Made by a program: the position numbers and the translations under genes. The notes under the pieces were generated by a model that was not told the origin of the DNA, ran no database searches, and saw only the letters and a program-made list of their open reading frames with translations. Of a DNA stretch of 64,000 nt, positions 1-64,000 are shown one piece after another (positions within the stretch are counted from its first letter, which is position 1; every line of letters begins with the position of its first letter). The stretch is from Intrasporangiaceae bacterium URHB0013 (GTDB lineage: Bacteria; Actinomycetota; Actinomycetes; Actinomycetales; Dermatophilaceae): NCBI GenBank assembly GCA_000620545.1, contig JIBA01000015.1:124001-188000 (forward strand), written 5' to 3'.

Positions 1-147
1 CCGGTCCGAGTCGTCGTCCTCGGCGTCGGCGGACGCTCGGACGACGCTGCCATGCGACAGGTCGTGGCGATCACGGGCGGCCAGTACGTCCCGGCGGGCT
101 CGGTCGAGGACCTCGCACCGGCGCTCACGACGGCCCTCGGGGGCTGA
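1..147 (+). CDS. VWA-domain protein, C-terminal fragment
   Basis: Only the last 48 codons lie in the window; the frame is open from base 1 to the TGA at 145-147. The fragment ends in a pattern typical of the final strand and helix of a von Willebrand factor A domain: a hydrophobic strand ending in LGVGG, then a helix with MRQVVAITGG, then Y and a short acidic tail. Such domains bind a divalent metal through a MIDAS motif, which would lie upstream of the window. A second VWA protein is encoded at 6017. Function cannot be given from this piece. It converges on ispH with a 24-base gap. Confidence 0.6.
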   Translation, partial: PVRVVVLGVGGRSDDAAMRQVVAITGGQYVPAGSVEDLAPALTTALGG

Positions 148-171
148 CCGCCGGCGCGACCGGGACCGGCA

Positions 172-1206
172 TCAGTGCAGCGAGCCGGAGTCCTCGAAGG
201 CGGCGTCGTGCCGGACGGTGCCGCCGTCCCCGCCCTGACGGGCCTTGAGGTCCCGACGCAGCTCGTTGGGCAGCGAGAAGAGCAGCGACTCCTCCGCGGC
301 GATGACCGCCTCCACCTCGCCGTAGCCGCGCTCCGCGAGCCACGACAGCACGTCGCGGACCAGCACCTCGGGAACGCTGGCGCCCGAGGTGACGCCGACC
401 GTCGAGACACCGTCGAGCCAGGCCGGGTCGATCTCGTCGGCGAAGTCGACGAGGTGCCCGTCGCGGGCTCCGTGCTCGATCGCGACCTCGACGAGGCGCA
501 CCGAGTTGGACGAGTTGCGCGACCCGACGACGATCATGAGGTCGGTGTCCTTGGCCATCTGCTTGACGGCCAGCTGGCGGTTCTGGGTGGCGTAGCAGAT
601 GTCATCGGAGGGCGGGCTCTGCAGTGCCGGGAACTTCTCCTTCAGACGGGCCACCGTCTGCATCGTCTCGTCGACCGACAGGGTGGTCTGCGAGAGCCAG
701 ACCACCTTCTCGGGGTCGCGGACGGTGACGTTCTCGACGTCGTCGGGGCCGTCGACCAGCGTGATGTGCTCGGGGGCCTCCCCGGCCGTACCGACGACCT
801 CCTCGTGGCCCTCGTGGCCGATGAGGAGGATGTCGAAGTCGTCGTCGGCGAAGCGCACGGCCTCACGGTGCACCTTCGTCACGAGCGGGCACGTCGCGTC
901 GATCGTCTTCAGGCTGCGGACCCTCGCCTCCTCGTGGACCACCGGCGCCACGCCGTGCGCGGAGAAGATGACGGTGGCGCCCTCGGGCACCTCGTCGGTC
1001 TCGTCGACGAAGATCGCGCCGCGCTTCTCGAGCGTGGTGACGACGTGCTTGTTGTGCACGATCTGCTTGCGCACGTAGACGGGCGGCCCGTAGAGGTCGA
1101 GGGCCTTCTCGACGGTCACGACCGCCCGGTCCACACCGGCGCAGTAGCCTCGTGGCGCCGCGAGGAGGACCTTCTTGGCAGGCGTCTGGTCGGCTGGCTC
1201 ACTCAT
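172..1206 (-). CDS. ispH: 4-hydroxy-3-methylbut-2-enyl diphosphate reductase (IspH/LytB)
   Basis: This is the last enzyme of the non-mevalonate pathway. It reduces HMBPP to IPP and DMAPP with a 4Fe-4S cluster in the cytosol. The 344 residues match the family length. The three cluster cysteines are visible at about C22 (GYCAGVDRA), C106 (DATCPLV) and C204 ([11 protein letters not shown]), along with the conserved HNKHVV and SAHGV stretches. I chose the ATG at 1206 because the family N-terminus begins just after it and because TACGAT lies six bases upstream, the layout of a leaderless transcript. A longer in-frame extension to 1359 is Arg/Pro-rich and not conserved in character. The gene is divergent from xseA. 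Confidence 0.96.
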
Positions 1207-1212
1207 GGCCAC

Positions 1213-1218
1213 ATCGTA
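1213..1218 (-). promoter_or_regulatory. -10 element of ispH (leaderless)
   Basis: Read on the minus strand the hexamer is TACGAT, six bases before the ATG of ispH. This TAnnnT-(6-8)-RTG layout places the transcription start on or next to the start codon. No clear -35 element is visible. Confidence 0.5.
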
Positions 1219-1375
1219 CGGGGGCGCGTGCGCCGTTCCGATTCGCCGTCTGCCCGCACGAGGCCGCAACCCTCGCCGCCGAGCGCCGGGGCACCCGGGG
1301 CGCCGGCCGTCGAGCGGCCTCGGCGGACCGGAGCCCGGCGCCGACCAGGTGCGCGCCATCGGCTCGCGAGACCTC

Positions 1376-1381
1376 TAGGGT
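1376..1381 (+). promoter_or_regulatory. -10 element of xseA (leaderless)
   Basis: TAGGGT is followed by seven bases and then GTG at 1389, which places the transcription start at the GTG. No Shine-Dalgarno sequence precedes either the GTG or the ATG six bases later. This supports GTG 1389 as the start. Confidence 0.55.
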
Positions 1382-1388
1382 GACGCGA

Positions 1389-2789
1389 GTGAGCATGACG
1401 AGCCCGCTGCCCGACAAGGCCGCCGACACGACGGCCGAGCAGCCGTGGCCGGTGCGGGTGCTCAGCCTCAAGATCGCTGACTACGTCGAGCGCATGAGCC
1501 AGCTGTGGGTCGAGGGCCAGGTCGTGCAGTTCAATGCCCGGGGCGGCACGGCCTTCCTCACCCTGCGCGACCCCGACGTCGACATGTCGCTCTCGGTCTC
1601 GGTGCCGATGAACGCCGTCAAGGCCATGCCGATCCCCCTCGCCCAAGGCGCCCGCGTGGTGCTCCAGGCCAAGCCGACCTTCTGGACCAAGCGGGGCACC
1701 CTGCAGCTCGAGGCGCGCCAGATCCGGCCCGTCGGTATCGGCGACCTGCTCGCGCGCGTCGAGATCCTCAAGCGAACCCTCGCGGCCGAGGGGGTCTTCG
1801 ACATCGGTCGCAAGCGTCCCATCCCCTTCCTGCCGCAGCGCGTCGGCCTCATCACGGGACGCAGCTCCGCCGCCGAGAAGGACGTCGTCGAGAACGCCCG
1901 CCGCCGTTGGCCCGCGGTCGTGTTCGAGATCCGCGAGGTCGCCGTGCAGGGCGCCTCGGCCGTCACCGAGGTCGTCGAGGCGCTCCGCGAGCTCGACGCG
2001 ATGCCGTCCGTCGACGTCATCGTCATCGCCCGTGGCGGCGGAGCGCTCGAGGAGCTGCTCCCCTTCTCCAACGAGGCGATGGTCCGGGCCGTCGCCCAAG
2101 CCCGCACTCCCGTCATCAGCGCCATCGGGCACGACGTGGACCAACCGCTGCTCGACCTGGTTGCCGACTGGCGGGCGTCGACGCCGACCGATGCCGGCAA
2201 GAAGGTCGTCCCCGATGCGGCGCACGAGCGCGCGCTCGTCGACACCGCTCGCGACCGCATACGCCGGGCGCTCGTACGCCGCATCGAGGCCGAGCGGTCG
2301 GGGCTGCGGTCCCTCGTCTCCCGGCCCGTGATGGCCGACCCGGTCGCACTGGTCCGCGTTCGGCGCCAGGAGGTGGCGGCGCTGCGAGCACGCGCCACCA
2401 CACGCATCGAGGCACGACTGCACCGCGCCGCCGACCAGGCCGAGCACCTGCGCCGCCAGGTCGTCGCCCTCTCCCCGCAGTCGACGCTCGAGCGGGGCTA
2501 TGCCGTCGTCCAGCACCGTGACGGCCGGATCGTCATGGACCAGGACGACGTCGGGGTCGGCGAGCTGCTGCGGGTCCGCGTGGCCCGTGGCGACTTCGGA
2601 GTGCGACCCGTGACCGCCGGCGCCGAGGAGGCACCGCCGAAGCCCTCGACCCCCAGGACGGCAGCGCGCACGTCGTCGAGCGCCGCCGCCCCGAAGGCCG
2701 CCGCTCCCCACAAGCCCCGCGAGCCCCGACCGGCCGGCCCTCCCGGCACGCCGACGGCGGCGACCGGGGACGACGGCACGGCGTCGTAG
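1389..2789 (+). CDS. xseA: Exodeoxyribonuclease VII large subunit
   Basis: The catalytic subunit of exonuclease VII cuts single-stranded DNA from both ends and works as a complex with several XseB subunits. At 466 residues it is near the usual size. It has an N-terminal OB-fold of about 100 residues (VEGQVVQFN, AFLTLRD), then the Exonuc_VII_L domain with GLITGRSSAAEKD, the glycine-rich IARGGGALEELLPF and SAIGHDVDQPLLDLVADWRA, then a coiled-coil-prone Arg/Ala region. The last 50 or so residues are Ala/Pro/Thr-rich low complexity beyond the conserved core. The start is GTG 1389 from the leaderless promoter; ATG 1395 is the alternative. xseB follows at once. Confidence 0.95.
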   Translation: MSMTSPLPDKAADTTAEQPWPVRVLSLKIADYVERMSQLWVEGQVVQFNARGGTAFLTLRDPDVDMSLSVSVPMNAVKAMPIPLAQGARVVLQAKPTFWTKRGTLQLEARQIRPVGIGDLLARVEILKRTLAAEGVFDIGRKRPIPFLPQRVGLITGRSSAAEKDVVENARRRWPAVVFEIREVAVQGASAVTEVVEALRELDAMPSVDVIVIARGGGALEELLPFSNEAMVRAVAQARTPVISAIGHDVDQPLLDLVADWRASTPTDAGKKVVPDAAHERALVDTARDRIRRALVRRIEAERSGLRSLVSRPVMADPVALVRVRRQEVAALRARATTRIEARLHRAADQAEHLRRQVVALSPQSTLERGYAVVQHRDGRIVMDQDDVGVGELLRVRVARGDFGVRPVTAGAEEAPPKPSTPRTAARTSSSAAAPKAAAPHKPREPRPAGPPGTPTAATGDDGTAS

Positions 2790-2792
2790 GGT
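2787..2792 (+). promoter_or_regulatory. -10 element of xseB built on the xseA stop codon
   Basis: The TAG stop of xseA is the first half of TAGGGT, which lies seven bases before the ATG of xseB. The nine bases TAGGGTGAC are identical to those in front of xseA. This would give xseB its own leaderless transcript in addition to any read-through from xseA. No -35 element is evident. Confidence 0.45.
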
Positions 2793-2799
2793 GACGGCC

Positions 2800-3081
2800 A
2801 TGGCTGACGCGACGACGACCGACGGCTCGTTCCCCGACCTCGAGGGGATGCGCTACGAGGACGCCCGAGAGGAGCTCATCGCGATCGTCGCGAAGCTCGA
2901 GGCGGGACAGGCCCCGCTCGAGGACTGCATGCACCTCTGGCGTCGGGGCGAGGCGCTGGCGGCGCACTGCGCGACCTGGCTCGACGGCGCGCAGGCCGAG
3001 ATCGAGCGCGCCACACGTCCGGCGGCTCCCGAGGGCGAGCTCCACGCCGACGACGAGATCTTCGACGAGGACGAGTCCTGA
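2800..3081 (+). CDS. xseB: Exodeoxyribonuclease VII small subunit
   Basis: This 93-residue acidic helical protein is the small subunit of exonuclease VII. The core YEDAREELIAIVAKLE, then LEDCMHLWRRGEALA and the helix ending in AQAEIERA, is the XseB signature. The start is ATG 2800; the in-frame GTG at 2791 is nine bases earlier, but the TAGGGT hexamer points to 2800. It lies ten bases after xseA, and the two products form one enzyme. The last 20 residues are Asp/Glu-rich. It converges on the DUF4245 gene, and the 56-base gap between them shows no strong hairpin. Confidence 0.94.
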   Translation: MADATTTDGSFPDLEGMRYEDAREELIAIVAKLEAGQAPLEDCMHLWRRGEALAAHCATWLDGAQAEIERATRPAAPEGELHADDEIFDEDES

Positions 3082-3137
3082 TCTGACCCTGCTGAGCCCC
3101 GCGTCCGGTCAGCCGGCCAGGTGAGCCACGCGCCCGG

Positions 3138-3851
3138 TCAGCCGGTCGTGGTCGGCGGGGCCGACGTGGCACCGGCTGCCGGCTGCACCGGCGCCAGGGC
3201 CGCGACGAACGCCGTGAGCTCGTCCTCGGGGGCGGTGCCGCTCGCGACCAGGGTCAGGCCCTTGGCGCCGCCAGCCCTCGCGACATAGGCGATCTGACCC
3301 GCGTCGCTCGCGACGAACTTCTCGAAGGCGCGGCCCGACACCGTGACGGTGCCCGCGGCCTCCCCGTCGTTGACCGAACGGCTCACCCAGCCGCCCGTGG
3401 CGCCCACGGCTTGCTTGAGGGCTATGTCGGCTCCGCTCGGCGTCGTCCACACCGTCGTGAAGGTCGGGATCTTCTCGGTGCCCGGCGCATAGGTCGCCAC
3501 GGTCGGCACCCAGCCGTCGCCGAGGCCCCGGGGCAGCTCGACCGGCCACGCCGTCTGTGCCGCGACCTGGCCGGCCTTGCCCGCAGCGTCGACCGCCGGC
3601 CTCTGCACCTGGCTGATCCGCGGGACGATCGCGACGAGCGCGAGCACGAGCAGGCCGATGACGAACATCGAGCGGAACATGTTGGGGAACGTGCCGAGCG
3701 AGTACCGGCTCGGTGGAGCCGCCTGGACCGTCGACTCGACCGGCTGCGACGGCAGGGTCGGCCCGCTCGGTCCGGCCGCCTCGAGCGGCTCTGGGGACGG
3801 GGCCGGGGCGCTCTCGCTCGCAGGTGTCGACGGCGTCGACGGGGTGCTCAT
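3138..3851 (-). CDS. DUF4245 family membrane-anchored protein
   Basis: The 237-residue protein has a Ser/Thr/Pro-rich cytoplasmic N-terminus of about 65 residues, one membrane helix (about 70-90, FVIGLLVLALVAIV) and an extracytoplasmic domain. The features match DUF4245, an actinobacterial family of unknown function that often lies beside glpX, as here. The outer domain contains PRGLGDGW and TFTTVWTTPSGADIAL. The C-terminus is low complexity. The start is ATG 3851; no Shine-Dalgarno sequence is visible. A GACCAT hexamer lies six bases upstream, so a leaderless start is possible. It is divergent from glpX across 96 bases. Confidence 0.85.
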   Translation of the reverse strand: MSTPSTPSTPASESAPAPSPEPLEAAGPSGPTLPSQPVESTVQAAPPSRYSLGTFPNMFRSMFVIGLLVLALVAIVPRISQVQRPAVDAAGKAGQVAAQTAWPVELPRGLGDGWVPTVATYAPGTEKIPTFTTVWTTPSGADIALKQAVGATGGWVSRSVNDGEAAGTVTVSGRAFEKFVASDAGQIAYVARAGGAKGLTLVASGTAPEDELTAFVAALAPVQPAAGATSAPPTTTG

Positions 3852-3905
3852 GACCCCATGGTCCCCGACTCCCGGACGCCGTCCAAACCCGGGTATGGCC
3901 ACCGA

Positions 3906-3911
3906 TAGGCT
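3906..3911 (+). promoter_or_regulatory. Probable -10 element of glpX
   Basis: TAGGCT lies 36 bases before the glpX start, giving a short 5' leader that contains the GGAGG ribosome-binding site. The -35 region is not recognisable. Confidence 0.4.
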
Positions 3912-3947
3912 GGCGCCGACTCGTTCTGCGCCGACGGAGGACCCTTG

Positions 3948-4940
3948 ATGAAGCACAGCCAGCCGGACCGCAACCTCGCTCTCGAGCTGGTGCGGGTGAC
4001 GGAGGCAGCGGCCATGGCCGGGGGCCGGTGGGTCGGCCGTGGCGAGAAGAACAGGGCCGACGGTGCCGCCGTCGAGGCGATGCGCGCCATGATCTCCACC
4101 GTCAGCATGCGCGGCATCGTCGTCATCGGCGAGGGCGAGAAGGACAACGCCCCGATGCTCTTCAACGGCGAGCAGGTCGGAGACGGCACCGGCCCCGAGG
4201 TCGACGTCGCGGTCGACCCGATCGACGGCACCACCCTGACGGCCAAGGGGATGAACAATGCCGTCGCCGTCATGGCCGTGGCCAACCGCGGCGCGATGTA
4301 CGACCCCTCCGCCGTGTTCTACATGGACAAGCTCGCGACCGGCCCGGAGGCGGCCGACGTCGTCGACATCCGCCTCCCCGTCTCCGAGAACATCCGGCGC
4401 ATCGCCAAGGCCAAGCGGGAGACGCCGGCCGACGTCACCGTCGTCATGCTCGACCGGCCGCGCCACGAGCACCTCGCCGAGCAGATCCGTGACACCGGCG
4501 CGCGCATCCGCTACATCGTCGACGGTGACGTCGCGGGCGCCGTCATGGCGGCCCGTCCCGGCACCGGCGTCGACCTGCTGCTCGGCATCGGCGGCACGCC
4601 GGAGGGCATCATCGCCGCCTGCGCCATCAAGTGCACCGGCGGCGTCATCCAGGGCCGGCTCTGGCCCAAGGACGACGACGAGCGCCAGAAGGCCCTCGAC
4701 GCCGGTCACGACCTCGACCGTGTCCTGTCCACCGACGACCTCGTCGTCGGTGAGTGCTTCTTCGTCGCCACCGGCATCACCGACGGTGAGCTGCTCCGGG
4801 GCGTGCGCTACGGCGCGAAGTCGGCGCGCACCAACTCCCTCGTCATGCGCTCGCGCAGCGGCACCATCCGCACGATCGACAGCGAGCACCGCTTCGACCG
4901 GCCCGGCTGGTTCGGCAGCACCGACATGATCGACGCGTGA
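3948..4940 (+). CDS. glpX: Fructose-1,6-bisphosphatase, class II
   Basis: GlpX hydrolyses fructose 1,6-bisphosphate to fructose 6-phosphate, the committed gluconeogenic step, and is usually the only FBPase in actinobacteria. The 330-residue protein shows the class II metal and phosphate motifs [11 protein letters not shown] (about residue 65) and DPIDGTT (about 90), then the conserved VDGDVAGA and GIGGTPEG stretches. The ATG at 3948 follows GGAGG at eight bases; an overlapping TTG at 3945 is less likely. The stop overlaps the region of the kinase gene that follows, so the two are probably co-transcribed. Confidence 0.96.
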
Positions 4941-4951
4941 GGGACGCCACC

Positions 4952-5890
4952 ATGACCCACGAGACGTCCCCCGTGCGCACCCTCGTCGTCGGCGAGGCCC
5001 TCGTCGACGCGGTCACGACCCCGGACGGCGACACGGACGAACACGTGGGCGGCAGCCCCGCCAACGTCGCCTTCGGTGTGGCCGCCCTCGAGCACCCGGT
5101 CGACCTCGCGACGTGGATCGCGACGGACGAGCGCGGACGTCGCATCGAGGAGGTATGCCGCCAGCGGGGTGTCGCACTCACCCCCGGCTCCCAGGGCGCG
5201 CCCTTCACCTCCGTCGCCCACGCGACGCTCGACCCCTCCGGCGCCGCGACCTACGTCTTCGACCTCGAGTGGCAGGTGGCCGCGGTTCCCGGCCTCACGG
5301 CATACGGCCACGTCCACACGGGCAGCATCGCGGCCGTGCTCGAGCCGGGCGGCGGGCAGGTGCGGGAGATCCTCGGCGCCGCTCGCGAGCTGGGTGCCAC
5401 GGTGTCCTACGACCCGAACGCGCGGCCGTCGCTCATGGGCCGCCCTGAGCAGGCCCGGCGCACGATCGAGAGCTCGATCGCGCTGTCCGACGTCGTCAAG
5501 GTCAGCGACGAGGACATCGAATGGCTGTGCCCCGGTGAGGCGGTCGACGACGTGGTGCGGGCCTGGGGCGAGCTGGGACCCGCGCTCGTCGTGGTCACGC
5601 GCGGGGCGGAGGGCGCCGTCGTCCGCGTCACCCGCACCGGCGAGCAGCAGGCGCTCCCGGCGCCCACCGTCACCGTCGTCGACACGGTCGGCGCCGGAGA
5701 CTCGTTCATGGCCGGGCTCCTGTCCGGCCTGCTCGACGCTGGCCTCGTCGGCGGACGCTCTGCCCGGACCCGTCTGGAGTCGGCCTCGCTCGCCGACGTG
5801 GTGCCCTCCGTGGATCGTGCGCTGCGCACCGGAGCCCTCACCGTGGAGCGCGCTGGGGCTCATGCTCCGGGGCGCAACGACGTGTCCTGA
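4952..5890 (+). CDS. PfkB-family carbohydrate kinase
   Basis: A cytosolic ribokinase-superfamily kinase of 312 residues that transfers phosphate from ATP to a sugar hydroxyl. The N-terminal GGSPANVAFG is the substrate-side PfkB signature. The C-terminal DTVGAGDSFMAG carries the catalytic aspartate and anion hole. The overall pattern is closest to fructokinases, but the sugar cannot be fixed from sequence. The ATG at 4952 has GAGGGA upstream; a GTG at 4937 overlapping the glpX stop is the alternative. Coupling with glpX suggests a role in sugar phosphate metabolism. Confidence 0.85.
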   Translation: MTHETSPVRTLVVGEALVDAVTTPDGDTDEHVGGSPANVAFGVAALEHPVDLATWIATDERGRRIEEVCRQRGVALTPGSQGAPFTSVAHATLDPSGAATYVFDLEWQVAAVPGLTAYGHVHTGSIAAVLEPGGGQVREILGAARELGATVSYDPNARPSLMGRPEQARRTIESSIALSDVVKVSDEDIEWLCPGEAVDDVVRAWGELGPALVVVTRGAEGAVVRVTRTGEQQALPAPTVTVVDTVGAGDSFMAGLLSGLLDAGLVGGRSARTRLESASLADVVPSVDRALRTGALTVERAGAHAPGRNDVS

Positions 5891-5977
5891 GCACAAATCG
5901 GGCATTCGACAAGAGGGCTCGGAGTCGGGCACGATTCTGCGCGAGTCCCCGGGTAGTTCGAGCCGGTGGTTCAGCCT

Positions 5978-5999
5978 GACGCCCCGCTGCCGGGGCGTC
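5978..5999 (+). terminator. GC-rich hairpin downstream of the PfkB kinase gene
   Basis: A perfect nine-base-pair stem, GACGCCCCG with CGGGGCGTC, closes a four-base loop. It lacks a T tract. A short CCTCATGTGAGG palindrome follows directly. It lies between the kinase stop and the next start, so it may end the glpX transcript or shape the next leader. Confidence 0.5.
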
Positions 6000-6016
6000 C
6001 TCATGTGAGGAAACCC

Positions 6017-7747
6017 GTGTCCGACCCCACCCCTCCACCCCGTCGCCCCATCGGCCCGTACGAGCAGAGCCTCATCGACAGCCGGGCCAGCCGCAAGGCT
6101 TTCGAGGCCCGGATCGCCGCAGCACGGCGCAACCGCATCATCGCGGCCGCGCTGGGCGTCGTCCTGCTCGCCGGCGCTGCGATCGGCGGTCTCGTCTGGT
6201 GGAGGGGTCGTGAGGCCGCACCCTTGGCCGCCCTCACGGCGACTCCGGGCAAGTCGTGCCCCGAGCGCACACCCGTCTCCGTGTGGGTGTCCGAGGCAGC
6301 CCAACCCGCGGTGCTCGCGCTCGCCAAGGAGTACCAGGCCGACCCGACGTCCCCCTGTGTCGACTACGTCGTCAAGGGGAAGGCTCCCATCGAGGCGATG
6401 ATCGGTCTGGGCCAGGGACAGCCGGACCGGCCCGACGCCTGGATCCCCGACTCACCACGCTGGGTCGAGCGCGTCAACGAGACCGCCAAGCTCAACGCCA
6501 AGCCGGCGAGCGCCTTCGCCAAGAGTCCGCTCGTGATCGCGATGGATCCCACCCGCGCGGGGAAGCTCGGGGGCCAGCCGAAGTGGCTCGAGCTCGTCGC
6601 GTCCGACAGCCCGATCCGGATGAGCGACCCCCGATCGACCACGGCCGGCATGCTCACGCTCGCGTCGGCTCTGCCCCAGCTCTCGAACGAGCAGGGGCGG
6701 GTCGTCATCCCCGAGCTCGCCAAGGGCGCGGCCCCGTCGGTCGGCGACCTCTTCAGCGCCTACAACACCGACCCCGCCCAGGCGGCGGCGTTCCCCGTGT
6801 CCGAGGCCGACCTCATCGACCACAACCGGCTCTTCCCCGACCACCGGATGGTGTCGGTGACGCCGAGCGAGGGCACCCCGGCCTTCGAGTTCTCCCTCGT
6901 CAACGTCGCGACCGACCCCGTCCGCGACCAGGCGGTCGAGCAGCTCCGCGCCCACCTCATGACGCCGACCGCGGCGAAGATCTTCGCGCAGTTCGGCCTC
7001 CGCTCGACGGCCGTCCCGGTCACGATGCCCACCCCGCAGGGAAGCGTCGGCGAGGTCGAGATCGGCCCGACGCCCGATGCCGAGACCGTCACCGCGACCA
7101 CCGACGTGTGGCAGTCGGCGACGACCGACTTCTCGATCCTGTCCGTGTTCGACGTCTCGGGCTCGATGAAGGAGAAGGTCGGCGACACCACACGCGTCGC
7201 GATCACCCAGGAGGCGGCCGGCATCGCCCTCGCGGCCCTGCCCAGGACGACGAAGCTCGGGCTCTGGGTCTTCTCGACCGACAAGGGGGGTCCCGGCCAG
7301 GACTGGCGCGAGCTCGCCCCCATCGGGAGCCTCGACAACGACGCGCACCGGGGCCTCGTCGCGAAGGCCGCGGGCACTCTCGCCAAGAACGTCGGCGGCG
7401 GCACCGGCCTCTACGACACCATCTGGTCGGCGTACCAGAGGGTGAAGAAGGAGTACGACCCCGACCGCGTCAACGCCGTCGTCATCCTCACCGATGGTCG
7501 CAACGAGGATCCCAACGGCATCTCGCTCGAGCAGCTCAAGGCCAACCTGCAGGCAGCGAGCGACCCGGACAAGCCGATCGCCATCACGACGATCGGCATC
7601 GGACCGGACGTGGACCCCGAGGCCCTGTCCCAGATCTCCAAGATGACCTACTCCGACTTCTACGCCGCGCCCTCCCCGGCCGACATGACGACAGTGCTCG
7701 CACGGGCCCTCTTCGACCACGAGTGCAAGAACGGTCGCTGCGTCTGA
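6017..7747 (+). CDS. Membrane-anchored substrate-binding-like and VWA domain protein
   Basis: The 576-residue protein has a 40-residue Pro/Arg-rich cytoplasmic start, a membrane helix at about 41-62, then a region resembling extracellular solute-binding proteins (about 75-350: PVSVWVSEAAQPAVLALAKEY, then DAWIPDSPRWVERV). It ends in a von Willebrand factor A domain whose MIDAS sequence is FDVSGSMKEK (D at about 379) with a later TDGRNEDP. The first half resembles molybdate/phosphate-type binding folds, but the ligand is unknown. The VWA part predicts metal-dependent protein contact outside the membrane. The start is GTG 6017 with GAGG seven bases upstream. It is related in its last domain to the fragment at the left edge. 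Confidence 0.8.
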   Translation: MSDPTPPPRRPIGPYEQSLIDSRASRKAFEARIAAARRNRIIAAALGVVLLAGAAIGGLVWWRGREAAPLAALTATPGKSCPERTPVSVWVSEAAQPAVLALAKEYQADPTSPCVDYVVKGKAPIEAMIGLGQGQPDRPDAWIPDSPRWVERVNETAKLNAKPASAFAKSPLVIAMDPTRAGKLGGQPKWLELVASDSPIRMSDPRSTTAGMLTLASALPQLSNEQGRVVIPELAKGAAPSVGDLFSAYNTDPAQAAAFPVSEADLIDHNRLFPDHRMVSVTPSEGTPAFEFSLVNVATDPVRDQAVEQLRAHLMTPTAAKIFAQFGLRSTAVPVTMPTPQGSVGEVEIGPTPDAETVTATTDVWQSATTDFSILSVFDVSGSMKEKVGDTTRVAITQEAAGIALAALPRTTKLGLWVFSTDKGGPGQDWRELAPIGSLDNDAHRGLVAKAAGTLAKNVGGGTGLYDTIWSAYQRVKKEYDPDRVNAVVILTDGRNEDPNGISLEQLKANLQAASDPDKPIAITTIGIGPDVDPEALSQISKMTYSDFYAAPSPADMTTVLARALFDHECKNGRCV

Positions 7748-7785
7748 GCGTCGCTCCCGTCACACCGATCACAGGCGAAACACGC

Positions 7786-7811
7786 ACGGCCCCCGGTCCA
7801 CCGGGGGCCGT
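7786..7811 (+). terminator. Terminator hairpin after the VWA protein gene
   Basis: An eleven-base-pair perfect stem, ACGGCCCCCGG with CCGGGGGCCGT, has a TCCA loop. It stands 38 bases after the stop codon. It has no T tract, which is common in high-G+C genomes. Confidence 0.65.
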
Positions 7812-7884
7812 CGTCGTACCCGGGCGTCCTGCCGTGCCACGTCGCGGGTAGGTCACGGGCAGATCACTCGCACTAGACCCACCC

Positions 7885-7931
7885 CTGACGAGGGAGTAGG
7901 AATGAGTTACTTCACGTGACCGTGGTCACGT
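7885..7931 (+). promoter_or_regulatory. Promoter and operator of the sugar ABC operon
   Basis: CTGACG at 7885-7890 and TACTTC at 7908-7913 are spaced by 17 bases. Directly after them stands the perfect inverted repeat ACGTGACC-GT-GGTCACGT (7914-7931), which would cover the transcription start. That position suits a LacI- or GntR-type repressor answering to the imported sugar. No regulator gene lies beside the operon, so the factor is unknown. Confidence 0.5.
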
Positions 7932-7975
7932 TGATCGGTGGGGATCGACGCACAACTCGACGATGAGGAGCGACC

Positions 7976-9334
7976 ATGAGTGGATTTCCCAGACGCGCGC
8001 TGCAGGCAAGCGGGGTGGTCGCCGTCGCCGCCTTGGTGCTGACCGGCTGTCTCCAGAACCCCAACGCGGGCGGGGGCACCGGTGCCGGTGGCACCGGGGG
8101 CGGGATCGTCGACGGCGGATCGGCTGACGGCGACAAGAAGGTGACGATCCTCGGTGCCTTCGGCGGTGACGAGGAGAAGAACTTCAACGCCTCGCTCGCC
8201 GAGTTCGAGAAGGCCAGCGGGATCGACATCCAGTACACAGCCGACCAGGACTTCACGACGACGATCAAGCAGAAGGTCGGGGCCGGCGACTCGCCGGACA
8301 TCGGCCTCTTCCCGCAGCCGGGCGGCCTGCTCGAGTTCGCGGCACAGAAGAAGGTCGAGCCCATCGACACCTACCTCGACTACGACAAGCTGCAGGGCAC
8401 CCTGCTGCCCGGCTTCCTCGACGCGGGCCGTTTCAGGGGCCGCGTCTACGGTGCGCCGATGCGCAACGCGGTCAAGAGCATCGTCTGGTACCCGAAGGCC
8501 GCCTACGAGAAGGGCGGCTACAACAAGGAGCCCGGCTCCATCCAGGAGCTGCGCACGGGCGTCGCCGACAAGATCGCCGCGACCGGCATCACCCCGTGGT
8601 GCATCGGGTGGGAGTCCGACCAGGCCACCGGCTGGGTCGGCACGGACTGGGTCGAGGAGCTCATGCTGCGCATGTACGGTCCGACCGTCTACGACGACTG
8701 GACCTCGCACCGCATGCCGTTCAACGACCCGAGGGTCGTGAAGGCCCTCGACGAGGCCGCGAAGTTCAACCGGGACACCAAGATGGTGCTCGGCGGCAGC
8801 AAGGGCGTCCTCAACACCGCCTTCGGTGACGCGATGACCCCGGCCTTCAGCAACCCGCCCAAGTGCATGCTGCACCGCCAGGGCAACTTCGCGACGACCT
8901 TCTACCCCAAGAACGTCCAGGCGGACCTCGACAACGCGGTCGGCATCTACGTCTTCCCCAAGTTCGAGGGCGGCTACGACGGACAGGCCATCCTCGGTGG
9001 CGGCGACCTCGCGGCGCTCTTCAACGGCAACGACACCGACTCCCAGAAGGTCATGCAGTTCCTCACCTCCGACAAGTTCGGCGGTCCGTGGGGCAAGGCC
9101 GGCGGCTGGCTCTCGCCGCACAAGACGTTCGACGTGAGCAACTACCCCGACGAGACGACCAGGAAGATCGCCGACATCGCCAACAAGGCCAGCGTCCTGC
9201 GGTTCGACGGGTCCGACCTGATGCCCAAGTCGATCGGCTCCGACGTCTTCTGGAAGGAAATGGTCAAGTGGGAGAACGGTCAGGCGTCGCAGCAGACGGC
9301 TGACAACATCGAAGCAGCTTGGCCGAAGTCATGA
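7976..9334 (+). CDS. Sugar ABC transporter substrate-binding lipoprotein
   Basis: A 452-residue extracellular binding protein. The N-terminus is a lipoprotein signal with lipobox LTGC (acylated Cys at 25), followed by a flexible Gly-rich linker. The rest reads as a family 1 carbohydrate-binding protein (KKVTILGAFGGDEEKNF, then PDIGLFPQPGGL). The general pattern, including the paired permeases, is nearest to AglE-type alpha-glucoside binding proteins, but the ligand is not proved. The ATG follows GAGGAGCG. The stop overlaps the next start as ATGA, so the three transporter genes form one operon. Confidence 0.88.
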   Translation: MSGFPRRALQASGVVAVAALVLTGCLQNPNAGGGTGAGGTGGGIVDGGSADGDKKVTILGAFGGDEEKNFNASLAEFEKASGIDIQYTADQDFTTTIKQKVGAGDSPDIGLFPQPGGLLEFAAQKKVEPIDTYLDYDKLQGTLLPGFLDAGRFRGRVYGAPMRNAVKSIVWYPKAAYEKGGYNKEPGSIQELRTGVADKIAATGITPWCIGWESDQATGWVGTDWVEELMLRMYGPTVYDDWTSHRMPFNDPRVVKALDEAAKFNRDTKMVLGGSKGVLNTAFGDAMTPAFSNPPKCMLHRQGNFATTFYPKNVQADLDNAVGIYVFPKFEGGYDGQAILGGGDLAALFNGNDTDSQKVMQFLTSDKFGGPWGKAGGWLSPHKTFDVSNYPDETTRKIADIANKASVLRFDGSDLMPKSIGSDVFWKEMVKWENGQASQQTADNIEAAWPKS

Positions 9335-10494
9335 CCGCCGACACCAGCACGACAGCCCAGGCGCCCAGTCGGAGGATCAGCACCCAGGACGATCCTGACG
9401 CCCACCTGCGGACCAACCCCATGAAGCTCGTCATCGGTCTGGTCGGGATGGTCGTCGTCGTGTGGGCCCTGGCCAACCTCTTCCTCGCCTTCGGCTACCA
9501 CCCGGAGTGGTTCGGCAACAAGCTCGTCATCGGCCTGCTCGCGATCATCACGGGAGTGGGCGGGGCCGCGTTGCTCTTCTACTTCCTCAACATGTTCGTC
9601 GAGGGCCTGCCGCGACGGCTGTCCGAGGGCGCCATCCCCTACGCCTTCATCCTCCCCGGTCTCTTCTTCGTCGCGCTGATGCTCATCTACCCGACGTTCC
9701 AGACGATCAACTACTCCTTCGCGAACGCCGACAGCACCGCCTACGTCGGGCTGACGAACTACAAGGCGATCTTCGGCAGCGCCGAGTTCTGGCAGTCCAT
9801 CGTCAACAACGTCCTGTGGCTGCTCATCGTGCCGGCGGTCGTCGTCGCCTTCGGCGTCATCGTCGCCGTGCTCGCCGACAAGCTGTCGGCCCCAGGCGAG
9901 AAGCTGGCCAAGAGCCTGATCTTCCTGCCGATGGCCATCTCGGCCGTCAGCGCCTCGGCCATCTGGCTGCTCGTCTACGCCTACAACAACCCGGGGCAGG
10001 CCCAGACCGGCCTGCTCAATGCGATCTGGGTCGCGTTCGGTGGCGACCCGCAGACGTGGCTCGCCATCGACACGCTCAAGCTCAACTCGATCCTGCTCAT
10101 GGTCATCCTCATCTGGCTGCAGGCCGGCTTCGCCATGGTCCTGCTCAGCTCGGCGATCAAGGGCGTCCCCGAGGACACCATCGAGGCCGCGCGCATCGAC
10201 GGCGCGACGGAGCTGCAGATCTTCTGGCGGGTCGTCGTCCCCCAGATCAAGGGCACCATCATCACGGTCTTCGTGACGGTGTTCATCACGGTGCTCAAGG
10301 TCTTCGACATCGTCTACGTCACCACCAACGGGGCCTACGGCACCAACGTCATCGCCAACCTCTTCTTCAACAAGCTGTTCGCGCAGAGCGAGGCGGGACA
10401 GGCCACGGCCATCGTCGTCGTCCTGCTCGTCGCGGTGATCCCGCTCATCTGGTACCAGATCAAGCACTTCCGCGACGAGGAGGCCAGCCGATGA
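9331..10494 (+). CDS. Sugar ABC transporter permease (MalF/AglF type)
   Basis: A 387-residue inner-membrane permease with about eight helices, the larger of the pair. The cytoplasmic loop that docks on the ATPase carries the EAA motif (EAARIDGATELQIFWRVV). An N-terminal extension with two early helices is typical of the MalF/AglF side. It starts at ATG 9331, overlapping the stop of the binding-protein gene, and ends overlapping the second permease. The partner ATPase is not encoded here; a shared MsiK-type ATPase elsewhere is usual for actinobacterial importers. Confidence 0.9.
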   Translation: MTADTSTTAQAPSRRISTQDDPDAHLRTNPMKLVIGLVGMVVVVWALANLFLAFGYHPEWFGNKLVIGLLAIITGVGGAALLFYFLNMFVEGLPRRLSEGAIPYAFILPGLFFVALMLIYPTFQTINYSFANADSTAYVGLTNYKAIFGSAEFWQSIVNNVLWLLIVPAVVVAFGVIVAVLADKLSAPGEKLAKSLIFLPMAISAVSASAIWLLVYAYNNPGQAQTGLLNAIWVAFGGDPQTWLAIDTLKLNSILLMVILIWLQAGFAMVLLSSAIKGVPEDTIEAARIDGATELQIFWRVVVPQIKGTIITVFVTVFITVLKVFDIVYVTTNGAYGTNVIANLFFNKLFAQSEAGQATAIVVVLLVAVIPLIWYQIKHFRDEEASR

Positions 10495-11354
10495 GCCGCA
10501 GACTGATGAAGGACGGTCGGCCCCGCAGTCCGTTCTCGATCGTGACCATGACGATCCTCGCGCTCCTGTGGACGATCCCGACGCTGGGTCTGTTCGTCGA
10601 CTCGTTCCGCAGCCGCGACGACGCCACGACGTCGGGCTGGTGGACCGCGCTGGCCAACCCGTTCAGCACCGACTGGACCACGAGCAACTACGTGGGGGCG
10701 TGGACGGGCCAGGACATGAGCACGGGGTTCATCAACAGCCTCGTCGTCGCCATCCCGGCGACGATCATCCCGATCATGTTCGCTGCCTTCGCGGCCTACG
10801 CGTTCACGTTCATGGACTTCCCCTTCAAGGAGTTCTTCTTCCTGCTCATCATCGCGGTCATGGTGGTCCCCATCCAGGTGGCCTTCCAGCCGATGCTCAA
10901 CATCCTCGGCCCGCGTGGCCTCGGCATCTCCGGGCAGTACATCGCGGTTTGGTTGCTCCACACCGGGTTCGGGATGCCGTTGTGCATCTACGTCCTGCGC
11001 AACTACATGAGCACCCTGCCGCGCAGCGTCGTCGAGTCGGCCAAGATCGACGGGTGCAGCCACTTCCAGACGTTCTGGAAGCTCGTCGCACCCATGTCGA
11101 TCCCGGCCATCGCGGCGTTCGCCACGCTGCAGTTCCTCTGGGTCTGGAACGACCTGCTCATCGCCAAGCTCTTCCTGAAGAGCGAGAACACGACCGTCAT
11201 CGTCAAGCTCCAGCAACTGCTCGGCACGCAGGGTCAGGGCCAGGAGCTCCTCACGGCGGGCGCGTTCATCTCGATCATCGTCCCGATGATCGTCTTCGTC
11301 ACGCTGCAGCGCTTCATGATCCGCGGCATGACCTCCGGGGCGGTCAAGGGCTGA
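10491..11354 (+). CDS. Sugar ABC transporter permease (MalG/AglG type)
   Basis: The second permease of the importer has 287 residues and six predicted helices. The EAA loop is ESAKIDGCSHFQTFWKLV. It is shorter than its partner, as expected for the MalG/AglG half. The start overlaps the preceding stop as ATGA. The operon ends here; a strong hairpin follows 35 bases later, so no ATP-binding gene belongs to it. Confidence 0.9.
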   Translation: MSRRLMKDGRPRSPFSIVTMTILALLWTIPTLGLFVDSFRSRDDATTSGWWTALANPFSTDWTTSNYVGAWTGQDMSTGFINSLVVAIPATIIPIMFAAFAAYAFTFMDFPFKEFFFLLIIAVMVVPIQVAFQPMLNILGPRGLGISGQYIAVWLLHTGFGMPLCIYVLRNYMSTLPRSVVESAKIDGCSHFQTFWKLVAPMSIPAIAAFATLQFLWVWNDLLIAKLFLKSENTTVIVKLQQLLGTQGQGQELLTAGAFISIIVPMIVFVTLQRFMIRGMTSGAVKG

Positions 11355-11388
11355 GGCACCGCCTCGGCGCCCTCACCGACCTGCTCGC

Positions 11389-11427
11389 CAGTCCCCTCCC
11401 GGCCGTCACTAGGCTGGGAGGGGACTG
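11389..11427 (+). terminator. Terminator of the sugar ABC operon
   Basis: A perfect twelve-base-pair stem, CAGTCCCCTCCC with GGGAGGGGACTG, closes a 15-base loop. Inside and after the loop lies CACTAGGCT, which contains a TAGGCT hexamer that could serve as a -10 for fumarase. A second hairpin (8 bp, CGTGTGCC at 11429 with GGCACACG at 11449) follows in the fumarase leader. Confidence 0.65.
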
Positions 11428-11499
11428 TCGTGTGCCGCGGGGCTCGGTGGCACACGGGCCCACCAGCTCGAGCCCACCTGAGATCGCAAGGAGCGTTTC

Positions 11500-13212
<1,713 letters not shown>

Positions 13213-13226
13213 ACGAAGGGAATGCT

Positions 13227-13742
13227 ATGCCCGAGAATGCTTCTGCGGACAAGGGGTTCGACGACCTGCTCGCGGCCAACCGCGCCTACGCCGATGCCTA
13301 TGACCTGGCCGGGTTCGACGGAATCGCCCAGGCCGGCGTGGCCATCGTGACGTGCATGGACTCCCGCATCGACCCCCTGGGGCTGGTCGGTCTCCAACCG
13401 GGTGACGCCAAGATCTTCCGCAATCCCGGGGGCCGCGTGGCCTCCGAGGCCCTCGAGGCACTGGTCCTGGCCACACACCTGCTCAACGTGGACCGCATCC
13501 TCGTCGTGCCCCACACCCGGTGCGCCATGGCGTCCAACAGCGAGGCCGAGCTGCGCGAACGGGTCGGCGCGAGCGCCGGCAAGGACGCGTCGTGGATGAC
13601 CTTCCACGCGATCTCGGACCAGCGGCGGGCGCTGCGCGAGGACCTGGCCAAGGTCCGGACGCACCCTCTCATCGCGCAGGGCGTCGAGGTCGCCGGCTTC
13701 CTCTACGACGTCGACACGGGACTGCTCGAGCCGGTCGACTGA
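13227..13742 (+). CDS. Beta-class carbonic anhydrase
   Basis: A 171-residue cytosolic zinc enzyme that hydrates CO2 to bicarbonate. The zinc ligands are C43, H96 and C99 (TCMDSRID and PHTRCAM), with the catalytic D45/R47 pair beside the first cysteine. The protein is short, as in the small clade found in actinobacteria. The ATG at 13227 follows GAAGGG; a GTG at 13209 overlapping the fumarase stop is the alternative. Co-transcription with fumarase is likely from the 14-base gap. It converges on the M3 peptidase gene. Confidence 0.92.
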   Translation: MPENASADKGFDDLLAANRAYADAYDLAGFDGIAQAGVAIVTCMDSRIDPLGLVGLQPGDAKIFRNPGGRVASEALEALVLATHLLNVDRILVVPHTRCAMASNSEAELRERVGASAGKDASWMTFHAISDQRRALREDLAKVRTHPLIAQGVEVAGFLYDVDTGLLEPVD

Positions 13743-13781
13743 CCCGAGCGGCAGGGCGGTCGACGTCGCAGCCCGAGGTTC

Positions 13782-15848
13782 TCAGCCGAGACCGCGCCGC
13801 TCGAGCAGGTGGCGGATGTCGGCGTCGGCGCCCCGGAACTCGCGATAGGACTCGAGCGGGTCCGCCGCACCGCCGATCCCGACGACGTGGCGCCGGTAGT
13901 GGTCGCCGTTCGCCCTGGTCAGGCCGCCGTTCTCGCGGAACCAGGCGACCGTGTCGGCGTCCAGCACCTCGCTCCAGATGTAGGCGTAGTACTGCGCGTC
14001 GTAGCCGTACGAGAAGGTGTGCGCGAAGTAGGTCGACCGGTAACGAGGCGGGACAAGCGGATTCGCCAGCCCGACTGCGGCCAGCGCGTCAGCCTCGAAC
14101 GTCGCCACGTCCAGGGTCCTCGTGGCCTCCTCGACCCCGATCGCGTGCCATGCCTGGTCGAGCAGCGATGCGGCGAGGTACTCACCCGTCGCGAAGCCCT
14201 CGCCGAAGGACTCGGCGGCGAGGAGGCCGTCGACGAGCTCCTGCGGCAGCCGCTCCCCCGTCTCGTGGTGGATGGCGTAGTTGGCAAGGACCTCGGGCCA
14301 GAGCATCCACATCTCGTTGACCTGGCTCGGGTACTCGACGAAGTCACGGAAGACACGCGTGCTCGCGAAGTGCGGGTAGGTGACGCGGGCGAGCAACCCG
14401 TGGATCGCGTGCCCGAACTCGTGGAAGAAGGTGCGCGTCTCGTCGTACGTGAGCAGTGTCGGCTCACCCGGGCCCGGCATGGGCACGTTGAGGTTGTTGC
14501 AGACAACGGCGCTGGGCTGGTCGAGCAAGGTGTTCTGGTGGACGAGGCTGTTCATCCACGCCCCACCCTTCTTCGTGTCGCGCGTGTGGAGGTCGAGCAG
14601 GTAGAGCCCGAGAGGCGCCCCGTCGGCGTCGTGGACCTCGAAGACCCGGACCTCGGGGTGGTAGCCGTCGAGGTCGTCGCGCTCGTGGAAGGTCAAGCCG
14701 TAGAGCTGCTCGGCCGCGTGGAAGATCCCGTCGTGCAGCACGCGCTCCGCCTCGAGGAAGGGCCGCATCGCCGCGAGATCCACGGCATACCTCGACGCGC
14801 GCACCCGCTCGGCCCAGAAGGCCCAGTCGTGCGCCTCGAGGGGGTGACCGGCCTCGTCCTCGAGCAGCGCCCGCTCGGCCTCGATGTTGCGGGCCGCGGC
14901 CGGGGCAAGTCGCCCCAGCAGGTCCAGAACGCGCTGAGGGGTACGCGCGGTCGAGTCGGCGAGCGCTGCGGCGGCATGGGCGTCGTAGCCGAGGAGTGCG
15001 GCCCGCTCGGCCCGGAGCCGGACGGTCTCGAGCACGAGCTCGGTGGTGTCGTTGGCGTTCCGGCGGTTGCCTCGCGCGCTCTGCGCCTCGTGAAGTCGCC
15101 TGCGCAGGTCGCGGTCCGTGAGCGAGGCGAGGTGCGGGTGGGCGGTCGGCAGGACGAGGGTGATGAGCCAGGAACCGTCGTGCCCGTGCTCGGCGGCCGC
15201 TGCGGCGGCGGCCGAGATCTCACCCGCGGTCAGGCCGTCGAGCTGCGCCACGTCGTCGACGAGGACGGCGAGGTCGTTCGAGTCGGCGAGCAGGCGCTTC
15301 TCGAACTGGGTGCCGAGACTCGCGAGGCGGCCGTTGAGCTCGCGCAGTCGATCCTTCGCGCTCTCGTCGAGCCCGGCCCCGGCGACGGTCATCTCGGTGA
15401 GGTGCCGCTCGACGAGACGTCGCGACTCCGGGTCCAGCGCCGCCATGGCCGCCTCGTCGCCGTGGACCTCACGGATCCGCGCGTAGAGGCGCGTGTCGAG
15501 TCGCACCGCGTCGCCGTGCGCGGCCAGCCTGGGCGCGTACTCCTCCTCGATGGCCTGGACGGCGTCCGTCGCGAGGGAGCTCGACGTGCCGAAGAACGCG
15601 AGGCTGGTGCGGCTCAGCGTGGCACCGGCGCGCTCCAGCGCGACGAGGGTGTTCTCGAAGGTCGGCGGATCCGGGTCGGCGGCGATCGCCTCGACCTCTG
15701 CGCGGTGCTCGGCCATGCCATGGTCGAACGCCTCGCGGTAGTGCTCGTCGCGGATCAGCGCGAAAGGCGGGAGCGAGTGGGGCAGCGGGCTCGGGCGCAG
15801 CAGCGGGTTGTTCGAGGTGACGGAGGCGTCGGCGGTGGGGGCAGGCAT
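13782..15848 (-). CDS. dcp: M3 family zinc metallopeptidase (peptidyl-dipeptidase Dcp type)
   Basis: A cytosolic thimet-oligopeptidase-like enzyme of 688 residues that trims short peptides. The zinc motif HEFGH lies near residue 475 (FFHEFGHAIHGLL), with the third ligand in the helix 25-28 residues later. The N-terminal NPLLRPSPLPHSLPPF and HYREAFDHGM pattern is characteristic of the Dcp branch rather than PepF. TAGGGT lies six bases before the ATG, so the gene is probably leaderless. It follows glmM in the same direction after 65 bases. Confidence 0.9.
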   Translation of the reverse strand: MPAPTADASVTSNNPLLRPSPLPHSLPPFALIRDEHYREAFDHGMAEHRAEVEAIAADPDPPTFENTLVALERAGATLSRTSLAFFGTSSSLATDAVQAIEEEYAPRLAAHGDAVRLDTRLYARIREVHGDEAAMAALDPESRRLVERHLTEMTVAGAGLDESAKDRLRELNGRLASLGTQFEKRLLADSNDLAVLVDDVAQLDGLTAGEISAAAAAAAEHGHDGSWLITLVLPTAHPHLASLTDRDLRRRLHEAQSARGNRRNANDTTELVLETVRLRAERAALLGYDAHAAAALADSTARTPQRVLDLLGRLAPAAARNIEAERALLEDEAGHPLEAHDWAFWAERVRASRYAVDLAAMRPFLEAERVLHDGIFHAAEQLYGLTFHERDDLDGYHPEVRVFEVHDADGAPLGLYLLDLHTRDTKKGGAWMNSLVHQNTLLDQPSAVVCNNLNVPMPGPGEPTLLTYDETRTFFHEFGHAIHGLLARVTYPHFASTRVFRDFVEYPSQVNEMWMLWPEVLANYAIHHETGERLPQELVDGLLAAESFGEGFATGEYLAASLLDQAWHAIGVEEATRTLDVATFEADALAAVGLANPLVPPRYRSTYFAHTFSYGYDAQYYAYIWSEVLDADTVAWFRENGGLTRANGDHYRRHVVGIGGAADPLESYREFRGADADIRHLLERRGLG

Positions 15849-15854
15849 GTCCTG

Positions 15855-15860
15855 ACCCTA
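15855..15860 (-). promoter_or_regulatory. -10 element of the M3 peptidase gene (leaderless)
   Basis: Read on the minus strand the hexamer is TAGGGT, six bases before the ATG at 15848. No Shine-Dalgarno sequence could fit between them. Confidence 0.55.
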
Positions 15861-15913
15861 TGCACCCGGGCCACGTGCCTCCACGCCGTTTCAGCCGCCT
15901 GCCCTCCTCGGGG

Positions 15914-17260
15914 CTAGAGGGACAGCTCTGCCTTGACGACCCCGACGAGGCGGTCGGCCAGGCTCCGGGCCTGGTCGCCGTCGGCCGCCTCGACCATGAC
16001 GCGGACGACCGGTTCGGTGCCGGACTTGCGCAGCAGGACGCGCCCGGACTCGCCGAGCTCGCCCTCCGCCACCCGCACAGCGTCGGCGACAGCGGCATTG
16101 GCCTCGAGCGCCGACTTGTCGACGTCCTTGACGTTGACGAGCACCTGCGGGAAGTGGGTCATGATGCCGGCCAGGTCCGCGAGGGTACGGCCGGTGGCTG
16201 CGACCCGTGAGGCGAGCATGAGGCCGGTCAGCGTACCGTCGCCGGTCGTGCCGTGGTCGAGCATGACGACGTGCCCGGACTGCTCGCCGCCGAGTGAGTA
16301 GCCGCCGTTCTTCATCCCCTCGAGGACGTACCGGTCACCCACCGCGGTCTGCAGCACCTTGATGCCCGAGCTGCCGAGCGCCTGGATCATGCCGAGGTTG
16401 GACATCACCGTCGCGACGAGCGTGTCGCCTCGGAGGACGCCCTGCTCCTTCATGGCGAGCGCGAGGATCGCCATGATCTGGTCACCGTCGACCTCGCAGC
16501 CGGAGGCGTCCACGGCGAGGCAGCGGTCGGCGTCACCGTCCAGGGCAACGCCGAAGTCGGCGCCGGACGCGACGACCGCCTCCTTGAGGTGCTCCAGGTG
16601 TGTCGAGCCGTAGCCGTCGTTGATGTTGAGGCCGTCGGGCCCGCCACCGATGAGCGTGACCCGGGCCCCCGCCTCGCGGAAGGCACGGGGGGCGACCTCC
16701 GACGCGGCGCCATGGGCGGCGTCGACGACGACGTGCAGGCCGTCGAGGCGGTGGGGCAGCACCGAGAGCAGGTGGGCCACATAGCGGTCGGCACCGTCGA
16801 CGAGGGGGGTGATGCGGCCGACGTCGCCGCCGGTGGGTCGCTGCCAGTCGTCACGCAGCCGGGCCTCGATGCGGTCCTCGAGGTCGTCGGCGAGCTTGTG
16901 GCCGCCGCGGGCGAAGAACTTGATGCCGTTGTCGGGCATGGGGTTGTGCGACGCCGACAGCATGGCGCCGAGGTCGGCGTCCTGCTCGGCCACGAGGTAG
17001 GCGATCGCCGGGGTGGGCAGCACGCCCGCGTCCCGGACGTCGATCCCCGCCGAGGCGAGGCCGGCCACCGTGGCGGCGGCGAGGAACTCGCCGGAGGCTC
17101 GCGGGTCGCGACCGACGACTGCGACGGGACGGTGCCCGTTGAAGGCGCCCACCTCCGCGAGGACGTGCGCCGCCGCGACGGACAGATCGAGCGCGAGCTC
17201 CGCGGTGATGTCCTTGTTCGCCACACCACGGACGCCGTCCGTGCCGAAGAGTCGAGCCAC
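15914..17260 (-). CDS. glmM: Phosphoglucosamine mutase
   Basis: GlmM converts glucosamine 6-phosphate to glucosamine 1-phosphate on the way to UDP-GlcNAc and peptidoglycan. The 448-residue protein begins LFGTDGVRG, has the phosphorylated serine at S104 (SASHNPMPD), the metal loop with DGDADRC and the C-terminal phosphate-binding [11 protein letters not shown]. The start is GTG 17260, preceded by GGAAGG; the family start coincides with it. It lies downstream of rplM-rpsI, a common actinobacterial order. Confidence 0.97.
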
Positions 17261-17464
17261 GCTGTGTGCCTTCCAGAGGGGTGGGCCCGGAGGCCGGAGG
17301 TTCTGCTCGATCGACGATACCGCCCGCAACGGGCCGGGCCCGTCAGCGCGGGCCGTCATCGTCCTTATCAGGCGAAACGGACACGAGTGCGCGCCGTTCC
17401 GCGAAGCCGGCGCCACGGCATACGCAAGTGCTCTCGAGGGGTGCTCGGCGCAGCGCCGGGACGG

Positions 17465-17499
17465 GCGAAGGCCCCCGAGCAGTGCTCGGAGGCCTTCGC
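17465..17499 (-). terminator. Terminator of rplM-rpsI
   Basis: Two nested stems, GCGAAGGCC with GGCCTTCGC outside and CCGAGCA with TGCTCGG inside, form a long hairpin 22 bases after the rpsI stop. The rest of the 261-base gap to glmM contains shorter GC palindromes and one GGCATACG copy. Confidence 0.7.
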
Positions 17500-17521
17500 G
17501 AGTCCGGCTGGGGCAGCCAGA

Positions 17522-18025
17522 TCAGCGCTTGCTGTACTGGGGAGCCTTGCGGGCCTTCTTGAGACCGGCCTTCTTGCGCTCCGGGACGCGGGGGTCACGG
17601 GTGAGGAAGCCGGCCTTCTTGAGGGCGGGACGGTTGAGCTCCTCGTCGACGCCGTTGAGCGAGCGGGCCACGCCGAGACGGACCGCGCCGGCCTGGCCCG
17701 AGGGGCCGCCGCCGTGCACGCGGACGAGCACGTCGTAGGAGCCGTCGAGCTCGAGGAGCGTCAGCGGCTCCTTGACGATCTGCTGGTGCACCTTGTTCGG
17801 GAAGTAGGCGTCGAGCGTGCGGCCGTTGATCTTCCACTCACCGGTGCCCGGGACGATGCGGACGCGGGCGATGGCCTGCTTGCGGCGACCGGTCGCAGCG
17901 CCGGGGGTCGAGACCTGGCGGGCGCGCTTCGGCTCGCCGGCAACGGTGCCGTCGGACTCCGAGGTGTACTCGGTCAGCTCGGGCTCGTCGGTGTCGAGGA
18001 CGTCCTCGTTCACGATGTCAGTCAC
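17522..18025 (-). CDS. rpsI: 30S ribosomal protein S9
   Basis: S9 binds the head of the 30S subunit and its C-terminal tail reaches the P-site tRNA. The core begins at about residue 44 ([13 protein letters not shown]) and ends with the expected [12 protein letters not shown]. An acidic N-terminal extension of about 40 residues precedes the core, as in other actinobacteria. The start is GTG 18025. It is downstream of rplM by 34 bases. Confidence 0.97.
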
Positions 18026-18059
18026 GTGTCTTGTCGCTTTCTACGCAGCAGCCGGGGGC

Positions 18060-18503
18060 TTACTGCGCAACCTGGGTGATCTCGAAGGGGACGGGCTGCT
18101 GGGCCGCGTGCGGGTGCTCGGCACCGCGGTAGACCTTGAGCTTGGAGAGCTGCTGGCGGGCCAGCGAGTTCTTCGGGAGCATGCCGCGGATGGCCTTCTC
18201 GACGGCCTTCTCGGGGCTCTTGGCGAGCAGCTCGGTGTAGGAGGTCGAACGCAGACCGCCCGGGAAGCCCGAGTGGCGGTAGGCCTTCTTCTGCTCGAGC
18301 TTGGCGCCGGTGAGGGCGACCTTCTCGGCGTTGATGATGATGACGAAGTCACCGGTGTCGACGTGCGGCGCGAACTGCGGCTTGTGCTTGCCCCGGAGCA
18401 GGACAGCCGCCTGGCTCGCGAGACGGCCGAGCACGACGTCGGTCGCGTCGATGACGTGCCACGTGCGAGTGACCTCGCCGGGCTTCGGGGTGTACGTGCG
18501 CAA
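18060..18503 (-). CDS. rplM: 50S ribosomal protein L13
   Basis: L13 is an early assembly protein of the 50S subunit. The 147 residues are the usual length, with [16 protein letters not shown] near the start, the central KVALTGAK and [10 protein letters not shown]. The start is TTG 18503: the family N-terminus MRTYTPKPG begins there and no ATG is available in frame. GAAGG lies nine to ten bases upstream. It heads the rplM-rpsI operon. Confidence 0.97.
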
Positions 18504-18630
18504 TGGAGTCTGCCTTCGCTTCTGAAATGGTGGAGCAGTGAATGCCGCTGGGCTCGGTCCGCGTCGCCCGGTACGCCCACGGGATGGGGCTGACGGGTTC
18601 GCCTGACGGCCCGGTGCACAACCTCACCCA

Positions 18631-18659
18631 TGTTACGGGGCCGTGCCCCTGCACCCAAA
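18631..18659 (-). promoter_or_regulatory. Promoter candidate of rplM-rpsI
   Basis: On the minus strand TTGGGT (18654-18659) and TAACAT (18631-18636) are separated by 17 bases, leaving a leader of about 120 bases. The fit to a housekeeping promoter is good, but no experiment is implied. The stretch contains a small GGGGC/GCCCC palindrome within the spacer. Confidence 0.5.
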
Positions 18660-18716
18660 TCGCGCCGAGCCCGCCGCAAAACGGCCTCTGACCTGCACGG
18701 ATGTCGTTCGCAACTT

Positions 18717-18767
18717 ATTGTGCACAGATCTTGTGCAAGCATAGTGTGCAAAGGTATTGTGCATAGT
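18717..18767 (+). promoter_or_regulatory. Four TGTGCA repeats with 13-bp period over the HTH gene promoter
   Basis: TGTGCA occurs at 18719, 18732, 18745 and 18758, exactly 13 bases apart each time. The first copy is part of the palindrome TGTGCACA. TTGTGC at 18731 and TATTGT at 18755 can serve as -35 and -10 with an 18-base spacer, and TATTGT ends seven bases before the ATG, so the transcript would be leaderless. The array thus covers the promoter up to the start codon, as an autoregulatory operator would. Confidence 0.6.
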
Positions 18768-19430
18768 ATGGCTGCACAGGACACCCCGGACCCCACCGTC
18801 GCCGCGCCCGGCGACCCCGCCGACGAGAACGTCTGGCTCACCTCGGACAGCGTGCGGGTCCTCGCCCACCCGCTGCGATCGCGCCTCCTCGGAGCCCTGC
18901 GCACGCACGGCCCCTCGACCGCGACAGACCTCGCGACCCTCCTCGGCACCAACACGGGAGCCACGAGCTATCACCTGCGCAAGCTGGAGTCGGTCGGCCT
19001 CGTCCACGACACGGAGGAGGGCGAGGGCAGGCGCCGGCTGTGGCGCGCGAGCTCGGAGTACCACTCGTGGCACCCGAGCGACTTCGAGGGCGACGAGGAC
19101 GCCGAGACCGCCCTCAACTGGCTCACGCGCGACTACGCACGCCACTTCAGCGAGCAGTACGACAAGTGGCTCGACGTCTCCACGACGTGGCCCACCGCCT
19201 GGCAGGACGCCTGCGGGTCGAGCGATGCCGCCGTCCTCGTCACCGCAGAGTCGCTCGAGGCGATGCGCGAGGAGATGTGGGACCTCATCGAGCGCTACCG
19301 CCGGGTGGGACAGGGCAACCCGCAGGCCCGCCGCATCGCGGTCTACGCCTTCGCCTACCCGCTCGACCTCGACCGGCCGCCGGGCACTGCGGCAGCCTCA
19401 CGACGACCCTCGAAGGAGTCATCCCGATGA
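18768..19430 (+). CDS. ArsR-like winged-helix transcriptional regulator
   Basis: A 220-residue DNA-binding protein. Residues of about 25-95 form a winged helix (SVRVLAHPLRSRLLGALR, then TATDLATLLG and TSYHLRKLESVGLV), typical of HTH_20/ArsR-like repressors. The C-terminal 120 residues are helical, Trp-rich and carry no known ligand motif. The ATG at 18768 is chosen because the promoter hexamer and repeat array end at it. The stop overlaps the MFS gene as ATGA, so this is a regulator-transporter pair, and the regulator probably controls export of an unknown compound. Confidence 0.85.
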   Translation: MAAQDTPDPTVAAPGDPADENVWLTSDSVRVLAHPLRSRLLGALRTHGPSTATDLATLLGTNTGATSYHLRKLESVGLVHDTEEGEGRRRLWRASSEYHSWHPSDFEGDEDAETALNWLTRDYARHFSEQYDKWLDVSTTWPTAWQDACGSSDAAVLVTAESLEAMREEMWDLIERYRRVGQGNPQARRIAVYAFAYPLDLDRPPGTAAASRRPSKESSR

Positions 19431-20764
19431 GCACCCTGCAGCCGTATGCCGTTCTCTCCCCGGGCGCTGCCCGCCGCGTCTTCCTCGCGCTGACCTTCAC
19501 CCGCTGGTTCCCGGTCGGTCTGGTCGTCGGGCTGCTGACCCTGTGGCAGCTCGAACGCGGCCTCACGGTCGCGCAGGCGATGACCGTCTCGTCGGCGGCG
19601 GGTCTGACGATCTTCGCTCTCGAGCTGCCCACGAGCGGCTTCGCCGACGCCTTCGGGCGCCGCCCCGTGTTCGTCGTGTCGGCCGTCGTCAACGTCGTCG
19701 CGAGCGGGATCCTGCTCGCCGCGCACTCGTTCTGGGCCTTCCTCCTCGCCGCCGTGCTGACCGGGGTCTTCCGGGCCCTCGACTCGGGGCCGCTCGAGGC
19801 GTGGTTCGTCGACACGGTCCACGCCACGACGCCGGGCGTCGACGTCGACGGAGCGCTCGCCGCCCAGGGCACGGTCGTCGGGGGCGGCATCGCGGCCGGT
19901 GCGCTGATCTCCGGCGGCCTCGTCTGGTGGCACCCGTTCACCGGCGCCTCGGCCCTCCTGCTGCCGGTCGCCGTCTTCGTGGCCCTCAACGTCGTGCACC
20001 TCGTCGCAGTCCTCGTGCTGCTGCGAGAGCCGCGCGCGGCAGAGCACCTCGACACCTCTGGTGCGCGACGGGCACTGGCGTCCGCCAAGGAATCACCCGC
20101 CGTCGTCCGCCAGGGTCTCGGCATGCTGCGCGACAACGCCGTGCTGCGCGGCATCGTCGCGGTGGAGATCTTCTGGTCCGTGGCGATGATCGTCTTCGAG
20201 ATCTTCCAGCCGATCCGGCTCGCCGAGCTTGTCGGCGGCGAGGAGCGCGCCGGCGCCATCATGGGTCCGGTCGCCGCGGCGGGCTGGGCCGTGTTCGCCG
20301 TCGGCGCCGCACTCGCCGGCTGGTCGAGCCGGCGCATCGGCGTGGCCCGCACCGCGATCCTCGCCCGCATCCTCAACGGCCTCGGCGCCGTCGTGATGGG
20401 CCTCGTGGCAGGTCCGGCCGCCCTCATCGCCGCCTACGGCGTGACCTACCTCCTGCACGGCTCCGGCGGCCCGATGCACTCGGCGCTGCTCCACCGCGAG
20501 GCGCGGGCTCGCAACCGTGCCACCGTGCTGTCGATGAACTCGATGGTCGCCTCGGCTGCCTTCGGCGTGGCCGCTCCCCTGCTCGGTCTGCTCGCCGAGC
20601 GCACGTCGACCCAGGTGGCCATGGTGGCCGCGGGAGCGTTCAGCATCCTCGGCGCGTGGTTCTACCGACAGGCCCTGCGCGCCGAGAAGTCCCGCACGCC
20701 CGCCCCGACCTCCGGAGTCAGCGCCCCGTCACCGTCGGGTGAGCCCGCAGCGACACTCGACTGA
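19427..20764 (+). CDS. MFS transporter
   Basis: A 445-residue membrane protein with about twelve hydrophobic helices. The loop between helices 2 and 3 has GFADAFGRRPVF, the MFS motif A. The general type is a drug/solute exporter of the group usually paired with HTH regulators; the substrate is unknown. It starts at ATG 19427 overlapping the regulator's stop, with GAAGGAG upstream. The C-terminal 30 residues are Pro/Ser-rich. It converges on the aldo/keto reductase across a repeat-bearing gap. Confidence 0.88.
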   Translation: MSTLQPYAVLSPGAARRVFLALTFTRWFPVGLVVGLLTLWQLERGLTVAQAMTVSSAAGLTIFALELPTSGFADAFGRRPVFVVSAVVNVVASGILLAAHSFWAFLLAAVLTGVFRALDSGPLEAWFVDTVHATTPGVDVDGALAAQGTVVGGGIAAGALISGGLVWWHPFTGASALLLPVAVFVALNVVHLVAVLVLLREPRAAEHLDTSGARRALASAKESPAVVRQGLGMLRDNAVLRGIVAVEIFWSVAMIVFEIFQPIRLAELVGGEERAGAIMGPVAAAGWAVFAVGAALAGWSSRRIGVARTAILARILNGLGAVVMGLVAGPAALIAAYGVTYLLHGSGGPMHSALLHREARARNRATVLSMNSMVASAAFGVAAPLLGLLAERTSTQVAMVAAGAFSILGAWFYRQALRAEKSRTPAPTSGVSAPSPSGEPAATLD

Positions 20765-20809
20765 GGGTCACCGACCCCGCCACCACTCGAGCGAGCGCCC
20801 GGTCACCAA

Positions 20810-20871
20810 GCACCGGCGTCACCCGGCACCGGCGTCACCCGGCACCGCGCCACCTGGCACCGCGCCACCCG
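20810..20871. repeat. Intergenic tandem repeat of 15-16 bp
   Basis: Four head-to-tail units beginning GCACCG: two identical 16-base units ending GCGTCACCCG and two 15-base units ending CGCCACCYG. They lie between the convergent MFS and reductase genes and carry no open frame of note. Confidence 0.75.
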
Positions 20872-20877
20872 GCAGCA

Positions 20878-20932
20878 CCACTCGAGTGGCACGGAGCGCG
20901 CCCTCGGGTGGGACTGGCCGCTCACTCGAGTG
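20878..20932. repeat. Repeated CACTCGAGTG palindromes
   Basis: CCACTCGAGTGG (20878-20889) is a perfect 12-base palindrome, and CACTCGAGTG recurs at 20923-20932. A related half CCACTCGAG stands at 20783. Placed between convergent stops, they may work as a bidirectional transcription stop, but the sequence does not look like a standard terminator. Confidence 0.5.
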
Positions 20933-20941
20933 GGACGGGCG

Positions 20942-21901
20942 TCAGGGGGCTGGGGTCGTGATCTCGTCGAGCTGGACGAGGTCCTCGGCAGTGGGCTCCC
21001 ACAGGCCGGCTCGGACGTTGTCGACGACCTGCTCAGGGCGAGTGGCGCCCGCGATCACCGAGGCGACGGCGGGCTGGGCAGCGAGCCCGCCGATGGCGAC
21101 GTCGATGGGGCGCAGACCGCGTTGGGCGGCATACGCCTCGAGTGCCTCGATCGTGTCCCAGTCGGCGGCTTCCAGCCGGTCGGCCGCCCCGGCGAGGCGC
21201 GTGCCTTCGGGAGCGGGTTCGCCGCGGCGGTACTTCCCGGTGAGCAGGCCCGAGGCGAGCGGGAAGAACGGGAGCAGCCCGACGCCGACGTGCTCGCAGG
21301 CGGGCACGAGCTCGTCCTCGACGTCACGCTCGAGGAGGGAGTACTCGTTCTGCGCCGAGATGAACCGCGAGGTTCCGGCGGCACGAGCGGTCCAGTCAGC
21401 GTCGACGACCTGCCAGCCGCTGAAGTTGCTGCTGCCGAGGTAGCGCACCTTGCCCTCGCGGACGAGCTCGTCGAGGGCAGCCAGGGTCTCGTCGATGGGG
21501 GTCTGTGCATCGGGCCGGTGCAGCTGGTAGAGGTCGATCCAGTCGGTGCCGAGGCGGCGCAGGCTCGCCTCCACCGCCTTGCGGACGTAGCGTCGGGAAC
21601 CGCGGACGCCCCAGTCGGGCCCGTTGGCGCCCTGCATGTCCATGCCGAACTTCGTTGCCACCACGACGTTCTCGCGGTCGGAACCCAGCGCGAGACCGAG
21701 CATCTCCTCGCTCGCTCCGTGTCCGTAGATGTCGGCGGTGTCGAAGAGCGTGATGCCGCTGTCGAGGGCCTGGCGCACCACGGCGTTCGTGCCGTCCTGG
21801 TCGAGGCGCCGTCCGAAGTTGTTGCAGCCGATGCCGACCGTGGAGACGGTCAGGCCACTGTCACCGAGCTGCCGGTAGGTCATGTCAGGAGTCGCAGTCA
21901 C
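20942..21901 (-). CDS. Aldo/keto reductase
   Basis: A 319-residue NADPH-dependent oxidoreductase with a TIM barrel. It has the catalytic set D (FDTADIYGHG, with Y), K (ATKFGMDM) and H (LYQLHRPD), and the cofactor-side IAGATRPEQV. The type is close to the YdhF/voltage-channel-beta-like group acting on aldehydes; the substrate is unknown. The GTG at 21901 is taken as the start because TAGGTT lies six bases upstream; ATG 21883 would give the more usual MTYRQLGDSGL beginning. Confidence 0.88.
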   Translation of the reverse strand: MTATPDMTYRQLGDSGLTVSTVGIGCNNFGRRLDQDGTNAVVRQALDSGITLFDTADIYGHGASEEMLGLALGSDRENVVVATKFGMDMQGANGPDWGVRGSRRYVRKAVEASLRRLGTDWIDLYQLHRPDAQTPIDETLAALDELVREGKVRYLGSSNFSGWQVVDADWTARAAGTSRFISAQNEYSLLERDVEDELVPACEHVGVGLLPFFPLASGLLTGKYRRGEPAPEGTRLAGAADRLEAADWDTIEALEAYAAQRGLRPIDVAIGGLAAQPAVASVIAGATRPEQVVDNVRAGLWEPTAEDLVQLDEITTPAP

Positions 21902-21907
21902 CGGTCC

Positions 21908-21913
21908 AACCTA
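21908..21913 (-). promoter_or_regulatory. -10 element of the aldo/keto reductase gene (leaderless)
   Basis: TAGGTT on the minus strand, six bases before the GTG. The 18-base stretch between this GTG and the next ATG has no Shine-Dalgarno sequence, which supports the leaderless reading. Confidence 0.5.
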
Positions 21914-21954
21914 TGCCCGGCACAGCACTGTCAGCAGGTGGCCCAGCGTCATGC

Positions 21955-21992
21955 CGAAGGCCGGTCCCCGCCGCGGCGGGGACCGGCCTTCG
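21955..21992 (-). terminator. 38-bp perfect palindrome, terminator of the amylopullulanase gene
   Basis: CGAAGGCCGGTCCCCGCCG is followed at once by its exact complement, a 38-base palindrome with no central spacer. It lies 14 bases after the amylopullulanase stop and 54 bases before the reductase start, and would stop leftward transcription. Confidence 0.75.
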
Positions 21993-22005
21993 AGTACGGA
22001 CGCCG

Positions 22006-25000
22006 TCAGTTCGGCTGGACGAACACCGCGACCGTGCGCGCCGGCACGGAGAACGAGCCCGCGCCCGGGTCGTAGGCCGCCTGCTTGACGACGCTGTCGG
22101 CGCCGTTCGCCTGGACCGGGCTCAGCCGGACCGTGCCCGTCAGGCCGGACACCTTCTGCGACACGGCGTCAGGCGTCGCGTTGAAGACGACGACCGCACC
22201 TCGCAGAGCCGGGTCGGCGTCGGCGCCCTTCGTGTCGTCGATCCGCATGACGATGACGCCCTGCTTGGCATCCGCCGTGCCCGAGACCGGGAACGACACC
22301 TTGGCGTTGATCGCACCGGCATTGCCCAGGCGGAACAGCTTGGTGCTGAAGCGAAGTCGCAGCAGGTCCTGCGCCATGGCGTCGGCGCTGCGCACGTCCG
22401 CAGCTGTGGGCTTGAGTGCCGGGTTGGCCAGGAGCGGCTTCATGAACGGCCACTTGGCCGAGTTCTGCTCCTGCGGCGGCAGGCCGTGCCCGAAGCCGTT
22501 GTCGGCACCCGTCCAGTCGAGGCGGTTGAACCAGTCACCGCTGTCGTACGAGTCGCGGTTGAGCGACTTGCTGCGGAGCAGGTCGGCGCCGGCGTGCCAG
22601 AACGACGGCGTCTGCGCGAGCGCGGTCGTGGCCAGCGACAGGGTGTTCATGCGCACCCGGTCCTTCATCGACGTGGCCACCGGCAGCTTGTACGTCAGCG
22701 AGTCGAAGAGCGTCTCGTTGTCGTGGGCGTCGACATAGCTGACCACCTCGTCGGGCTGGTCGGCGTAGCCGGCCGGGGACCCGTTGTAGTCGACCTGCGT
22801 GCCGTTGACGACCGTGCCCGTCTTCTGGCTGCGGAAGGTGAACGTCTTGAGGTTGCCCGCCAGACCGAGCTGGACGAGGTCGGTGTCGCTCCCGAGGCGG
22901 GTGGCGGCGTCCGCGTTGACGGCTGCCCCGTTGGGATCGGTGGCCTCGCCGGAGCCGAAGCCCTGACGCCGAGGGTCCTCGTCGAAGGGGCCGCCACCAC
23001 GGACACCGTCACGCAGACGGTCGGAGAAGGTACCGATCCCCGTGCCGCCGAGCTGGCCCTGCGTCGCCTGGACGAAGAGCTTGTTGTCGGCCACCTCGCC
23101 GAAGTTCCAGCCCTCCCCGTAGAGGTAGACGGACTTCCCGTCGACGCCGTCCTTCTCGAGCGTCAGGGCGTCGAGAGCCGCGCGGACCGCCAGCATGTTG
23201 GCCCGGCTGTGATGGCCCATGAGGTCGAACCGGAAGCCGTCGACCTTGTAGTTGCGTGCCCATGACACGACGGAGTCCACCATGAGCTTCTGGCCCATCG
23301 CGTGCTCGGTGGCGACGTTCTGGCAGCACGTCGAGGTCTCGACGGCGCCACTGGCGTTCAGGCGGTGGTAGTAGCCGGGCACGATCTTGTCGAGCACCGA
23401 CTTGTCACCCTGGCCCGACTGGGCCGTGTGGTTGAAGACCTGGTCGAGCACGACCCGCAGGCCGTCCTGGTGCAGTGCGCCGACCATGGTGCGGAACTCG
23501 GCCACCCGCGCCCCGCCGTCGGCGGCCGTGGCGCTGGAGGCGTACGAGCCGTCGGGGACGCTGTAGTGGTACGGGTCGTAGCCCCAGTTGAAGCCGTCCT
23601 TGGAGGCGACGGCACCGACGCACTTCTGCTGCTCCTCGCTGTCGGGACCGTAGGAGGTGAGGTCGCAGTGCGGGGTCTCCTGCTTGGACGGGTCCTCCTC
23701 GATCGACGCGATGTCGAAGCTCGGCAGCAGGTGCACGGTGTTGAGGCCGGCCTTCGCCAAAGCCTTGAGGTGGGCGCGCCCGTCCCCGTCGGCCGCAAAG
23801 GCAAGGTAGCTGCCGCGGAGGGCGGCCGGCACCTTGACGTCGGACATGGAGTAGTCGCGGACGTGCAGCTCGTAGATCGTCGAGTCGACGTCCTGCGCGA
23901 GCCTCGGCGAGGGGGTTCGACTCCACACCGACGGCATGAAGACCGGGCTCGCGAGGTCGACGGCGACCGAGCGGGTCGAGTTCAGCGTCAGCGCGACCGA
24001 GCTGGGGTCGGTGACGACGTTGGTCTCGACCCTGCCCGTGGACGGCGCCCAGACCTTGACCTCGTAGAGGTAGCGGGCGTTGAGCGCCGACGACGTGCTC
24101 AACGTTCCCGTCCACCTCCCGTCGGACGACCGCGTCATCGTCGTACGTCGTGCGGTGTCGACCGGGCGGTCAGCCGATCGCGCCGGCCACGTCAGCAGGG
24201 TGACCTGCTGGGCCGTGGGCGCCCAGAGGCTGAAGGTGGCCCGGCTGCGGGAGAACCCGACTCCGTAGGCCCGGCCCGCGGCGTCGTCGGCGTAGATCGC
24301 GTCCAGCGCGATGGCCGTCTGCGCACCCGTGGCATCGAGGAGCTGGCCCGTCGATCCGTACATCGCGACGGCGACCTGGCCCTTGAGGATCTCGGGCATC
24401 TTGCGAGCGGTCGCCTTGTCGAGACGCAGGGCCACGGCCCCGGCGAGCTCTGGGTGAGCGGCCACGAGTGAGGCAGGCAGACCTGCGGGGTCACGCGTCA
24501 GGCTCGCGACCGAGCCACCGGTGAGCGCCTCGGCGTCGACGGCGAGGCCACCGTCGGCCGACCAGTGCAGGCGCCAGTCGAGGGTCTCGGGGTTGGTGCC
24601 TGCCGGCAGCGCCGACGCGGGCCAGGCGACGAGGTCGCGCCCGACGACGTGGGCCTTGGCCTTGGTCAGGTCCGGCGCCGCCCCCGCCTTCGACGTCTTC
24701 ACCGTGACCTCGTGGGTCGAGGCCGTGTAGGTGATGGTGGTCAGGACGCCGTCGGACGGAACCGAGAACGCGACGTTGTTCGCCGGGTACGCCTCGGACC
24801 ACGACATGCCGACCGCGACCTTGAACTCGTAGGCACCAGCAGGGATCTGGTCGGTGGTGAACACGTAGGTGCCGTCACCGTCCGGGTCCTGCAACCAGGA
24901 CCGCATGCAGTCAGGCGCCCAGTCGCCGGGGCAACCGAGCTCGCTCTGGAAGCTGCCGGGCGCCGTGATGATCGGGGCCTGCGCGTCATTGGTCACCCAG

Positions 25001-27807
25001 TGGGTGCGGTGGTCGTAGTAGAAGTTGACGCGCTTGCCTCCGGCTGCCGTGTAGGGGATGTTGCCGCCGCCCTTGACGGCTCCCGCCCCGTAGTTCTCGT
25101 CCCACGACTTGTTGATCGCAGCCTTGTACTCGTAGTCCCCGGCCGGGATCGTGTCGAACGAGCCCTTCCAGATGTCGTCCTTGGCGTCGAGGGTGAGCTG
25201 GGCCTCGGTGCAGTCCGGCTGCCAGTCGCCCGGGCAGCCCATCTCGGAGTTGTGGTTGCCGGGGACGCTGACGTTGGCGGGCTGGGTGACGGGGCCCACG
25301 CCGCCACCGCCGCCACCGCCACCCGACGTCGCGGCCTCGCCGACGACGCCGTAGGTGGACGTGGCCGAGACGTGGCCCGCGAGGTCCTTGGCAACCATGC
25401 GGTACTCGACGAGGGTGCCCTTGGCGAGCGCGGACACGTCGTGGAAGACGCGGTAGGGCGCGTTGTCGTCGGTGCCGATCGGTTTCCAGGCGGACGTCCC
25501 GACCGGGCGCTGGAGGAACGTGACCTCCGCGAAGGTGTTGCCGGGCAGTGCCGCGCCGATCTCTGCGCGTCCCCCCACGACGCCACCGGCGCTCGGCGAG
25601 GTCGGGTAGATGGCGGGAGCCGAGTTCGGCTGTGCCATGGCGCTGTTCGCGCGGTAGACCGCCACGGACAGTGGCGGAACCGTGACCGTGACCCGGCCGT
25701 CGGCTGCCGCCCGCAGGTCGGACGTCGCACCGAGGAGCGGCACGAGCTTCGAGCCTGCCGAGTAGGTGGAGAAGGTCGCGGTCTTGGCGGTCGTCGCGTT
25801 GTTGGCCACGACGACGTACTCACGCTTGGCCGTCTTGTCGATGCGGCTGATCGCGTAGACGCCTGCTGCGTCCGACGCGTAGCGATGCACCTGCGCGCCG
25901 TCGGCGAGCGCGGGGTGGGCCCCGCGGAGGGCGGAGAGCGCCTTGATCTGGCGGTAGAGCGGCGCCGACGTGTCGTAGTGCGCCGCCGTACCGGCGGGCT
26001 TGCTGCTGCCCACGATGACGTCGTCCTGGTAGATCGGCGTCTGGGTGGCGAACATGTCCTGACGAGCCCGCTTGTCGCCGAAGTCGCTGGTGGGACCGGT
26101 GAAGCCCTGCTCGTCGCCGTAGTAGACGACCGGGTTGCCCCGCGTGAGGAACATCAGCGACGTCGCGAGCCGGTCACGAGCCAACAGGTCGTCACCCGTG
26201 GCGCCGCCGGCGAGCAGCATCGCGCCGATCCGGCCCATGTCGTGGTTGCCGAGGAAGGTCGGCAGCTCGTAGGCGTTGGAGTCGGTGTCGGTGTAGTAGT
26301 CGTCACCGGCGAAGAGGTCACGCACGCCGGTGGTCGCCTTGCCCTGCGCGAAGCCGAGCGCCGCACCCTGGAAGCCGAAGTCGAGCGTCGCGGGCAGCGC
26401 GCCCTGGGTCGTGAACTGGCTCGTGTAGGCCGGGTTGCCGTCGTAGACCTCGCCGAACATGAAGAAGTCGTCGTTGCCGATCGCCTTCGCGTGGTTGAGG
26501 ACCGCCGGGGAGAACGACTGCCAGAACTGCATGTTCACGTGCTTGACCGTGTCGATGCGGAAGCCGTCGACGCCGAAGTCGACCCACGAGTTGTAGACGT
26601 CCTCCATTCCCGAGACGACCTTCGGGTTCTCGGTGAAGAGGTCGTCGAGACCGGAGAAGTCGCCGTACGTCGACGACTCACCGGCATACGTGGAGTCGCC
26701 GCGGTTGTGGTAGAGGGTGACATCGTTGAGCCACGCCGGCACCTTGACGTCCCGGTCGGCGTCAGCGACCTTCGGCAGGTACGGGAAGGACGTCTCCGCC
26801 GACAGCTTGGGGAAGCAGTCGGGGACCGTGGCGCCGGAGCAGGCCGGCTTGCCGGCGACGGCCGCGTCGTCGAAGACGTTGCCGCCGGCGTCCTTGTAGG
26901 GGCTCGTCCCCTTGTTGACGTAGGTGGACGTGCCACCGTCGTAGGAGATGACGTCGGCCGTGTGGTTGGTGATGATGTCGAAGTAGACCTTCATCCCCTT
27001 GGCGTGCGCGGCCGCGATGAGCGCCTTCATGTCGGCGTTCGTGCCCAGGTGCGGGTCGATCTGGGTGAAGTCGGTGATCCAGTAGCCGTGGTAACCGGCG
27101 CTCGCGTCGGAGCCGCTGCCCTGCACGGCCCGGTTCTTGAACGACGGGGTCAGCCAGATCGCGGTCGTGCCGAGGCCCTTGATGTAGTCCAGCTTGCCCG
27201 TCAGACCCGAGAGGTCGCCCCCGTGGTAGAAGCCCTCGTCGGTCGGGTCGAGGCCGGTCGCGAGCCGGCCGCCCGTGAGTCCGCCCTTGTCGTTGGCCGT
27301 GTCGCCGTTGGCGAAGCGGTCGGCCATGACGAAGTAGAAGCGCTCCTTCGTGGCCAGCGCCCGCAGGGAGGACGCTGCGAGCTTGGCGTCGGCCTTCGTC
27401 GCCGGGCCGGGCAGGTCGGTGGGAGCGACCCCGACCGCGTGCGTCGTGTCGTCGTAGGTGAAGCGCAGCGTGGCCGGGCCGGCGAGGACGAGCGGCACGT
27501 TGCCGCTCCCCTGGCCGTAGCTCTCGTCCCACGAGTGGTTGATCGCCACCTTGAGCTCGTAGCTGCCCGCGGGTAGACGGAACTCAGCGGCATACGTGGT
27601 GGTGCCGGGCTCGAGCGCGAGGTCGGTCTTGGTGCAGTCGGGCTGCCAGTCGCCGCTGCAGCCGAGCTCGTCCTGCACGGAGCCGACGAGCGTCGCCGTG
27701 CGTGGGGCGTCGGCTCGAGCGGTCGGTGCCCCCGCCAGCGGGACGGCGAGTCCGGCCATGACGAGGGCCGAGATACTGGCGACGGACAGGGCCGGGCGAC
27801 GGCGCAT
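22006..27807 (-). CDS. Secreted amylopullulanase with two GH13 domains and three X25 modules
   Basis: A 1933-residue exported enzyme for starch and pullulan. A signal peptide (RRRPALS, hydrophobic core, cut after PTARA) is followed by an X25 module (about 35-115, LGCSGDWQPDC) and a first GH13 alpha-amylase domain (DGFRIDTVKH near 415, FGEVYDG near 450, GNHDMGR near 520). A Gly-rich linker (about 830) and two more X25 modules (MGCPGDWQPDC, LGCPGDWAPDC) lead to a second GH13 domain of pullulanase type (YELHVRDYS near 1313, VDGFRFDLMGHH near 1525, YGEGWNFGE near 1563, DAHDNE near 1694). Alpha-1,4 and alpha-1,6 bonds are thus both covered. The ATG follows AAGGAG by five bases. Confidence 0.93.
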   Translation of the reverse strand: MRRRPALSVASISALVMAGLAVPLAGAPTARADAPRTATLVGSVQDELGCSGDWQPDCTKTDLALEPGTTTYAAEFRLPAGSYELKVAINHSWDESYGQGSGNVPLVLAGPATLRFTYDDTTHAVGVAPTDLPGPATKADAKLAASSLRALATKERFYFVMADRFANGDTANDKGGLTGGRLATGLDPTDEGFYHGGDLSGLTGKLDYIKGLGTTAIWLTPSFKNRAVQGSGSDASAGYHGYWITDFTQIDPHLGTNADMKALIAAAHAKGMKVYFDIITNHTADVISYDGGTSTYVNKGTSPYKDAGGNVFDDAAVAGKPACSGATVPDCFPKLSAETSFPYLPKVADADRDVKVPAWLNDVTLYHNRGDSTYAGESSTYGDFSGLDDLFTENPKVVSGMEDVYNSWVDFGVDGFRIDTVKHVNMQFWQSFSPAVLNHAKAIGNDDFFMFGEVYDGNPAYTSQFTTQGALPATLDFGFQGAALGFAQGKATTGVRDLFAGDDYYTDTDSNAYELPTFLGNHDMGRIGAMLLAGGATGDDLLARDRLATSLMFLTRGNPVVYYGDEQGFTGPTSDFGDKRARQDMFATQTPIYQDDVIVGSSKPAGTAAHYDTSAPLYRQIKALSALRGAHPALADGAQVHRYASDAAGVYAISRIDKTAKREYVVVANNATTAKTATFSTYSAGSKLVPLLGATSDLRAAADGRVTVTVPPLSVAVYRANSAMAQPNSAPAIYPTSPSAGGVVGGRAEIGAALPGNTFAEVTFLQRPVGTSAWKPIGTDDNAPYRVFHDVSALAKGTLVEYRMVAKDLAGHVSATSTYGVVGEAATSGGGGGGGGVGPVTQPANVSVPGNHNSEMGCPGDWQPDCTEAQLTLDAKDDIWKGSFDTIPAGDYEYKAAINKSWDENYGAGAVKGGGNIPYTAAGGKRVNFYYDHRTHWVTNDAQAPIITAPGSFQSELGCPGDWAPDCMRSWLQDPDGDGTYVFTTDQIPAGAYEFKVAVGMSWSEAYPANNVAFSVPSDGVLTTITYTASTHEVTVKTSKAGAAPDLTKAKAHVVGRDLVAWPASALPAGTNPETLDWRLHWSADGGLAVDAEALTGGSVASLTRDPAGLPASLVAAHPELAGAVALRLDKATARKMPEILKGQVAVAMYGSTGQLLDATGAQTAIALDAIYADDAAGRAYGVGFSRSRATFSLWAPTAQQVTLLTWPARSADRPVDTARRTTMTRSSDGRWTGTLSTSSALNARYLYEVKVWAPSTGRVETNVVTDPSSVALTLNSTRSVAVDLASPVFMPSVWSRTPSPRLAQDVDSTIYELHVRDYSMSDVKVPAALRGSYLAFAADGDGRAHLKALAKAGLNTVHLLPSFDIASIEEDPSKQETPHCDLTSYGPDSEEQQKCVGAVASKDGFNWGYDPYHYSVPDGSYASSATAADGGARVAEFRTMVGALHQDGLRVVLDQVFNHTAQSGQGDKSVLDKIVPGYYHRLNASGAVETSTCCQNVATEHAMGQKLMVDSVVSWARNYKVDGFRFDLMGHHSRANMLAVRAALDALTLEKDGVDGKSVYLYGEGWNFGEVADNKLFVQATQGQLGGTGIGTFSDRLRDGVRGGGPFDEDPRRQGFGSGEATDPNGAAVNADAATRLGSDTDLVQLGLAGNLKTFTFRSQKTGTVVNGTQVDYNGSPAGYADQPDEVVSYVDAHDNETLFDSLTYKLPVATSMKDRVRMNTLSLATTALAQTPSFWHAGADLLRSKSLNRDSYDSGDWFNRLDWTGADNGFGHGLPPQEQNSAKWPFMKPLLANPALKPTAADVRSADAMAQDLLRLRFSTKLFRLGNAGAINAKVSFPVSGTADAKQGVIVMRIDDTKGADADPALRGAVVVFNATPDAVSQKVSGLTGTVRLSPVQANGADSVVKQAAYDPGAGSFSVPARTVAVFVQPN

Positions 27808-27869
27808 GCGCACTCCTTTGTGGGCTCGGTCGCTCGCGCCCGCGTCTGGACGCTCGACCACCGCTGGAG

Positions 27870-27922
27870 AACCTAGCGCCCATATCGGACACCACGCCAG
27901 ACCTGGACTGCAATTTCTTGCA
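27870..27922 (-). promoter_or_regulatory. Promoter and possible operator of the amylopullulanase gene
   Basis: On the minus strand TAGGTT (27870-27875) is a -10 candidate that leaves a leader of about 55 bases. About 35 bases further upstream lies TGCAA-GAAA-TTGCA (27909-27922), an AT-rich inverted repeat of the kind bound by LacI-type maltose or glucose-linked regulators in actinobacteria. The regulator is not identified here. Confidence 0.4.
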
Positions 27923-27968
27923 TCAGTTCTCAGAATGTTGCGGCGCCGCGCTTCGGAGGTCCGCGTCT

Positions 27969-29030
27969 TCAGCGGGCGAACGCGTCGGGGGCCGACACGA
28001 GGACGCGGACGGCCGTGCTGAAGTCGTCGACCCGCGTCAGGAGGACAGGACCGCGCCGGACCGTGATCCCCGTCGGCCAGCCGGGTCCACCGATGACGAC
28101 CTCCAGCGGCCAGTCGACGACCTCGAGCTCGCGCCAGAACGGCTCGGCCTGCGGCCGCGGGAGGGAGGCCCACAGGAAGACCGCCCGCGACTGCGACTCC
28201 CTCAGCGCCGAGACGAGGGCGTCCGTGGGAACGCGCGGACCGAGGAAGAGGCTCGCGACGCCGTGACGGGCCAGCTCGGCCTCCAGTGCGAGGAGCGGGA
28301 GGTGGTGCTGCTCGTCGTCGGCGCTGGCGAGCACCACCGGCGCACCCGCGACGCGCAGACGGTTGGCGCGCACGACCGCCCGCAGCTCGGACTGGAGCAG
28401 CTCGCTCGTGAGGTGCTCCGACTGCACGCCCAGGCGTCCCTCCTGCCAGAGGTCGCCGACCCGACGGAGCGCCGGAGCGAAGACCTCGACCCAGGCCCGT
28501 CCCACGTCTCGGCGCCGCAGGGCCTGGCGGTAGAGCAGGGCCATGGTGCGCGGGTCGAGCGAACGGGCCGCACCCACGATTGCGTCGACGAGGTCGGCCG
28601 CGTCGGCAGCGTCGGCGGCGTCGGCGGCGCCGGCCACGTCGTCCTCGACACGCCCCGCCGCGGCACGGACGGCGCCACCGTGGCCGGCAGGGTCGTCGAG
28701 GTCGAGGTCGAGGCGTTCCGCGAGCGTGGCGGCATCCGTCGCCAGCACCGAGTCGGCCGCGCTCTGCGCCGGGACACCCTGTGCCGTCAGGCGCGACATG
28801 AGCAGCACTCGGCGGATGTCGAGCTCGGTGTAGCGCCGATGGTTGCCGCTCGTGCGCAGACTCGGGCCGACCCCGTGACGCCGGTCCCAGGAGCGCAGCG
28901 TCGGTGCCGCGATACCGAGCCGTTCCGCCACGGCACCGACGGGCCAGCCGAGCTCGGGCACCGTCTCTCCCGGCTCGGGGTCGGACCCCGGCCGACTGCT
29001 GGCAGCCTCGTGCGGGTACATGTCGATCAT
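27969..29030 (-). CDS. MerR-family regulator with B12-binding domain (CarH/LitR-type photoreceptor)
   Basis: A 353-residue regulator. Residues of about 28-90 are a MerR winged helix (VGAVAERLGIAAPTLRSWDRR, then GNHRRYTELDIRRV). A linker rich in Ala-Asp repeats leads to a helical cap with LWQEGRLGVQSEH (W195, E205, H206), which has the W-x9-EH spacing of light-sensing CarH proteins. A Rossmann B12-binding domain follows with DDEQHHLP near 240, in place of the usual E-x-H-x2-G. In that family adenosylcobalamin holds a DNA-binding tetramer in the dark and light breaks it. It is divergent from a WhiB gene. The start is ATG 29030; GTG 29033 is possible. Confidence 0.85.
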   Translation of the reverse strand: MIDMYPHEAASSRPGSDPEPGETVPELGWPVGAVAERLGIAAPTLRSWDRRHGVGPSLRTSGNHRRYTELDIRRVLLMSRLTAQGVPAQSAADSVLATDAATLAERLDLDLDDPAGHGGAVRAAAGRVEDDVAGAADAADAADAADLVDAIVGAARSLDPRTMALLYRQALRRRDVGRAWVEVFAPALRRVGDLWQEGRLGVQSEHLTSELLQSELRAVVRANRLRVAGAPVVLASADDEQHHLPLLALEAELARHGVASLFLGPRVPTDALVSALRESQSRAVFLWASLPRPQAEPFWRELEVVDWPLEVVIGGPGWPTGITVRRGPVLLTRVDDFSTAVRVLVSAPDAFAR

Positions 29031-29113
29031 CACCGTTTCACGTTGGTCGCCCGCATCGGGCGGAGCGGTCCGAGATTCCCGTCATGGACCGCTCCAGCCG
29101 ATCGGGCACCCTG

Positions 29114-29176
29114 ATCCTAAACTTATGCAAGCCTCTTGTGCAATGCATAAGTTCTGCGTAAGTTCTGCACCACATC
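29114..29176. promoter_or_regulatory. Shared bidirectional promoter/operator of the CarH/LitR-like and whiB genes
   Basis: Leftward promoter: TTGCAC (29138-29143), 18 bases, TAGGAT (29114-29119). Rightward promoter: TTGTGC (29136-29141), 17 bases, TAAGTT (29159-29164). The two -35 elements overlap. An inverted repeat, ACTTATGCA (29121) with TGCATAAGT (29144), spans the core. TGCATAAGTTC and TGCGTAAGTTC stand in tandem (29144-29165), with a weaker TGCACCACATC after them, giving an 11-base period. One bound regulator could therefore block both genes. Confidence 0.7.
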
Positions 29177-29203
29177 GCTCGATCGGACCCGACGGAGGAA
29201 GCC

Positions 29204-29485
29204 ATGACGATCACTCGCCTTCCGCGCCCCATCTACTCCTCGTACGAGTGGCAGGAGCAGGGTCGCTGCCGGACCAAGGCCGTCGAGCAGTTCTTCACGG
29301 ACGACCAGGAGCTCGACCAGCGCGAGCGGCGCGAGAAGACCGAGGCCGCCCGCATGGTGTGCAGCGGCTGCCCCGTGCGGCAGGCGTGCCTCGACCATGC
29401 CCTGCGCGTGCCGGAGACCTTCGGCATCTGGGGCGGCACGACCCCGACCGAGCGCGCGCAGCTGCTCTGGGACGTCGCCGGCTGA
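29204..29485 (+). CDS. WhiB-family iron-sulfur transcriptional regulator
   Basis: A 93-residue actinobacterial regulator. The four cluster cysteines are C22, C53, C56 and C62 (GRCRTKA, CSGCPVRQAC), and the beta turn FGIWGGTT at 73-80 is the sigma-factor-contact signature. WhiB proteins bind a 4Fe-4S cluster that senses redox or NO and contact the primary sigma factor. The subtype cannot be set; the short tail lacks a long basic segment. The ATG follows CGGAGGAAGCC. It is read divergently from the B12-dependent regulator, whose operator it shares. Confidence 0.93.
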   Translation: MTITRLPRPIYSSYEWQEQGRCRTKAVEQFFTDDQELDQRERREKTEAARMVCSGCPVRQACLDHALRVPETFGIWGGTTPTERAQLLWDVAG

Positions 29486-29494
29486 CCGAGCGCG

Positions 29495-30025
29495 TCAGCG
29501 CACGGCGAGGGCGATGACCTCGGCCGTCGGCAACCCCGCGAGAGCGGCGCCGTCGAGCAGCAGCTTGGCGCCACGGACCCCCGCCCCCACGACGACCGGA
29601 CCAGCGGCGGCGACGGCCTCGTCCACGAGCACCGGCCAGTCGCCCGGCAGCCCGACCGGCGTGATGCCGCCCTGCTGCATCCCGGTCAGCTCCTGGGCTC
29701 TGGCCTGGTCCGCGAACGAAATCTTGCGCGCACCGAGGTGCTTGCGCACGACGCGGTTGATGTCGGCACGGTCGGTCGCGAGCACCATGACGGCGGCCAG
29801 CGTCGACTCCTCGCCCCGACGGGCCTCGACGACCACGCAGTTGGCCGAGGCCTCTGGCGCGACGTCGTACGCCTCGCAGAAGGCCGCGGTGTCGGCGAGA
29901 GTCGCGTCGATCGTCGCCACTCGCGCCCCCGGCACGTGCGCGAGGGCCGCCGCGACGGGCGGTGCGAGCAGGTCTGGTCGATCCTCGGCGGCCACCCACG
30001 TCAGGTTTCCTTCGGCACTGGGCAT
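29495..30025 (-). CDS. YbaK/EbsC-type aminoacyl-tRNA editing domain protein
   Basis: A stand-alone YbaK domain of 176 residues. Such proteins hydrolyse mischarged tRNAs (for example Cys-tRNAPro) in trans. The fold is seen in ANCVVVEA, KHLGARKISFADQ and the GGITPVGLP loop, which lines the substrate pocket. The specificity is unknown. TACCCT lies six bases before the ATG, so the gene is probably leaderless. It converges on the WhiB gene with nine bases between the stops. Confidence 0.85.
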   Translation of the reverse strand: MPSAEGNLTWVAAEDRPDLLAPPVAAALAHVPGARVATIDATLADTAAFCEAYDVAPEASANCVVVEARRGEESTLAAVMVLATDRADINRVVRKHLGARKISFADQARAQELTGMQQGGITPVGLPGDWPVLVDEAVAAAGPVVVGAGVRGAKLLLDGAALAGLPTAEVIALAVR

Positions 30026-30031
30026 GCCCCG

Positions 30032-30037
30032 AGGGTA
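30032..30037 (-). promoter_or_regulatory. -10 element of the YbaK gene (leaderless)
   Basis: TACCCT on the minus strand, six bases before the ATG. It overlaps one of two GTATGCC copies that stand 13 bases apart here (30035 and 30048). Confidence 0.45.
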
Positions 30038-30107
30038 TGCCCCGACGGTATGCCGCCGTCCCCACCCCGCGCGCAGGTCGCCACGGGCAGCCTGGCAGGG
30101 CAGGAGG

Positions 30108-31157
30108 TCAGTGGGCGAGCTCGGCCACGACCGTCGCGGCGGGCACGGGTCGCGCCGACCGCCACCCCGTCCCGGCCCACAACGCGAGCAGGTCGGACCG
30201 CTCGGCCCGGGCCGCTGCCCGCCGGAGCGGCACCGTCAGGTGGTGGACCTCAGGGTAGGCCGCGGGGGCCCGGCCGTCGTGCCGGCGCAGGAAGTCGGTC
30301 TCGAGTCCGCGCGCGAGACGACCTGAGTAGGCCCGGGTCACGGCCGTGCACTCGTGGGCCGGGTCGGCGAGCGCGCGCCGGTAGGCGAGGCCGGTCCCCG
30401 CCTCGGGAGTCAGCAGCAGGGCGGTACCGATCTGGACGGCGTCGGCTCCGGCGGCGCGCACCTGTGCCGCCCGCTCCGGTGTCGAGATGCCGCCTGCAGC
30501 CACGATGGGCCGGTCCGTCAAGGACCGGACCGCTGCCACGAGGTCGACCAGGTCGGCCCCCGACGGCTCCTTGGCCGGGTCGAGCGTGCCGCGGTGTCCG
30601 CCACCGTCCGGGCCCTGGAGACAGAGCCCGTCGACCCCGGCGTCGAGCGCGGCAGCCGCCTCGTCGACGTCGGTCACCGTGGCGACCGTCTCGGTACCGG
30701 CACGGCGGAGCTCACCGAGCACGGCCGTGCTCGGCAGGCCGAAAGTAAACGACACCAAGGGGATTCGCTCGCGGACCACGAGGTCGAGCTTGCGTTCCCA
30801 GTCATCGTCGTCGCCGGGTCTCGCCTCACCGGGGTCCACACCCACCGACCGCGCGTCGTCCGCGAGCGCCTCGCGGTAGGCGGCTACCGCCTCCGCACGT
30901 TCAGCGCCGGTCAGCTCTCCCGGCCCGACGGCATACGTGTTGGCCTGGGCGGGCACGAACAGGTTGACGCCGAAGGGTCGCGAGCTCGCGTCCCACGCCT
31001 CCGCGATCGCCGCGGCGAGCTGCGGCGCCGTGAGGTAGCCACCCGCGAGGATGCCCAGGCCGCCGGCCTCCCCGACGACGGCGACGAGCTCGGGCGTGGT
31101 GGGGCCTCCGGCCATGGGGGCGCCGACGACACCGGTGTCGAGCGTTCGCAGCAGCAT
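30108..31157 (-). CDS. Nitronate monooxygenase (NPD family)
   Basis: A 349-residue FMN-dependent TIM-barrel enzyme that oxidises nitronates and related anions. GAPMAGGPTTPELVAVV is the N-terminal flavin site, GPDGGGHRGTL carries the catalytic histidine, and VAAGGIST with GADAVQIGTALLLT forms the phosphate site. It is shorter at the N-terminus than fungal enzymes and fits the bacterial class. TAGCGT lies six bases before the ATG. It is separated from the YbaK gene by 82 bases with two GTATGCC copies. Confidence 0.9.
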   Translation of the reverse strand: MLLRTLDTGVVGAPMAGGPTTPELVAVVGEAGGLGILAGGYLTAPQLAAAIAEAWDASSRPFGVNLFVPAQANTYAVGPGELTGAERAEAVAAYREALADDARSVGVDPGEARPGDDDDWERKLDLVVRERIPLVSFTFGLPSTAVLGELRRAGTETVATVTDVDEAAAALDAGVDGLCLQGPDGGGHRGTLDPAKEPSGADLVDLVAAVRSLTDRPIVAAGGISTPERAAQVRAAGADAVQIGTALLLTPEAGTGLAYRRALADPAHECTAVTRAYSGRLARGLETDFLRRHDGRAPAAYPEVHHLTVPLRRAAARAERSDLLALWAGTGWRSARPVPAATVVAELAH

Positions 31158-31163
31158 GCCCCG

Positions 31164-31169
31164 ACGCTA
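31164..31169 (-). promoter_or_regulatory. -10 element of the nitronate monooxygenase gene (leaderless)
   Basis: TAGCGT on the minus strand, six bases before the ATG at 31157; the spacer CGGGGC is the same as that in front of the YbaK gene. Confidence 0.5.
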
Positions 31170-31215
31170 CTCCGCTCCCCCGACCGGGGCACGGGTGCCG
31201 AACGGCTGCGGGGGC

Positions 31216-32898
31216 TCACCGCGGCCGGACGACGCGTCCTTCGTCCCACACCGGCTCGGTGGACTCGTAGACGCGCCCATCGGCGCCGAAGACGAGGAAG
31301 CGGTCGAAGCCCCGCGCGAACCACCGGTCGTGCGTGACGGCCACGACCGTCCCCTCGAAGCGCTCGAGCCCCTCCTCGAGAGCTTCGGCGGACTGGAGGT
31401 CGAGGTTGTCGGTGGGCTCGTCGAGCAGCAGCATCGTCGCCCCGGACAGCTCGAGCAGCAGGATCTGGAAGCGGGCCTGCTGTCCGCCCGACAACGACTC
31501 GAAACGCTGCTCACCCGACCGCGCCAGCTCGTAGCGGTCGAGGGCCCGGGCGGCCTGCTCGCGTGGGCGCCCCTCGCGGTGCTCGTCGCCCCGGTGCAGG
31601 ATCTCGAGCAGCGTGCGACCCATCAGTGACGGGTGCTCGTGCGTCTGCGCGAACCAGCCGGGGCGCACGCGCGAGCCGAGCCGCACGACTCCGGCATGCT
31701 CGACGGGGACCGGGCGCACGTCGCCGACGGGCTGGTGCTCGCGCTCGGGGTCGGTGCCACCGCAGGCGAGCAGCCGCAGGAAGTGCGACTTGCCCGAGCC
31801 GTTGCTGCCGAGGATCGCGACGCGCTCGCCGTACCAGACCTCGAGGTCGAACGGCTTCATCAGTCCGGTCAGCTCGAGACCCGTGGCGACGATGGCGCGC
31901 TTGGCCGTGCGGCCGCCGGTCAGGCGCATCTTGACCGACTGCGTCATCGGCGTCTCCTCCGGCGGCCCGGCCTGCTCGAACTTGGCCAGACGGGTCTGCG
32001 CGGCCTGGTAGCGCGAGGCCATGCCGTCGTTGAACTTGGCCTTGACCTTGAGCGTCTGCACGAGCGTCTTGAGCTTGACGTGCTCCTCGTCCCAGCGGCG
32101 GCGCAGCTCCTCGAGGCGGTCGTTGCGGTCGGCACGTGCCTGGGCGTAGGTCGCGAACCGACCGGGGTGCACCCAGAGGGTCGCCCCCGCGGCGCCGGGC
32201 TCGAGCGTCGCGACGCGGGTGGCCACGCGGTCGAGCAGCTCGCGGTCGTGGCTGATGAACAGCACGGTCTTGGGCGAGGCGACGAGCGCCTCCTCGAGCC
32301 AACGCTTCGTCGGTACGTCGAGGTAGTTGTCCGGCTCGTCGAGGAGCAGCACCTCCTCCGGGCCACGCAGCAGGGCCTCGAGCACGAGACGCTTCTGCTC
32401 CCCACCGGAGAGCGTCGTGACCTTGCGCCACTGGGCCTGCTCGTATGGGATGCCGAGGGCCGCGACCGTGCACTGGTCCCAGAGGGTCTCCTGCTCGTAC
32501 CCGCCGGCCTCGCCCCACTCCACGAGCGCGTGGGCGTAGGCCATCTGGTCGGCCTCGGAGTCGCGCTCCATCATGAGCAGCTCGGTGCGGTCGACCTCCT
32601 CGGCCGCGGTGCGGATCCGGTCGGGGGCCACCGAGACGAGCAGGTCGCGCACCGTCGTGTCGTCCCGCACCTTGCCGATGAACTGGCGCATCACACCGAG
32701 CCCACCCGAACGGGTGACCGCGCCCTCGTGGGCAGCGACGTCGCCGGCGATGATGCGCGTCAGCGTCGTCTTGCCGGTCCCGTTGGGCCCGATGAGCGCC
32801 ACCTTGGCGCCCTCCCCCACCCGTACCGAGACGTCGTTGAGCAGCGGCCGGCCGTCCGGCAGGCTGAAGGAGACGGAGTTGACGTCGACGTGGCCCAC
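31216..32898 (-). CDS. ABC-F family ATP-binding protein
   Basis: A soluble 560-residue protein with two ABC cassettes and no membrane domain. The first cassette has GPNGTGKTT, LSGGEQKR and LLLDEPDNYLD; the second has GSNGSGKSH, LSGGQQAR and LLLDEPTDNLDL. A charged linker (AKFNDGMASRYQAAQTRLAKFE) joins them. ABC-F proteins work at the ribosomal E site; some give antibiotic resistance, others act on stalled ribosomes. The class cannot be assigned here. I chose GTG 32898, where the family N-terminus (VDVNSVSFSLPDGRPLL) begins; TTG 32907 is the alternative. Confidence 0.88.
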   Translation of the reverse strand: MGHVDVNSVSFSLPDGRPLLNDVSVRVGEGAKVALIGPNGTGKTTLTRIIAGDVAAHEGAVTRSGGLGVMRQFIGKVRDDTTVRDLLVSVAPDRIRTAAEEVDRTELLMMERDSEADQMAYAHALVEWGEAGGYEQETLWDQCTVAALGIPYEQAQWRKVTTLSGGEQKRLVLEALLRGPEEVLLLDEPDNYLDVPTKRWLEEALVASPKTVLFISHDRELLDRVATRVATLEPGAAGATLWVHPGRFATYAQARADRNDRLEELRRRWDEEHVKLKTLVQTLKVKAKFNDGMASRYQAAQTRLAKFEQAGPPEETPMTQSVKMRLTGGRTAKRAIVATGLELTGLMKPFDLEVWYGERVAILGSNGSGKSHFLRLLACGGTDPEREHQPVGDVRPVPVEHAGVVRLGSRVRPGWFAQTHEHPSLMGRTLLEILHRGDEHREGRPREQAARALDRYELARSGEQRFESLSGGQQARFQILLLELSGATMLLLDEPTDNLDLQSAEALEEGLERFEGTVVAVTHDRWFARGFDRFLVFGADGRVYESTEPVWDEGRVVRPR

Positions 32899-32962
32899 GA
32901 GGGTCAAGCCTGACGTATGCCGTGTGGTCGCGTCACCCGGTTAAGCTGCCGACCCGGCACGG

Positions 32963-33601
32963 TCACCCCCACGACCACGAGTCGAGGACGGCGCGGTAGA
33001 CGTCGAGGGCCTCGGGGTGCGCCGGGTCGTAGGTGAGGCGGATCGCGAAGGCCTGCTCGGTGTAGGAGACGACGTAGTAGACGTGTCGCACCCGGTCCGA
33101 CTGGTCGACGACGACGCCCATCGCCCGGTAGCCGGCGACCTCACGCTCCGGGGCGCCCATCGGCGTGAGGCCTTTCGCCTCGAAGCCCTGGCGTACTCCG
33201 TCGACGACCTCGGACAGTGGGTGCGAGCCGACCTTCATCGGCCGCTCGACGGCGATGAACGCCGGGACCGCGTCGTCGTCGGGCTGTACCAAGGTGTCAG
33301 GCGGCGGGTCGAGCCGGCGGTCGGTACGGCTCCACCCGGCCGGCTCGAGATAGCTGTAGTCGATGCCGCGGACACGGTCCTCGCTCATGGCGACCGGCCC
33401 CATCGGCGCCGGGAGCTGTTCGATGCGGTGCCCGGCGCTGTCGGTCGTGGCAGCCGTGGAGGTCGGCAGGTGCACGACGCCGGTGTCGGCCGGTGCCGCT
33501 GGGGCCGGCACCTGGTCACCGGAACACCCGGCAAGGCCCGAGGCCAGGACCAGGGCGAGCGCTGGGGCCCGCGCCGCCGACGCTCTCACGCGCACCCACA
33601 T
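32963..33601 (-). CDS. Predicted lipoprotein, second gene of a pair
   Basis: A 212-residue exported protein. The signal peptide ends in the lipobox LAGC, with the acylated cysteine at 26. The mature part is acidic to neutral, with DYSYLEPAGWSRTDRRL and VVVDQSDRVRHVYYVVSY, and ends in DVYRAVLDSWSWG. The alternating strands and the final Trp pair resemble DUF-type lipoproteins with a PsbP-like fold, but I do not recognise the family with certainty. It starts four bases after the stop of the next lipoprotein gene, so the two form an operon. Confidence 0.75.
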   Translation of the reverse strand: MWVRVRASAARAPALALVLASGLAGCSGDQVPAPAAPADTGVVHLPTSTAATTDSAGHRIEQLPAPMGPVAMSEDRVRGIDYSYLEPAGWSRTDRRLDPPPDTLVQPDDDAVPAFIAVERPMKVGSHPLSEVVDGVRQGFEAKGLTPMGAPEREVAGYRAMGVVVDQSDRVRHVYYVVSYTEQAFAIRLTYDPAHPEALDVYRAVLDSWSWG

Positions 33602-33605
33602 CGGG

Positions 33606-34223
33606 CTACGTCCACGCCCAGGTCGACAGGAGCTCGTCGAACTCGGCCATGGCATGGGCCGCGTCAGCCTGCGACGAGCTGAGGGTGAGCAGGTAGATCC
33701 GGCCGCCGCGCGCGACGCCGTAGGAGCGGGCGACCACCTGAATGCCCTGCTGCTCGAAGGCCGTCGTGAAGCCCACGGCCGTGGAGCCCGACACGCTCTT
33801 GTCGGGGGCCGAGGACACGACGCGCCCAGCCGCGCCCAGCTGCTGCCTTCCCTTGGCCAGCTCGTCCCCGAGCACCGAAGGGTCGCCGTCGACCACGGTG
33901 ACCACGAGGTTGTTGGCGAAGGCGCCGACCTTCCTCGAGGAGAGGAGCACGAGGTCGATGTTGGCGACGCCGTCGGCCTTGTCGGTGGCCTCGGCCCATC
34001 CCTCGGGGGGCACGACCGTGAAGCCCCCCGAGCGGCCCCTGACCTCGTCGCCCTCGGCCTCCATGGGCGCGCCGGCGGCATCGGACGTGCTGCCCGTCGA
34101 GGTGGTGGCAGTGGCGCGCGACACGGACGGGGGCGAGCCGGTCGTGTCCTTCGAGCAGCCCGTCAGCACGAGGGCGCAGGTGAGGACTCCCACCGAGACG
34201 ACACGGGTCGGGCGGGATTTCAT
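33606..34223 (-). CDS. Predicted lipoprotein, first gene of a pair
   Basis: A 205-residue exported protein with lipobox LTGC (Cys 23) and a Ser/Thr linker. The body carries RSGGFTVVPPEGWAEAT and ends ELLSTWAWT, a layout shared with the downstream neighbour (hydrophobic strands, an early PPEGW or EPAGW segment, a closing Trp-x-Trp), so the two are likely paralogues of one fold. No catalytic motif is seen. The ATG at 34223 is chosen at the signal peptide; the longer frame upstream is Arg-rich. It follows truA by 62 bases. Confidence 0.75.
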   Translation of the reverse strand: MKSRPTRVVSVGVLTCALVLTGCSKDTTGSPPSVSRATATTSTGSTSDAAGAPMEAEGDEVRGRSGGFTVVPPEGWAEATDKADGVANIDLVLLSSRKVGAFANNLVVTVVDGDPSVLGDELAKGRQQLGAAGRVVSSAPDKSVSGSTAVGFTTAFEQQGIQVVARSYGVARGGRIYLLTLSSSQADAAHAMAEFDELLSTWAWT

Positions 34224-34285
34224 GCGGACGATCCAACCACACGTGCTGTCTGGATGCCGTTTCCGGTCCCGGGGCCCGGACTCGC

Positions 34286-35188
34286 TCACGCGGGCGAGCG
34301 ACGGGCCTTGGTGACCACGGCTCGCGCCGCCAGCTCGGCGTCACCGGGGTAGACGACCTCCTCGAGACTGAGTCCGTGCGGCGGCATGACGTGGATCCCC
34401 GCGGTGCGCTCGGCCCGGTCCCGCAGTGACCGGGGCCAGTCCACCGTGCGGCGCCCCTCACCCACGGGCACGACCGCGCCGACGAGCGAGCGCACCATCG
34501 AGTGGCAGAACGCGTCGGCCCGCACCGTCGCGGCCAGCACCCCGTCGGGCAGGCGGACCCACGAGAACTCGAGCAGGGTCCGCACCGTCGTGGCGCCCTC
34601 GCGCTGCCTGCAGAACGCCGCGAAGTCCCGCAGTCCGACCAGTGAGCGCGCCGCCTCGTCCATGGCATCGACATCGAGCGGCCGACGCCACCAGACCGTG
34701 TCGTGGCGCCGCAGCGGGTCACGGACGGCGCCGGGGTCGGCGACGCGGTAGAGGTAGCGCCGCGCCACGGCGGAGAAGCGCGCGTCGAAGCCGTCCGGGG
34801 CCACCGCTGCCCGAGCGACGACGACGTCGTGGGGCAGGATGCCGGCGAGACGACTGACGAGCGCGACCCCGGGCTCTCGGTCCGACCGTCCTGGGAGCGC
34901 CGCCCACGCCATCTGGTCGAGGTCGACATGGGCGACCTGACCGCGTGCGTGGACGCCCGCGTCCGTGCGCCCCGCCACCGTGACGCGCACGGGATCGGGG
35001 CTGCGCAGCACGGTGGACAGTGCAGCCGTGAGCTCTCCCTGCACGGTGCGCAGCCCGGGCTGGGCGGCCCACCCCGAGAAGGCGGTCCCGTCATAGGCCA
35101 GGTCGAGCCGCACGCGCAGTCCGGGCCCGGTGGAGGTGGTCGCCTCGCTGCCCTCGCTCGATGCGCTCGTCCCGCTCGTCCCGTTCAT
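34286..35188 (-). CDS. truA: tRNA pseudouridine(38-40) synthase TruA
   Basis: TruA makes pseudouridine at positions 38-40 of the anticodon stem. The 300-residue protein has a Ser/Gly/Thr-rich start of about 20 residues, the core opening [19 protein letters not shown] and the catalytic aspartate in [23 protein letters not shown] and [10 protein letters not shown] follow later. In many actinobacteria truA directly follows rplQ; here an opposed gene stands between them. The ATG at 35188 has TAGGCT eight bases upstream, so a very short or no leader is expected. Confidence 0.95.
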
Positions 35189-35196
35189 GGCGCCCG

Positions 35197-35202
35197 AGCC
35201 TA
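35197..35202 (-). promoter_or_regulatory. -10 element of truA
   Basis: TAGGCT on the minus strand, eight bases before the ATG. It gives truA a promoter of its own now that it is cut off from the rplQ operon. Confidence 0.45.
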
Positions 35203-35315
35203 ACGGGAGCTCGGCGGAGCGTAGGCGACGCCCGTCAACCACCACTGGCCACTGCACGTCTTATGTGCAGGGCACCGGACAACCTCGCTCGGTCCCGTCA
35301 GAAGGGGGAACCTCC

Positions 35316-35897
35316 ATGAACGCCATCACCCGCCGCGTCGTCGTCGCTGCGTGCGCCGCCGCGATCGCCGCACCGGCAGCCGTCGCCGCCACGTACGCCA
35401 CCGCCTCCGCCTCCGCCTCCGCCTCGGCCACCATCACGGCCGCTGCCGCCACCACCCCGTCCTGCGGCATCACCTGGGGATCCGCCGCGAAGGCGACGAG
35501 TCCTGCCCTGCTGTGGACCGGAAGGGTCACAGGAGTCCGCGCCGGCCAGCACACCTGCTATGACCGCCTCACCGTCGACCTCGCGCCCGGTCGGGGCACG
35601 CTCGGCTACAGCGTGCGCTACGTCAGCGCGGTGACCGGGTCCGGCAGCGGCCTGCCGGTCGCCGTGACCGGGGGCGCGCGGATCCAGGTCACCGTCAACG
35701 CACCGTCGACGCGCGGCCGGAGCACGACGAACTTCTCCGACTGGCGCTCCTTCCGGCAGTTGAAGGACATCGGCAGCTTCGAGGGCTACACCGACTACGG
35801 GCTGGGTGTTCGCGCCCGCCTGCCCATGCGCGCCTTCGTCCTCACCGACGCCGACGGCGGTCGCCGCCTCGTCGTCGACGTCGCCCATCAGTGGTGA
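35316..35897 (+). CDS. AMIN-like domain secreted protein
   Basis: A 193-residue exported protein with a signal peptide (RRVVVAACAAAIAAPAAVAA) and an Ala-Ser tract coded by repeated TCCGCC units. The mature domain (CYDRLTVDLAPGRGTLGYSVRYV, with STTNFSDWRSFRQLKDIGSFEGYTD split between) resembles the AMIN-like domain of actinobacterial secreted proteins, which may bind the cell wall or other polymers. AMIN domains in amidases bind peptidoglycan, but no hydrolase domain is attached here. The ATG has AGAAGGGGG upstream. It stands opposite to, and between, rplQ and truA. Confidence 0.75.
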   Translation: MNAITRRVVVAACAAAIAAPAAVAATYATASASASASATITAAAATTPSCGITWGSAAKATSPALLWTGRVTGVRAGQHTCYDRLTVDLAPGRGTLGYSVRYVSAVTGSGSGLPVAVTGGARIQVTVNAPSTRGRSTTNFSDWRSFRQLKDIGSFEGYTDYGLGVRARLPMRAFVLTDADGGRRLVVDVAHQW

Positions 35898-35905
35898 GTG
35901 CGAGA

Positions 35906-35934
35906 AGGGCCCCGCACCGGTGGTGCGGGGCCCT
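35906..35934. terminator. Bidirectional terminator between the AMIN-like gene and rplQ
   Basis: A perfect 13-base-pair stem, AGGGCCCCGCACC with GGTGCGGGGCCCT, has a three-base loop. It lies nine bases after one stop and 28 bases from the other, so it can serve both convergent genes. Confidence 0.75.
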
Positions 35935-35962
35935 CGTCACGATGCGCCCGGAGGCGCGATGG

Positions 35963-36613
35963 TCACGCGCTGCGGTCGTCCTCGTTCGCAGCGTCAGCGC
36001 CTTCCGGCGCGTCGGCGGCAGCGGCGGGCTCCGTTGACTCGGTCGACTCGGTCGACTCCGTCGCCTCGGTCGACTCGGTCGCGTCGGTCGACTCGGTCGC
36101 GTCGGTCGACTCGGTCGCGTCGGTCGCCGTCACGTCGGCCGCCTCCGCGTTGTCAGCGTCCTCGGTCTCGGCAGCGGCCTGGGTCGACTCGCTCTGCTTC
36201 GCAGCGCGCTTCGTGGCGGCCTCGGCCTCCTTGACCGTCGCCTTCTTGGCCGACAGCGGCTCGCGGACGAGCTCGATGACGACCATGGGGGCGTTGTCAC
36301 CCTTGCGGGCGCCGATCTTGGTGATGCGGGTGTAACCACCCTCGCGAGCGGCCATGTCGGGCGCGATCTCGGCGAAGAGGCGGTGGACGACACCCTTGTC
36401 GCGCACGACCGTGAGGACGCGGCGACGGGCGTGCAGGTCGCCACGCTTGGCGAAGGTGATGAGACGCTCGGCAAGCGGGCGCAGACGCTTGGCCTTGGCC
36501 TCGGTGGTCGTGATCTTGTCGTGCTCGAAGAGCGACGTCGCGAGGTTGGCCAGGATCAGCCGCTCGTGGGCGGGGCCGCCACCGACGCGGGGACCCTTGG
36601 TGGGGGTGGGCAT
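35963..36613 (-). CDS. rplQ: 50S ribosomal protein L17 with long acidic tail
   Basis: L17 lines the peptide exit tunnel. The core (about 120 residues: [19 protein letters not shown], then KRGDLHARR) is normal and complete. A C-terminal tail of nearly 100 residues follows, acidic and low in complexity, with repeats of A-T-E-S-T-D. It is 216 residues in all. The tail is encoded by an 18-base repeat listed separately. The start is ATG 36613. It is the last gene of the alpha operon. Confidence 0.96.
36034..36128 (-). repeat. 18-bp tandem repeat inside the rplQ tail
   Basis: Three identical 18-base units stand at 36071-36124, with looser nine-base GACTCGGTC copies on the left. They encode the ATESTD/TESTE stretch of L17. 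The unit length is a multiple of three, so copy-number change would keep the frame. Confidence 0.75.
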
Positions 36614-36683
36614 TCGTTTCTCCTAGAAGTCTGACCAGGCCGTTCTCGAGCGAGTGCCGAGGGCTAGGTCAAGAGGCGGTTGG

Positions 36684-37715
36684 TCAGAGACGCTCGTCCT
36701 CGACGAACGACTGGTCGTCGTCGTCGCTGTAGTCGTCCTCGCCGTAGCCGTCGACGAGGGCCGAGGGGTCGAACCCGGGCGGGCTGTCCTTGAGGGCCAG
36801 ACCCATGCCGACGAGCTTGGCCTTGACCTCGTCGATCGACTTCGCACCGAAGTTGCGGATGTCGAGCAGGTCGGCCTCACTACGGCCCACGAGCTCACCC
36901 ACGGTGTGGATGCCCTCGCGCTTGAGGCAGTTGTAGGAACGAACAGTGAGGTCGAGGTCCTCGATCGGCAGCGCGAGGTCCGCGGCGAGCGCGGCATCCG
37001 TCGGCGACGGGCCCATGTCGATGCCCTCGGCCTCGACGTTGAGCTCGCGCGCCAGGCCGAACAGCTCGACCAGCGTCTTGCCGGCCGAGGCCATGGCGTC
37101 ACGCGGGGTCATCGAGTTCTTCGTCTCGACGTCGACGATGAGCTTGTCGAAGTCGGTGCGCTGCTCGACTCGGGTCGCCTCGACCTTGTAGGTCACGGTG
37201 AGCACCGGGCTGTAGATCGAGTCGACCGGGATGCGGCCGATCTCCTGGTCGCCGGACTTGTTCTGCTGGGCCGAGACGTAGCCACGGCCACGCTCCACGG
37301 TCAGCTCCATCTCGAGCTTGCCCTTGTCGTTCAGCGTCGCGATGTGCAGGTCGGGGTTGTGCACCTCGACACCCGCCGGAGGCGTGATGTCGGCGGCGGT
37401 GACCGCACCCGGGCCCTGCTTGCGCAGGTACATGACGACCGGCTCGTCGTGCTCCGAGGAGACGACGAGGCCCTTGATGTTGAGGATCATCTCGGTGACG
37501 TCCTCCTTCACGCCCGGCACGGTCGTGAACTCGTGGAGCACGCCGTCGATGCGGATGGAGGTGACCGCCGCGCCCGGGATGCTCGAGAGCAGGGTGCGAC
37601 GGAGGGAGTTGCCGAGCGTGTAGCCGAAGCCCGGCTCGAGCGGCTCGATGGTGAAGCGGCTGCGGTCGTCGACCACGACCTCTTCGGAGAGCACGGGACG
37701 CTGTGCGATGAGCAC
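36684..37715 (-). CDS. rpoA: DNA-directed RNA polymerase subunit alpha
   Basis: RpoA nucleates core RNA polymerase and its C-terminal domain contacts DNA and activators. The 343 residues give an N-terminal dimerisation domain ([23 protein letters not shown]), a linker, and an alphaCTD ([24 protein letters not shown]). The tail is Asp/Glu-rich. The start is GTG 37715 with GGAA upstream. It lies between rpsD and rplQ, as expected, but the 209-base gap to rpsD holds strong hairpins. Confidence 0.97.
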
Positions 37716-37840
37716 TGTTCATTTCCTTCCCACGGGCGACCGCCATATGACGCCTCGTGAAACTGCCCGGTCGTGATCCGGGCGGGCCGGCTCGGCTCTG
37801 TCTGCGAGCGCGACCCCAGGCACAAGGAGGCGGGAGCCGG

Positions 37841-37910
37841 GGGTGTGGGGCCGATGCTCGCAAGCACGGCCCCACACCCGTCCGGCCTGCCGTCCAGCCG
37901 GGCTGGACGG
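37841..37910 (-). terminator. Double hairpin between rpsD and rpoA
   Basis: The first reached by leftward transcription is CCGTCCAGC-CGG-GCTGGACGG (37890-37910), directly after rpsD. The second is a 13-base-pair stem, GGGTGTGGGGCCG with CGGCCCCACACCC (37841-37879), with an inner TGCT/AGCA helix. They may be partial terminators or RNA-processing sites that change the ratio of rpoA to ribosomal protein output. Confidence 0.55.
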
Positions 37911-37924
37911 CATACGCCGTCTTG

Positions 37925-38533
37925 TCAGTTCTTCGAGTAGAGCTCCACGATCAGCTGCTCGGTGAGCTGCGAGTCGATCTGCGCACGCACCGGGAGCTGG
38001 TGGATGAGGATCTGCAGCGAGCCGTCGACGACCTGCATCCAGGCCGGGACGGGACGCTCGCCGAACGTCTGGCGAGCCAGCTCGAACGGGAAGCTCTCGA
38101 CGGACTGCTTGCGGACCGTGATGATGTCGTACTGCTCGACGCGGTAGCTCGGGACGTCGACGCGCACGCCGTTGACCTCGAAGTGACCGTGCGTCACGAG
38201 CTGACGCGCGTGGCGACGCGTGCGGGCCAGACCCGCGCGGTAGACCACGTTGTCGAGACGCGACTCGAGGATCTGGAGAAGGTTCTCGCCGGTCTTGCCG
38301 GGGCGCTTCGCCGCTTCCTTGTAGTAGCGGACGAACTGCTTCTCCATGACGCCGTAGGTGAAGCGGGCGCGCTGCTTCTCCTGCAGCTGGGTGAGGTACT
38401 CCTTCTCCTGGATCCGGCGACGGCCGTGCTGGCCGGGCGGGAAGGGACGGAGCTCGAAGTTCTTGTCGCCGCCGACGAGGTCCATCTTGAGGCGGCGGGA
38501 CTTCTTGGTGATCGGGCCGGTGTAACGAGCCAT
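37925..38533 (-). CDS. rpsD: 30S ribosomal protein S4
   Basis: S4 binds 16S rRNA early in assembly and lies near the mRNA entry. The 202 residues show the S4 RNA-binding domain (RLDNVVYRAGLARTRRHARQLVTHGH) and end in the conserved ELIVELYSKN. There is no zinc motif at the N-terminus. The ATG at 38533 has AGAGAACTAG upstream, a weak ribosome-binding site. It follows rpsK by 32 bases. Confidence 0.97.
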   Translation of the reverse strand: MARYTGPITKKSRRLKMDLVGGDKNFELRPFPPGQHGRRRIQEKEYLTQLQEKQRARFTYGVMEKQFVRYYKEAAKRPGKTGENLLQILESRLDNVVYRAGLARTRRHARQLVTHGHFEVNGVRVDVPSYRVEQYDIITVRKQSVESFPFELARQTFGERPVPAWMQVVDGSLQILIHQLPVRAQIDSQLTEQLIVELYSKN

Positions 38534-38565
38534 GTTTCTAGTTCTCTCTCTCGCTCAGTGCCGGA

Positions 38566-38961
38566 TCAGACGCGACGGCGCTTGGGCGGGCGGACACCGT
38601 TGTGCGGCGTGGGCGTGACGTCGCTGATCGCGCCGACCTCCAGGCCGGTGGCGGTGAGCGAACGGATCGCCGTCTCGCGGCCCGAGCCCGGGCCCTTGAC
38701 GAAGACGTCGACCTTGCGCATGCCGTGCTCCATGGCGCGGCGGGCAGCGGCCTCGGCCGCCATCTGGGCCGCGAACGGCGTGGACTTGCGCGAGCCCTTG
38801 AAGCCGACCTGGCCGGCGGAGGCCCAGGCGATCACGGCGCCGGTGGGGTCCGTGATCGAGATGATCGTGTTGTTGAACGTGCTCTTGATGTGAGCGTGCC
38901 CGTGGGCGACGTTCTTCTTCTCCTTGCGACGAACCTTCGTCACACGAGCCTTGGGAGGCAT
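38566..38961 (-). CDS. rpsK: 30S ribosomal protein S11
   Basis: S11 is in the platform of the 30S subunit near the E site. The 131-residue protein has an N-terminal basic stretch ([17 protein letters not shown]), [15 protein letters not shown] and the C-terminal [11 protein letters not shown]. The ATG at 38961 follows AGGAG. Spacing to rpsM is 56 bases. Confidence 0.97.
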
Positions 38962-39017
38962 TTTTCTCCTACGTCAGAACTGAATGTCGGTGAGACGTGA
39001 TCGCGGGGCGATCAGCG

Positions 39018-39392
39018 TCACTTGGCCTTCTTCTTGCCGGCCACGGTGCGCTTCGGGCCCTTGCGGGTGCGCGCGTTGGTCTTGGTGCGCTGACCGCGCA
39101 CGGGCAGACCACGACGGTGACGGAGACCTTCGTAGGAGCCGATCTCGACCTTGCGGCGGATGTCGGCCTGCACCTCACGGCGAAGGTCACCCTCGAGGCG
39201 GTAGTTGCCCTCGAGGAAGTCACGAAGCGCAACGAGCTCGGTCTCACCGAGGTCCTTGACGCGGGTGTTGGGGTCGACGCCGGTGGCAACCAGCGCCTCC
39301 TTGGAACGGGTGCGACCGACACCGAAGATGTAGGTCAGTGCGACCTCGACGCGCTTCTCGCGCGGAAGGTCGACTCCAACAAGACGAGCCAT
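39018..39392 (-). CDS. rpsM: 30S ribosomal protein S13
   Basis: S13 forms bridges to the 50S subunit and its tail contacts P-site tRNA. The 124 residues match the family, with the opening [19 protein letters not shown], the [20 protein letters not shown] motif and the basic tail ending KKKAK. The ATG at 39392 follows AGGAGA. A 223-base gap to rpmJ on its upstream side shows no further gene. Confidence 0.97.
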
Positions 39393-39615
39393 GTTGGGTT
39401 GTCTCCTGATTTCTGTTTCGCGGAGGTCTGGAGCAAGGCACCGATCCGGGGTCACGGTCCGCCACTCAGAAGGACGGGCCACCGGTCCCCGGCCTCCGTG
39501 CCGGGGGTGACGTCCTGCGCCGACACGACGGTCGGTCATCAGGGGCCGGGTGCTGCTTTCATTCACTTGTTGCGTGCTGTCGAATTTCTGTCGACGGCGA
39601 GGGTGGTGCTTCTGC

Positions 39616-39729
39616 TCAGCCCTGGCGCTGCTTGTGGCGCAGGTTCTCGCAGATCACCATGACCCGACCGTTGCGGCGGATCACCTTGCACTTGTCGCAG
39701 ATCTTCTTGACGCTCGGCTGAACCTTCAT
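39616..39729 (-). CDS. rpmJ: 50S ribosomal protein L36
   Basis: A 37-residue zinc-ribbon protein of the large subunit. The Cys/His set CDKC and CENLRHKQ shows the zinc-binding form of L36. The start [15 protein letters not shown] is typical. The 153 bases between it and infA contain no gene. Confidence 0.96.
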
Positions 39730-39882
39730 CTGCCTGCTGTCTTCGGATCGCGCGCCTGCCACCTCGCGCCCCGGAGGGCACGTGACGATCAGGTGCTTGG
39801 TTGTGTAATCGGGAGTTTGTGCCTCGCACTCGTCCCGGCCGGACACGCCGCTCTCGCGGCTGGTCCCGGCCGAGCCTGGTGC

Positions 39883-40104
39883 TCAGCGGTAGCGGAAGAC
39901 GATCCGACCGCGGGTCAGGTCATAGGGCGAGAGCTCCACCACGACGCGGTCCTCAGGGAGGATCCGGATGTAGTGCTGTCGCATCTTGCCCGAGATGTGT
40001 GCGAGCACCTTGTGACCGTTGGAGAGCTCCACCCGGAACATCGCGTTCGGGAGAGCCTCGACGATCGTGCCCTCGATCTCGATGACACCGTCCTTCTTGG
40101 CCAT
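39883..40104 (-). CDS. infA: Translation initiation factor IF-1
   Basis: IF-1 occupies the A site during initiation. The 73-residue OB-fold protein reads [20 protein letters not shown] and closes with [10 protein letters not shown]. The ATG at 40104 follows CGGAGGAT. It heads the infA-rpmJ-rpsM-rpsK-rpsD-rpoA-rplQ group. A leader of over 100 bases separates it from its probable promoter. Confidence 0.97.
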
Positions 40105-40224
40105 ATCCTCCGTCTATCTGTTGGTGGCCGACCCGGACTGAGCCGGCCTTTGGGACGTGCCTGGGTGCCGTGCTCGTCGCACAGGCATGAGTCAGGCGTC
40201 GAGACACACGACACCCAACGCACA

Positions 40225-40230
40225 AGACTA
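40225..40230 (-). promoter_or_regulatory. -10 candidate of the infA operon
   Basis: TAGTCT on the minus strand, about 120 bases before infA. The -35 is poor. The intervening leader contains GC-rich complementary stretches but no structure I can name. Confidence 0.35.
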
Positions 40231-40317
40231 CGCCAGAGGGCGCGGTTCCCGAAATCGGCGTCGGGACCCCGGCCGGCGCCGGCGTGCGCTTTCAGGCGCG
40301 GGCCGCGGGGGTCGGAC

Positions 40318-40662
40318 TCAGCCGTCGAGCTCGGCCCGGCGGAGCCGGACCACGCGCTCGACGACGTCGTCGGGCAACGGTCGCTCGACGCTGAAACGGA
40401 TCGTTCCCTTGCTCAGCGCGAACCCGGCGAGGTCGGGGGCGACCGCCTCGACCACCGCCGGACTGAAGGGGAAGACGGAGAGGTGCTTCGCCGCCGCGGT
40501 GATGCCGATGAGCGGTCGCCCGGCCAGGCGGAGCGCGGGCATGCCGTAGCTCGTGCCCTCCTCCGCGTCGGGCACCACCTGCCGGGCGACGTCGATGACG
40601 CGCCGCAGGGCCGCACCCTTGTCCGGCGCCAGTCCGGCGAGGTACTCCTCGATGGTCCCCAT
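40318..40662 (-). CDS. DUF1801 (YdhG-like) family protein
   Basis: A 114-residue cytosolic protein with the DUF1801 pattern: an N-terminal helix MGTIEEYLAGLAPDK, the central EEGTSYGMPALRLAGRPLIGI, then KHLSVFPFSP and a basic C-terminal helix. Related proteins include iron-chaperone-like frataxin-fold proteins; function here is unknown. It is divergent from the HIT-like gene. The start is ATG 40662; the upstream frame is Arg-rich and not credible. Confidence 0.82.
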   Translation of the reverse strand: MGTIEEYLAGLAPDKGAALRRVIDVARQVVPDAEEGTSYGMPALRLAGRPLIGITAAAKHLSVFPFSPAVVEAVAPDLAGFALSKGTIRFSVERPLPDDVVERVVRLRRAELDG

Positions 40663-40767
40663 CCAGTGAGACTCCCACGCCCCTGGCCTCCTCAGGGCGT
40701 ATGCCGTGAGTCCGGTCCCGGCGCACGTGCGGTCGGTCCGCAGCGGACTCGCCGAGTGAGCGGGCGG

Positions 40768-40773
40768 CATACT
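40768..40773 (+). promoter_or_regulatory. -10 element of the HIT-like gene (leaderless)
   Basis: CATACT lies six bases before GTG 40780. It is part of a GGCATAC copy. No Shine-Dalgarno sequence lies between. Confidence 0.45.
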
Positions 40774-40779
40774 GGCCGG

Positions 40780-41517
40780 GTGACCGAATCCGGCGACGCC
40801 ACTGCCCCGCCTCCGTCCGACTCCCCCGCCGTCGCACCGGCAGCGCCGGAGGACCACACGGACGTGGTGGGCGGGCCGCCCGCCGAGGCCGAGGGGGTCG
40901 AGGACTACTACGGCCGCATCGCCGCCGCGGCCGGCGAGGACGGGCGCCTGCCCGTCGCCGTCGAGGAGATGCCCGGCTGGGACATCTACCCCTACGAGGT
41001 CGAGGGGCTCCGGCTCAAGCCCGTGTCACCACCGGCCGACGAGGAGCCACCACGTCGGGGCGAGCGGGTAGCCGACTGCTGGTGCGCCGGTGGCTTCGAG
41101 GAGGCCGACGACCGGCTCGTCTGGTGCAACGAGCGGTGGCGGCTGACCCTCGCCGTGGACACCGGCCTGCCCGTCATGCTCACGCTCATGCCCCTCGCGC
41201 ACCACGACCTTCCTTCCCTGCCGGGCGACCTCGCAGCCGAGATGGGCCAGCTCGTCGTGGCGGTCTCGGACGCCGTCGAGCACGTGCCGAGCGTGGGGCG
41301 GGTCCAGCTCGCGAAGTACGGTGACGGCGGGGCGCACCTGCACCTGTTCTTCCTCGGTCGTCCCGCACGCATGCTGCAGTTCCGCGGGTCACCGCTCATC
41401 GACTGGGAGGAGAACCTCCCGCGGGTACCGCTGGACGTGCTGCAGGCCAACGCCCGAGTGGTCGCCGAGCGGATGGTCGTCCACGTCGGTGGCGCGCCGG
41501 GTCCCCTCGGCCGCTAG
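40780..41517 (+). CDS. HIT-like domain protein
   Basis: A 245-residue cytosolic protein. The first 50 residues are Ala/Pro/Asp-rich. The body has a cysteine-rich patch (ADCWCAGGF and LVWCNERWRL) that could bind zinc as in GalT-like HIT proteins, and a core GAHLHLFFLGRP near residue 190 that matches the end of a histidine-triad motif (H-x-H-x-phi). HIT enzymes act on nucleotides by a nucleotidyl-His intermediate. The substrate is unknown, and the family match rests on this core alone. The GTG start is placed by the promoter hexamer. Confidence 0.65.
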   Translation: MTESGDATAPPPSDSPAVAPAAPEDHTDVVGGPPAEAEGVEDYYGRIAAAAGEDGRLPVAVEEMPGWDIYPYEVEGLRLKPVSPPADEEPPRRGERVADCWCAGGFEEADDRLVWCNERWRLTLAVDTGLPVMLTLMPLAHHDLPSLPGDLAAEMGQLVVAVSDAVEHVPSVGRVQLAKYGDGGAHLHLFFLGRPARMLQFRGSPLIDWEENLPRVPLDVLQANARVVAERMVVHVGGAPGPLGR

Positions 41518-41534
41518 CCGTACGCGCCCGCAGG

Positions 41535-42968
41535 TCAGGCAGGCGACCAGCGGGTCGCGAGCCACAACGGGTCGTAGCCGGTGAGCGGGACCATCCGCCA
41601 CGTCAGGTCGGCGTCCCCGCCACGCAGACGCGCCTCGACGCGGAAGCGGTGGGGTGTCTCGATGGCGATGACCTCGGCGCGGAAGGTGTCCTCGTTCACC
41701 CAGCCGCCGCTCGCCACGACCGGAAGGGTCGCTCCCCCGGCCACCATCACGCCCTCACGCCACCGTCCCCGACCGACGGGCATCCGCACCCACTCACCAC
41801 CACGGCGCAGTCCGAGCACGTGCTCCGGCCCGTCGCGGGTCACGGAGACCGCCGTGTAGTCGGCCGCGAGGTCGGAGGCGTCCGATCGGTTGAGCTCGGC
41901 GTGATCCGGTCCGAGGGCGTCACCCGACAACGCGGGGATCTCCAGGGCCGCCAGCCGCTGCTCCAGCTCACGGTCCGCCGCCGCGGACCCTCCGGCTTCG
42001 ATGGCGGGTACGACGTGGGCCCACAGGCAGTCGAGCGTGGCCTGCATCCGCGACTGCTCGGCCGTGATCGCGACGACCGTGGCGTGCTCGGGCAGCACGA
42101 CGAGGAACTGCCCGAAGGCTCCGTCACCGCGGTAGCCGAAGCGCTGCATCCAGAACGAGTAGCCGTAGCCGCGCCGCCAGTCCTCGTCGGCCTCGGGGTC
42201 CTCGCTGAGCGGACCGAAGGCGCGCGTGGCCTCCTCCACCCATGCCTCCGGCAGCAGCTGCCGACCCTCCCACCGGCCACGGGCGAGGTAGAGCTGGGCG
42301 ATGGAGGCGATGGCCTCGGTCGTCAGGTGTGAGCCCGTGAAGCCCAGCTCGCGGCCGAGCGGGTCGCGGTGCCACGGGATGTCGGGCAACCCGAGCGGTT
42401 CGAGCAGTCGCGGCCGCAGCATCTCCCCCAGGCCGACCCCGGCGAGGCGACGCACGATGACGGCGAGCAGGTAGGTGGCCACCTGGTTGTACGCGAAGAC
42501 CGTGCCCGGCGGCTGGGTGGGCGCTGTCGCGAAGACCCGCGGCACCCAGTCGTCCCCCTTGCCGAAGCCACCACCGCTCATGCGGTCGAAGACCCGCCCC
42601 CACGCGTCCTCCTCGTGTCCGACCGTCATCGAGAGGCAGTGCCTGACGCGGACGTCGTCCCAGCCATCGGCGACGGTGCTGCGGTCGAGCTCCGGGAAGT
42701 GGTCGAGCACCCGGTCGTCGAGGGAGAGCCGACCCTCCTGCACGAGGAAGGCGACGGCCGTCGCCGTCACCGTCTTCGAGAGGGAGTAGGCGAGATGGAC
42801 GCGGCTCGCGGCATACGGCCTCCACCAGCCCTCCGCCACGACGTGCCCGTGGCGCACGACCATGAGGCTGTGGAGACCGAGGTCGTCGCGCTCGACAGCG
42901 TCGACGAACGCGTGGATGCCGGCGGCGTCGACGCCCTGCGCCGACGGACTGCTGCGGGGAAGGCTCAC
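41535..42968 (-). CDS. Serine hydrolase, class C beta-lactamase family
   Basis: A 477-residue protein with the penicillin-binding fold. The SxxK motif is S62-L-S-K65 (AYSLSKTVTA), and FAYNQVATYLLAVI fits the second (Tyr) motif. A C-terminal domain of about 130 residues contains VTRDGPEHVLGLRRGG. There is no signal peptide, so it is probably cytosolic, in line with esterase or D-aminopeptidase-like members rather than true beta-lactamases. The GTG at 42968 is chosen because TAGCCT lies seven bases upstream. It lies downstream of map. Confidence 0.85.
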   Translation of the reverse strand: MSLPRSSPSAQGVDAAGIHAFVDAVERDDLGLHSLMVVRHGHVVAEGWWRPYAASRVHLAYSLSKTVTATAVAFLVQEGRLSLDDRVLDHFPELDRSTVADGWDDVRVRHCLSMTVGHEEDAWGRVFDRMSGGGFGKGDDWVPRVFATAPTQPPGTVFAYNQVATYLLAVIVRRLAGVGLGEMLRPRLLEPLGLPDIPWHRDPLGRELGFTGSHLTTEAIASIAQLYLARGRWEGRQLLPEAWVEEATRAFGPLSEDPEADEDWRRGYGYSFWMQRFGYRGDGAFGQFLVVLPEHATVVAITAEQSRMQATLDCLWAHVVPAIEAGGSAAADRELEQRLAALEIPALSGDALGPDHAELNRSDASDLAADYTAVSVTRDGPEHVLGLRRGGEWVRMPVGRGRWREGVMVAGGATLPVVASGGWVNEDTFRAEVIAIETPHRFRVEARLRGGDADLTWRMVPLTGYDPLWLATRWSPA

Positions 42969-42975
42969 GAGCGCG

Positions 42976-42981
42976 AGGCTA
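42976..42981 (-). promoter_or_regulatory. -10 element of the serine hydrolase gene (leaderless)
   Basis: TAGCCT on the minus strand, seven bases before GTG 42968. It separates this gene from the secY-adk-map transcript. Confidence 0.5.
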
Positions 42982-43033
42982 CGCGTCCGGGCGCCCGGAT
43001 GCGTCGGCGAGTGGTCCTGACCGGTCGCGCGGC

Positions 43034-43888
43034 TCAGGCGGTCGCGTCGAGGGGGGCGTATGCCGCCCCGGCAGCCTCGAGGGCGGCCCGGCCACCGTCG
43101 ATGGCCGTGAGGACCCACAGCCCGCCCTCGCGGACGGCGACCGAGTGCTCCCAGTGCGCTGCCCGCGTGCCGTCGAGCGTCACCACGGTCCAGTCGTCGG
43201 CGAGGATCTTCGTGTCGGTCGCGCCGAGGGTGATCATCGGCTCGATGGCGCCGGTGAAGCCGTCGACGAGCTTGGGTCCGGTCTCGCGCACGGCGTAGTT
43301 CGGGATCTGGGGGTCCATGTGCATCTGGGTGCCGATGCCGTGACCGACGTACTCGTCGATGACGCCGTAGGCCAGGCCGTCGCGCTCGGAAGCGGCCTCG
43401 ATGCTCGCCTCGACCGCGTCACCGACCGCGTAGAGGCGGCCGCCGACCTGCATCGCGGCGATGCCGGCGTACAGGCTGGCCTCGGTGGCGTCGATGAGGG
43501 CGAGGTCCTCTGGACGCCCGGCCTCCCGGCCACCCACGACTGCGGTGAAGGCCGCGTCGCCGTTCCAGCCCTTGACCTCTGCGCCGCAGTCGATCGAGAC
43601 GATGTCCCCGGCCTCGAGCACCCGGGAGCGCGGGATGCCGTGGACGACCTCGTCGTTGACGCTCGTGCACAGCGTGTGGCTGTAACCCGGGACGAGCTGG
43701 AAGTTGGGGATGCCGCCGTTGCTGCGGATGAAGTCCTCCGCGAGGCGGTCCAGCTCGAGCGTCGTCAGGCCGGGCCGCAGCTCGCCGGCGAGCAGCTCGA
43801 GGGTGCGCCCGACGAGCAGCCCCGCCTCACGCATGAGGAGGAGCTGCTCGTCGGTGCGGCCCTGGAGCCGGTTCCGGCGTCCGAACAT
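43034..43888 (-). CDS. map: Methionine aminopeptidase, type I
   Basis: Map removes the initiator methionine from new proteins. The 284-residue pita-bread enzyme has the metal ligands in IDCGAEVKGWNGDAAFT (D, D), DEYVGHGIGTQMH (H) and IEPMITLG (E), plus a final E near EHSVAVREGG. HGIPRSRVLEAGDIV gives the substrate-side histidine. The ATG at 43888 follows GAAGGACC. It lies 39 bases after adk, the usual order after secY. Confidence 0.96.
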   Translation of the reverse strand: MFGRRNRLQGRTDEQLLLMREAGLLVGRTLELLAGELRPGLTTLELDRLAEDFIRSNGGIPNFQLVPGYSHTLCTSVNDEVVHGIPRSRVLEAGDIVSIDCGAEVKGWNGDAAFTAVVGGREAGRPEDLALIDATEASLYAGIAAMQVGGRLYAVGDAVEASIEAASERDGLAYGVIDEYVGHGIGTQMHMDPQIPNYAVRETGPKLVDGFTGAIEPMITLGATDTKILADDWTVVTLDGTRAAHWEHSVAVREGGLWVLTAIDGGRAALEAAGAAYAPLDATA

Positions 43889-43927
43889 CGTGGTCCTTCT
43901 CGGTGGCTGCGGTGTGGCGCAGTCGGC

Positions 43928-44497
43928 TCAGGCGTGCTGCGGCAGGGCCGCGATGACGCGGTCGGTGACCTCGTCGACGGAACCCATGCCGTCGATCTTG
44001 ACGAGAAGGCCCACGACCTCGTAGTGCTGCGCGAGCGGCGCGGTCTCCTTGCGGTAGATCGCCTGGCGTTCGCGGATGACGTCCTCGGTGTCGTCGACGC
44101 GCCCTTCGGTCTCGGCGCGCTTCAGCAGTCGCTCGACGATGGCGTCCTCGTCGACCTCGAGCTCGAGGACGGCGTCGAGCGCCTGCCCGTGACGCGAGAG
44201 CATCGCGTCGAGGGCGTCGACCTGGCCCGCGGTGCGCGGGTAGCCGTCGAGGAGGAAGCCGTGCGTGGCGTCGTCCCAGGACAACCGGTCCTCGACGATC
44301 TCGTTCGTGATGTCGTCGGAGACGTAGCCGCCCGACGTGATGATCTCGTCGACCTTGATCCCCAGCGGGGTCCGGTCCTTGATGTTGGCGCGGAAGATGT
44401 CGCCGGTCGAGATGGCGGGGATGCCGAGCCGCTCGGCGATCCGGGCGGCCTGCGTGCCCTTACCGGCACCCGGCGGGCCGAGGATGATCAGTCGCAT
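43928..44497 (-). CDS. adk: Adenylate kinase
   Basis: Adk interconverts 2 ADP with ATP and AMP. The 189-residue short form has the P-loop GPPGAGKGTQ, GYPRTAGQVDAL and a short lid with KRAETEGRVDDTEDV, which lacks the zinc cysteines. It starts at ATG 44497 and follows secY by 52 bases. Confidence 0.97.
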   Translation of the reverse strand: MRLIILGPPGAGKGTQAARIAERLGIPAISTGDIFRANIKDRTPLGIKVDEIITSGGYVSDDITNEIVEDRLSWDDATHGFLLDGYPRTAGQVDALDAMLSRHGQALDAVLELEVDEDAIVERLLKRAETEGRVDDTEDVIRERQAIYRKETAPLAQHYEVVGLLVKIDGMGSVDEVTDRVIAALPQHA

Positions 44498-44549
44498 GTC
44501 GGGGCCCCCGGGGAGCCAGGAGCACGGCGAGTGACCGTGTGGGGTGACA

Positions 44550-45872
44550 TCAACGGAGGAACCCTTCGTAGTGACGCTGCTGCAGCTGCGCCTCGATCTG
44601 CTTCACCGTCTCGAGGCCCACACCGACGACGATGAGGATCGAGGTGCCACCGAACGGGAAGTTCTGGTTGGCACCGACGAGGACGAGGGCGATGAGCGGG
44701 ATCAGCGAGACGATGGCGAGGTAGATGGCACCCGGCACGGTGATTCGGGTCAGGACGTAGTTGAGGTACTCGGCCGTGGGTCGCCCGGCCCGGATACCCG
44801 GGATGAAGCCGCCGTACTTCTTCATGTTGTCCGCGACCTCGGTCGGGTTGAACGTGATCGAGACGTAGAAGAAGGTGAAGAAGAGGATGAGGGCGACGTA
44901 GGTCGCCATGTAGATCGGGTGGTCACCCTTGACGAGGTTGTCCTGCACGAACTGGACCCAGCCCGGGTTGTTGCCGTCGGCACGCGTGTTGAACTGCGCG
45001 ATGAGGCCCGGCAGGGCGAGGAGCGAGCTGGCGAAGATGACGGGGATGACGCCGGCCATGTTGACCTTGAGCGGGATGTACGTGGACGTGCCGCCGTACA
45101 TGCGCCGGCCGACCATGCGCTTGGCGTACTGCACCGGGATGCGGCGCTGGGACTGCTCCACGTAGACGACCGCCGCGATGACGAAGACGCCCATCAGCAG
45201 GATGCCGAGGAACGTGCCCCAGCCCTTGTTCTCCTTGATGGCCCAGAGCGAGGCCGGGAAGCCGGCGGCGATCGAGGTGAAGATCATCAGGGACATGCCG
45301 TTGCCGACGCCCTTGTCGGTGATGAGCTCGCCGAACCACATGATGAGGCCGGTTCCGGCCGTCATCGTCAGGACCATGATGAGGATCGTGACCATCGACT
45401 GGTCGGTCATGATCGTCTCGCAGGAGCCGCCGAAGAGGCTGGAGGGGTTGCGCGCGAAGGTGACGAGCGTCGCCGACTGGAGGATCGCGAGACCGATCGT
45501 CAGGTAGCGGGTGTACTGCGTCAGCTTGCTCTGCCCCGACTGGCCCTCCTCCTTGAGCGCCTCGAAGCGCGGGATGACCACGGTGAGCAGCTGGACGATG
45601 ATGCTCGCCGTGATGTACGGCATGATCCCGAGCGCGAACACCGACAGCTGCAGCAGCGCGCCGCCGCTGAAGAGGTTGGCCAGGTTGAGGAACCCGCTCT
45701 GGTCGCCGGTCTGGCCCTGGCTGGCCTGCAGACAGTTCTGCACCAGGCTGTAGCTGATGCCGGGCGTCGGGACGTGCGATCCGAGCCGGAACAGCACGAT
45801 GATGCCGAGCGTGAAGAGCAGCTTCTTGCGCAGGTCCGGGGTACGGAACGCGCGTGCGAAGGCGGCAAGCAC
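44550..45872 (-). CDS. secY: Preprotein translocase subunit SecY
   Basis: The protein-conducting channel of the plasma membrane, working with SecE/G and SecA. The 440 residues give about ten membrane helices. The opening FARAFRTPDLRKKLLFTLG is typical, with PTPGIS at the plug side. RIPVQYAKRMVGRRMYGG marks the cytosolic loop, and GFIPGIRAGRPTAEYL the ribosome/SecA contact. The GTG at 45872 follows AGGAGG. A large hairpin separates it from rplO, so it likely has its own promoter. Confidence 0.96.
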   Translation of the reverse strand: MLAAFARAFRTPDLRKKLLFTLGIIVLFRLGSHVPTPGISYSLVQNCLQASQGQTGDQSGFLNLANLFSGGALLQLSVFALGIMPYITASIIVQLLTVVIPRFEALKEEGQSGQSKLTQYTRYLTIGLAILQSATLVTFARNPSSLFGGSCETIMTDQSMVTILIMVLTMTAGTGLIMWFGELITDKGVGNGMSLMIFTSIAAGFPASLWAIKENKGWGTFLGILLMGVFVIAAVVYVEQSQRRIPVQYAKRMVGRRMYGGTSTYIPLKVNMAGVIPVIFASSLLALPGLIAQFNTRADGNNPGWVQFVQDNLVKGDHPIYMATYVALILFFTFFYVSITFNPTEVADNMKKYGGFIPGIRAGRPTAEYLNYVLTRITVPGAIYLAIVSLIPLIALVLVGANQNFPFGGTSILIVVGVGLETVKQIEAQLQQRHYEGFLR

Positions 45873-45945
45873 TGGGTCCTCCTGGGGGGCCGCGCAGTGG
45901 CGCGGCATAAGTCATGCAATCCGTGGAAGGTTAACGCAAAGGCAC

Positions 45946-46012
45946 AGCGCCCCGGGCCCCGACCGCGGTGGCCGACGTCACGTCGGCCCGCGGTTCGGGT
46001 GCCCGGGGCGCT
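45946..46012 (-). terminator. Long hairpin between rplO and secY
   Basis: AGCGCCCCGGGC (45946) pairs with GCCCGGGGCGCT (46001), and further complementary blocks (CCGCGG, then CCGACGTCACGTCGG) fold inside it. It stands 41 bases after rplO and would end the spc transcript before secY. The remaining 70 bases before secY are richer in A+T and may hold the secY promoter. Confidence 0.7.
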
Positions 46013-46052
46013 GCTCACACGAGAGGTGTGGTGGTCACACGCGGTTGGTCAC

Positions 46053-46529
46053 TCAGCCGGCGAGGGCCGTGACCGTGCCGCCGGCGGCCTCGATCTTCTC
46101 CTTGGCGGAGGCCGAGAACTTGTGCGCCTCGACCTCGACCTTCACGGAGATCTCGCCCGTGCCGAGCACCTTCACCGGGAAGCCGTCACGAACGGCTCCC
46201 TTGGCGACGAGGTCGGCGACGGACACCTGACCACCCTCGGGGAAGAGCAGCTGCAGGCGGTCCAGGTTCACGACCTGGTACTCCGTGCGGAACGGGTTCT
46301 TGAAGCCACGGAGCTTCGGAAGGCGCATGTGCATCGGCATCGAGCCGCCCTCGAAACGCTCCGGGACCTGGTATCGGGCCTTCGTGCCCTTGGTGCCACG
46401 ACCAGCGGTCTTGCCCTTGGAGCCCTCACCACGACCGACGCGGGTCTTGGCGGTCTTGGCTCCGGGGGCCGGACGCAGGTGGTGGACCTTGAGGGCGGAC
46501 TCGCCCGACTTCTTGGCGTTGTCGGCCAT
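46053..46529 (-). CDS. rplO: 50S ribosomal protein L15
   Basis: L15 is a 50S assembly protein. The 158-residue sequence has the long basic, Gly-rich arm ([21 protein letters not shown]) and a C-terminal globular part ending in an Ala/Gly tail. The ATG at 46529 follows GAGGAGG. It is the last ribosomal gene before the hairpin in front of secY. Confidence 0.97.
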
Positions 46530-46531
46530 GG

Positions 46532-46714
46532 TCAGTCAACCTCCTCGACGGACACGAGGTGCGTGACCGTCTTGACCATCCCGCGGATCTCGGGACGGTC
46601 CTCCTTGACGACGACGTCGCCAATGCGCTTCAGACCGAGGCTGCGCAGCGAGTCACGCTGGTTCTGCTTGCCACCGATCTCGGAACGGGTCTGGGTTACC
46701 TTGAGACGAGCCAT
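46532..46714 (-). CDS. rpmD: 50S ribosomal protein L30
   Basis: A 60-residue protein with the L30 fold ([21 protein letters not shown] and [17 protein letters not shown]). I chose ATG 46714, which overlaps the stop of rpsE as TGATG; a GTG one codon upstream exists. Confidence 0.95.
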
Positions 46715-47370
46715 CACGCACCAGCCTTCGCAGCCTGGGCCTCGGCCATGCCGGCGGCACGAGCCTTGAGCATGGCCGCCGGGGCGACCTCCTCGAGGGT
46801 CTTGCCACGACGGGCAGCGACCGACTCGGGGCGCTCGAGCTCACGCAGGGCCTGAGCCGTGGCGTGCACGATGTTGATGGCGTTGTCCGAACCCAGCGAC
46901 TTGCTGAGCACGTCGTGGATGCCGGCGCACTCGAGCACCGCACGCACCGGACCGCCGGCGATGACACCGGTACCAGGGGCGGCGGGGCGGAGCATGACGA
47001 CACCAGCGGCGGCCTCACCCTGGACGGGGTGCGGGATGGTGCCCTGGATGCGCGGGACCTTGAAGAAGTTCTTCTTGGCCTCCTCGACACCCTTGGCGAT
47101 CGCCGCGGGAACTTCCTTGGCCTTGCCGTAGCCGACACCCACGGTGCCGTCACCGTCACCGACGACGACGAGGGCGGTGAAGCTGAAGCGACGACCACCC
47201 TTGACGACCTTGGCGACACGGTTGATGGTCACGACGCGCTCGACGTACTGGTTCTTGTCGTCACGGCTGTCGCGGTTGTCGCGGCCGCCGCGGTTGTCAC
47301 GGCGGTCTCCGCGCTCGGTGCGCTCGCCGCCACCGGCGGGGCCGGTGCCTCGACGCTGCTGTCCGGGCAT
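46714..47370 (-). CDS. rpsE: 30S ribosomal protein S5
   Basis: S5 shapes decoding accuracy and mRNA unwinding. The core ([23 protein letters not shown] split over its start, with [12 protein letters not shown]) begins near residue 40. The N-terminal extension is Arg/Gly/Asp-rich ([14 protein letters not shown]). At 218 residues it is longer than in E. coli. The ATG is at 47370, 40 bases after rplR. Confidence 0.97.
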
Positions 47371-47410
47371 CAGATGTTCCTCATCTCAACAATTGCGTTC
47401 ACGAAGTTGC

Positions 47411-47785
47411 TCACAGGGACAGACCGCCTTCGCGGGCGCCCTCGGCGATCGCCGCGACCCGGCCGTGGTACTTGTTGCCACCACGGTCGAACACGACGGC
47501 CTCGATACCGGCGTCCTTGGCACGGGCGGCGACGAGCTCGCCGACCTTCTTGGCCTTGGCCGTCTTGTCACCCTCGAAGGAGCGCAGGTCGGCCTCCATC
47601 GTCGAGGCGGACGCCACGGTCTTGCCCACGGTGTCGTCGACGACCTGGACGAAGAGGTGACGGCTGGAGCGCGACACGACGAGGCGGGGACGGGCCGCGG
47701 TGCCGGCGATCTTCTTGCGACCGCGCACCTGGCGACGGATGCGAGCGGCAGCCTTGGACTTGCCGCGCTTGATGATCATTGCCAT
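47411..47785 (-). CDS. rplR: 50S ribosomal protein L18
   Basis: L18 carries 5S rRNA to the central protuberance together with L5. The 124 residues include an N-terminal basic arm ([18 protein letters not shown]), [20 protein letters not shown] and the C-terminal [20 protein letters not shown]. The ATG at 47785 is three bases from the rplF stop. Confidence 0.97.
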
Positions 47786-47788
47786 GGC

Positions 47789-48325
47789 TTACTTACCGGC
47801 CTTTCCGACCTTGCGACGGATCTGCTCGCCCGCGTAGCGAACGCCCTTGCCCTTGTACGGGTCGGGCTTGCGCAGCTTGCGGATGTTGGCCGCGACCTCA
47901 CCGACGAGCTGCTTGTCGATGCCCTGCACCGAGAAGCGGGTCGGGTTCTCGACGGCGAAGTTGATGCCGGCGGGAGCCTGGATGAGGATCGGGTGCGAGT
48001 ATCCGAGCGAGAACTCGAGGTCCGAGCCCTTCGCGGCGACACGGTAACCCGTGCCGTGGATCTCCATCTTCTTCTCGTAGCCCTCGGTGACACCGAGAAC
48101 CATGTTGTGGATGAGCGACCGGGTCAGGCCGTGGCGCGAGCGCGAGTCGCGCTCGTCGTTGGGGCGGTTGACCTGGAGGTTGCCCGCGCCGAGCTCGACC
48201 GTGATCGGCTGGACGACGGTCAGGGAGAGCTCACCCTTGGGGCCCTTGACGATGACGTCCTGGCCCTCGATGTTGATGTCCACACCCGAGGGGATGGAGA
48301 CCGGGAGTCGTCCGATTCGCGACAT
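47789..48325 (-). CDS. rplF: 50S ribosomal protein L6
   Basis: L6 lies beside the sarcin-ricin loop. Two repeated alpha/beta domains are visible in the 178 residues, and the C-terminal signature is [20 protein letters not shown]. The start is MSRIGRLPV at 48325, after rpsH by 12 bases. Confidence 0.97.
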
Positions 48326-48337
48326 GTCAGTGTCTCC

Positions 48338-48736
48338 TTACCAGACGTAGGCGAGGACTTCCCCACCCACGCCCTTCTCGTGTGCCTGGCGGTCGGTCAG
48401 CAGACCGTTCGACGTCGACAGGATCGCGACGCCGAGGCCACCGAGAACCTTGGGCAGGTTCGTCGACTTGGCGTAGACGCGCAGACCGGGCTTGCTCACG
48501 CGACGCACGCCGGCGATGGAGCGCTCGCGGTTCGGGCCGTACTTGAGGTCGATGGTCAGCGTCTGGCCGACCTCGGCCTCCTCGATCTTCCACGAGGCGA
48601 TGTAGCCCTCGCTCTCGAGGATCTCGGCGATGTTCTTCTTCAGCTTCGAGTACGGCATGGAGACGACGTCGTGGTGCGCCGAGTTGGCGTTCCGGACGCG
48701 GGTCAGCATGTCCGCAATCGGGTCAGTCATGGTCAT
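48338..48736 (-). CDS. rpsH: 30S ribosomal protein S8
   Basis: S8 binds the central domain of 16S rRNA and is a translational repressor of spc operons in some bacteria. The 132 residues start [18 protein letters not shown] and end with the [20 protein letters not shown] pattern. The gap of 131 bases to rpsZ has only small GC palindromes. Confidence 0.97.
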
Positions 48737-48867
48737 GTGGGCTCTCCGCCCTTCCTCACCGGGGTTTCGACCGGGGCTATCTGCCCGGCGACGGCTGGGC
48801 CGTCGTGTGGCCGACCTACGGTGTCAGAGGTGTGTTGGTCTGGGGGTTGCTCTGGCTCGGGAGCCGG

Positions 48868-49053
48868 TTACCAGGAGCTCTTGGTCACGCCCGGCAGCTC
48901 GCCCGCGTGCGCCATCTCGCGAAGGCAGATGCGGCAGAGGCCGAACTTGCGGTACACCGAGTGCGGACGACCGCACTTCTGGCAGCGGGTGTACGCGCGG
49001 ACCTTGAACTTCGGCTTCCGGTTCGCCTTGTTAACGAGCGCGGTCTTGGCCAT
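48868..49053 (-). CDS. rpsZ: 30S ribosomal protein S14, zinc-binding type Z
   Basis: A 61-residue S14 of the C+ form. The zinc ligands are CQKC and CRIC around [12 protein letters not shown]. Many actinobacteria hold a second zinc-free copy elsewhere for zinc shortage; none is in this window. The ATG at 49053 follows rplE by a single base. Confidence 0.96.
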
Positions 49054-49054
49054 G

Positions 49055-49615
49055 TCAGTTCTCCTTGAAGGGGAAGCCGAGCTGCTTGAGCAGCGCGCGA
49101 CCCTCGTCATCGTTGGTCGCCGTGGTGACCACGGTGATGTCCATGCCTCGCACGCGGTCGATCCGGTCCTGGTCGATCTCGTGGAACATCGACTGCTCGG
49201 TCAGGCCGAACGTGTAGTTGCCGTTGCCGTCGAACTGCTTCGGCGAGAGGCCACGGAAGTCACGGATGCGCGGGAGGGCGATCGTCACGAGACGGTCGAG
49301 GAACTCCCACATGCGGTCGCCGCGAAGCGTCGTGTGCGCGCCGATCGGCATGCCCTCGCGCAGCTTGAACTGGGCGATCGACTTGCGCGCCTTGGTCACG
49401 ACCGGCTTCTGGCCCGTGATGGCGGTGAGGTCACGGACGGCGCCCTCGATGAGCTTGCTGTCCTTGGCCGCGTCGCCGACACCCATGTTGACGACGACCT
49501 TGACGACGCCGGGAACCTGCATGACGTTGGCGTAGGAGAACTGCTCGAGCATCGAGCCCTTGATCTCGTCCTGGTAGCGCTGCTGGAGGCGCGGCTTGGT
49601 GCTGGTGTCAGTCAT
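49055..49615 (-). CDS. rplE: 50S ribosomal protein L5
   Basis: L5 binds 5S rRNA and touches the P-site tRNA. The 186-residue protein shows [35 protein letters not shown] and, near the C-terminus, [20 protein letters not shown]. The ATG at 49615 lies two bases after the stop of rplX. Confidence 0.97.
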
Positions 49616-49617
49616 TC

Positions 49618-49998
49618 TCAGAGGTCCTTGTCCGACTTGACCGCGACACGGACGCGGGACGCCTTCTGGCGGCCATTGCGCTCGACGGTCTCGACACGCG
49701 TCTTGACGCGGGTCGGCTTCTTCGACTCGGGGTCGACGATCGCCACGTTGCTCACGTGGATCGCGGCCTCCGTGTGGGTCAGGCCACCGGTGCGGGTGCC
49801 ACGGGCGGTCGCGCCGGCCTTGACGTGCTTGGTGACGCGGTTGATGCCCTCGACCAGCACGCGCTGGGTCTCGGGGTAGACCGCGATGACCTTGCCCTGC
49901 TTGCCTCGGTCGCCGCCGTTCTTCTGGCTGCGGCCCGAGATGACCTGGACGAGGTCACCCTTCTTGATCTTCATCTTGGTGATGGTGGTCTTCGCCAT
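49618..49998 (-). CDS. rplX: 50S ribosomal protein L24
   Basis: L24 initiates 50S assembly. The 126 residues carry the KOW motif ([12 protein letters not shown], with [20 protein letters not shown]). It is longer than the E. coli protein, with a basic C-terminal part. I chose ATG 49998 over the GTG two codons upstream, which overlaps the rplN stop. Confidence 0.96.
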
Positions 49999-50000
49999 GT

Positions 50001-50369
50001 TCACAGCACCTCCGGCGCGAGCGAGATGATCTTCATGAACTTCTTCTCGCGCAGCTCGCGGCCCACCGGGCCGAAGATGCGGGTACCACGGGGGTCACCG
50101 TCGGCCTTGAGGATCACCGCAGCGTTCTCGTCGAACTTGATGTAGGAACCGTCGGCGCGGCGACGCTCCTTGACGGTGCGCACGATGACGGCCTTGACGA
50201 CGTCACCCTTCTTCACGTTGCCGCCGGGGATCGCGTCCTTGACGGTGGCGACGATGGTGTCGCCGATGCCGGCGTAGCGACGGCCCGAGCCGCCGAGAAC
50301 ACGGATGCACAGGATTTCCTTGGCACCGGTGTTGTCGGCGACGCGCAGCCGCGACTCCTGCTGAATCAC
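50001..50369 (-). CDS. rplN: 50S ribosomal protein L14
   Basis: L14 forms intersubunit bridges. The 122 residues start [19 protein letters not shown] and end [12 protein letters not shown]. The start codon is GTG 50369. A gap of 75 bases separates it from rpsQ, the joint between S10-type and spc-type genes. Confidence 0.97.
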
Positions 50370-50444
50370 TGTCTAACTCCTGTCGTCGTGCTGGTTCTCA
50401 CCGGTTGCCCGGATGAGCCTTGCCGAACGGAAATGGGGGATGGC

Positions 50445-50735
50445 TTACTTGGCCTTCTCGAGGATCTCGACGATCCTCCAGCGCTTCGTCGCGGAGAGCG
50501 GACGCGTCTCCATGATGAGCACGCGGTCGCCCACGTTGGCCTCGTTCTGCTCGTCGTGCGCCTTGACCTTGCTGGTGCGGCGGATGACCTTGCTGTAGAG
50601 CGCGTGCTTGACGCGGTCCTCGACCTCGACGACGACGGTCTTGTCCATCTTGTCGCTCACCACGTAGCCCTGACGGGTCTTGCGGTAGTTGCGCTCACTC
50701 GCCTGGTCGCTCACGACCTTCTCCTGCTCGCTCAT
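50445..50735 (-). CDS. rpsQ: 30S ribosomal protein S17
   Basis: S17 is an OB-fold assembly protein. In the 96 residues, [20 protein letters not shown] and [18 protein letters not shown] are diagnostic. An N-terminal extension of about 18 residues is Glu/Lys-rich. The ATG overlaps the rpmC stop by four bases. Confidence 0.97.
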
Positions 50736-51109
50736 GCGTCAGCCTCCTGCGCCTTGTCAGCCTTCTTGGCCTTCTTCTCGGCCTTGTCAGCCTTCTCGGG
50801 CTTGTCGGCCTTGTCGGCCTTCTTGTCGGCCTTGGCAGCCTTCTTGTCCACCTTCTCGGGCGTCTCCTCCGCCTGGGGGGCGGCGGGGGCCGAGCCGATG
50901 CCGAGCTCGCGCTCACGCATCTCGGTGTAGATGCGCGCGATGTCCTTCTTGACGGCGCGCAGGCGGCCGTGGTTGTCCAGCTGGCCGGTGGCCGACTGGA
51001 AACGCAGGTTGAACAGTTCTTCCTTGGCCTTCTTCAGCTCGTCCGCGAGCTTCGTGTCATCGAGACCACGCAGCTGCTCGGGAGCCAGGTCCTTGGTTCC
51101 GACTGCCAT
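50732..51109 (-). CDS. rpmC: 50S ribosomal protein L29 with Lys/Ala tail
   Basis: L29 is a small helical protein at the tunnel exit. The core (residues 1-75: [20 protein letters not shown], then [10 protein letters not shown]) is complete. Unusually, 45-50 further residues follow, built of short Lys-Ala-Asp repeats ([19 protein letters not shown]), giving 125 residues in all. The tail is like those of histone-like actinobacterial proteins and may bind nucleic acid. Confidence 0.95.
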
Positions 51110-51528
51110 CAGATGTCACCACCCTCACGCTGGACGAAGCGGCACTTCATGGGGAGCTTGTGCATCGCGAGACGCATGGCCTCACGTGCCACCGGCTCGG
51201 CCACGCCCGAGATCTCGAACATGACGCGACCCGGCTTGACGTTGGCGATCCACCACTCCGGCGAACCCTTACCGGAACCCATGCGGGTCTCGGCGGGCTT
51301 CTTGGTGAGCGGGCGGTCCGGGTAGATGTTGATCCACACCTTGCCGCCACGCTTCATGTAGCGGGTCATCGCGATACGAGCGGACTCGATCTGACGGTTG
51401 GTCACGTAGGCCGGCTCGAGAGCCTGGATGCCGTAGTCACCGAAGGCGATCGTCGTGCCACCCTTGGCCGCGCCGTGGCGGTTCGGGTGGTGCTGCTTGC
51501 GGTGCTTGACTCGACGGGGAATCAACAT
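51109..51528 (-). CDS. rplP: 50S ribosomal protein L16
   Basis: L16 helps place the A-site tRNA. The 139 residues have the start [19 protein letters not shown] and the conserved [20 protein letters not shown]. The stop overlaps the rpmC ATG by one base; rpsC lies two bases upstream. Confidence 0.97.
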
Positions 51529-51530
51529 GG

Positions 51531-52352
51531 TCAGGCCTGCTCATTCTCGGTGCTGGCCGCGGCGGGGGCCTCGGCAGCAGCGGTGTCGTTCACTGCCGGA
51601 GCAGCGGTCTCGTTGCGGTCACCACGACGGGCGCGGTTCGGACGGTCACCGCCGTCACGACGCGGGCCACGCGACGGGCGCGGGGCGGCGGCCTGCTGGG
51701 CCGCGAGCTCCTTGGCCGTCATGTCGCCCTTGTAGATCCACACCTTGACGCCGATGCGGCCGAACGTGGTGCGGGCCTCGTAGAAGCCGTAGTCGATCTG
51801 CGCACGCAGCGTGTGCAGCGGGACGCGACCCTCGCGGTAGAACTCGGTGCGGCTCATCTCGGCGCCGTTGAGACGGCCGGAGACCTGCACGCGGATGCCC
51901 TTGGCGCCGGCGCGCTGGGCGGACTGCATGCCCTTGCGCATGGCGCGGCGGAACGCCACGCGGGCGGAGAGCTGCTCGGCGATGCCCTGGGCGACCAGCT
52001 GGGAGACGATCTCGGGGTTCTTGACCTCGAGGATGTTCAGCTGGACCTGCTTGCCCGTGAGCTTCTCGAGCTCGCCGCGGATGCGGTCGGCCTCGGCGCC
52101 GCGGCGACCGATGACGATGCCCGGGCGGGCCGTGTGGATGTCGACGCGGACGCGGTCACGGGTGCGCTCGATCTCGACCGAGGCGATGCCGGCGCGCTCC
52201 ATGCCCTTCTCCATCAGGCGACGGATCGAGACATCTTCCTTGACGTAGTCGCGGTAGCGCTGACCCGACTTCGTCGAGTCTGCGAACCAGCGGCTCTTGT
52301 GGTCGGTGGTGATGCCCAGACGGAAGCCGTGCGGGTTGACCTTCTGACCCAT
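51531..52352 (-). CDS. rpsC: 30S ribosomal protein S3
   Basis: S3 lines the mRNA entry. The 273-residue protein opens [20 protein letters not shown], holds a KH domain ([16 protein letters not shown]) and ends in a low-complexity Ala/Glu/Arg tail (from about residue 215). rplV overlaps its start by one base. Confidence 0.97.
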
Positions 52353-52747
52353 CAGCGGGCTCCCTTCGTGTTCTCCGGCTGCGTGACGACCACGGTGATG
52401 TGGCTCGTCCGCTTGTTGATGCGACCGGCGCGGCCCTGGGCGCGCGGACGGAAACGCTTCATCGTGGGACCCTCGTCGACGAACGCGGCCGTGATGACGA
52501 GGTTGCGCTCGTCGAAGGCGACCGACTCGCGGTCAGCCTTGACGCGGGCGTTGGCGATGGCGCTCTCGAGCACCTTCTTGACCGGCTCGGAGGCCGACTG
52601 CGGAGCGAAGGTGAGCACCGTGACGGCGTCGGTGGCGGCCTTGCCGCGGATCAGGTCCACGACACGGCGAGCCTTCTGCGGGCTGACACGGACGTGCCGC
52701 GCCGAAGCCTTGGCTTCCATGACTTCTTCCTTGGATTCGGTGGCCAT
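52352..52747 (-). CDS. rplV: 50S ribosomal protein L22
   Basis: L22 reaches the macrolide-binding part of the exit tunnel with its long hairpin. In the 131 residues [21 protein letters not shown] opens the core (given as a motif; here split), and [20 protein letters not shown] is the hairpin tip region. No deletion in the loop is evident. Confidence 0.96.
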
Positions 52748-53028
52748 CAGCGACGACGACCCTTCTTGTCGTCCTTCACGTGACCCTTGAACGTGCGGGT
52801 CGGCGCGAACTCGCCGAGCTTGTGGCCGACCATCGACTCGGTGACGAACACCGGGACGTGCTTGCGGCCGTCGTGGACGGCGAAGGTGTGACCGAGCATG
52901 TCCGGGCTGATGACCGAACGACGCGACCAGGTCTTGATGACGTTCTTGGTGCCCGCTTCGTTCTGGGCGTCCACCTTCTTCTGAAGGTGGTCGTCGATGA
53001 AGGGGCCCTTCTTCAGGCTACGAGGCAT
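52747..53028 (-). CDS. rpsS: 30S ribosomal protein S19
   Basis: S19 lies in the 30S head beside S13. The 93 residues read [19 protein letters not shown] at the start and have [20 protein letters not shown] near the end. One-base overlap with rplV. Confidence 0.97.
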
Positions 53029-53043
53029 TCCAAAGGCTCCTTA

Positions 53044-53880
53044 TCAGCGCTTCTTGCCAGTACGGCGGCGACGCACGATGAGCTTGTCGCTTTCCTTGTG
53101 TCCCTTGCGGGTGCGGCCTTCGGCCTGACCCCAGGGGCTGACGGGGTGACGTCCACCGGACGTCTTGCCCTCTCCACCACCGTGCGGGTGGTCCACCGGG
53201 TTCATGGCGACACCACGGACGGTCGGGCGCTTGCCCTTCCAGCGCATGCGACCGGCCTTGCCCCAGTTGATGTTGCTCTGCTCCGCGTTGCCCACCTCAC
53301 CGACGGTCGCGCGGCAGCGCGCGTCGACGTTGCGGATCTCACCGGACGGCATACGCAGCTGGGCGTAGGGGCCGTCCTTGGCGACGAGCTGCACGCGGGC
53401 GCCCGCCGAACGGGCGATCTTGGCGCCACCACCGGGCTTGAGCTCGATCGCGTGAACGACCGTACCCACGGGGATGTTGCGCAGCGGAAGCGAGTTGCCC
53501 GGCTTGATGTCGGCCGCGGGGCCGTTCTCGATCGGGTCGCCCTGCTTGAGCTTGTTCGGAGCCAGGATGTAGCGCTTCTCGCCGTCGGCGTACTGCACGA
53601 GCGCGATGCGGGCGGTGCGGTTGGGGTCGTACTCGATGTGAGCGACCTTGGCCGGCACGCCGTCCTTGTCATGACGACGGAAGTCGATGACGCGGTAGGC
53701 ACGCTTGTGACCGCCACCGATGTGACGCGTGGTGATGCGGCCCGCGTTGTTGCGGCCACCCGTCTTCGACAGGGGGCGAACCAGCGACTTCTCCGGGGTG
53801 CTGCGCGTGATCTCGACGAAGTCGGCGACCGACGAGCCACGACGGCCCGGCGTGGTCGGCTTGTACTTACGGATACCCAT
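53044..53880 (-). CDS. rplB: 50S ribosomal protein L2
   Basis: L2 supports the peptidyl transferase centre. The 278 residues include [40 protein letters not shown] and the key [15 protein letters not shown] with its conserved histidine. The ATG is 53880; the gap to rplW is 28 bases. Confidence 0.97.
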
Positions 53881-53908
53881 GTTCGTGTGTCCTTATTCTT
53901 CGTCGATC

Positions 53909-54208
53909 TCAGGCGCCCGCACCGAAGATGTCGATCGAACCCTCGCGGAGGGAGACGATCGCACGCTTGGTGTCCTTGCGCTTGCCGAGGCCGAATCGGG
54001 TGCGACGGGTCTTGCCCTGACGGTTCAGGGTGTGGACCTTGTCGACCTTGACGTTGAAGATCTGCTCGATGGCGATCTTGATCTCCGTCTTGTTCGCACG
54101 GGGGTCGACGATGAAGGTGTACTTGCCCTCGTCGAGCAGACCGTACGACTTCTCGGAGACGACCGGCGCGATGAGGATGTCGCGCGGGTCCTTGGCGTGG
54201 ATGCTCAC
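53909..54208 (-). CDS. rplW: 50S ribosomal protein L23
   Basis: L23 docks trigger factor and SRP at the exit tunnel. The 99 residues show [20 protein letters not shown] and [20 protein letters not shown]. The start is GTG 54208, overlapping the rplD stop as GTGA. Confidence 0.96.
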
Positions 54209-54840
54209 TTGGTGGCCTCCTTGTCGGCCTTGTCAGCCTTCACGGGACCGGCGACGAACGCGTCGAGGGCGGCCTGGGTGAAGACGATGTCGTCGGCGCA
54301 CAGGACGTCGTACGTGTTGAGCTGGTCAGCGACCAGCACGTGGACGTTCTGCAGGTTGCGGACCGACTTGAACGCCACCTCGTCGCCGCGCTCAAGCACG
54401 ACGAGCAGGTTCGGGCGCTCGGTCAGACCGGCGAGCAGCGCGGCGGCGTCCTTCGCCGAGGGCAGGTCGCCCGAGACGATGGAGTCGACGACGTGGATGC
54501 GGTCGAAGCGGGCCCGGTCGGAGAGGGCACCGCGCAGGGCGGCGGCCTTCATCTTCTTGGGGGTGCGCTGCGAGTAGTCACGCGGCTGCGGGCCGTGGAC
54601 GACGCCACCACCGGCGAACTGCGGGGCGCGGGTCGAGCCCTGACGGGCGCGACCGGTGCCCTTCTGGCGGTAGGGCTTGCGCCCACCGCCGCGGACCTCG
54701 CCGCGGGTCTTCGTCGCGTGCGTGCCCTGACGAGCGGCCGCGAGCTGTGCCACCACGACCTGGTGGATCAGTGGGACGTTGGTCTGGACGTCGAAGATGT
54801 CAGCGGGAAGCGTGGGAGTCTTCGTGGCCATCTGGATCAT
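54205..54840 (-). CDS. rplD: 50S ribosomal protein L4
   Basis: L4 lines the exit tunnel with its extended loop. The 211 residues hold [20 protein letters not shown] followed by [14 protein letters not shown], the tunnel loop. The last 10-15 residues are Lys/Asp/Ala-rich. ATG 54840 overlaps the rplC stop as ATGA; ATG 54831 is an equally possible start three codons on. Confidence 0.96.
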
Positions 54841-55490
54841 GCACCCTTCGCAGCCGTGCGGATCAGGACGATGCCACCGCGGGGGCCGGGGACGGCACCC
54901 TTGATGAGCAGGAGGCCCTTCTCGGCGTCAACGGCGTGGATCTGGAGGTTCTGGGTCGTCTGGCGAACGCCACCCATGCGACCGGCCATGCGCATGCCCT
55001 TGAAGACACGGCCCGGGGTCGAGCAGCCACCGATGGAGCCCGGCTTGCGGTGGTTGCGGTGCGCACCGTGCGAGGAGCTGACGCCGTGGAAGCCGTGACG
55101 CTTCATGACACCGGCGAAGCCCTTGCCCTTGGTCGTGCCCGTCGCGTCGACGCGCTGGCCGGCCTCGAAGGACTCGGCCGTGATCTCCTGGCCGAGCTCG
55201 TAGTCGGCGGCGTCGGCCGTGCGGAGCTCGACGAGGTGACGGCGCGGCGTGACGCCGGCCTTCTCGAAGTGGCCGCTCATCGGCTTGTTCACCTTGCGCG
55301 GGTCGATCGCACCGAAGGCGATCTGGACCGCGGAGTAGCCGTCGGTCGCGTCGGCACGCACCTGCGTCACGACGCAGGGGCCGGCCTTGACCACGGTCAC
55401 GGGGACGAGCTTGTTGTCTGCGTCCCACACCTGGGTCATGCCGAGCTTCTCGCCGAGCACGCCCTTGACGTTCTTCTGAGCAACAGTCAT
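54837..55490 (-). CDS. rplC: 50S ribosomal protein L3
   Basis: L3 reaches the peptidyl transferase centre. In the 217 residues the core loop is [20 protein letters not shown], followed by [20 protein letters not shown]. The opening [20 protein letters not shown] is typical. Gap to rpsJ: 13 bases. Confidence 0.97.
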
Positions 55491-55503
55491 CTCAACAACC
55501 GCC

Positions 55504-55812
55504 TCAGAGCTTGATCTCGATGTTGACGTCCGCCGGCAGGTCGAGACGCATCAGCGAGTCGACGGCCTTGGGCGTCGGGTCGATGATGTCGATGAGACGC
55601 TTGTGCGTGCGCATCTCGAAGTGCTCGCGGCTGTCCTTGTACTTGTGCGGCGACCGGATGACGACGAAGACGTTCTTCTCCGTCGGCAGCGGGACCGGGC
55701 CCACCACGGTCGCGCCGGCGCGCGTCACTGTGTCAACGATCTTCCGGGCCGAGTTGTCGATGACCTCGTGGTCGTACGACTTCAGCCGGATGCGGATCTT
55801 CTGTCCCGCCAT
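55504..55812 (-). CDS. rpsJ: 30S ribosomal protein S10
   Basis: S10 is part of the 30S head and also of the NusB-NusE antitermination complex. The 102 residues begin [19 protein letters not shown] and end [12 protein letters not shown]. The ATG at 55812 is the family start. First gene of the S10 group. Confidence 0.97.
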
Positions 55813-56173
55813 CTGATGAACGTCTCTCTCTCGCTTCTGACTACCGGTTCCCTTGGCATCCGACCCCCGAGGTCGGGCGTGTCGCGCCCGCTTCACGGTG
55901 AAAGCCCCGCACCTGAGTGCAAACTTTCGGGTGGATTGCCCGGCCGAACCGGGTAACTTGCGCTTCCCTCGGGCCTCCGAGAGGAGTCCGGGCGAGTCCC
56001 CGTCAGGAGGCTCTCAAGGGGCGGCGGCACCGACATGGGTCAGCGACGCGCGTCAAGCAACCTGAACAGTGTGCCAGAGCGCGCACCGCACTATCAAATC
56101 GGGCCGGGACGCGACCGCAGGCAGGCGCACGTGGCGCGTCGCCGGTCGTCGTGGGCCGGCCGTCGCGGGTCGG
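55813..56173 (-). promoter_or_regulatory. Leader region upstream of rpsJ with hairpin shared with rpsL
   Basis: A 361-base stretch without a credible gene. At 55861-55884 lies a 24-base block around CGACCCCCGAGGTCGGG that differs in one base from the block at 63939-63962 upstream of rpsL. On the transcript it folds as CCGACC and GGTCGG around a five-base loop. CCCGG-TTCGG-CCGGG at about 55939 is another hairpin. The promoter could not be fixed. Confidence 0.5.
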
Positions 56174-56578
56174 TCACGCACGGACGTGCGGGCTGGCGCA
56201 CGCCGCCGATCCCCCCGGCAGCTGGTAGCGGTGGTCGGCCACCCAGCGGTACGCGTGCGCGGCCACCCACGAGACCCCCGGGGCCATGAGGAGGTACCCG
56301 ACCGGCCGCCAGGCCGGGGCACCGTGGGCCACGGCGCTCGCGGCGGCGAGGTGGCCCGAGCGGATCGAGCCGTCCGCGGTGATGAACTGGGCTGCCTCCT
56401 CGCAGTCCCGCTCCGTCAGGCCCACGGCCGCGAGGTCGAGCTCCTGCCACGGCCGCACGTCGTAGCGGCCGCGCCGGTCGATCCAGCGCTGGACGAACTG
56501 CACGCTGCGCGTGCAGAACCCGCAGTCGCCGTCGTAGACGAGGGTCGGCCGGTTCGGATCGACAGGAGTGGTCCCCAC
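56174..56578 (-). CDS. DCC-family thiol-disulfide oxidoreductase-like protein
   Basis: A 134-residue protein of the DUF393/DCC family. The family mark DGDCGFC stands at about residue 16-22 with the redox-like C-x-x-C pair, followed by FVQRWIDRRGRY. Members have a thioredoxin-like start, and some are part of larger membrane proteins, but the reaction is unknown. GTG 56578 is chosen since the motif is near the N-terminus; GATGAT lies six bases upstream. It is read toward rpsJ. Confidence 0.85.
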   Translation of the reverse strand: MGTTPVDPNRPTLVYDGDCGFCTRSVQFVQRWIDRRGRYDVRPWQELDLAAVGLTERDCEEAAQFITADGSIRSGHLAAASAVAHGAPAWRPVGYLLMAPGVSWVAAHAYRWVADHRYQLPGGSAACASPHVRA

Positions 56579-56704
56579 GCCGTCATCATCCCACCCAGCG
56601 CGTCGCGGCTCCCATCGACCCCGTCGGCGTATGCCGTCACCGTGCTCTGGTCGCCACCCCGCGTCGCGCTCGACCGGGCCCGGCTCCCCCGCTACCGGAG
56701 GTGC

Positions 56705-58009
56705 TCAGGCCGGGGCGAGGAAGGCGCTCAGCGCCCCGGCATACAGGGCCGGGTCCTCGGCGCCCATGAGCTCGCGCGTGCTGTGCATCGACAGCGCGGC
56801 CGCCCCGAAGTCGACCGTGGTGGCACCCGTCAGCGACGACGTGACCGGACCGACGGTCGACCCGCACGGGAGGTCGCTGCGGGTGACGAACGTCTGCATC
56901 GGGACGCCTGCCTGCTCGCAGGCGAGCCGGAAGGCCGCGGCCCCGACCGAGTCGGTCGCGTACCGCAGGTTGGTGTTGACCTTGAGCACCGGGCCGCCGT
57001 TGACGCGGATCTGGTGCGACGGCTCGTGCCGGTCGGCGTAGTTGGGATGCGTTGCGTGTCCCATGTCCCCGGAGGCGATGACGGTCGCGGCGAGGGCCCG
57101 CCAGTAGTCGTCGCGGGTGCCGCCGCCGGCGGTGACGATCCGCTCGAGCACCGAGGGCAGGAGCGTCGAGGTGGCGCCGCGCTCGGACGTGCTGCCGATC
57201 TCCTCGTGGTCGAAGAGCACGAGGACCGGCACGTGGGCGGGCTCCGTGGCCGCGGCGTCGAGCAGCGCCCGCACGCCGGCATACGACGTGGCGAGGTTGT
57301 CGAGGCGCGGGGCGGCGATGAGCTCCTGCGCCCTCCCGAGCCGCGTCGACGGCTGCACCGGGTGCGTCATGACGTCCCAGGACAGGACGTCCCCGCGGTC
57401 GACGCCGACCTGCTCGGCGAGGTAGCCGACGAAGTCGCCGGGCTCGTCGCCGACGCCCCAGAGCGGCTCCATGTGGGCCTGCTTGTTGAGGGTGAGCGCC
57501 TCGTTCTGGGTGCGGTCGAGGTGGATGGCGAGCTGGGCCACGCGCAGCAGCGCGTCGCGCCCGTGGAAGGTGCGCGACTCGACGCCGGCCGCGCCACGCA
57601 CGGCGACCCGGCCCGCCAGGCCGAGGTCGCGGTCGAGCCACGAGCTGAGGATGAGGCCGCCGTAGGGCTCGATGCCGAGCAGCTGCCAGCCGGCCCGCGC
57701 GTGGTCGGGGTTCGGCTTGATGCGCAGGTTGGGGCTGTCGGTGTGCGCCCCCACGACGCGGAAGCCCGCCGCCGGGCCCGCTCCGGCGCCGTGCGCGCCC
57801 GTGGTGTCCCAGGCGATGAGCGACCCACCGCGCACGAGGTAGCGCCGGCCCGGTTCCGTCGGCCACGCCTCGGTCTCGACGACCTCGGTGAAGCCCTCCG
57901 CGCGGAGCCGTGTCGCCGCCTGCTCGCACGCGTGGAACGGCGTGGGCGAGGCGTCGACGTAGTCGATCAGGCCCTGGGCTTCGGTGTCGGTGTCGAAGGA
58001 GTGCGCCAT
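56705..58009 (-). CDS. M18 family aminopeptidase
   Basis: A dinuclear zinc aminopeptidase of 434 residues that removes N-terminal residues, often acidic ones. GAHTDSPNLRIKP (about residue 92) holds the first metal ligands, then FDHEEIGSTSERGA with the bridging carboxylates, and TRSDLPCGSTVGP and ALSMHSTRELMG at the C-terminal end. The length fits the ApeB/DAP group. TAGGGT lies eight bases before ATG 58009. It is divergent from the LLM gene. Confidence 0.93.
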   Translation of the reverse strand: MAHSFDTDTEAQGLIDYVDASPTPFHACEQAATRLRAEGFTEVVETEAWPTEPGRRYLVRGGSLIAWDTTGAHGAGAGPAAGFRVVGAHTDSPNLRIKPNPDHARAGWQLLGIEPYGGLILSSWLDRDLGLAGRVAVRGAAGVESRTFHGRDALLRVAQLAIHLDRTQNEALTLNKQAHMEPLWGVGDEPGDFVGYLAEQVGVDRGDVLSWDVMTHPVQPSTRLGRAQELIAAPRLDNLATSYAGVRALLDAAATEPAHVPVLVLFDHEEIGSTSERGATSTLLPSVLERIVTAGGGTRDDYWRALAATVIASGDMGHATHPNYADRHEPSHQIRVNGGPVLKVNTNLRYATDSVGAAAFRLACEQAGVPMQTFVTRSDLPCGSTVGPVTSSLTGATTVDFGAAALSMHSTRELMGAEDPALYAGALSAFLAPA

Positions 58010-58017
58010 GGCTCCCG

Positions 58018-58023
58018 ACCCTA
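58018..58023 (-). promoter_or_regulatory. -10 element of the M18 aminopeptidase gene
   Basis: TAGGGT on the minus strand eight bases before the ATG, so at most one or two leader bases are expected. Confidence 0.45.
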
Positions 58024-58144
58024 CTGTGGGCCGTGGGTGACCTTCGCATCGGCTCCAGACCCCGATCAGCTCCCCGGCAGCACCCTCCGCAGCAGGCCCG
58101 AGGCGGCAGGATCGAGTCATGAGCGTGCAACCAGAGGTCGTCCG

Positions 58145-59077
58145 GTGAACAGCCCGCGGCCGCGCCCGCTGCGGCTGGGTGTCCAGCTGCCCGAGGTCGA
58201 ACGGCGGGTCGAGTGGCCGGAGCTCCTCGACATGGCCCGAGCGGCAGAGGACGTGGGGCTCGACTCCGTCTGGCTCGGGGACCACCTGCTCTACGACCTG
58301 CCCAGCGGCGTGACCAGAGGACCGTGGGAGGCGTGGACGTCGCTGGCGGCCCTCGCGGCCGTGACGAGCCGGATCGAGCTCGGTCCGCTCGTCGCCTCGA
58401 CGAGCTTCCACGCCCCGGCGATGCTCGCCAAGATGGCCGCCACGGTGGACGCGATCTCCGGCGGCCGGCTCCTGCTCGGCCTCGGGGCCGGCTGGAACGA
58501 GCGGGAGTATGCCGCCTTCGGCTTCCCGTTCGACCAGCGCGTCGGTCGCTTCGAGGAGGCCTTCACCATCGTCCGCACCTTGCTGCGCGAGGGCCGGATC
58601 GACTTCCACGGCAGCTACTACGACGTCCGCGACTGTGTCCTCGACCCGGCGCCGGCCCGCGAGGGAGGACCACCCCTCATGCTCGGGTCCACGGGCCCGC
58701 GGATGCTGCGCATCGGCCTCCCGCACGCCGACCTCTGGAACGCGTGGTGGAGCAGCTACGCCAACTCCCCCACCGAGTTCGCCCGGCTCAAGGCGCGGGT
58801 GGACGCGGCCGCCGCCGACGCGGGTCGGGCGCCGGGCGAGGTCGCGGCCACCGCTGCCGTCTACGTCCAGTTCCCCGGGGGCGCGGGCCGGGTCAAGGGT
58901 GACTCCGGGTACGCCGCGTCGGTCGTCCCCGTGCCCGGTGACCCGGGTGCCATCGCGGAGCACGCGCACGCCATGGCCGAGGCCGGAGCCGCGCACCTCC
59001 AGCTGGTCCTCGACCCCATCACGATCGACACCGTGCGCGTGGTGGGAGAGGCAGCCGCCCTCCTCGACCGCGCCTGA
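58145..59077 (+). CDS. LLM-class F420-dependent oxidoreductase
   Basis: A 310-residue luciferase-like monooxygenase/oxidoreductase. The core starts RLGVQLPEVERRVEWPELLD. GDHLLYD and SRIELGPLVASTSFHAPAML give the flavin or F420 face, and GGRLLLGLGAGWNEREYAAFG is the classic LLM signature. It most likely uses F420, as most actinobacterial members do; the substrate is unknown. GTG 58145 follows AGAGG and overlaps the stop of a nine-codon frame that starts at ATG 58119. Confidence 0.85.
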   Translation: MNSPRPRPLRLGVQLPEVERRVEWPELLDMARAAEDVGLDSVWLGDHLLYDLPSGVTRGPWEAWTSLAALAAVTSRIELGPLVASTSFHAPAMLAKMAATVDAISGGRLLLGLGAGWNEREYAAFGFPFDQRVGRFEEAFTIVRTLLREGRIDFHGSYYDVRDCVLDPAPAREGGPPLMLGSTGPRMLRIGLPHADLWNAWWSSYANSPTEFARLKARVDAAAADAGRAPGEVAATAAVYVQFPGGAGRVKGDSGYAASVVPVPGDPGAIAEHAHAMAEAGAAHLQLVLDPITIDTVRVVGEAAALLDRA

Positions 59078-59152
59078 GCCGAGGAAGGAGCTGGCCGGCC
59101 GCGCGGGACGGCAAGACGTACCGAACCCGAACCGAGGAGCAAGGGCGCCGGG

Positions 59153-59234
59153 GCGGCATACGGTACCGAGGAGCGGGGCGCCCGACGGCGCGAGCGGCAT
59201 ACGCAACCAAGGAGCGGGGCGCCTGACGGCGCGA
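59153..59234. repeat. Two 41-bp direct repeats carrying GGCATACG
   Basis: Units at 59153-59193 and 59194-59234 begin GCGGCATACG and end ACGGCGCGA, differing at a handful of bases. A third partial copy starts at 59235 and another GGCATACG stands at 59255. A diverged copy of the middle part (CCGAGGAGC) lies at 59132. They fill part of the 401-base gap between the LLM gene and tuf. Confidence 0.7.
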
Positions 59235-59350
59235 GCGGCATCGGAGGCGGCCACGGCATACGCAACAACGGGTGCGGTTCCGGAAAGCGGCCGCCGACGC
59301 TCCACGCCGCGAGCGTCGTCGGGCGCCCCGCGACGACACGGACAGCGACA

Positions 59351-59406
59351 CCGCGGCAGCTGGCGAGACCGCGGCAGCGTGGTGAGACCGCGGCAGCGTG
59401 GCGAGC
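59351..59406. repeat. 18-19 bp tandem repeats before tuf
   Basis: Three head-to-tail units, each beginning CCGCGGCAGC and ending GAGA or GAGC (59351, 59369, 59388). They lie just beyond the tuf terminator and appear non-coding. Confidence 0.65.
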
Positions 59407-59413
59407 ACGCGGA

Positions 59414-59445
59414 AGGGCCCGCCCCGCCGAAGCGGAACGGGCCCT
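59414..59445 (-). terminator. Terminator of the str operon after tuf
   Basis: AGGGCCCG pairs with CGGGCCCT, and an inner CCGC-CGAA-GCGG helix lies within. It stands 34 bases after the tuf stop. Confidence 0.7.
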
Positions 59446-59478
59446 ACCGATGAGCTGTGCTGCAGGTGCAGCGTCAGA

Positions 59479-60675
59479 TCACTTGATGATCTTCGTGACG
59501 CGACCAGCGCCGACCGTGCGGCCACCCTCACGGATGGCGAACTTGAGGCCGTCCTCCATGGCGATCGGCTGGATCAGCTCGACCGTCATGTCGGTGTTGT
59601 CGCCGGGCATGACCATCTCGGTGCCCTCGGGCAGGTGCACGACACCCGTCACGTCCGTCGTACGGAAGTAGAACTGCGGACGGTAGTTGTCGTAGAACGG
59701 CGTGTGACGGCCGCCCTCGTCCTTCGAGAGGATGTAGACCTGCGCCTCGAAGTCCGTGTGCGGGGTGATCGAGCCCGGCTTGCAGATGACCTGCCCGCGC
59801 TCGACGTCCTCGCGCTTGGTGCCACGAAGGAGCAGACCGACGTTCTCGCCGGCGCGACCCTCGTCGAGGAGCTTGCGGAACATCTCGACGCCCGTGACGG
59901 TCGTCTTGGCCGGCGGGCCGGTGTGGATGCCGACGATCTCGATCTCCTCGTTGACCTTGAGGATGCCGCGCTCGATACGACCGGTGACGACGGTGCCACG
60001 ACCGGTGATCGTGAAGACGTCCTCGACGGGCATGAGGAACGGCTTGTCGACGTCGCGCTCGGGCTCCGGGATGGAGCTGTCGACGGCGTCCATGAGGTCG
60101 AGGACCGACTGGCCCCACTTCTCGTCGCCCTCGAGCGCCTTGAGCGCCGAGACCTGCACGACCGGAAGGTCGTCGCCCGGGAACTCGTACTGCGACAGGA
60201 GCTCACGGACCTCCATCTCGACGAGCTCGAGGATCTCCTCGTCGTCGACCATGTCGGCCTTGTTGAGCGCCACGACGATGTAGGGGACGCCGACCTGGCG
60301 GGCCAGGAGGACGTGCTCCTTCGTCTGCGGCATGGGGCCGTCGGTGGCGGCGACCACGAGGATCGCGCCGTCCATCTGAGCCGCACCCGTGATCATGTTC
60401 TTCACGTAGTCGGCGTGGCCCGGGCAGTCGACGTGGGCGTAGTGACGACCCTCCGTCTGGTACTCGATGTGCGCGATCGAGATCGTGATGCCGCGCTGGC
60501 GCTCCTCGGGAGCCTTGTCGATGTCCTCGAACGCGAACTGGGGGTTCAGGTCGGGGTACTTGTCGTGCAGAACCTTGGAAATCGCAGCCGTCAGCGTCGT
60601 CTTGCCGTGGTCAATGTGACCGATGGTGCCGATGTTGACGTGCGGCTTGGTCCGCTCGAACTTTGCCTTCGCCAC
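59479..60675 (-). CDS. tuf: Elongation factor Tu
   Basis: EF-Tu brings aminoacyl-tRNA to the ribosome as a GTP complex. The 398 residues show [10 protein letters not shown] (P loop), [16 protein letters not shown] and the switch region; domains 2 and 3 are complete, ending [10 protein letters not shown]. The start is GTG 60675 after GAGGAGGACC. It is the last gene of the str operon. Confidence 0.98.
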
Positions 60676-60777
60676 TGTGGTCCTCCTCAGGACTATCGTG
60701 TTACGCCGTACGACCAGGGCAGGACGTGGCGCTGTTGGGGTGGTTTCCGATGGAAGAGACTACGGGATGTCCCGCAG

Positions 60778-62895
<2,118 letters not shown>

Positions 62896-62976
62896 GTCAG
62901 GTTTCTCGTCTCATTCGTCTGGGGTGAAAATCGTGGGCGCCGAGGACCGCGTCGTACGCGGCGGGCGCGTGCCCGG

Positions 62977-63010
62977 CGGTATGCCGTGGAGCGTGCTCCC
63001 CGGCATACCG
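62977..63010 (-). other. Hairpin of GTATGCC motifs between rpsG and fusA
   Basis: CGGTATGCCG (62977) pairs with CGGCATACCG (63001), with GGAGC-GT-GCTCC inside. The whole is a near-continuous 34-base hairpin 14 bases after rpsG. It may slow or split the transcript so that fusA is expressed apart from rpsL-rpsG. Confidence 0.65.
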
Positions 63011-63024
63011 ACCGGACCGCTGGG

Positions 63025-63495
63025 TCACCAGCGGTAGTGCGCGAAGGCCTTGTTGGACTCGGCCATCTTGTGGGTGTCCTCGCGGCGCTTGACAGCGGCA
63101 CCGAGGCCGTTGCTCGCGTCGAGGATCTCGTTCATGAGGCGCTCGGTCATCGTCTTCTCACGACGCTGGCGCGAGTAGCCGACGAGCCAGCGCAGGGCCA
63201 GCGTGGTCGAGCGGTTCGGCTTGACCTCGATCGGCACCTGGTAGGTCGCGCCACCGACGCGACGGCTCTTGACCTCCATGGCCGGCTTGACGTTGTCGAG
63301 CGCACGCTTGAGCGTGGCGACGGGGTCGGTGCCGGTCTTCTGGCGGGCGCCCTCGAGGGCGCCGTAGACGATCATCTCGGCGATCGACTTCTTGCCGTCC
63401 AGGAGGATCTTGTTGACGAGCTGCGTGACGAGCGGGCTGGAGTAGACCGGGTCGACGACGAGCGGGCGCTTCGGAGCGGGTCCCTTACGAGGCAT
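63025..63495 (-). CDS. rpsG: 30S ribosomal protein S7
   Basis: S7 organises the 30S head and lies near the E site. The 156 residues start [20 protein letters not shown], contain [20 protein letters not shown], and end in AHYRW. One-base overlap with rpsL. Confidence 0.97.
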
Positions 63496-63869
63496 CAGCT
63501 CTTCTCCTTCTTCGCGCCGTAACGGCTACGAGCCTGCTTGCGGTTCTTGACACCCTGGGTGTCGAGCGTGCCGCGGACGATCTTGTAACGCACACCCGGG
63601 AGGTCCTTCACACGACCACCGCGCACGAGCACGATCGAGTGCTCCTGCAGGTTGTGGCCGACGCCGGGGATGTAGGCCGTGACCTCGATACCCGAGCTGA
63701 GGCGCACACGGGCGACCTTGCGAAGGGCAGAGTTCGGCTTCTTGGGGGTGGTGGTGTACACGCGGGTGCAGACACCGCGGCGCTGGGGCGAGCCCTTGAG
63801 CGCCGGGGTCTTGGCCTTGCTGGCCTTGTCCTGGCGGCCCTTGCGGACCAGCTGGTTGATGGTAGGCAA
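63495..63869 (-). CDS. rpsL: 30S ribosomal protein S12
   Basis: S12 monitors codon-anticodon pairing. The 124 residues start at TTG 63869 ([11 protein letters not shown]), with GGAG eight bases upstream. Lysines 43 (TTPKKPNS) and 88 (GGRVKDLPG) are both present, so the usual streptomycin-resistance changes are absent. First gene of the str operon. Confidence 0.97.
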
Positions 63870-63938
63870 CCTGGTTACTCCATAACGTTGCTTGTGGTCA
63901 GTCGTCCTGGCGGACGACTCCTTGGCTGTTCGGTTCCT

Positions 63939-63962
63939 CGACCCCCGAGGTCGGGTGTGTCG
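63939..63962 (-). promoter_or_regulatory. Leader hairpin upstream of rpsL, shared with rpsJ
   Basis: A 24-base block that equals the one at 55861-55884 in all but one base. On the transcript CCGACC and GGTCG can pair around TCGGG. It stands 70 bases before rpsL; the rpsJ copy stands 49 bases before its gene. The remaining right edge of the window shows no gene. Confidence 0.5.
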
Positions 63963-64000
63963 AAACCGGTTCTCCCCCCTGCACTCCCCATCCGTTCCGA

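Follow-up and report, generated by a model that had tools for sequence, protein, structure and literature searches.

A recurring divergent pair of CarH/LitR-type and WhiB genes in Actinomycetes suggests a redox switch under the control of light or B12

Introduction

Regulators of the CarH/LitR type are known as switches for carotenoid and photolyase genes; control through a partner protein has precedents in CarA/CarS and in class II LitR with LOV. The WhiB3/WhiD-type Fe-S family is central to redox control in mycobacteria and to development in Streptomyces.

Among the closest described systems is CarH of Thermus. Its operator consists of three 11-bp repeats placed across the promoter, with the half-site TnnACA, and the published CarH motif, D/ExHx2G/P-x41-SxT/V-x22-27-GG, accepts Pro as well as Gly (PMC9304148). 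In the light, His132, a residue that many but not all class I proteins share, becomes the second Co ligand; this ligation is reported as critical for the disassembly of Thermus CarH, and the H132A mutant showed minimal structural change upon illumination (PMC10442372). LitR proteins have been divided into classes I to V; class V, from Micrococcales, is reported to have no B12 domain and is listed as of unknown function (PMC9758184).

A literature search covering papers available without subscription returned no relevant paper linking LitR or CarH with WhiB.

Results

The window, i.e. the whole stretch of 64,000 nucleotides analyzed, belongs to a genome of 4.57 Mb whose nearest named relatives are Terrabacter species. 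The features under study are listed in Table 1.

Table 1. Position of the genes, repeats and putative promoters in the window.
Feature	Position	Strand	Basis
CarH/LitR-type regulator gene	27969..29033	-	domain searches, CarH alignment, AF2 model
Putative regulator promoter	29114..29143	-	-35 TTGCAC 29143-29138, 18-base spacer, -10 TAGGAT 29119-29114
Inverted repeat copy, TGCATAAGTTT, within the putative regulator promoter	29119..29129	-	sequence and conservation
Putative whiB promoter	29136..29164	+	-35 TTGTGC 29136-29141, 17-base spacer, -10 TAAGTT 29159-29164
Operator repeat 1, TGCATAAGTTC	29144..29154	+	sequence and conservation
Operator repeat 2, TGCGTAAGTTC, holding the putative whiB -10	29155..29165	+	sequence and conservation
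Operator repeat 3, TGCACCACATC, degenerate in the window	29166..29176	+	sequence and conservation
WhiB gene, 93 aa, WhiB3/WhiD-like	29204..29485	+	Whib domain 1.5e-21

Three starts can be considered for the regulator gene, GTG at 29033, ATG at 29030 and ATG at 29021, leaving gaps of 170, 173 and 182 bases, respectively, to the whiB gene; the 173-base gap given in a preliminary description of this DNA holds from ATG 29030. Since the equivalent of ATG 29021 is the start kept in all Terrabacter orthologues, this codon is the likely start and 182 bases the probable true gap.

The regulator is composed of a MerR winged helix, a four-helix cap and a C-terminal B12 Rossmann domain. Pfam matches were obtained for the winged helix (MerR_1, 1.3e-11) and for the cap (B12-binding_2, 9.2e-10); the Rossmann part, with no match in the Pfam domain search, aligns with Thermus CarH both by sequence and by AF2 model. 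The solved relatives by sequence are Thermus CarH chains. For the AF2 model (mean pLDDT 88) the best PDB matches were all CarH: full-length 5c8d was matched with an E-value of 5e-15, and the cobalamin domain with TM 0.75-0.81, normalised to the target. The combination of winged helix, W-x9-EH cap and B12 fold in one protein, noticed earlier from the letters, was confirmed. The score for the NCBIfam CarH equivalog was 91.7 bits vs a cut-off of 400, and identity to Thermus thermophilus CarH, a class I protein with the same three-part architecture and fold and the same W-x9-EH, E-x-H and GG elements, is about 25%.

The product of the divergent gene has the four conserved Cys and, as GIWGG, the G[IV]WGG turn of WhiB/Wbl proteins. 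WhiB3 is its best solved relative (E 4e-16 vs 5e-10 for the next Wbl). It differs from WhiB3/WhiD in reading LPRP for LPGP and in lacking the basic C-terminal tail, which serves DNA contact in those proteins; its C-terminus is ...AQLLWDVAG. The protein sits in a fast-evolving branch of the WhiB3/WhiD group, and the same genome has a typical WhiD gene at another place (G000:C14:199311). In other families, the genes paired with the regulator are themselves clear, typical WhiD/WhiB3 relatives; in general terms, then, a regulator of the CarH/LitR type is tied to a factor of the WhiD/WhiB3 type. One related genome carries, alongside the pair, a second, unpaired WhiB gene of the window type (L041; G033:C2:4271011-4271274).

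The preliminary description had staked its reading beforehand on conservation of the gene pair and of the repeat in close relatives, and both were found in related genomes. A divergent WhiB gene lies beside the orthologue in 6/8 other genomes of the genus (Terrabacter), and the pair also occurs in four other genera of the family and in ten genomes of the order's other families. The pair was found at 21 loci in relatives, and the named species with it include Humibacillus, Intrasporangium oryzae, Knoellia koreensis, Pedococcus cremeus and Kribbella. In Pedococcus cremeus the pair is present twice, as near-identical copies located on separate contigs (L073, L074).

In a class-wide sample, WhiB adjoins 73 of the 105 strong regulator matches, in 20 families, and in the order-level set all 67 regulators examined were paired with WhiB. 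One family (f44; L153-L160, L172), possibly sunlit freshwater actinobacteria with genomes mostly of 1.3-1.8 Mb, showed the pair in 24/24 matches and a cobalamin adenosyltransferase in all eight genomes tested. The pair can be lost, as it is absent from two genomes of the genus (G002 and G005, of which one is 74% complete); two to six state changes for the pair were needed in a quick tree that was not fully searched. Families f27 and f38 contain regulators of this subfamily whose B12 site is intact but which have no adjoining WhiB (L135, L136, L145, L151, L161-L163); that of L161 comes after a groEL-like gene.

Comparison with Thermus CarH revealed that W131, V138, E141, H142, E175, H177 and GG are kept in the window regulator, with the cap motif W-x9-EH present as W196...E206-H207 and the next element as E241-Q-H243-H-L-P246. 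Gly180 is replaced by Pro, an accepted variant; the real departures are Gln for His132 and Trp-Ala-Ser for Ser-Ala-Val. Written against the published motif, the protein reads E-x-H-x2-P-x41-W-A-S-x24-GG: ExHx2P and GG are correctly spaced, and W-A-S stands in place of SxT/V. That the Trp at the Ser222 position blocks the nucleotide pocket was considered and is not claimed, the alignment being ambiguous by one residue there (V-S-H in canonical actinobacterial LitRs). W196, E206, H207, E241, H243 and GG are invariant among nine close-clade sequences, down to 46% identity.

EQHHLP had been taken as a hint of altered B12 ligation. This suggestion was dropped, because Pro lies within the published motif (PMC9304148) and is also found in LitRs linked to photolyase or carotenoid genes. 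The Pro, the Trp and a GGPGW end are traits of a subfamily with the signature ExHxLP ... W[AS]x ... GGPGW. The same signature is found in actinobacterial LitRs beside ECF sigma or photolyase genes (Streptomyces-like L167; L164), which are divergent from the sigma factor or photolyase gene, whereas the window regulator is divergent from whiB. As the subfamily includes unpaired LitRs that adjoin photolyase, ECF sigma, lycopene cyclase or phytoene-desaturase-like genes, light is a plausible input for the subfamily. The reading that we favor, with moderate confidence, is that the regulator is an AdoCbl-binding CarH/LitR-type repressor of the WhiB3/WhiD-type factor, relieved by light.

The Gln at the His132 position bears directly on this reading. 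If His132 ligation is critical for disassembly, as reported for CarH (PMC10442372), the photoproduct of a regulator lacking this ligand may stay assembled on DNA, and the regulator could repress whiB in response to the level of coenzyme B12, not to light. The intact cap and lower-ligand residues, standing beside that Gln, agree with such a sensor of AdoCbl supply, as does the strong link to adenosyltransferase genes described below, and the light slot may be filled by a second LitR. The genome does contain a second CarH/LitR-type gene, of 311 aa (L119 7273-8208; G000:C9:462272-463207), probably a classical light regulator, whose neighbors are SRPBCC, amine oxidase-like, DUF1365-like, cyclopropane-fatty-acid-synthase-like and DNA photolyase genes, followed by cobalamin-synthesis genes; with this gene beside a photolyase, the window regulator is not the sole such candidate in the cell. 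However, His is rare at this position among the actinobacterial sequences examined, and a residue other than His follows the cap Trp in most actinobacterial LitRs, even beside photolyase or ECF sigma genes, so that its absence alone is no mark of a lost light response. We regard a pure supply sensor as unlikely.

The B12 motifs have been lost in 51 of the 67 order-level regulators examined, all of them still paired with WhiB. Because several paired relatives are left without any B12 site, the pair can evidently work without B12. The decayed regulators fall mainly in one supported clade (Micrococcales lineage; quick tree), and their genomes often lack a cobalamin adenosyltransferase: the PduO-type enzyme was found in 25/25 genomes with an intact site vs 2/5 with a decayed one, and within the order it accompanied 15/16 intact (94%) vs 13/51 decayed (25%) regulators (Fisher P 1.3e-6, uncorrected for phylogeny); some genomes are in both sets. 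The window's genome encodes PF01923 and PF02572 adenosyltransferases and cobalamin genes. The adenosyltransferase link, taken with ligand residues that do not vary within the close clade, is the best evidence that the intact members use AdoCbl.

These losses could also mean that the domain is a relic in the window regulator too, with whiB under the control of another ligand, a partner protein or redox; the frequent decay at a constant WhiB partner and the Micrococcales class V LitRs, reported without a B12 domain or known function (PMC9758184), speak for it. We hold this to be distinctly improbable, since the ligand residues are invariant in the window's own clade, and the motifs were lost mostly within one supported clade, together with adenosyltransferase. 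The window regulator, unlike class V as there reported, has the domain and its ligand residues; class V LitRs are probably the decayed members of the WhiB-paired group.

In the intergenic region, three direct 11-bp repeats overlap the putative whiB promoter. The overlap of the two -35 elements, which lie on opposite strands, and the placing of the whiB -10 in repeat 2, both proposed in the preliminary description, stand as positions; the hexamers are poor sigma-70 matches, and a consensus sigma-70 scan found neither promoter, so that both are placed by location and conservation. Its tandem repeats (repeats 1 and 2) were recovered at an 11-bp period, and repeat 3 reads TGCATCAGATC in sister species, where it is a good copy.

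Pattern searches showed that the double repeat, expected 0.00 times in the window by chance, has one match in the whole genome, and that 15 of the 17 matches in 58 related genomes fall in this intergenic region. Autocorrelation of the promoter core in 11 lineages peaked at lag 11 (z = 6.1; next best lag 2.0), a level reached in 0/2000 shuffles, a test which overstates independence as the lineages have common ancestry. Lag 11 was again top (z = 4.9) in 30 other promoters. The letters of the repeat vary by lineage and the 11-bp period is constant; the operator of a Nocardioidaceae MAG reads TGAATAGGTTC-TGAGTAAGTTT-TGGATAACTTA. Three tandem 11-bp repeats over the promoter are also the arrangement of Thermus CarH, which differs in its target, carotenoid genes, and in its half-site: by eye, the Terrabacter repeats, TGCRTARGTTC, do not fit TnnACA.

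Outside the window's family, the paired whiD promoters have a class-wide element, CTTGAACAACYTNTGGCGCGGTTGTA, in which the spacer is conserved too. It is absent as a rule from unpaired whiD and unpaired regulator genes, with partial matches at two or three unpaired WhiB promoters. A matrix made from this element gave no score on window-type operators, so that its probable identity with them rests on the common 11-bp register.

That the region is simply a shared bidirectional promoter, its 11-bp similarity being two conserved hexamers and the regulator acting elsewhere, is very improbable: the second repeat does contain the putative -10, and motif letters and promoter are partly confounded, but several spacer bases of the class-wide element are as conserved as the hexamers, the unit letters change across lineages while the period stays, and outside this region the 58 genomes hardly contain the double repeat.

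A candidate second target at 27919-27929 (TGCATCAGTTC, a single repeat-like site lying past the regulator stop and ahead of the pullulanase gene) was rejected, being well conserved in 1/9 relatives. The promoter region upstream of the pullulanase gene contains a conserved GCAAGATTTTGCAG-like dyad.

Discussion

Computation showed the fold, the ligand residues, the gene pair and the operator, how these are conserved, and that intact sites go together with AdoCbl synthesis. For light-relieved repression, the reading favored here, we infer AdoCbl binding, the repressive sign, the light switch and the role of the WhiB protein, as follows. In the dark, the AdoCbl-loaded regulator would bind head to tail on the tandem 11-bp repeats, which span the whiB promoter's spacer and -10, and whiB would be repressed. 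The inverted copy would let the regulator limit its own gene too. Light would break the Co-C bond and the regulator would leave the DNA. The WhiB3/WhiD-type Fe-S factor would then be made and may adjust SigA-dependent transcription for redox or photo-oxidative stress.

The main doubts about light-relieved repression come from the missing equivalent of His132 and from the paired relatives without B12 sites. The W-A-S in the SxT/V element, the absence of a TnnACA half-site and the second CarH/LitR by a photolyase gene are further points against it.

The recurrence of the pair points to a redox switch under light or B12 control. More tentatively, and with slightly less confidence than an even chance would give, the pair may be an old and widely kept relay of the Actinomycetes from light or B12 to redox, in which a CarH/LitR-type AdoCbl photoreceptor acts directly on a WhiB3/WhiD-type regulator through a dedicated 11-bp-repeat operator in genomes of 1.3 Mb and larger, and which became a B12-independent switch where AdoCbl synthesis stopped.

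Across 20 families of a single class, a sensor of the CarH/LitR type goes with an Fe-S factor of the WhiB3/WhiD type. Class V LitR, listed as having no known function, gains a likely target gene and operator. The group also offers a natural series in which the B12 site ranges from intact to decayed and the target gene stays the same, and it opens light control of WhiB factors to direct testing.
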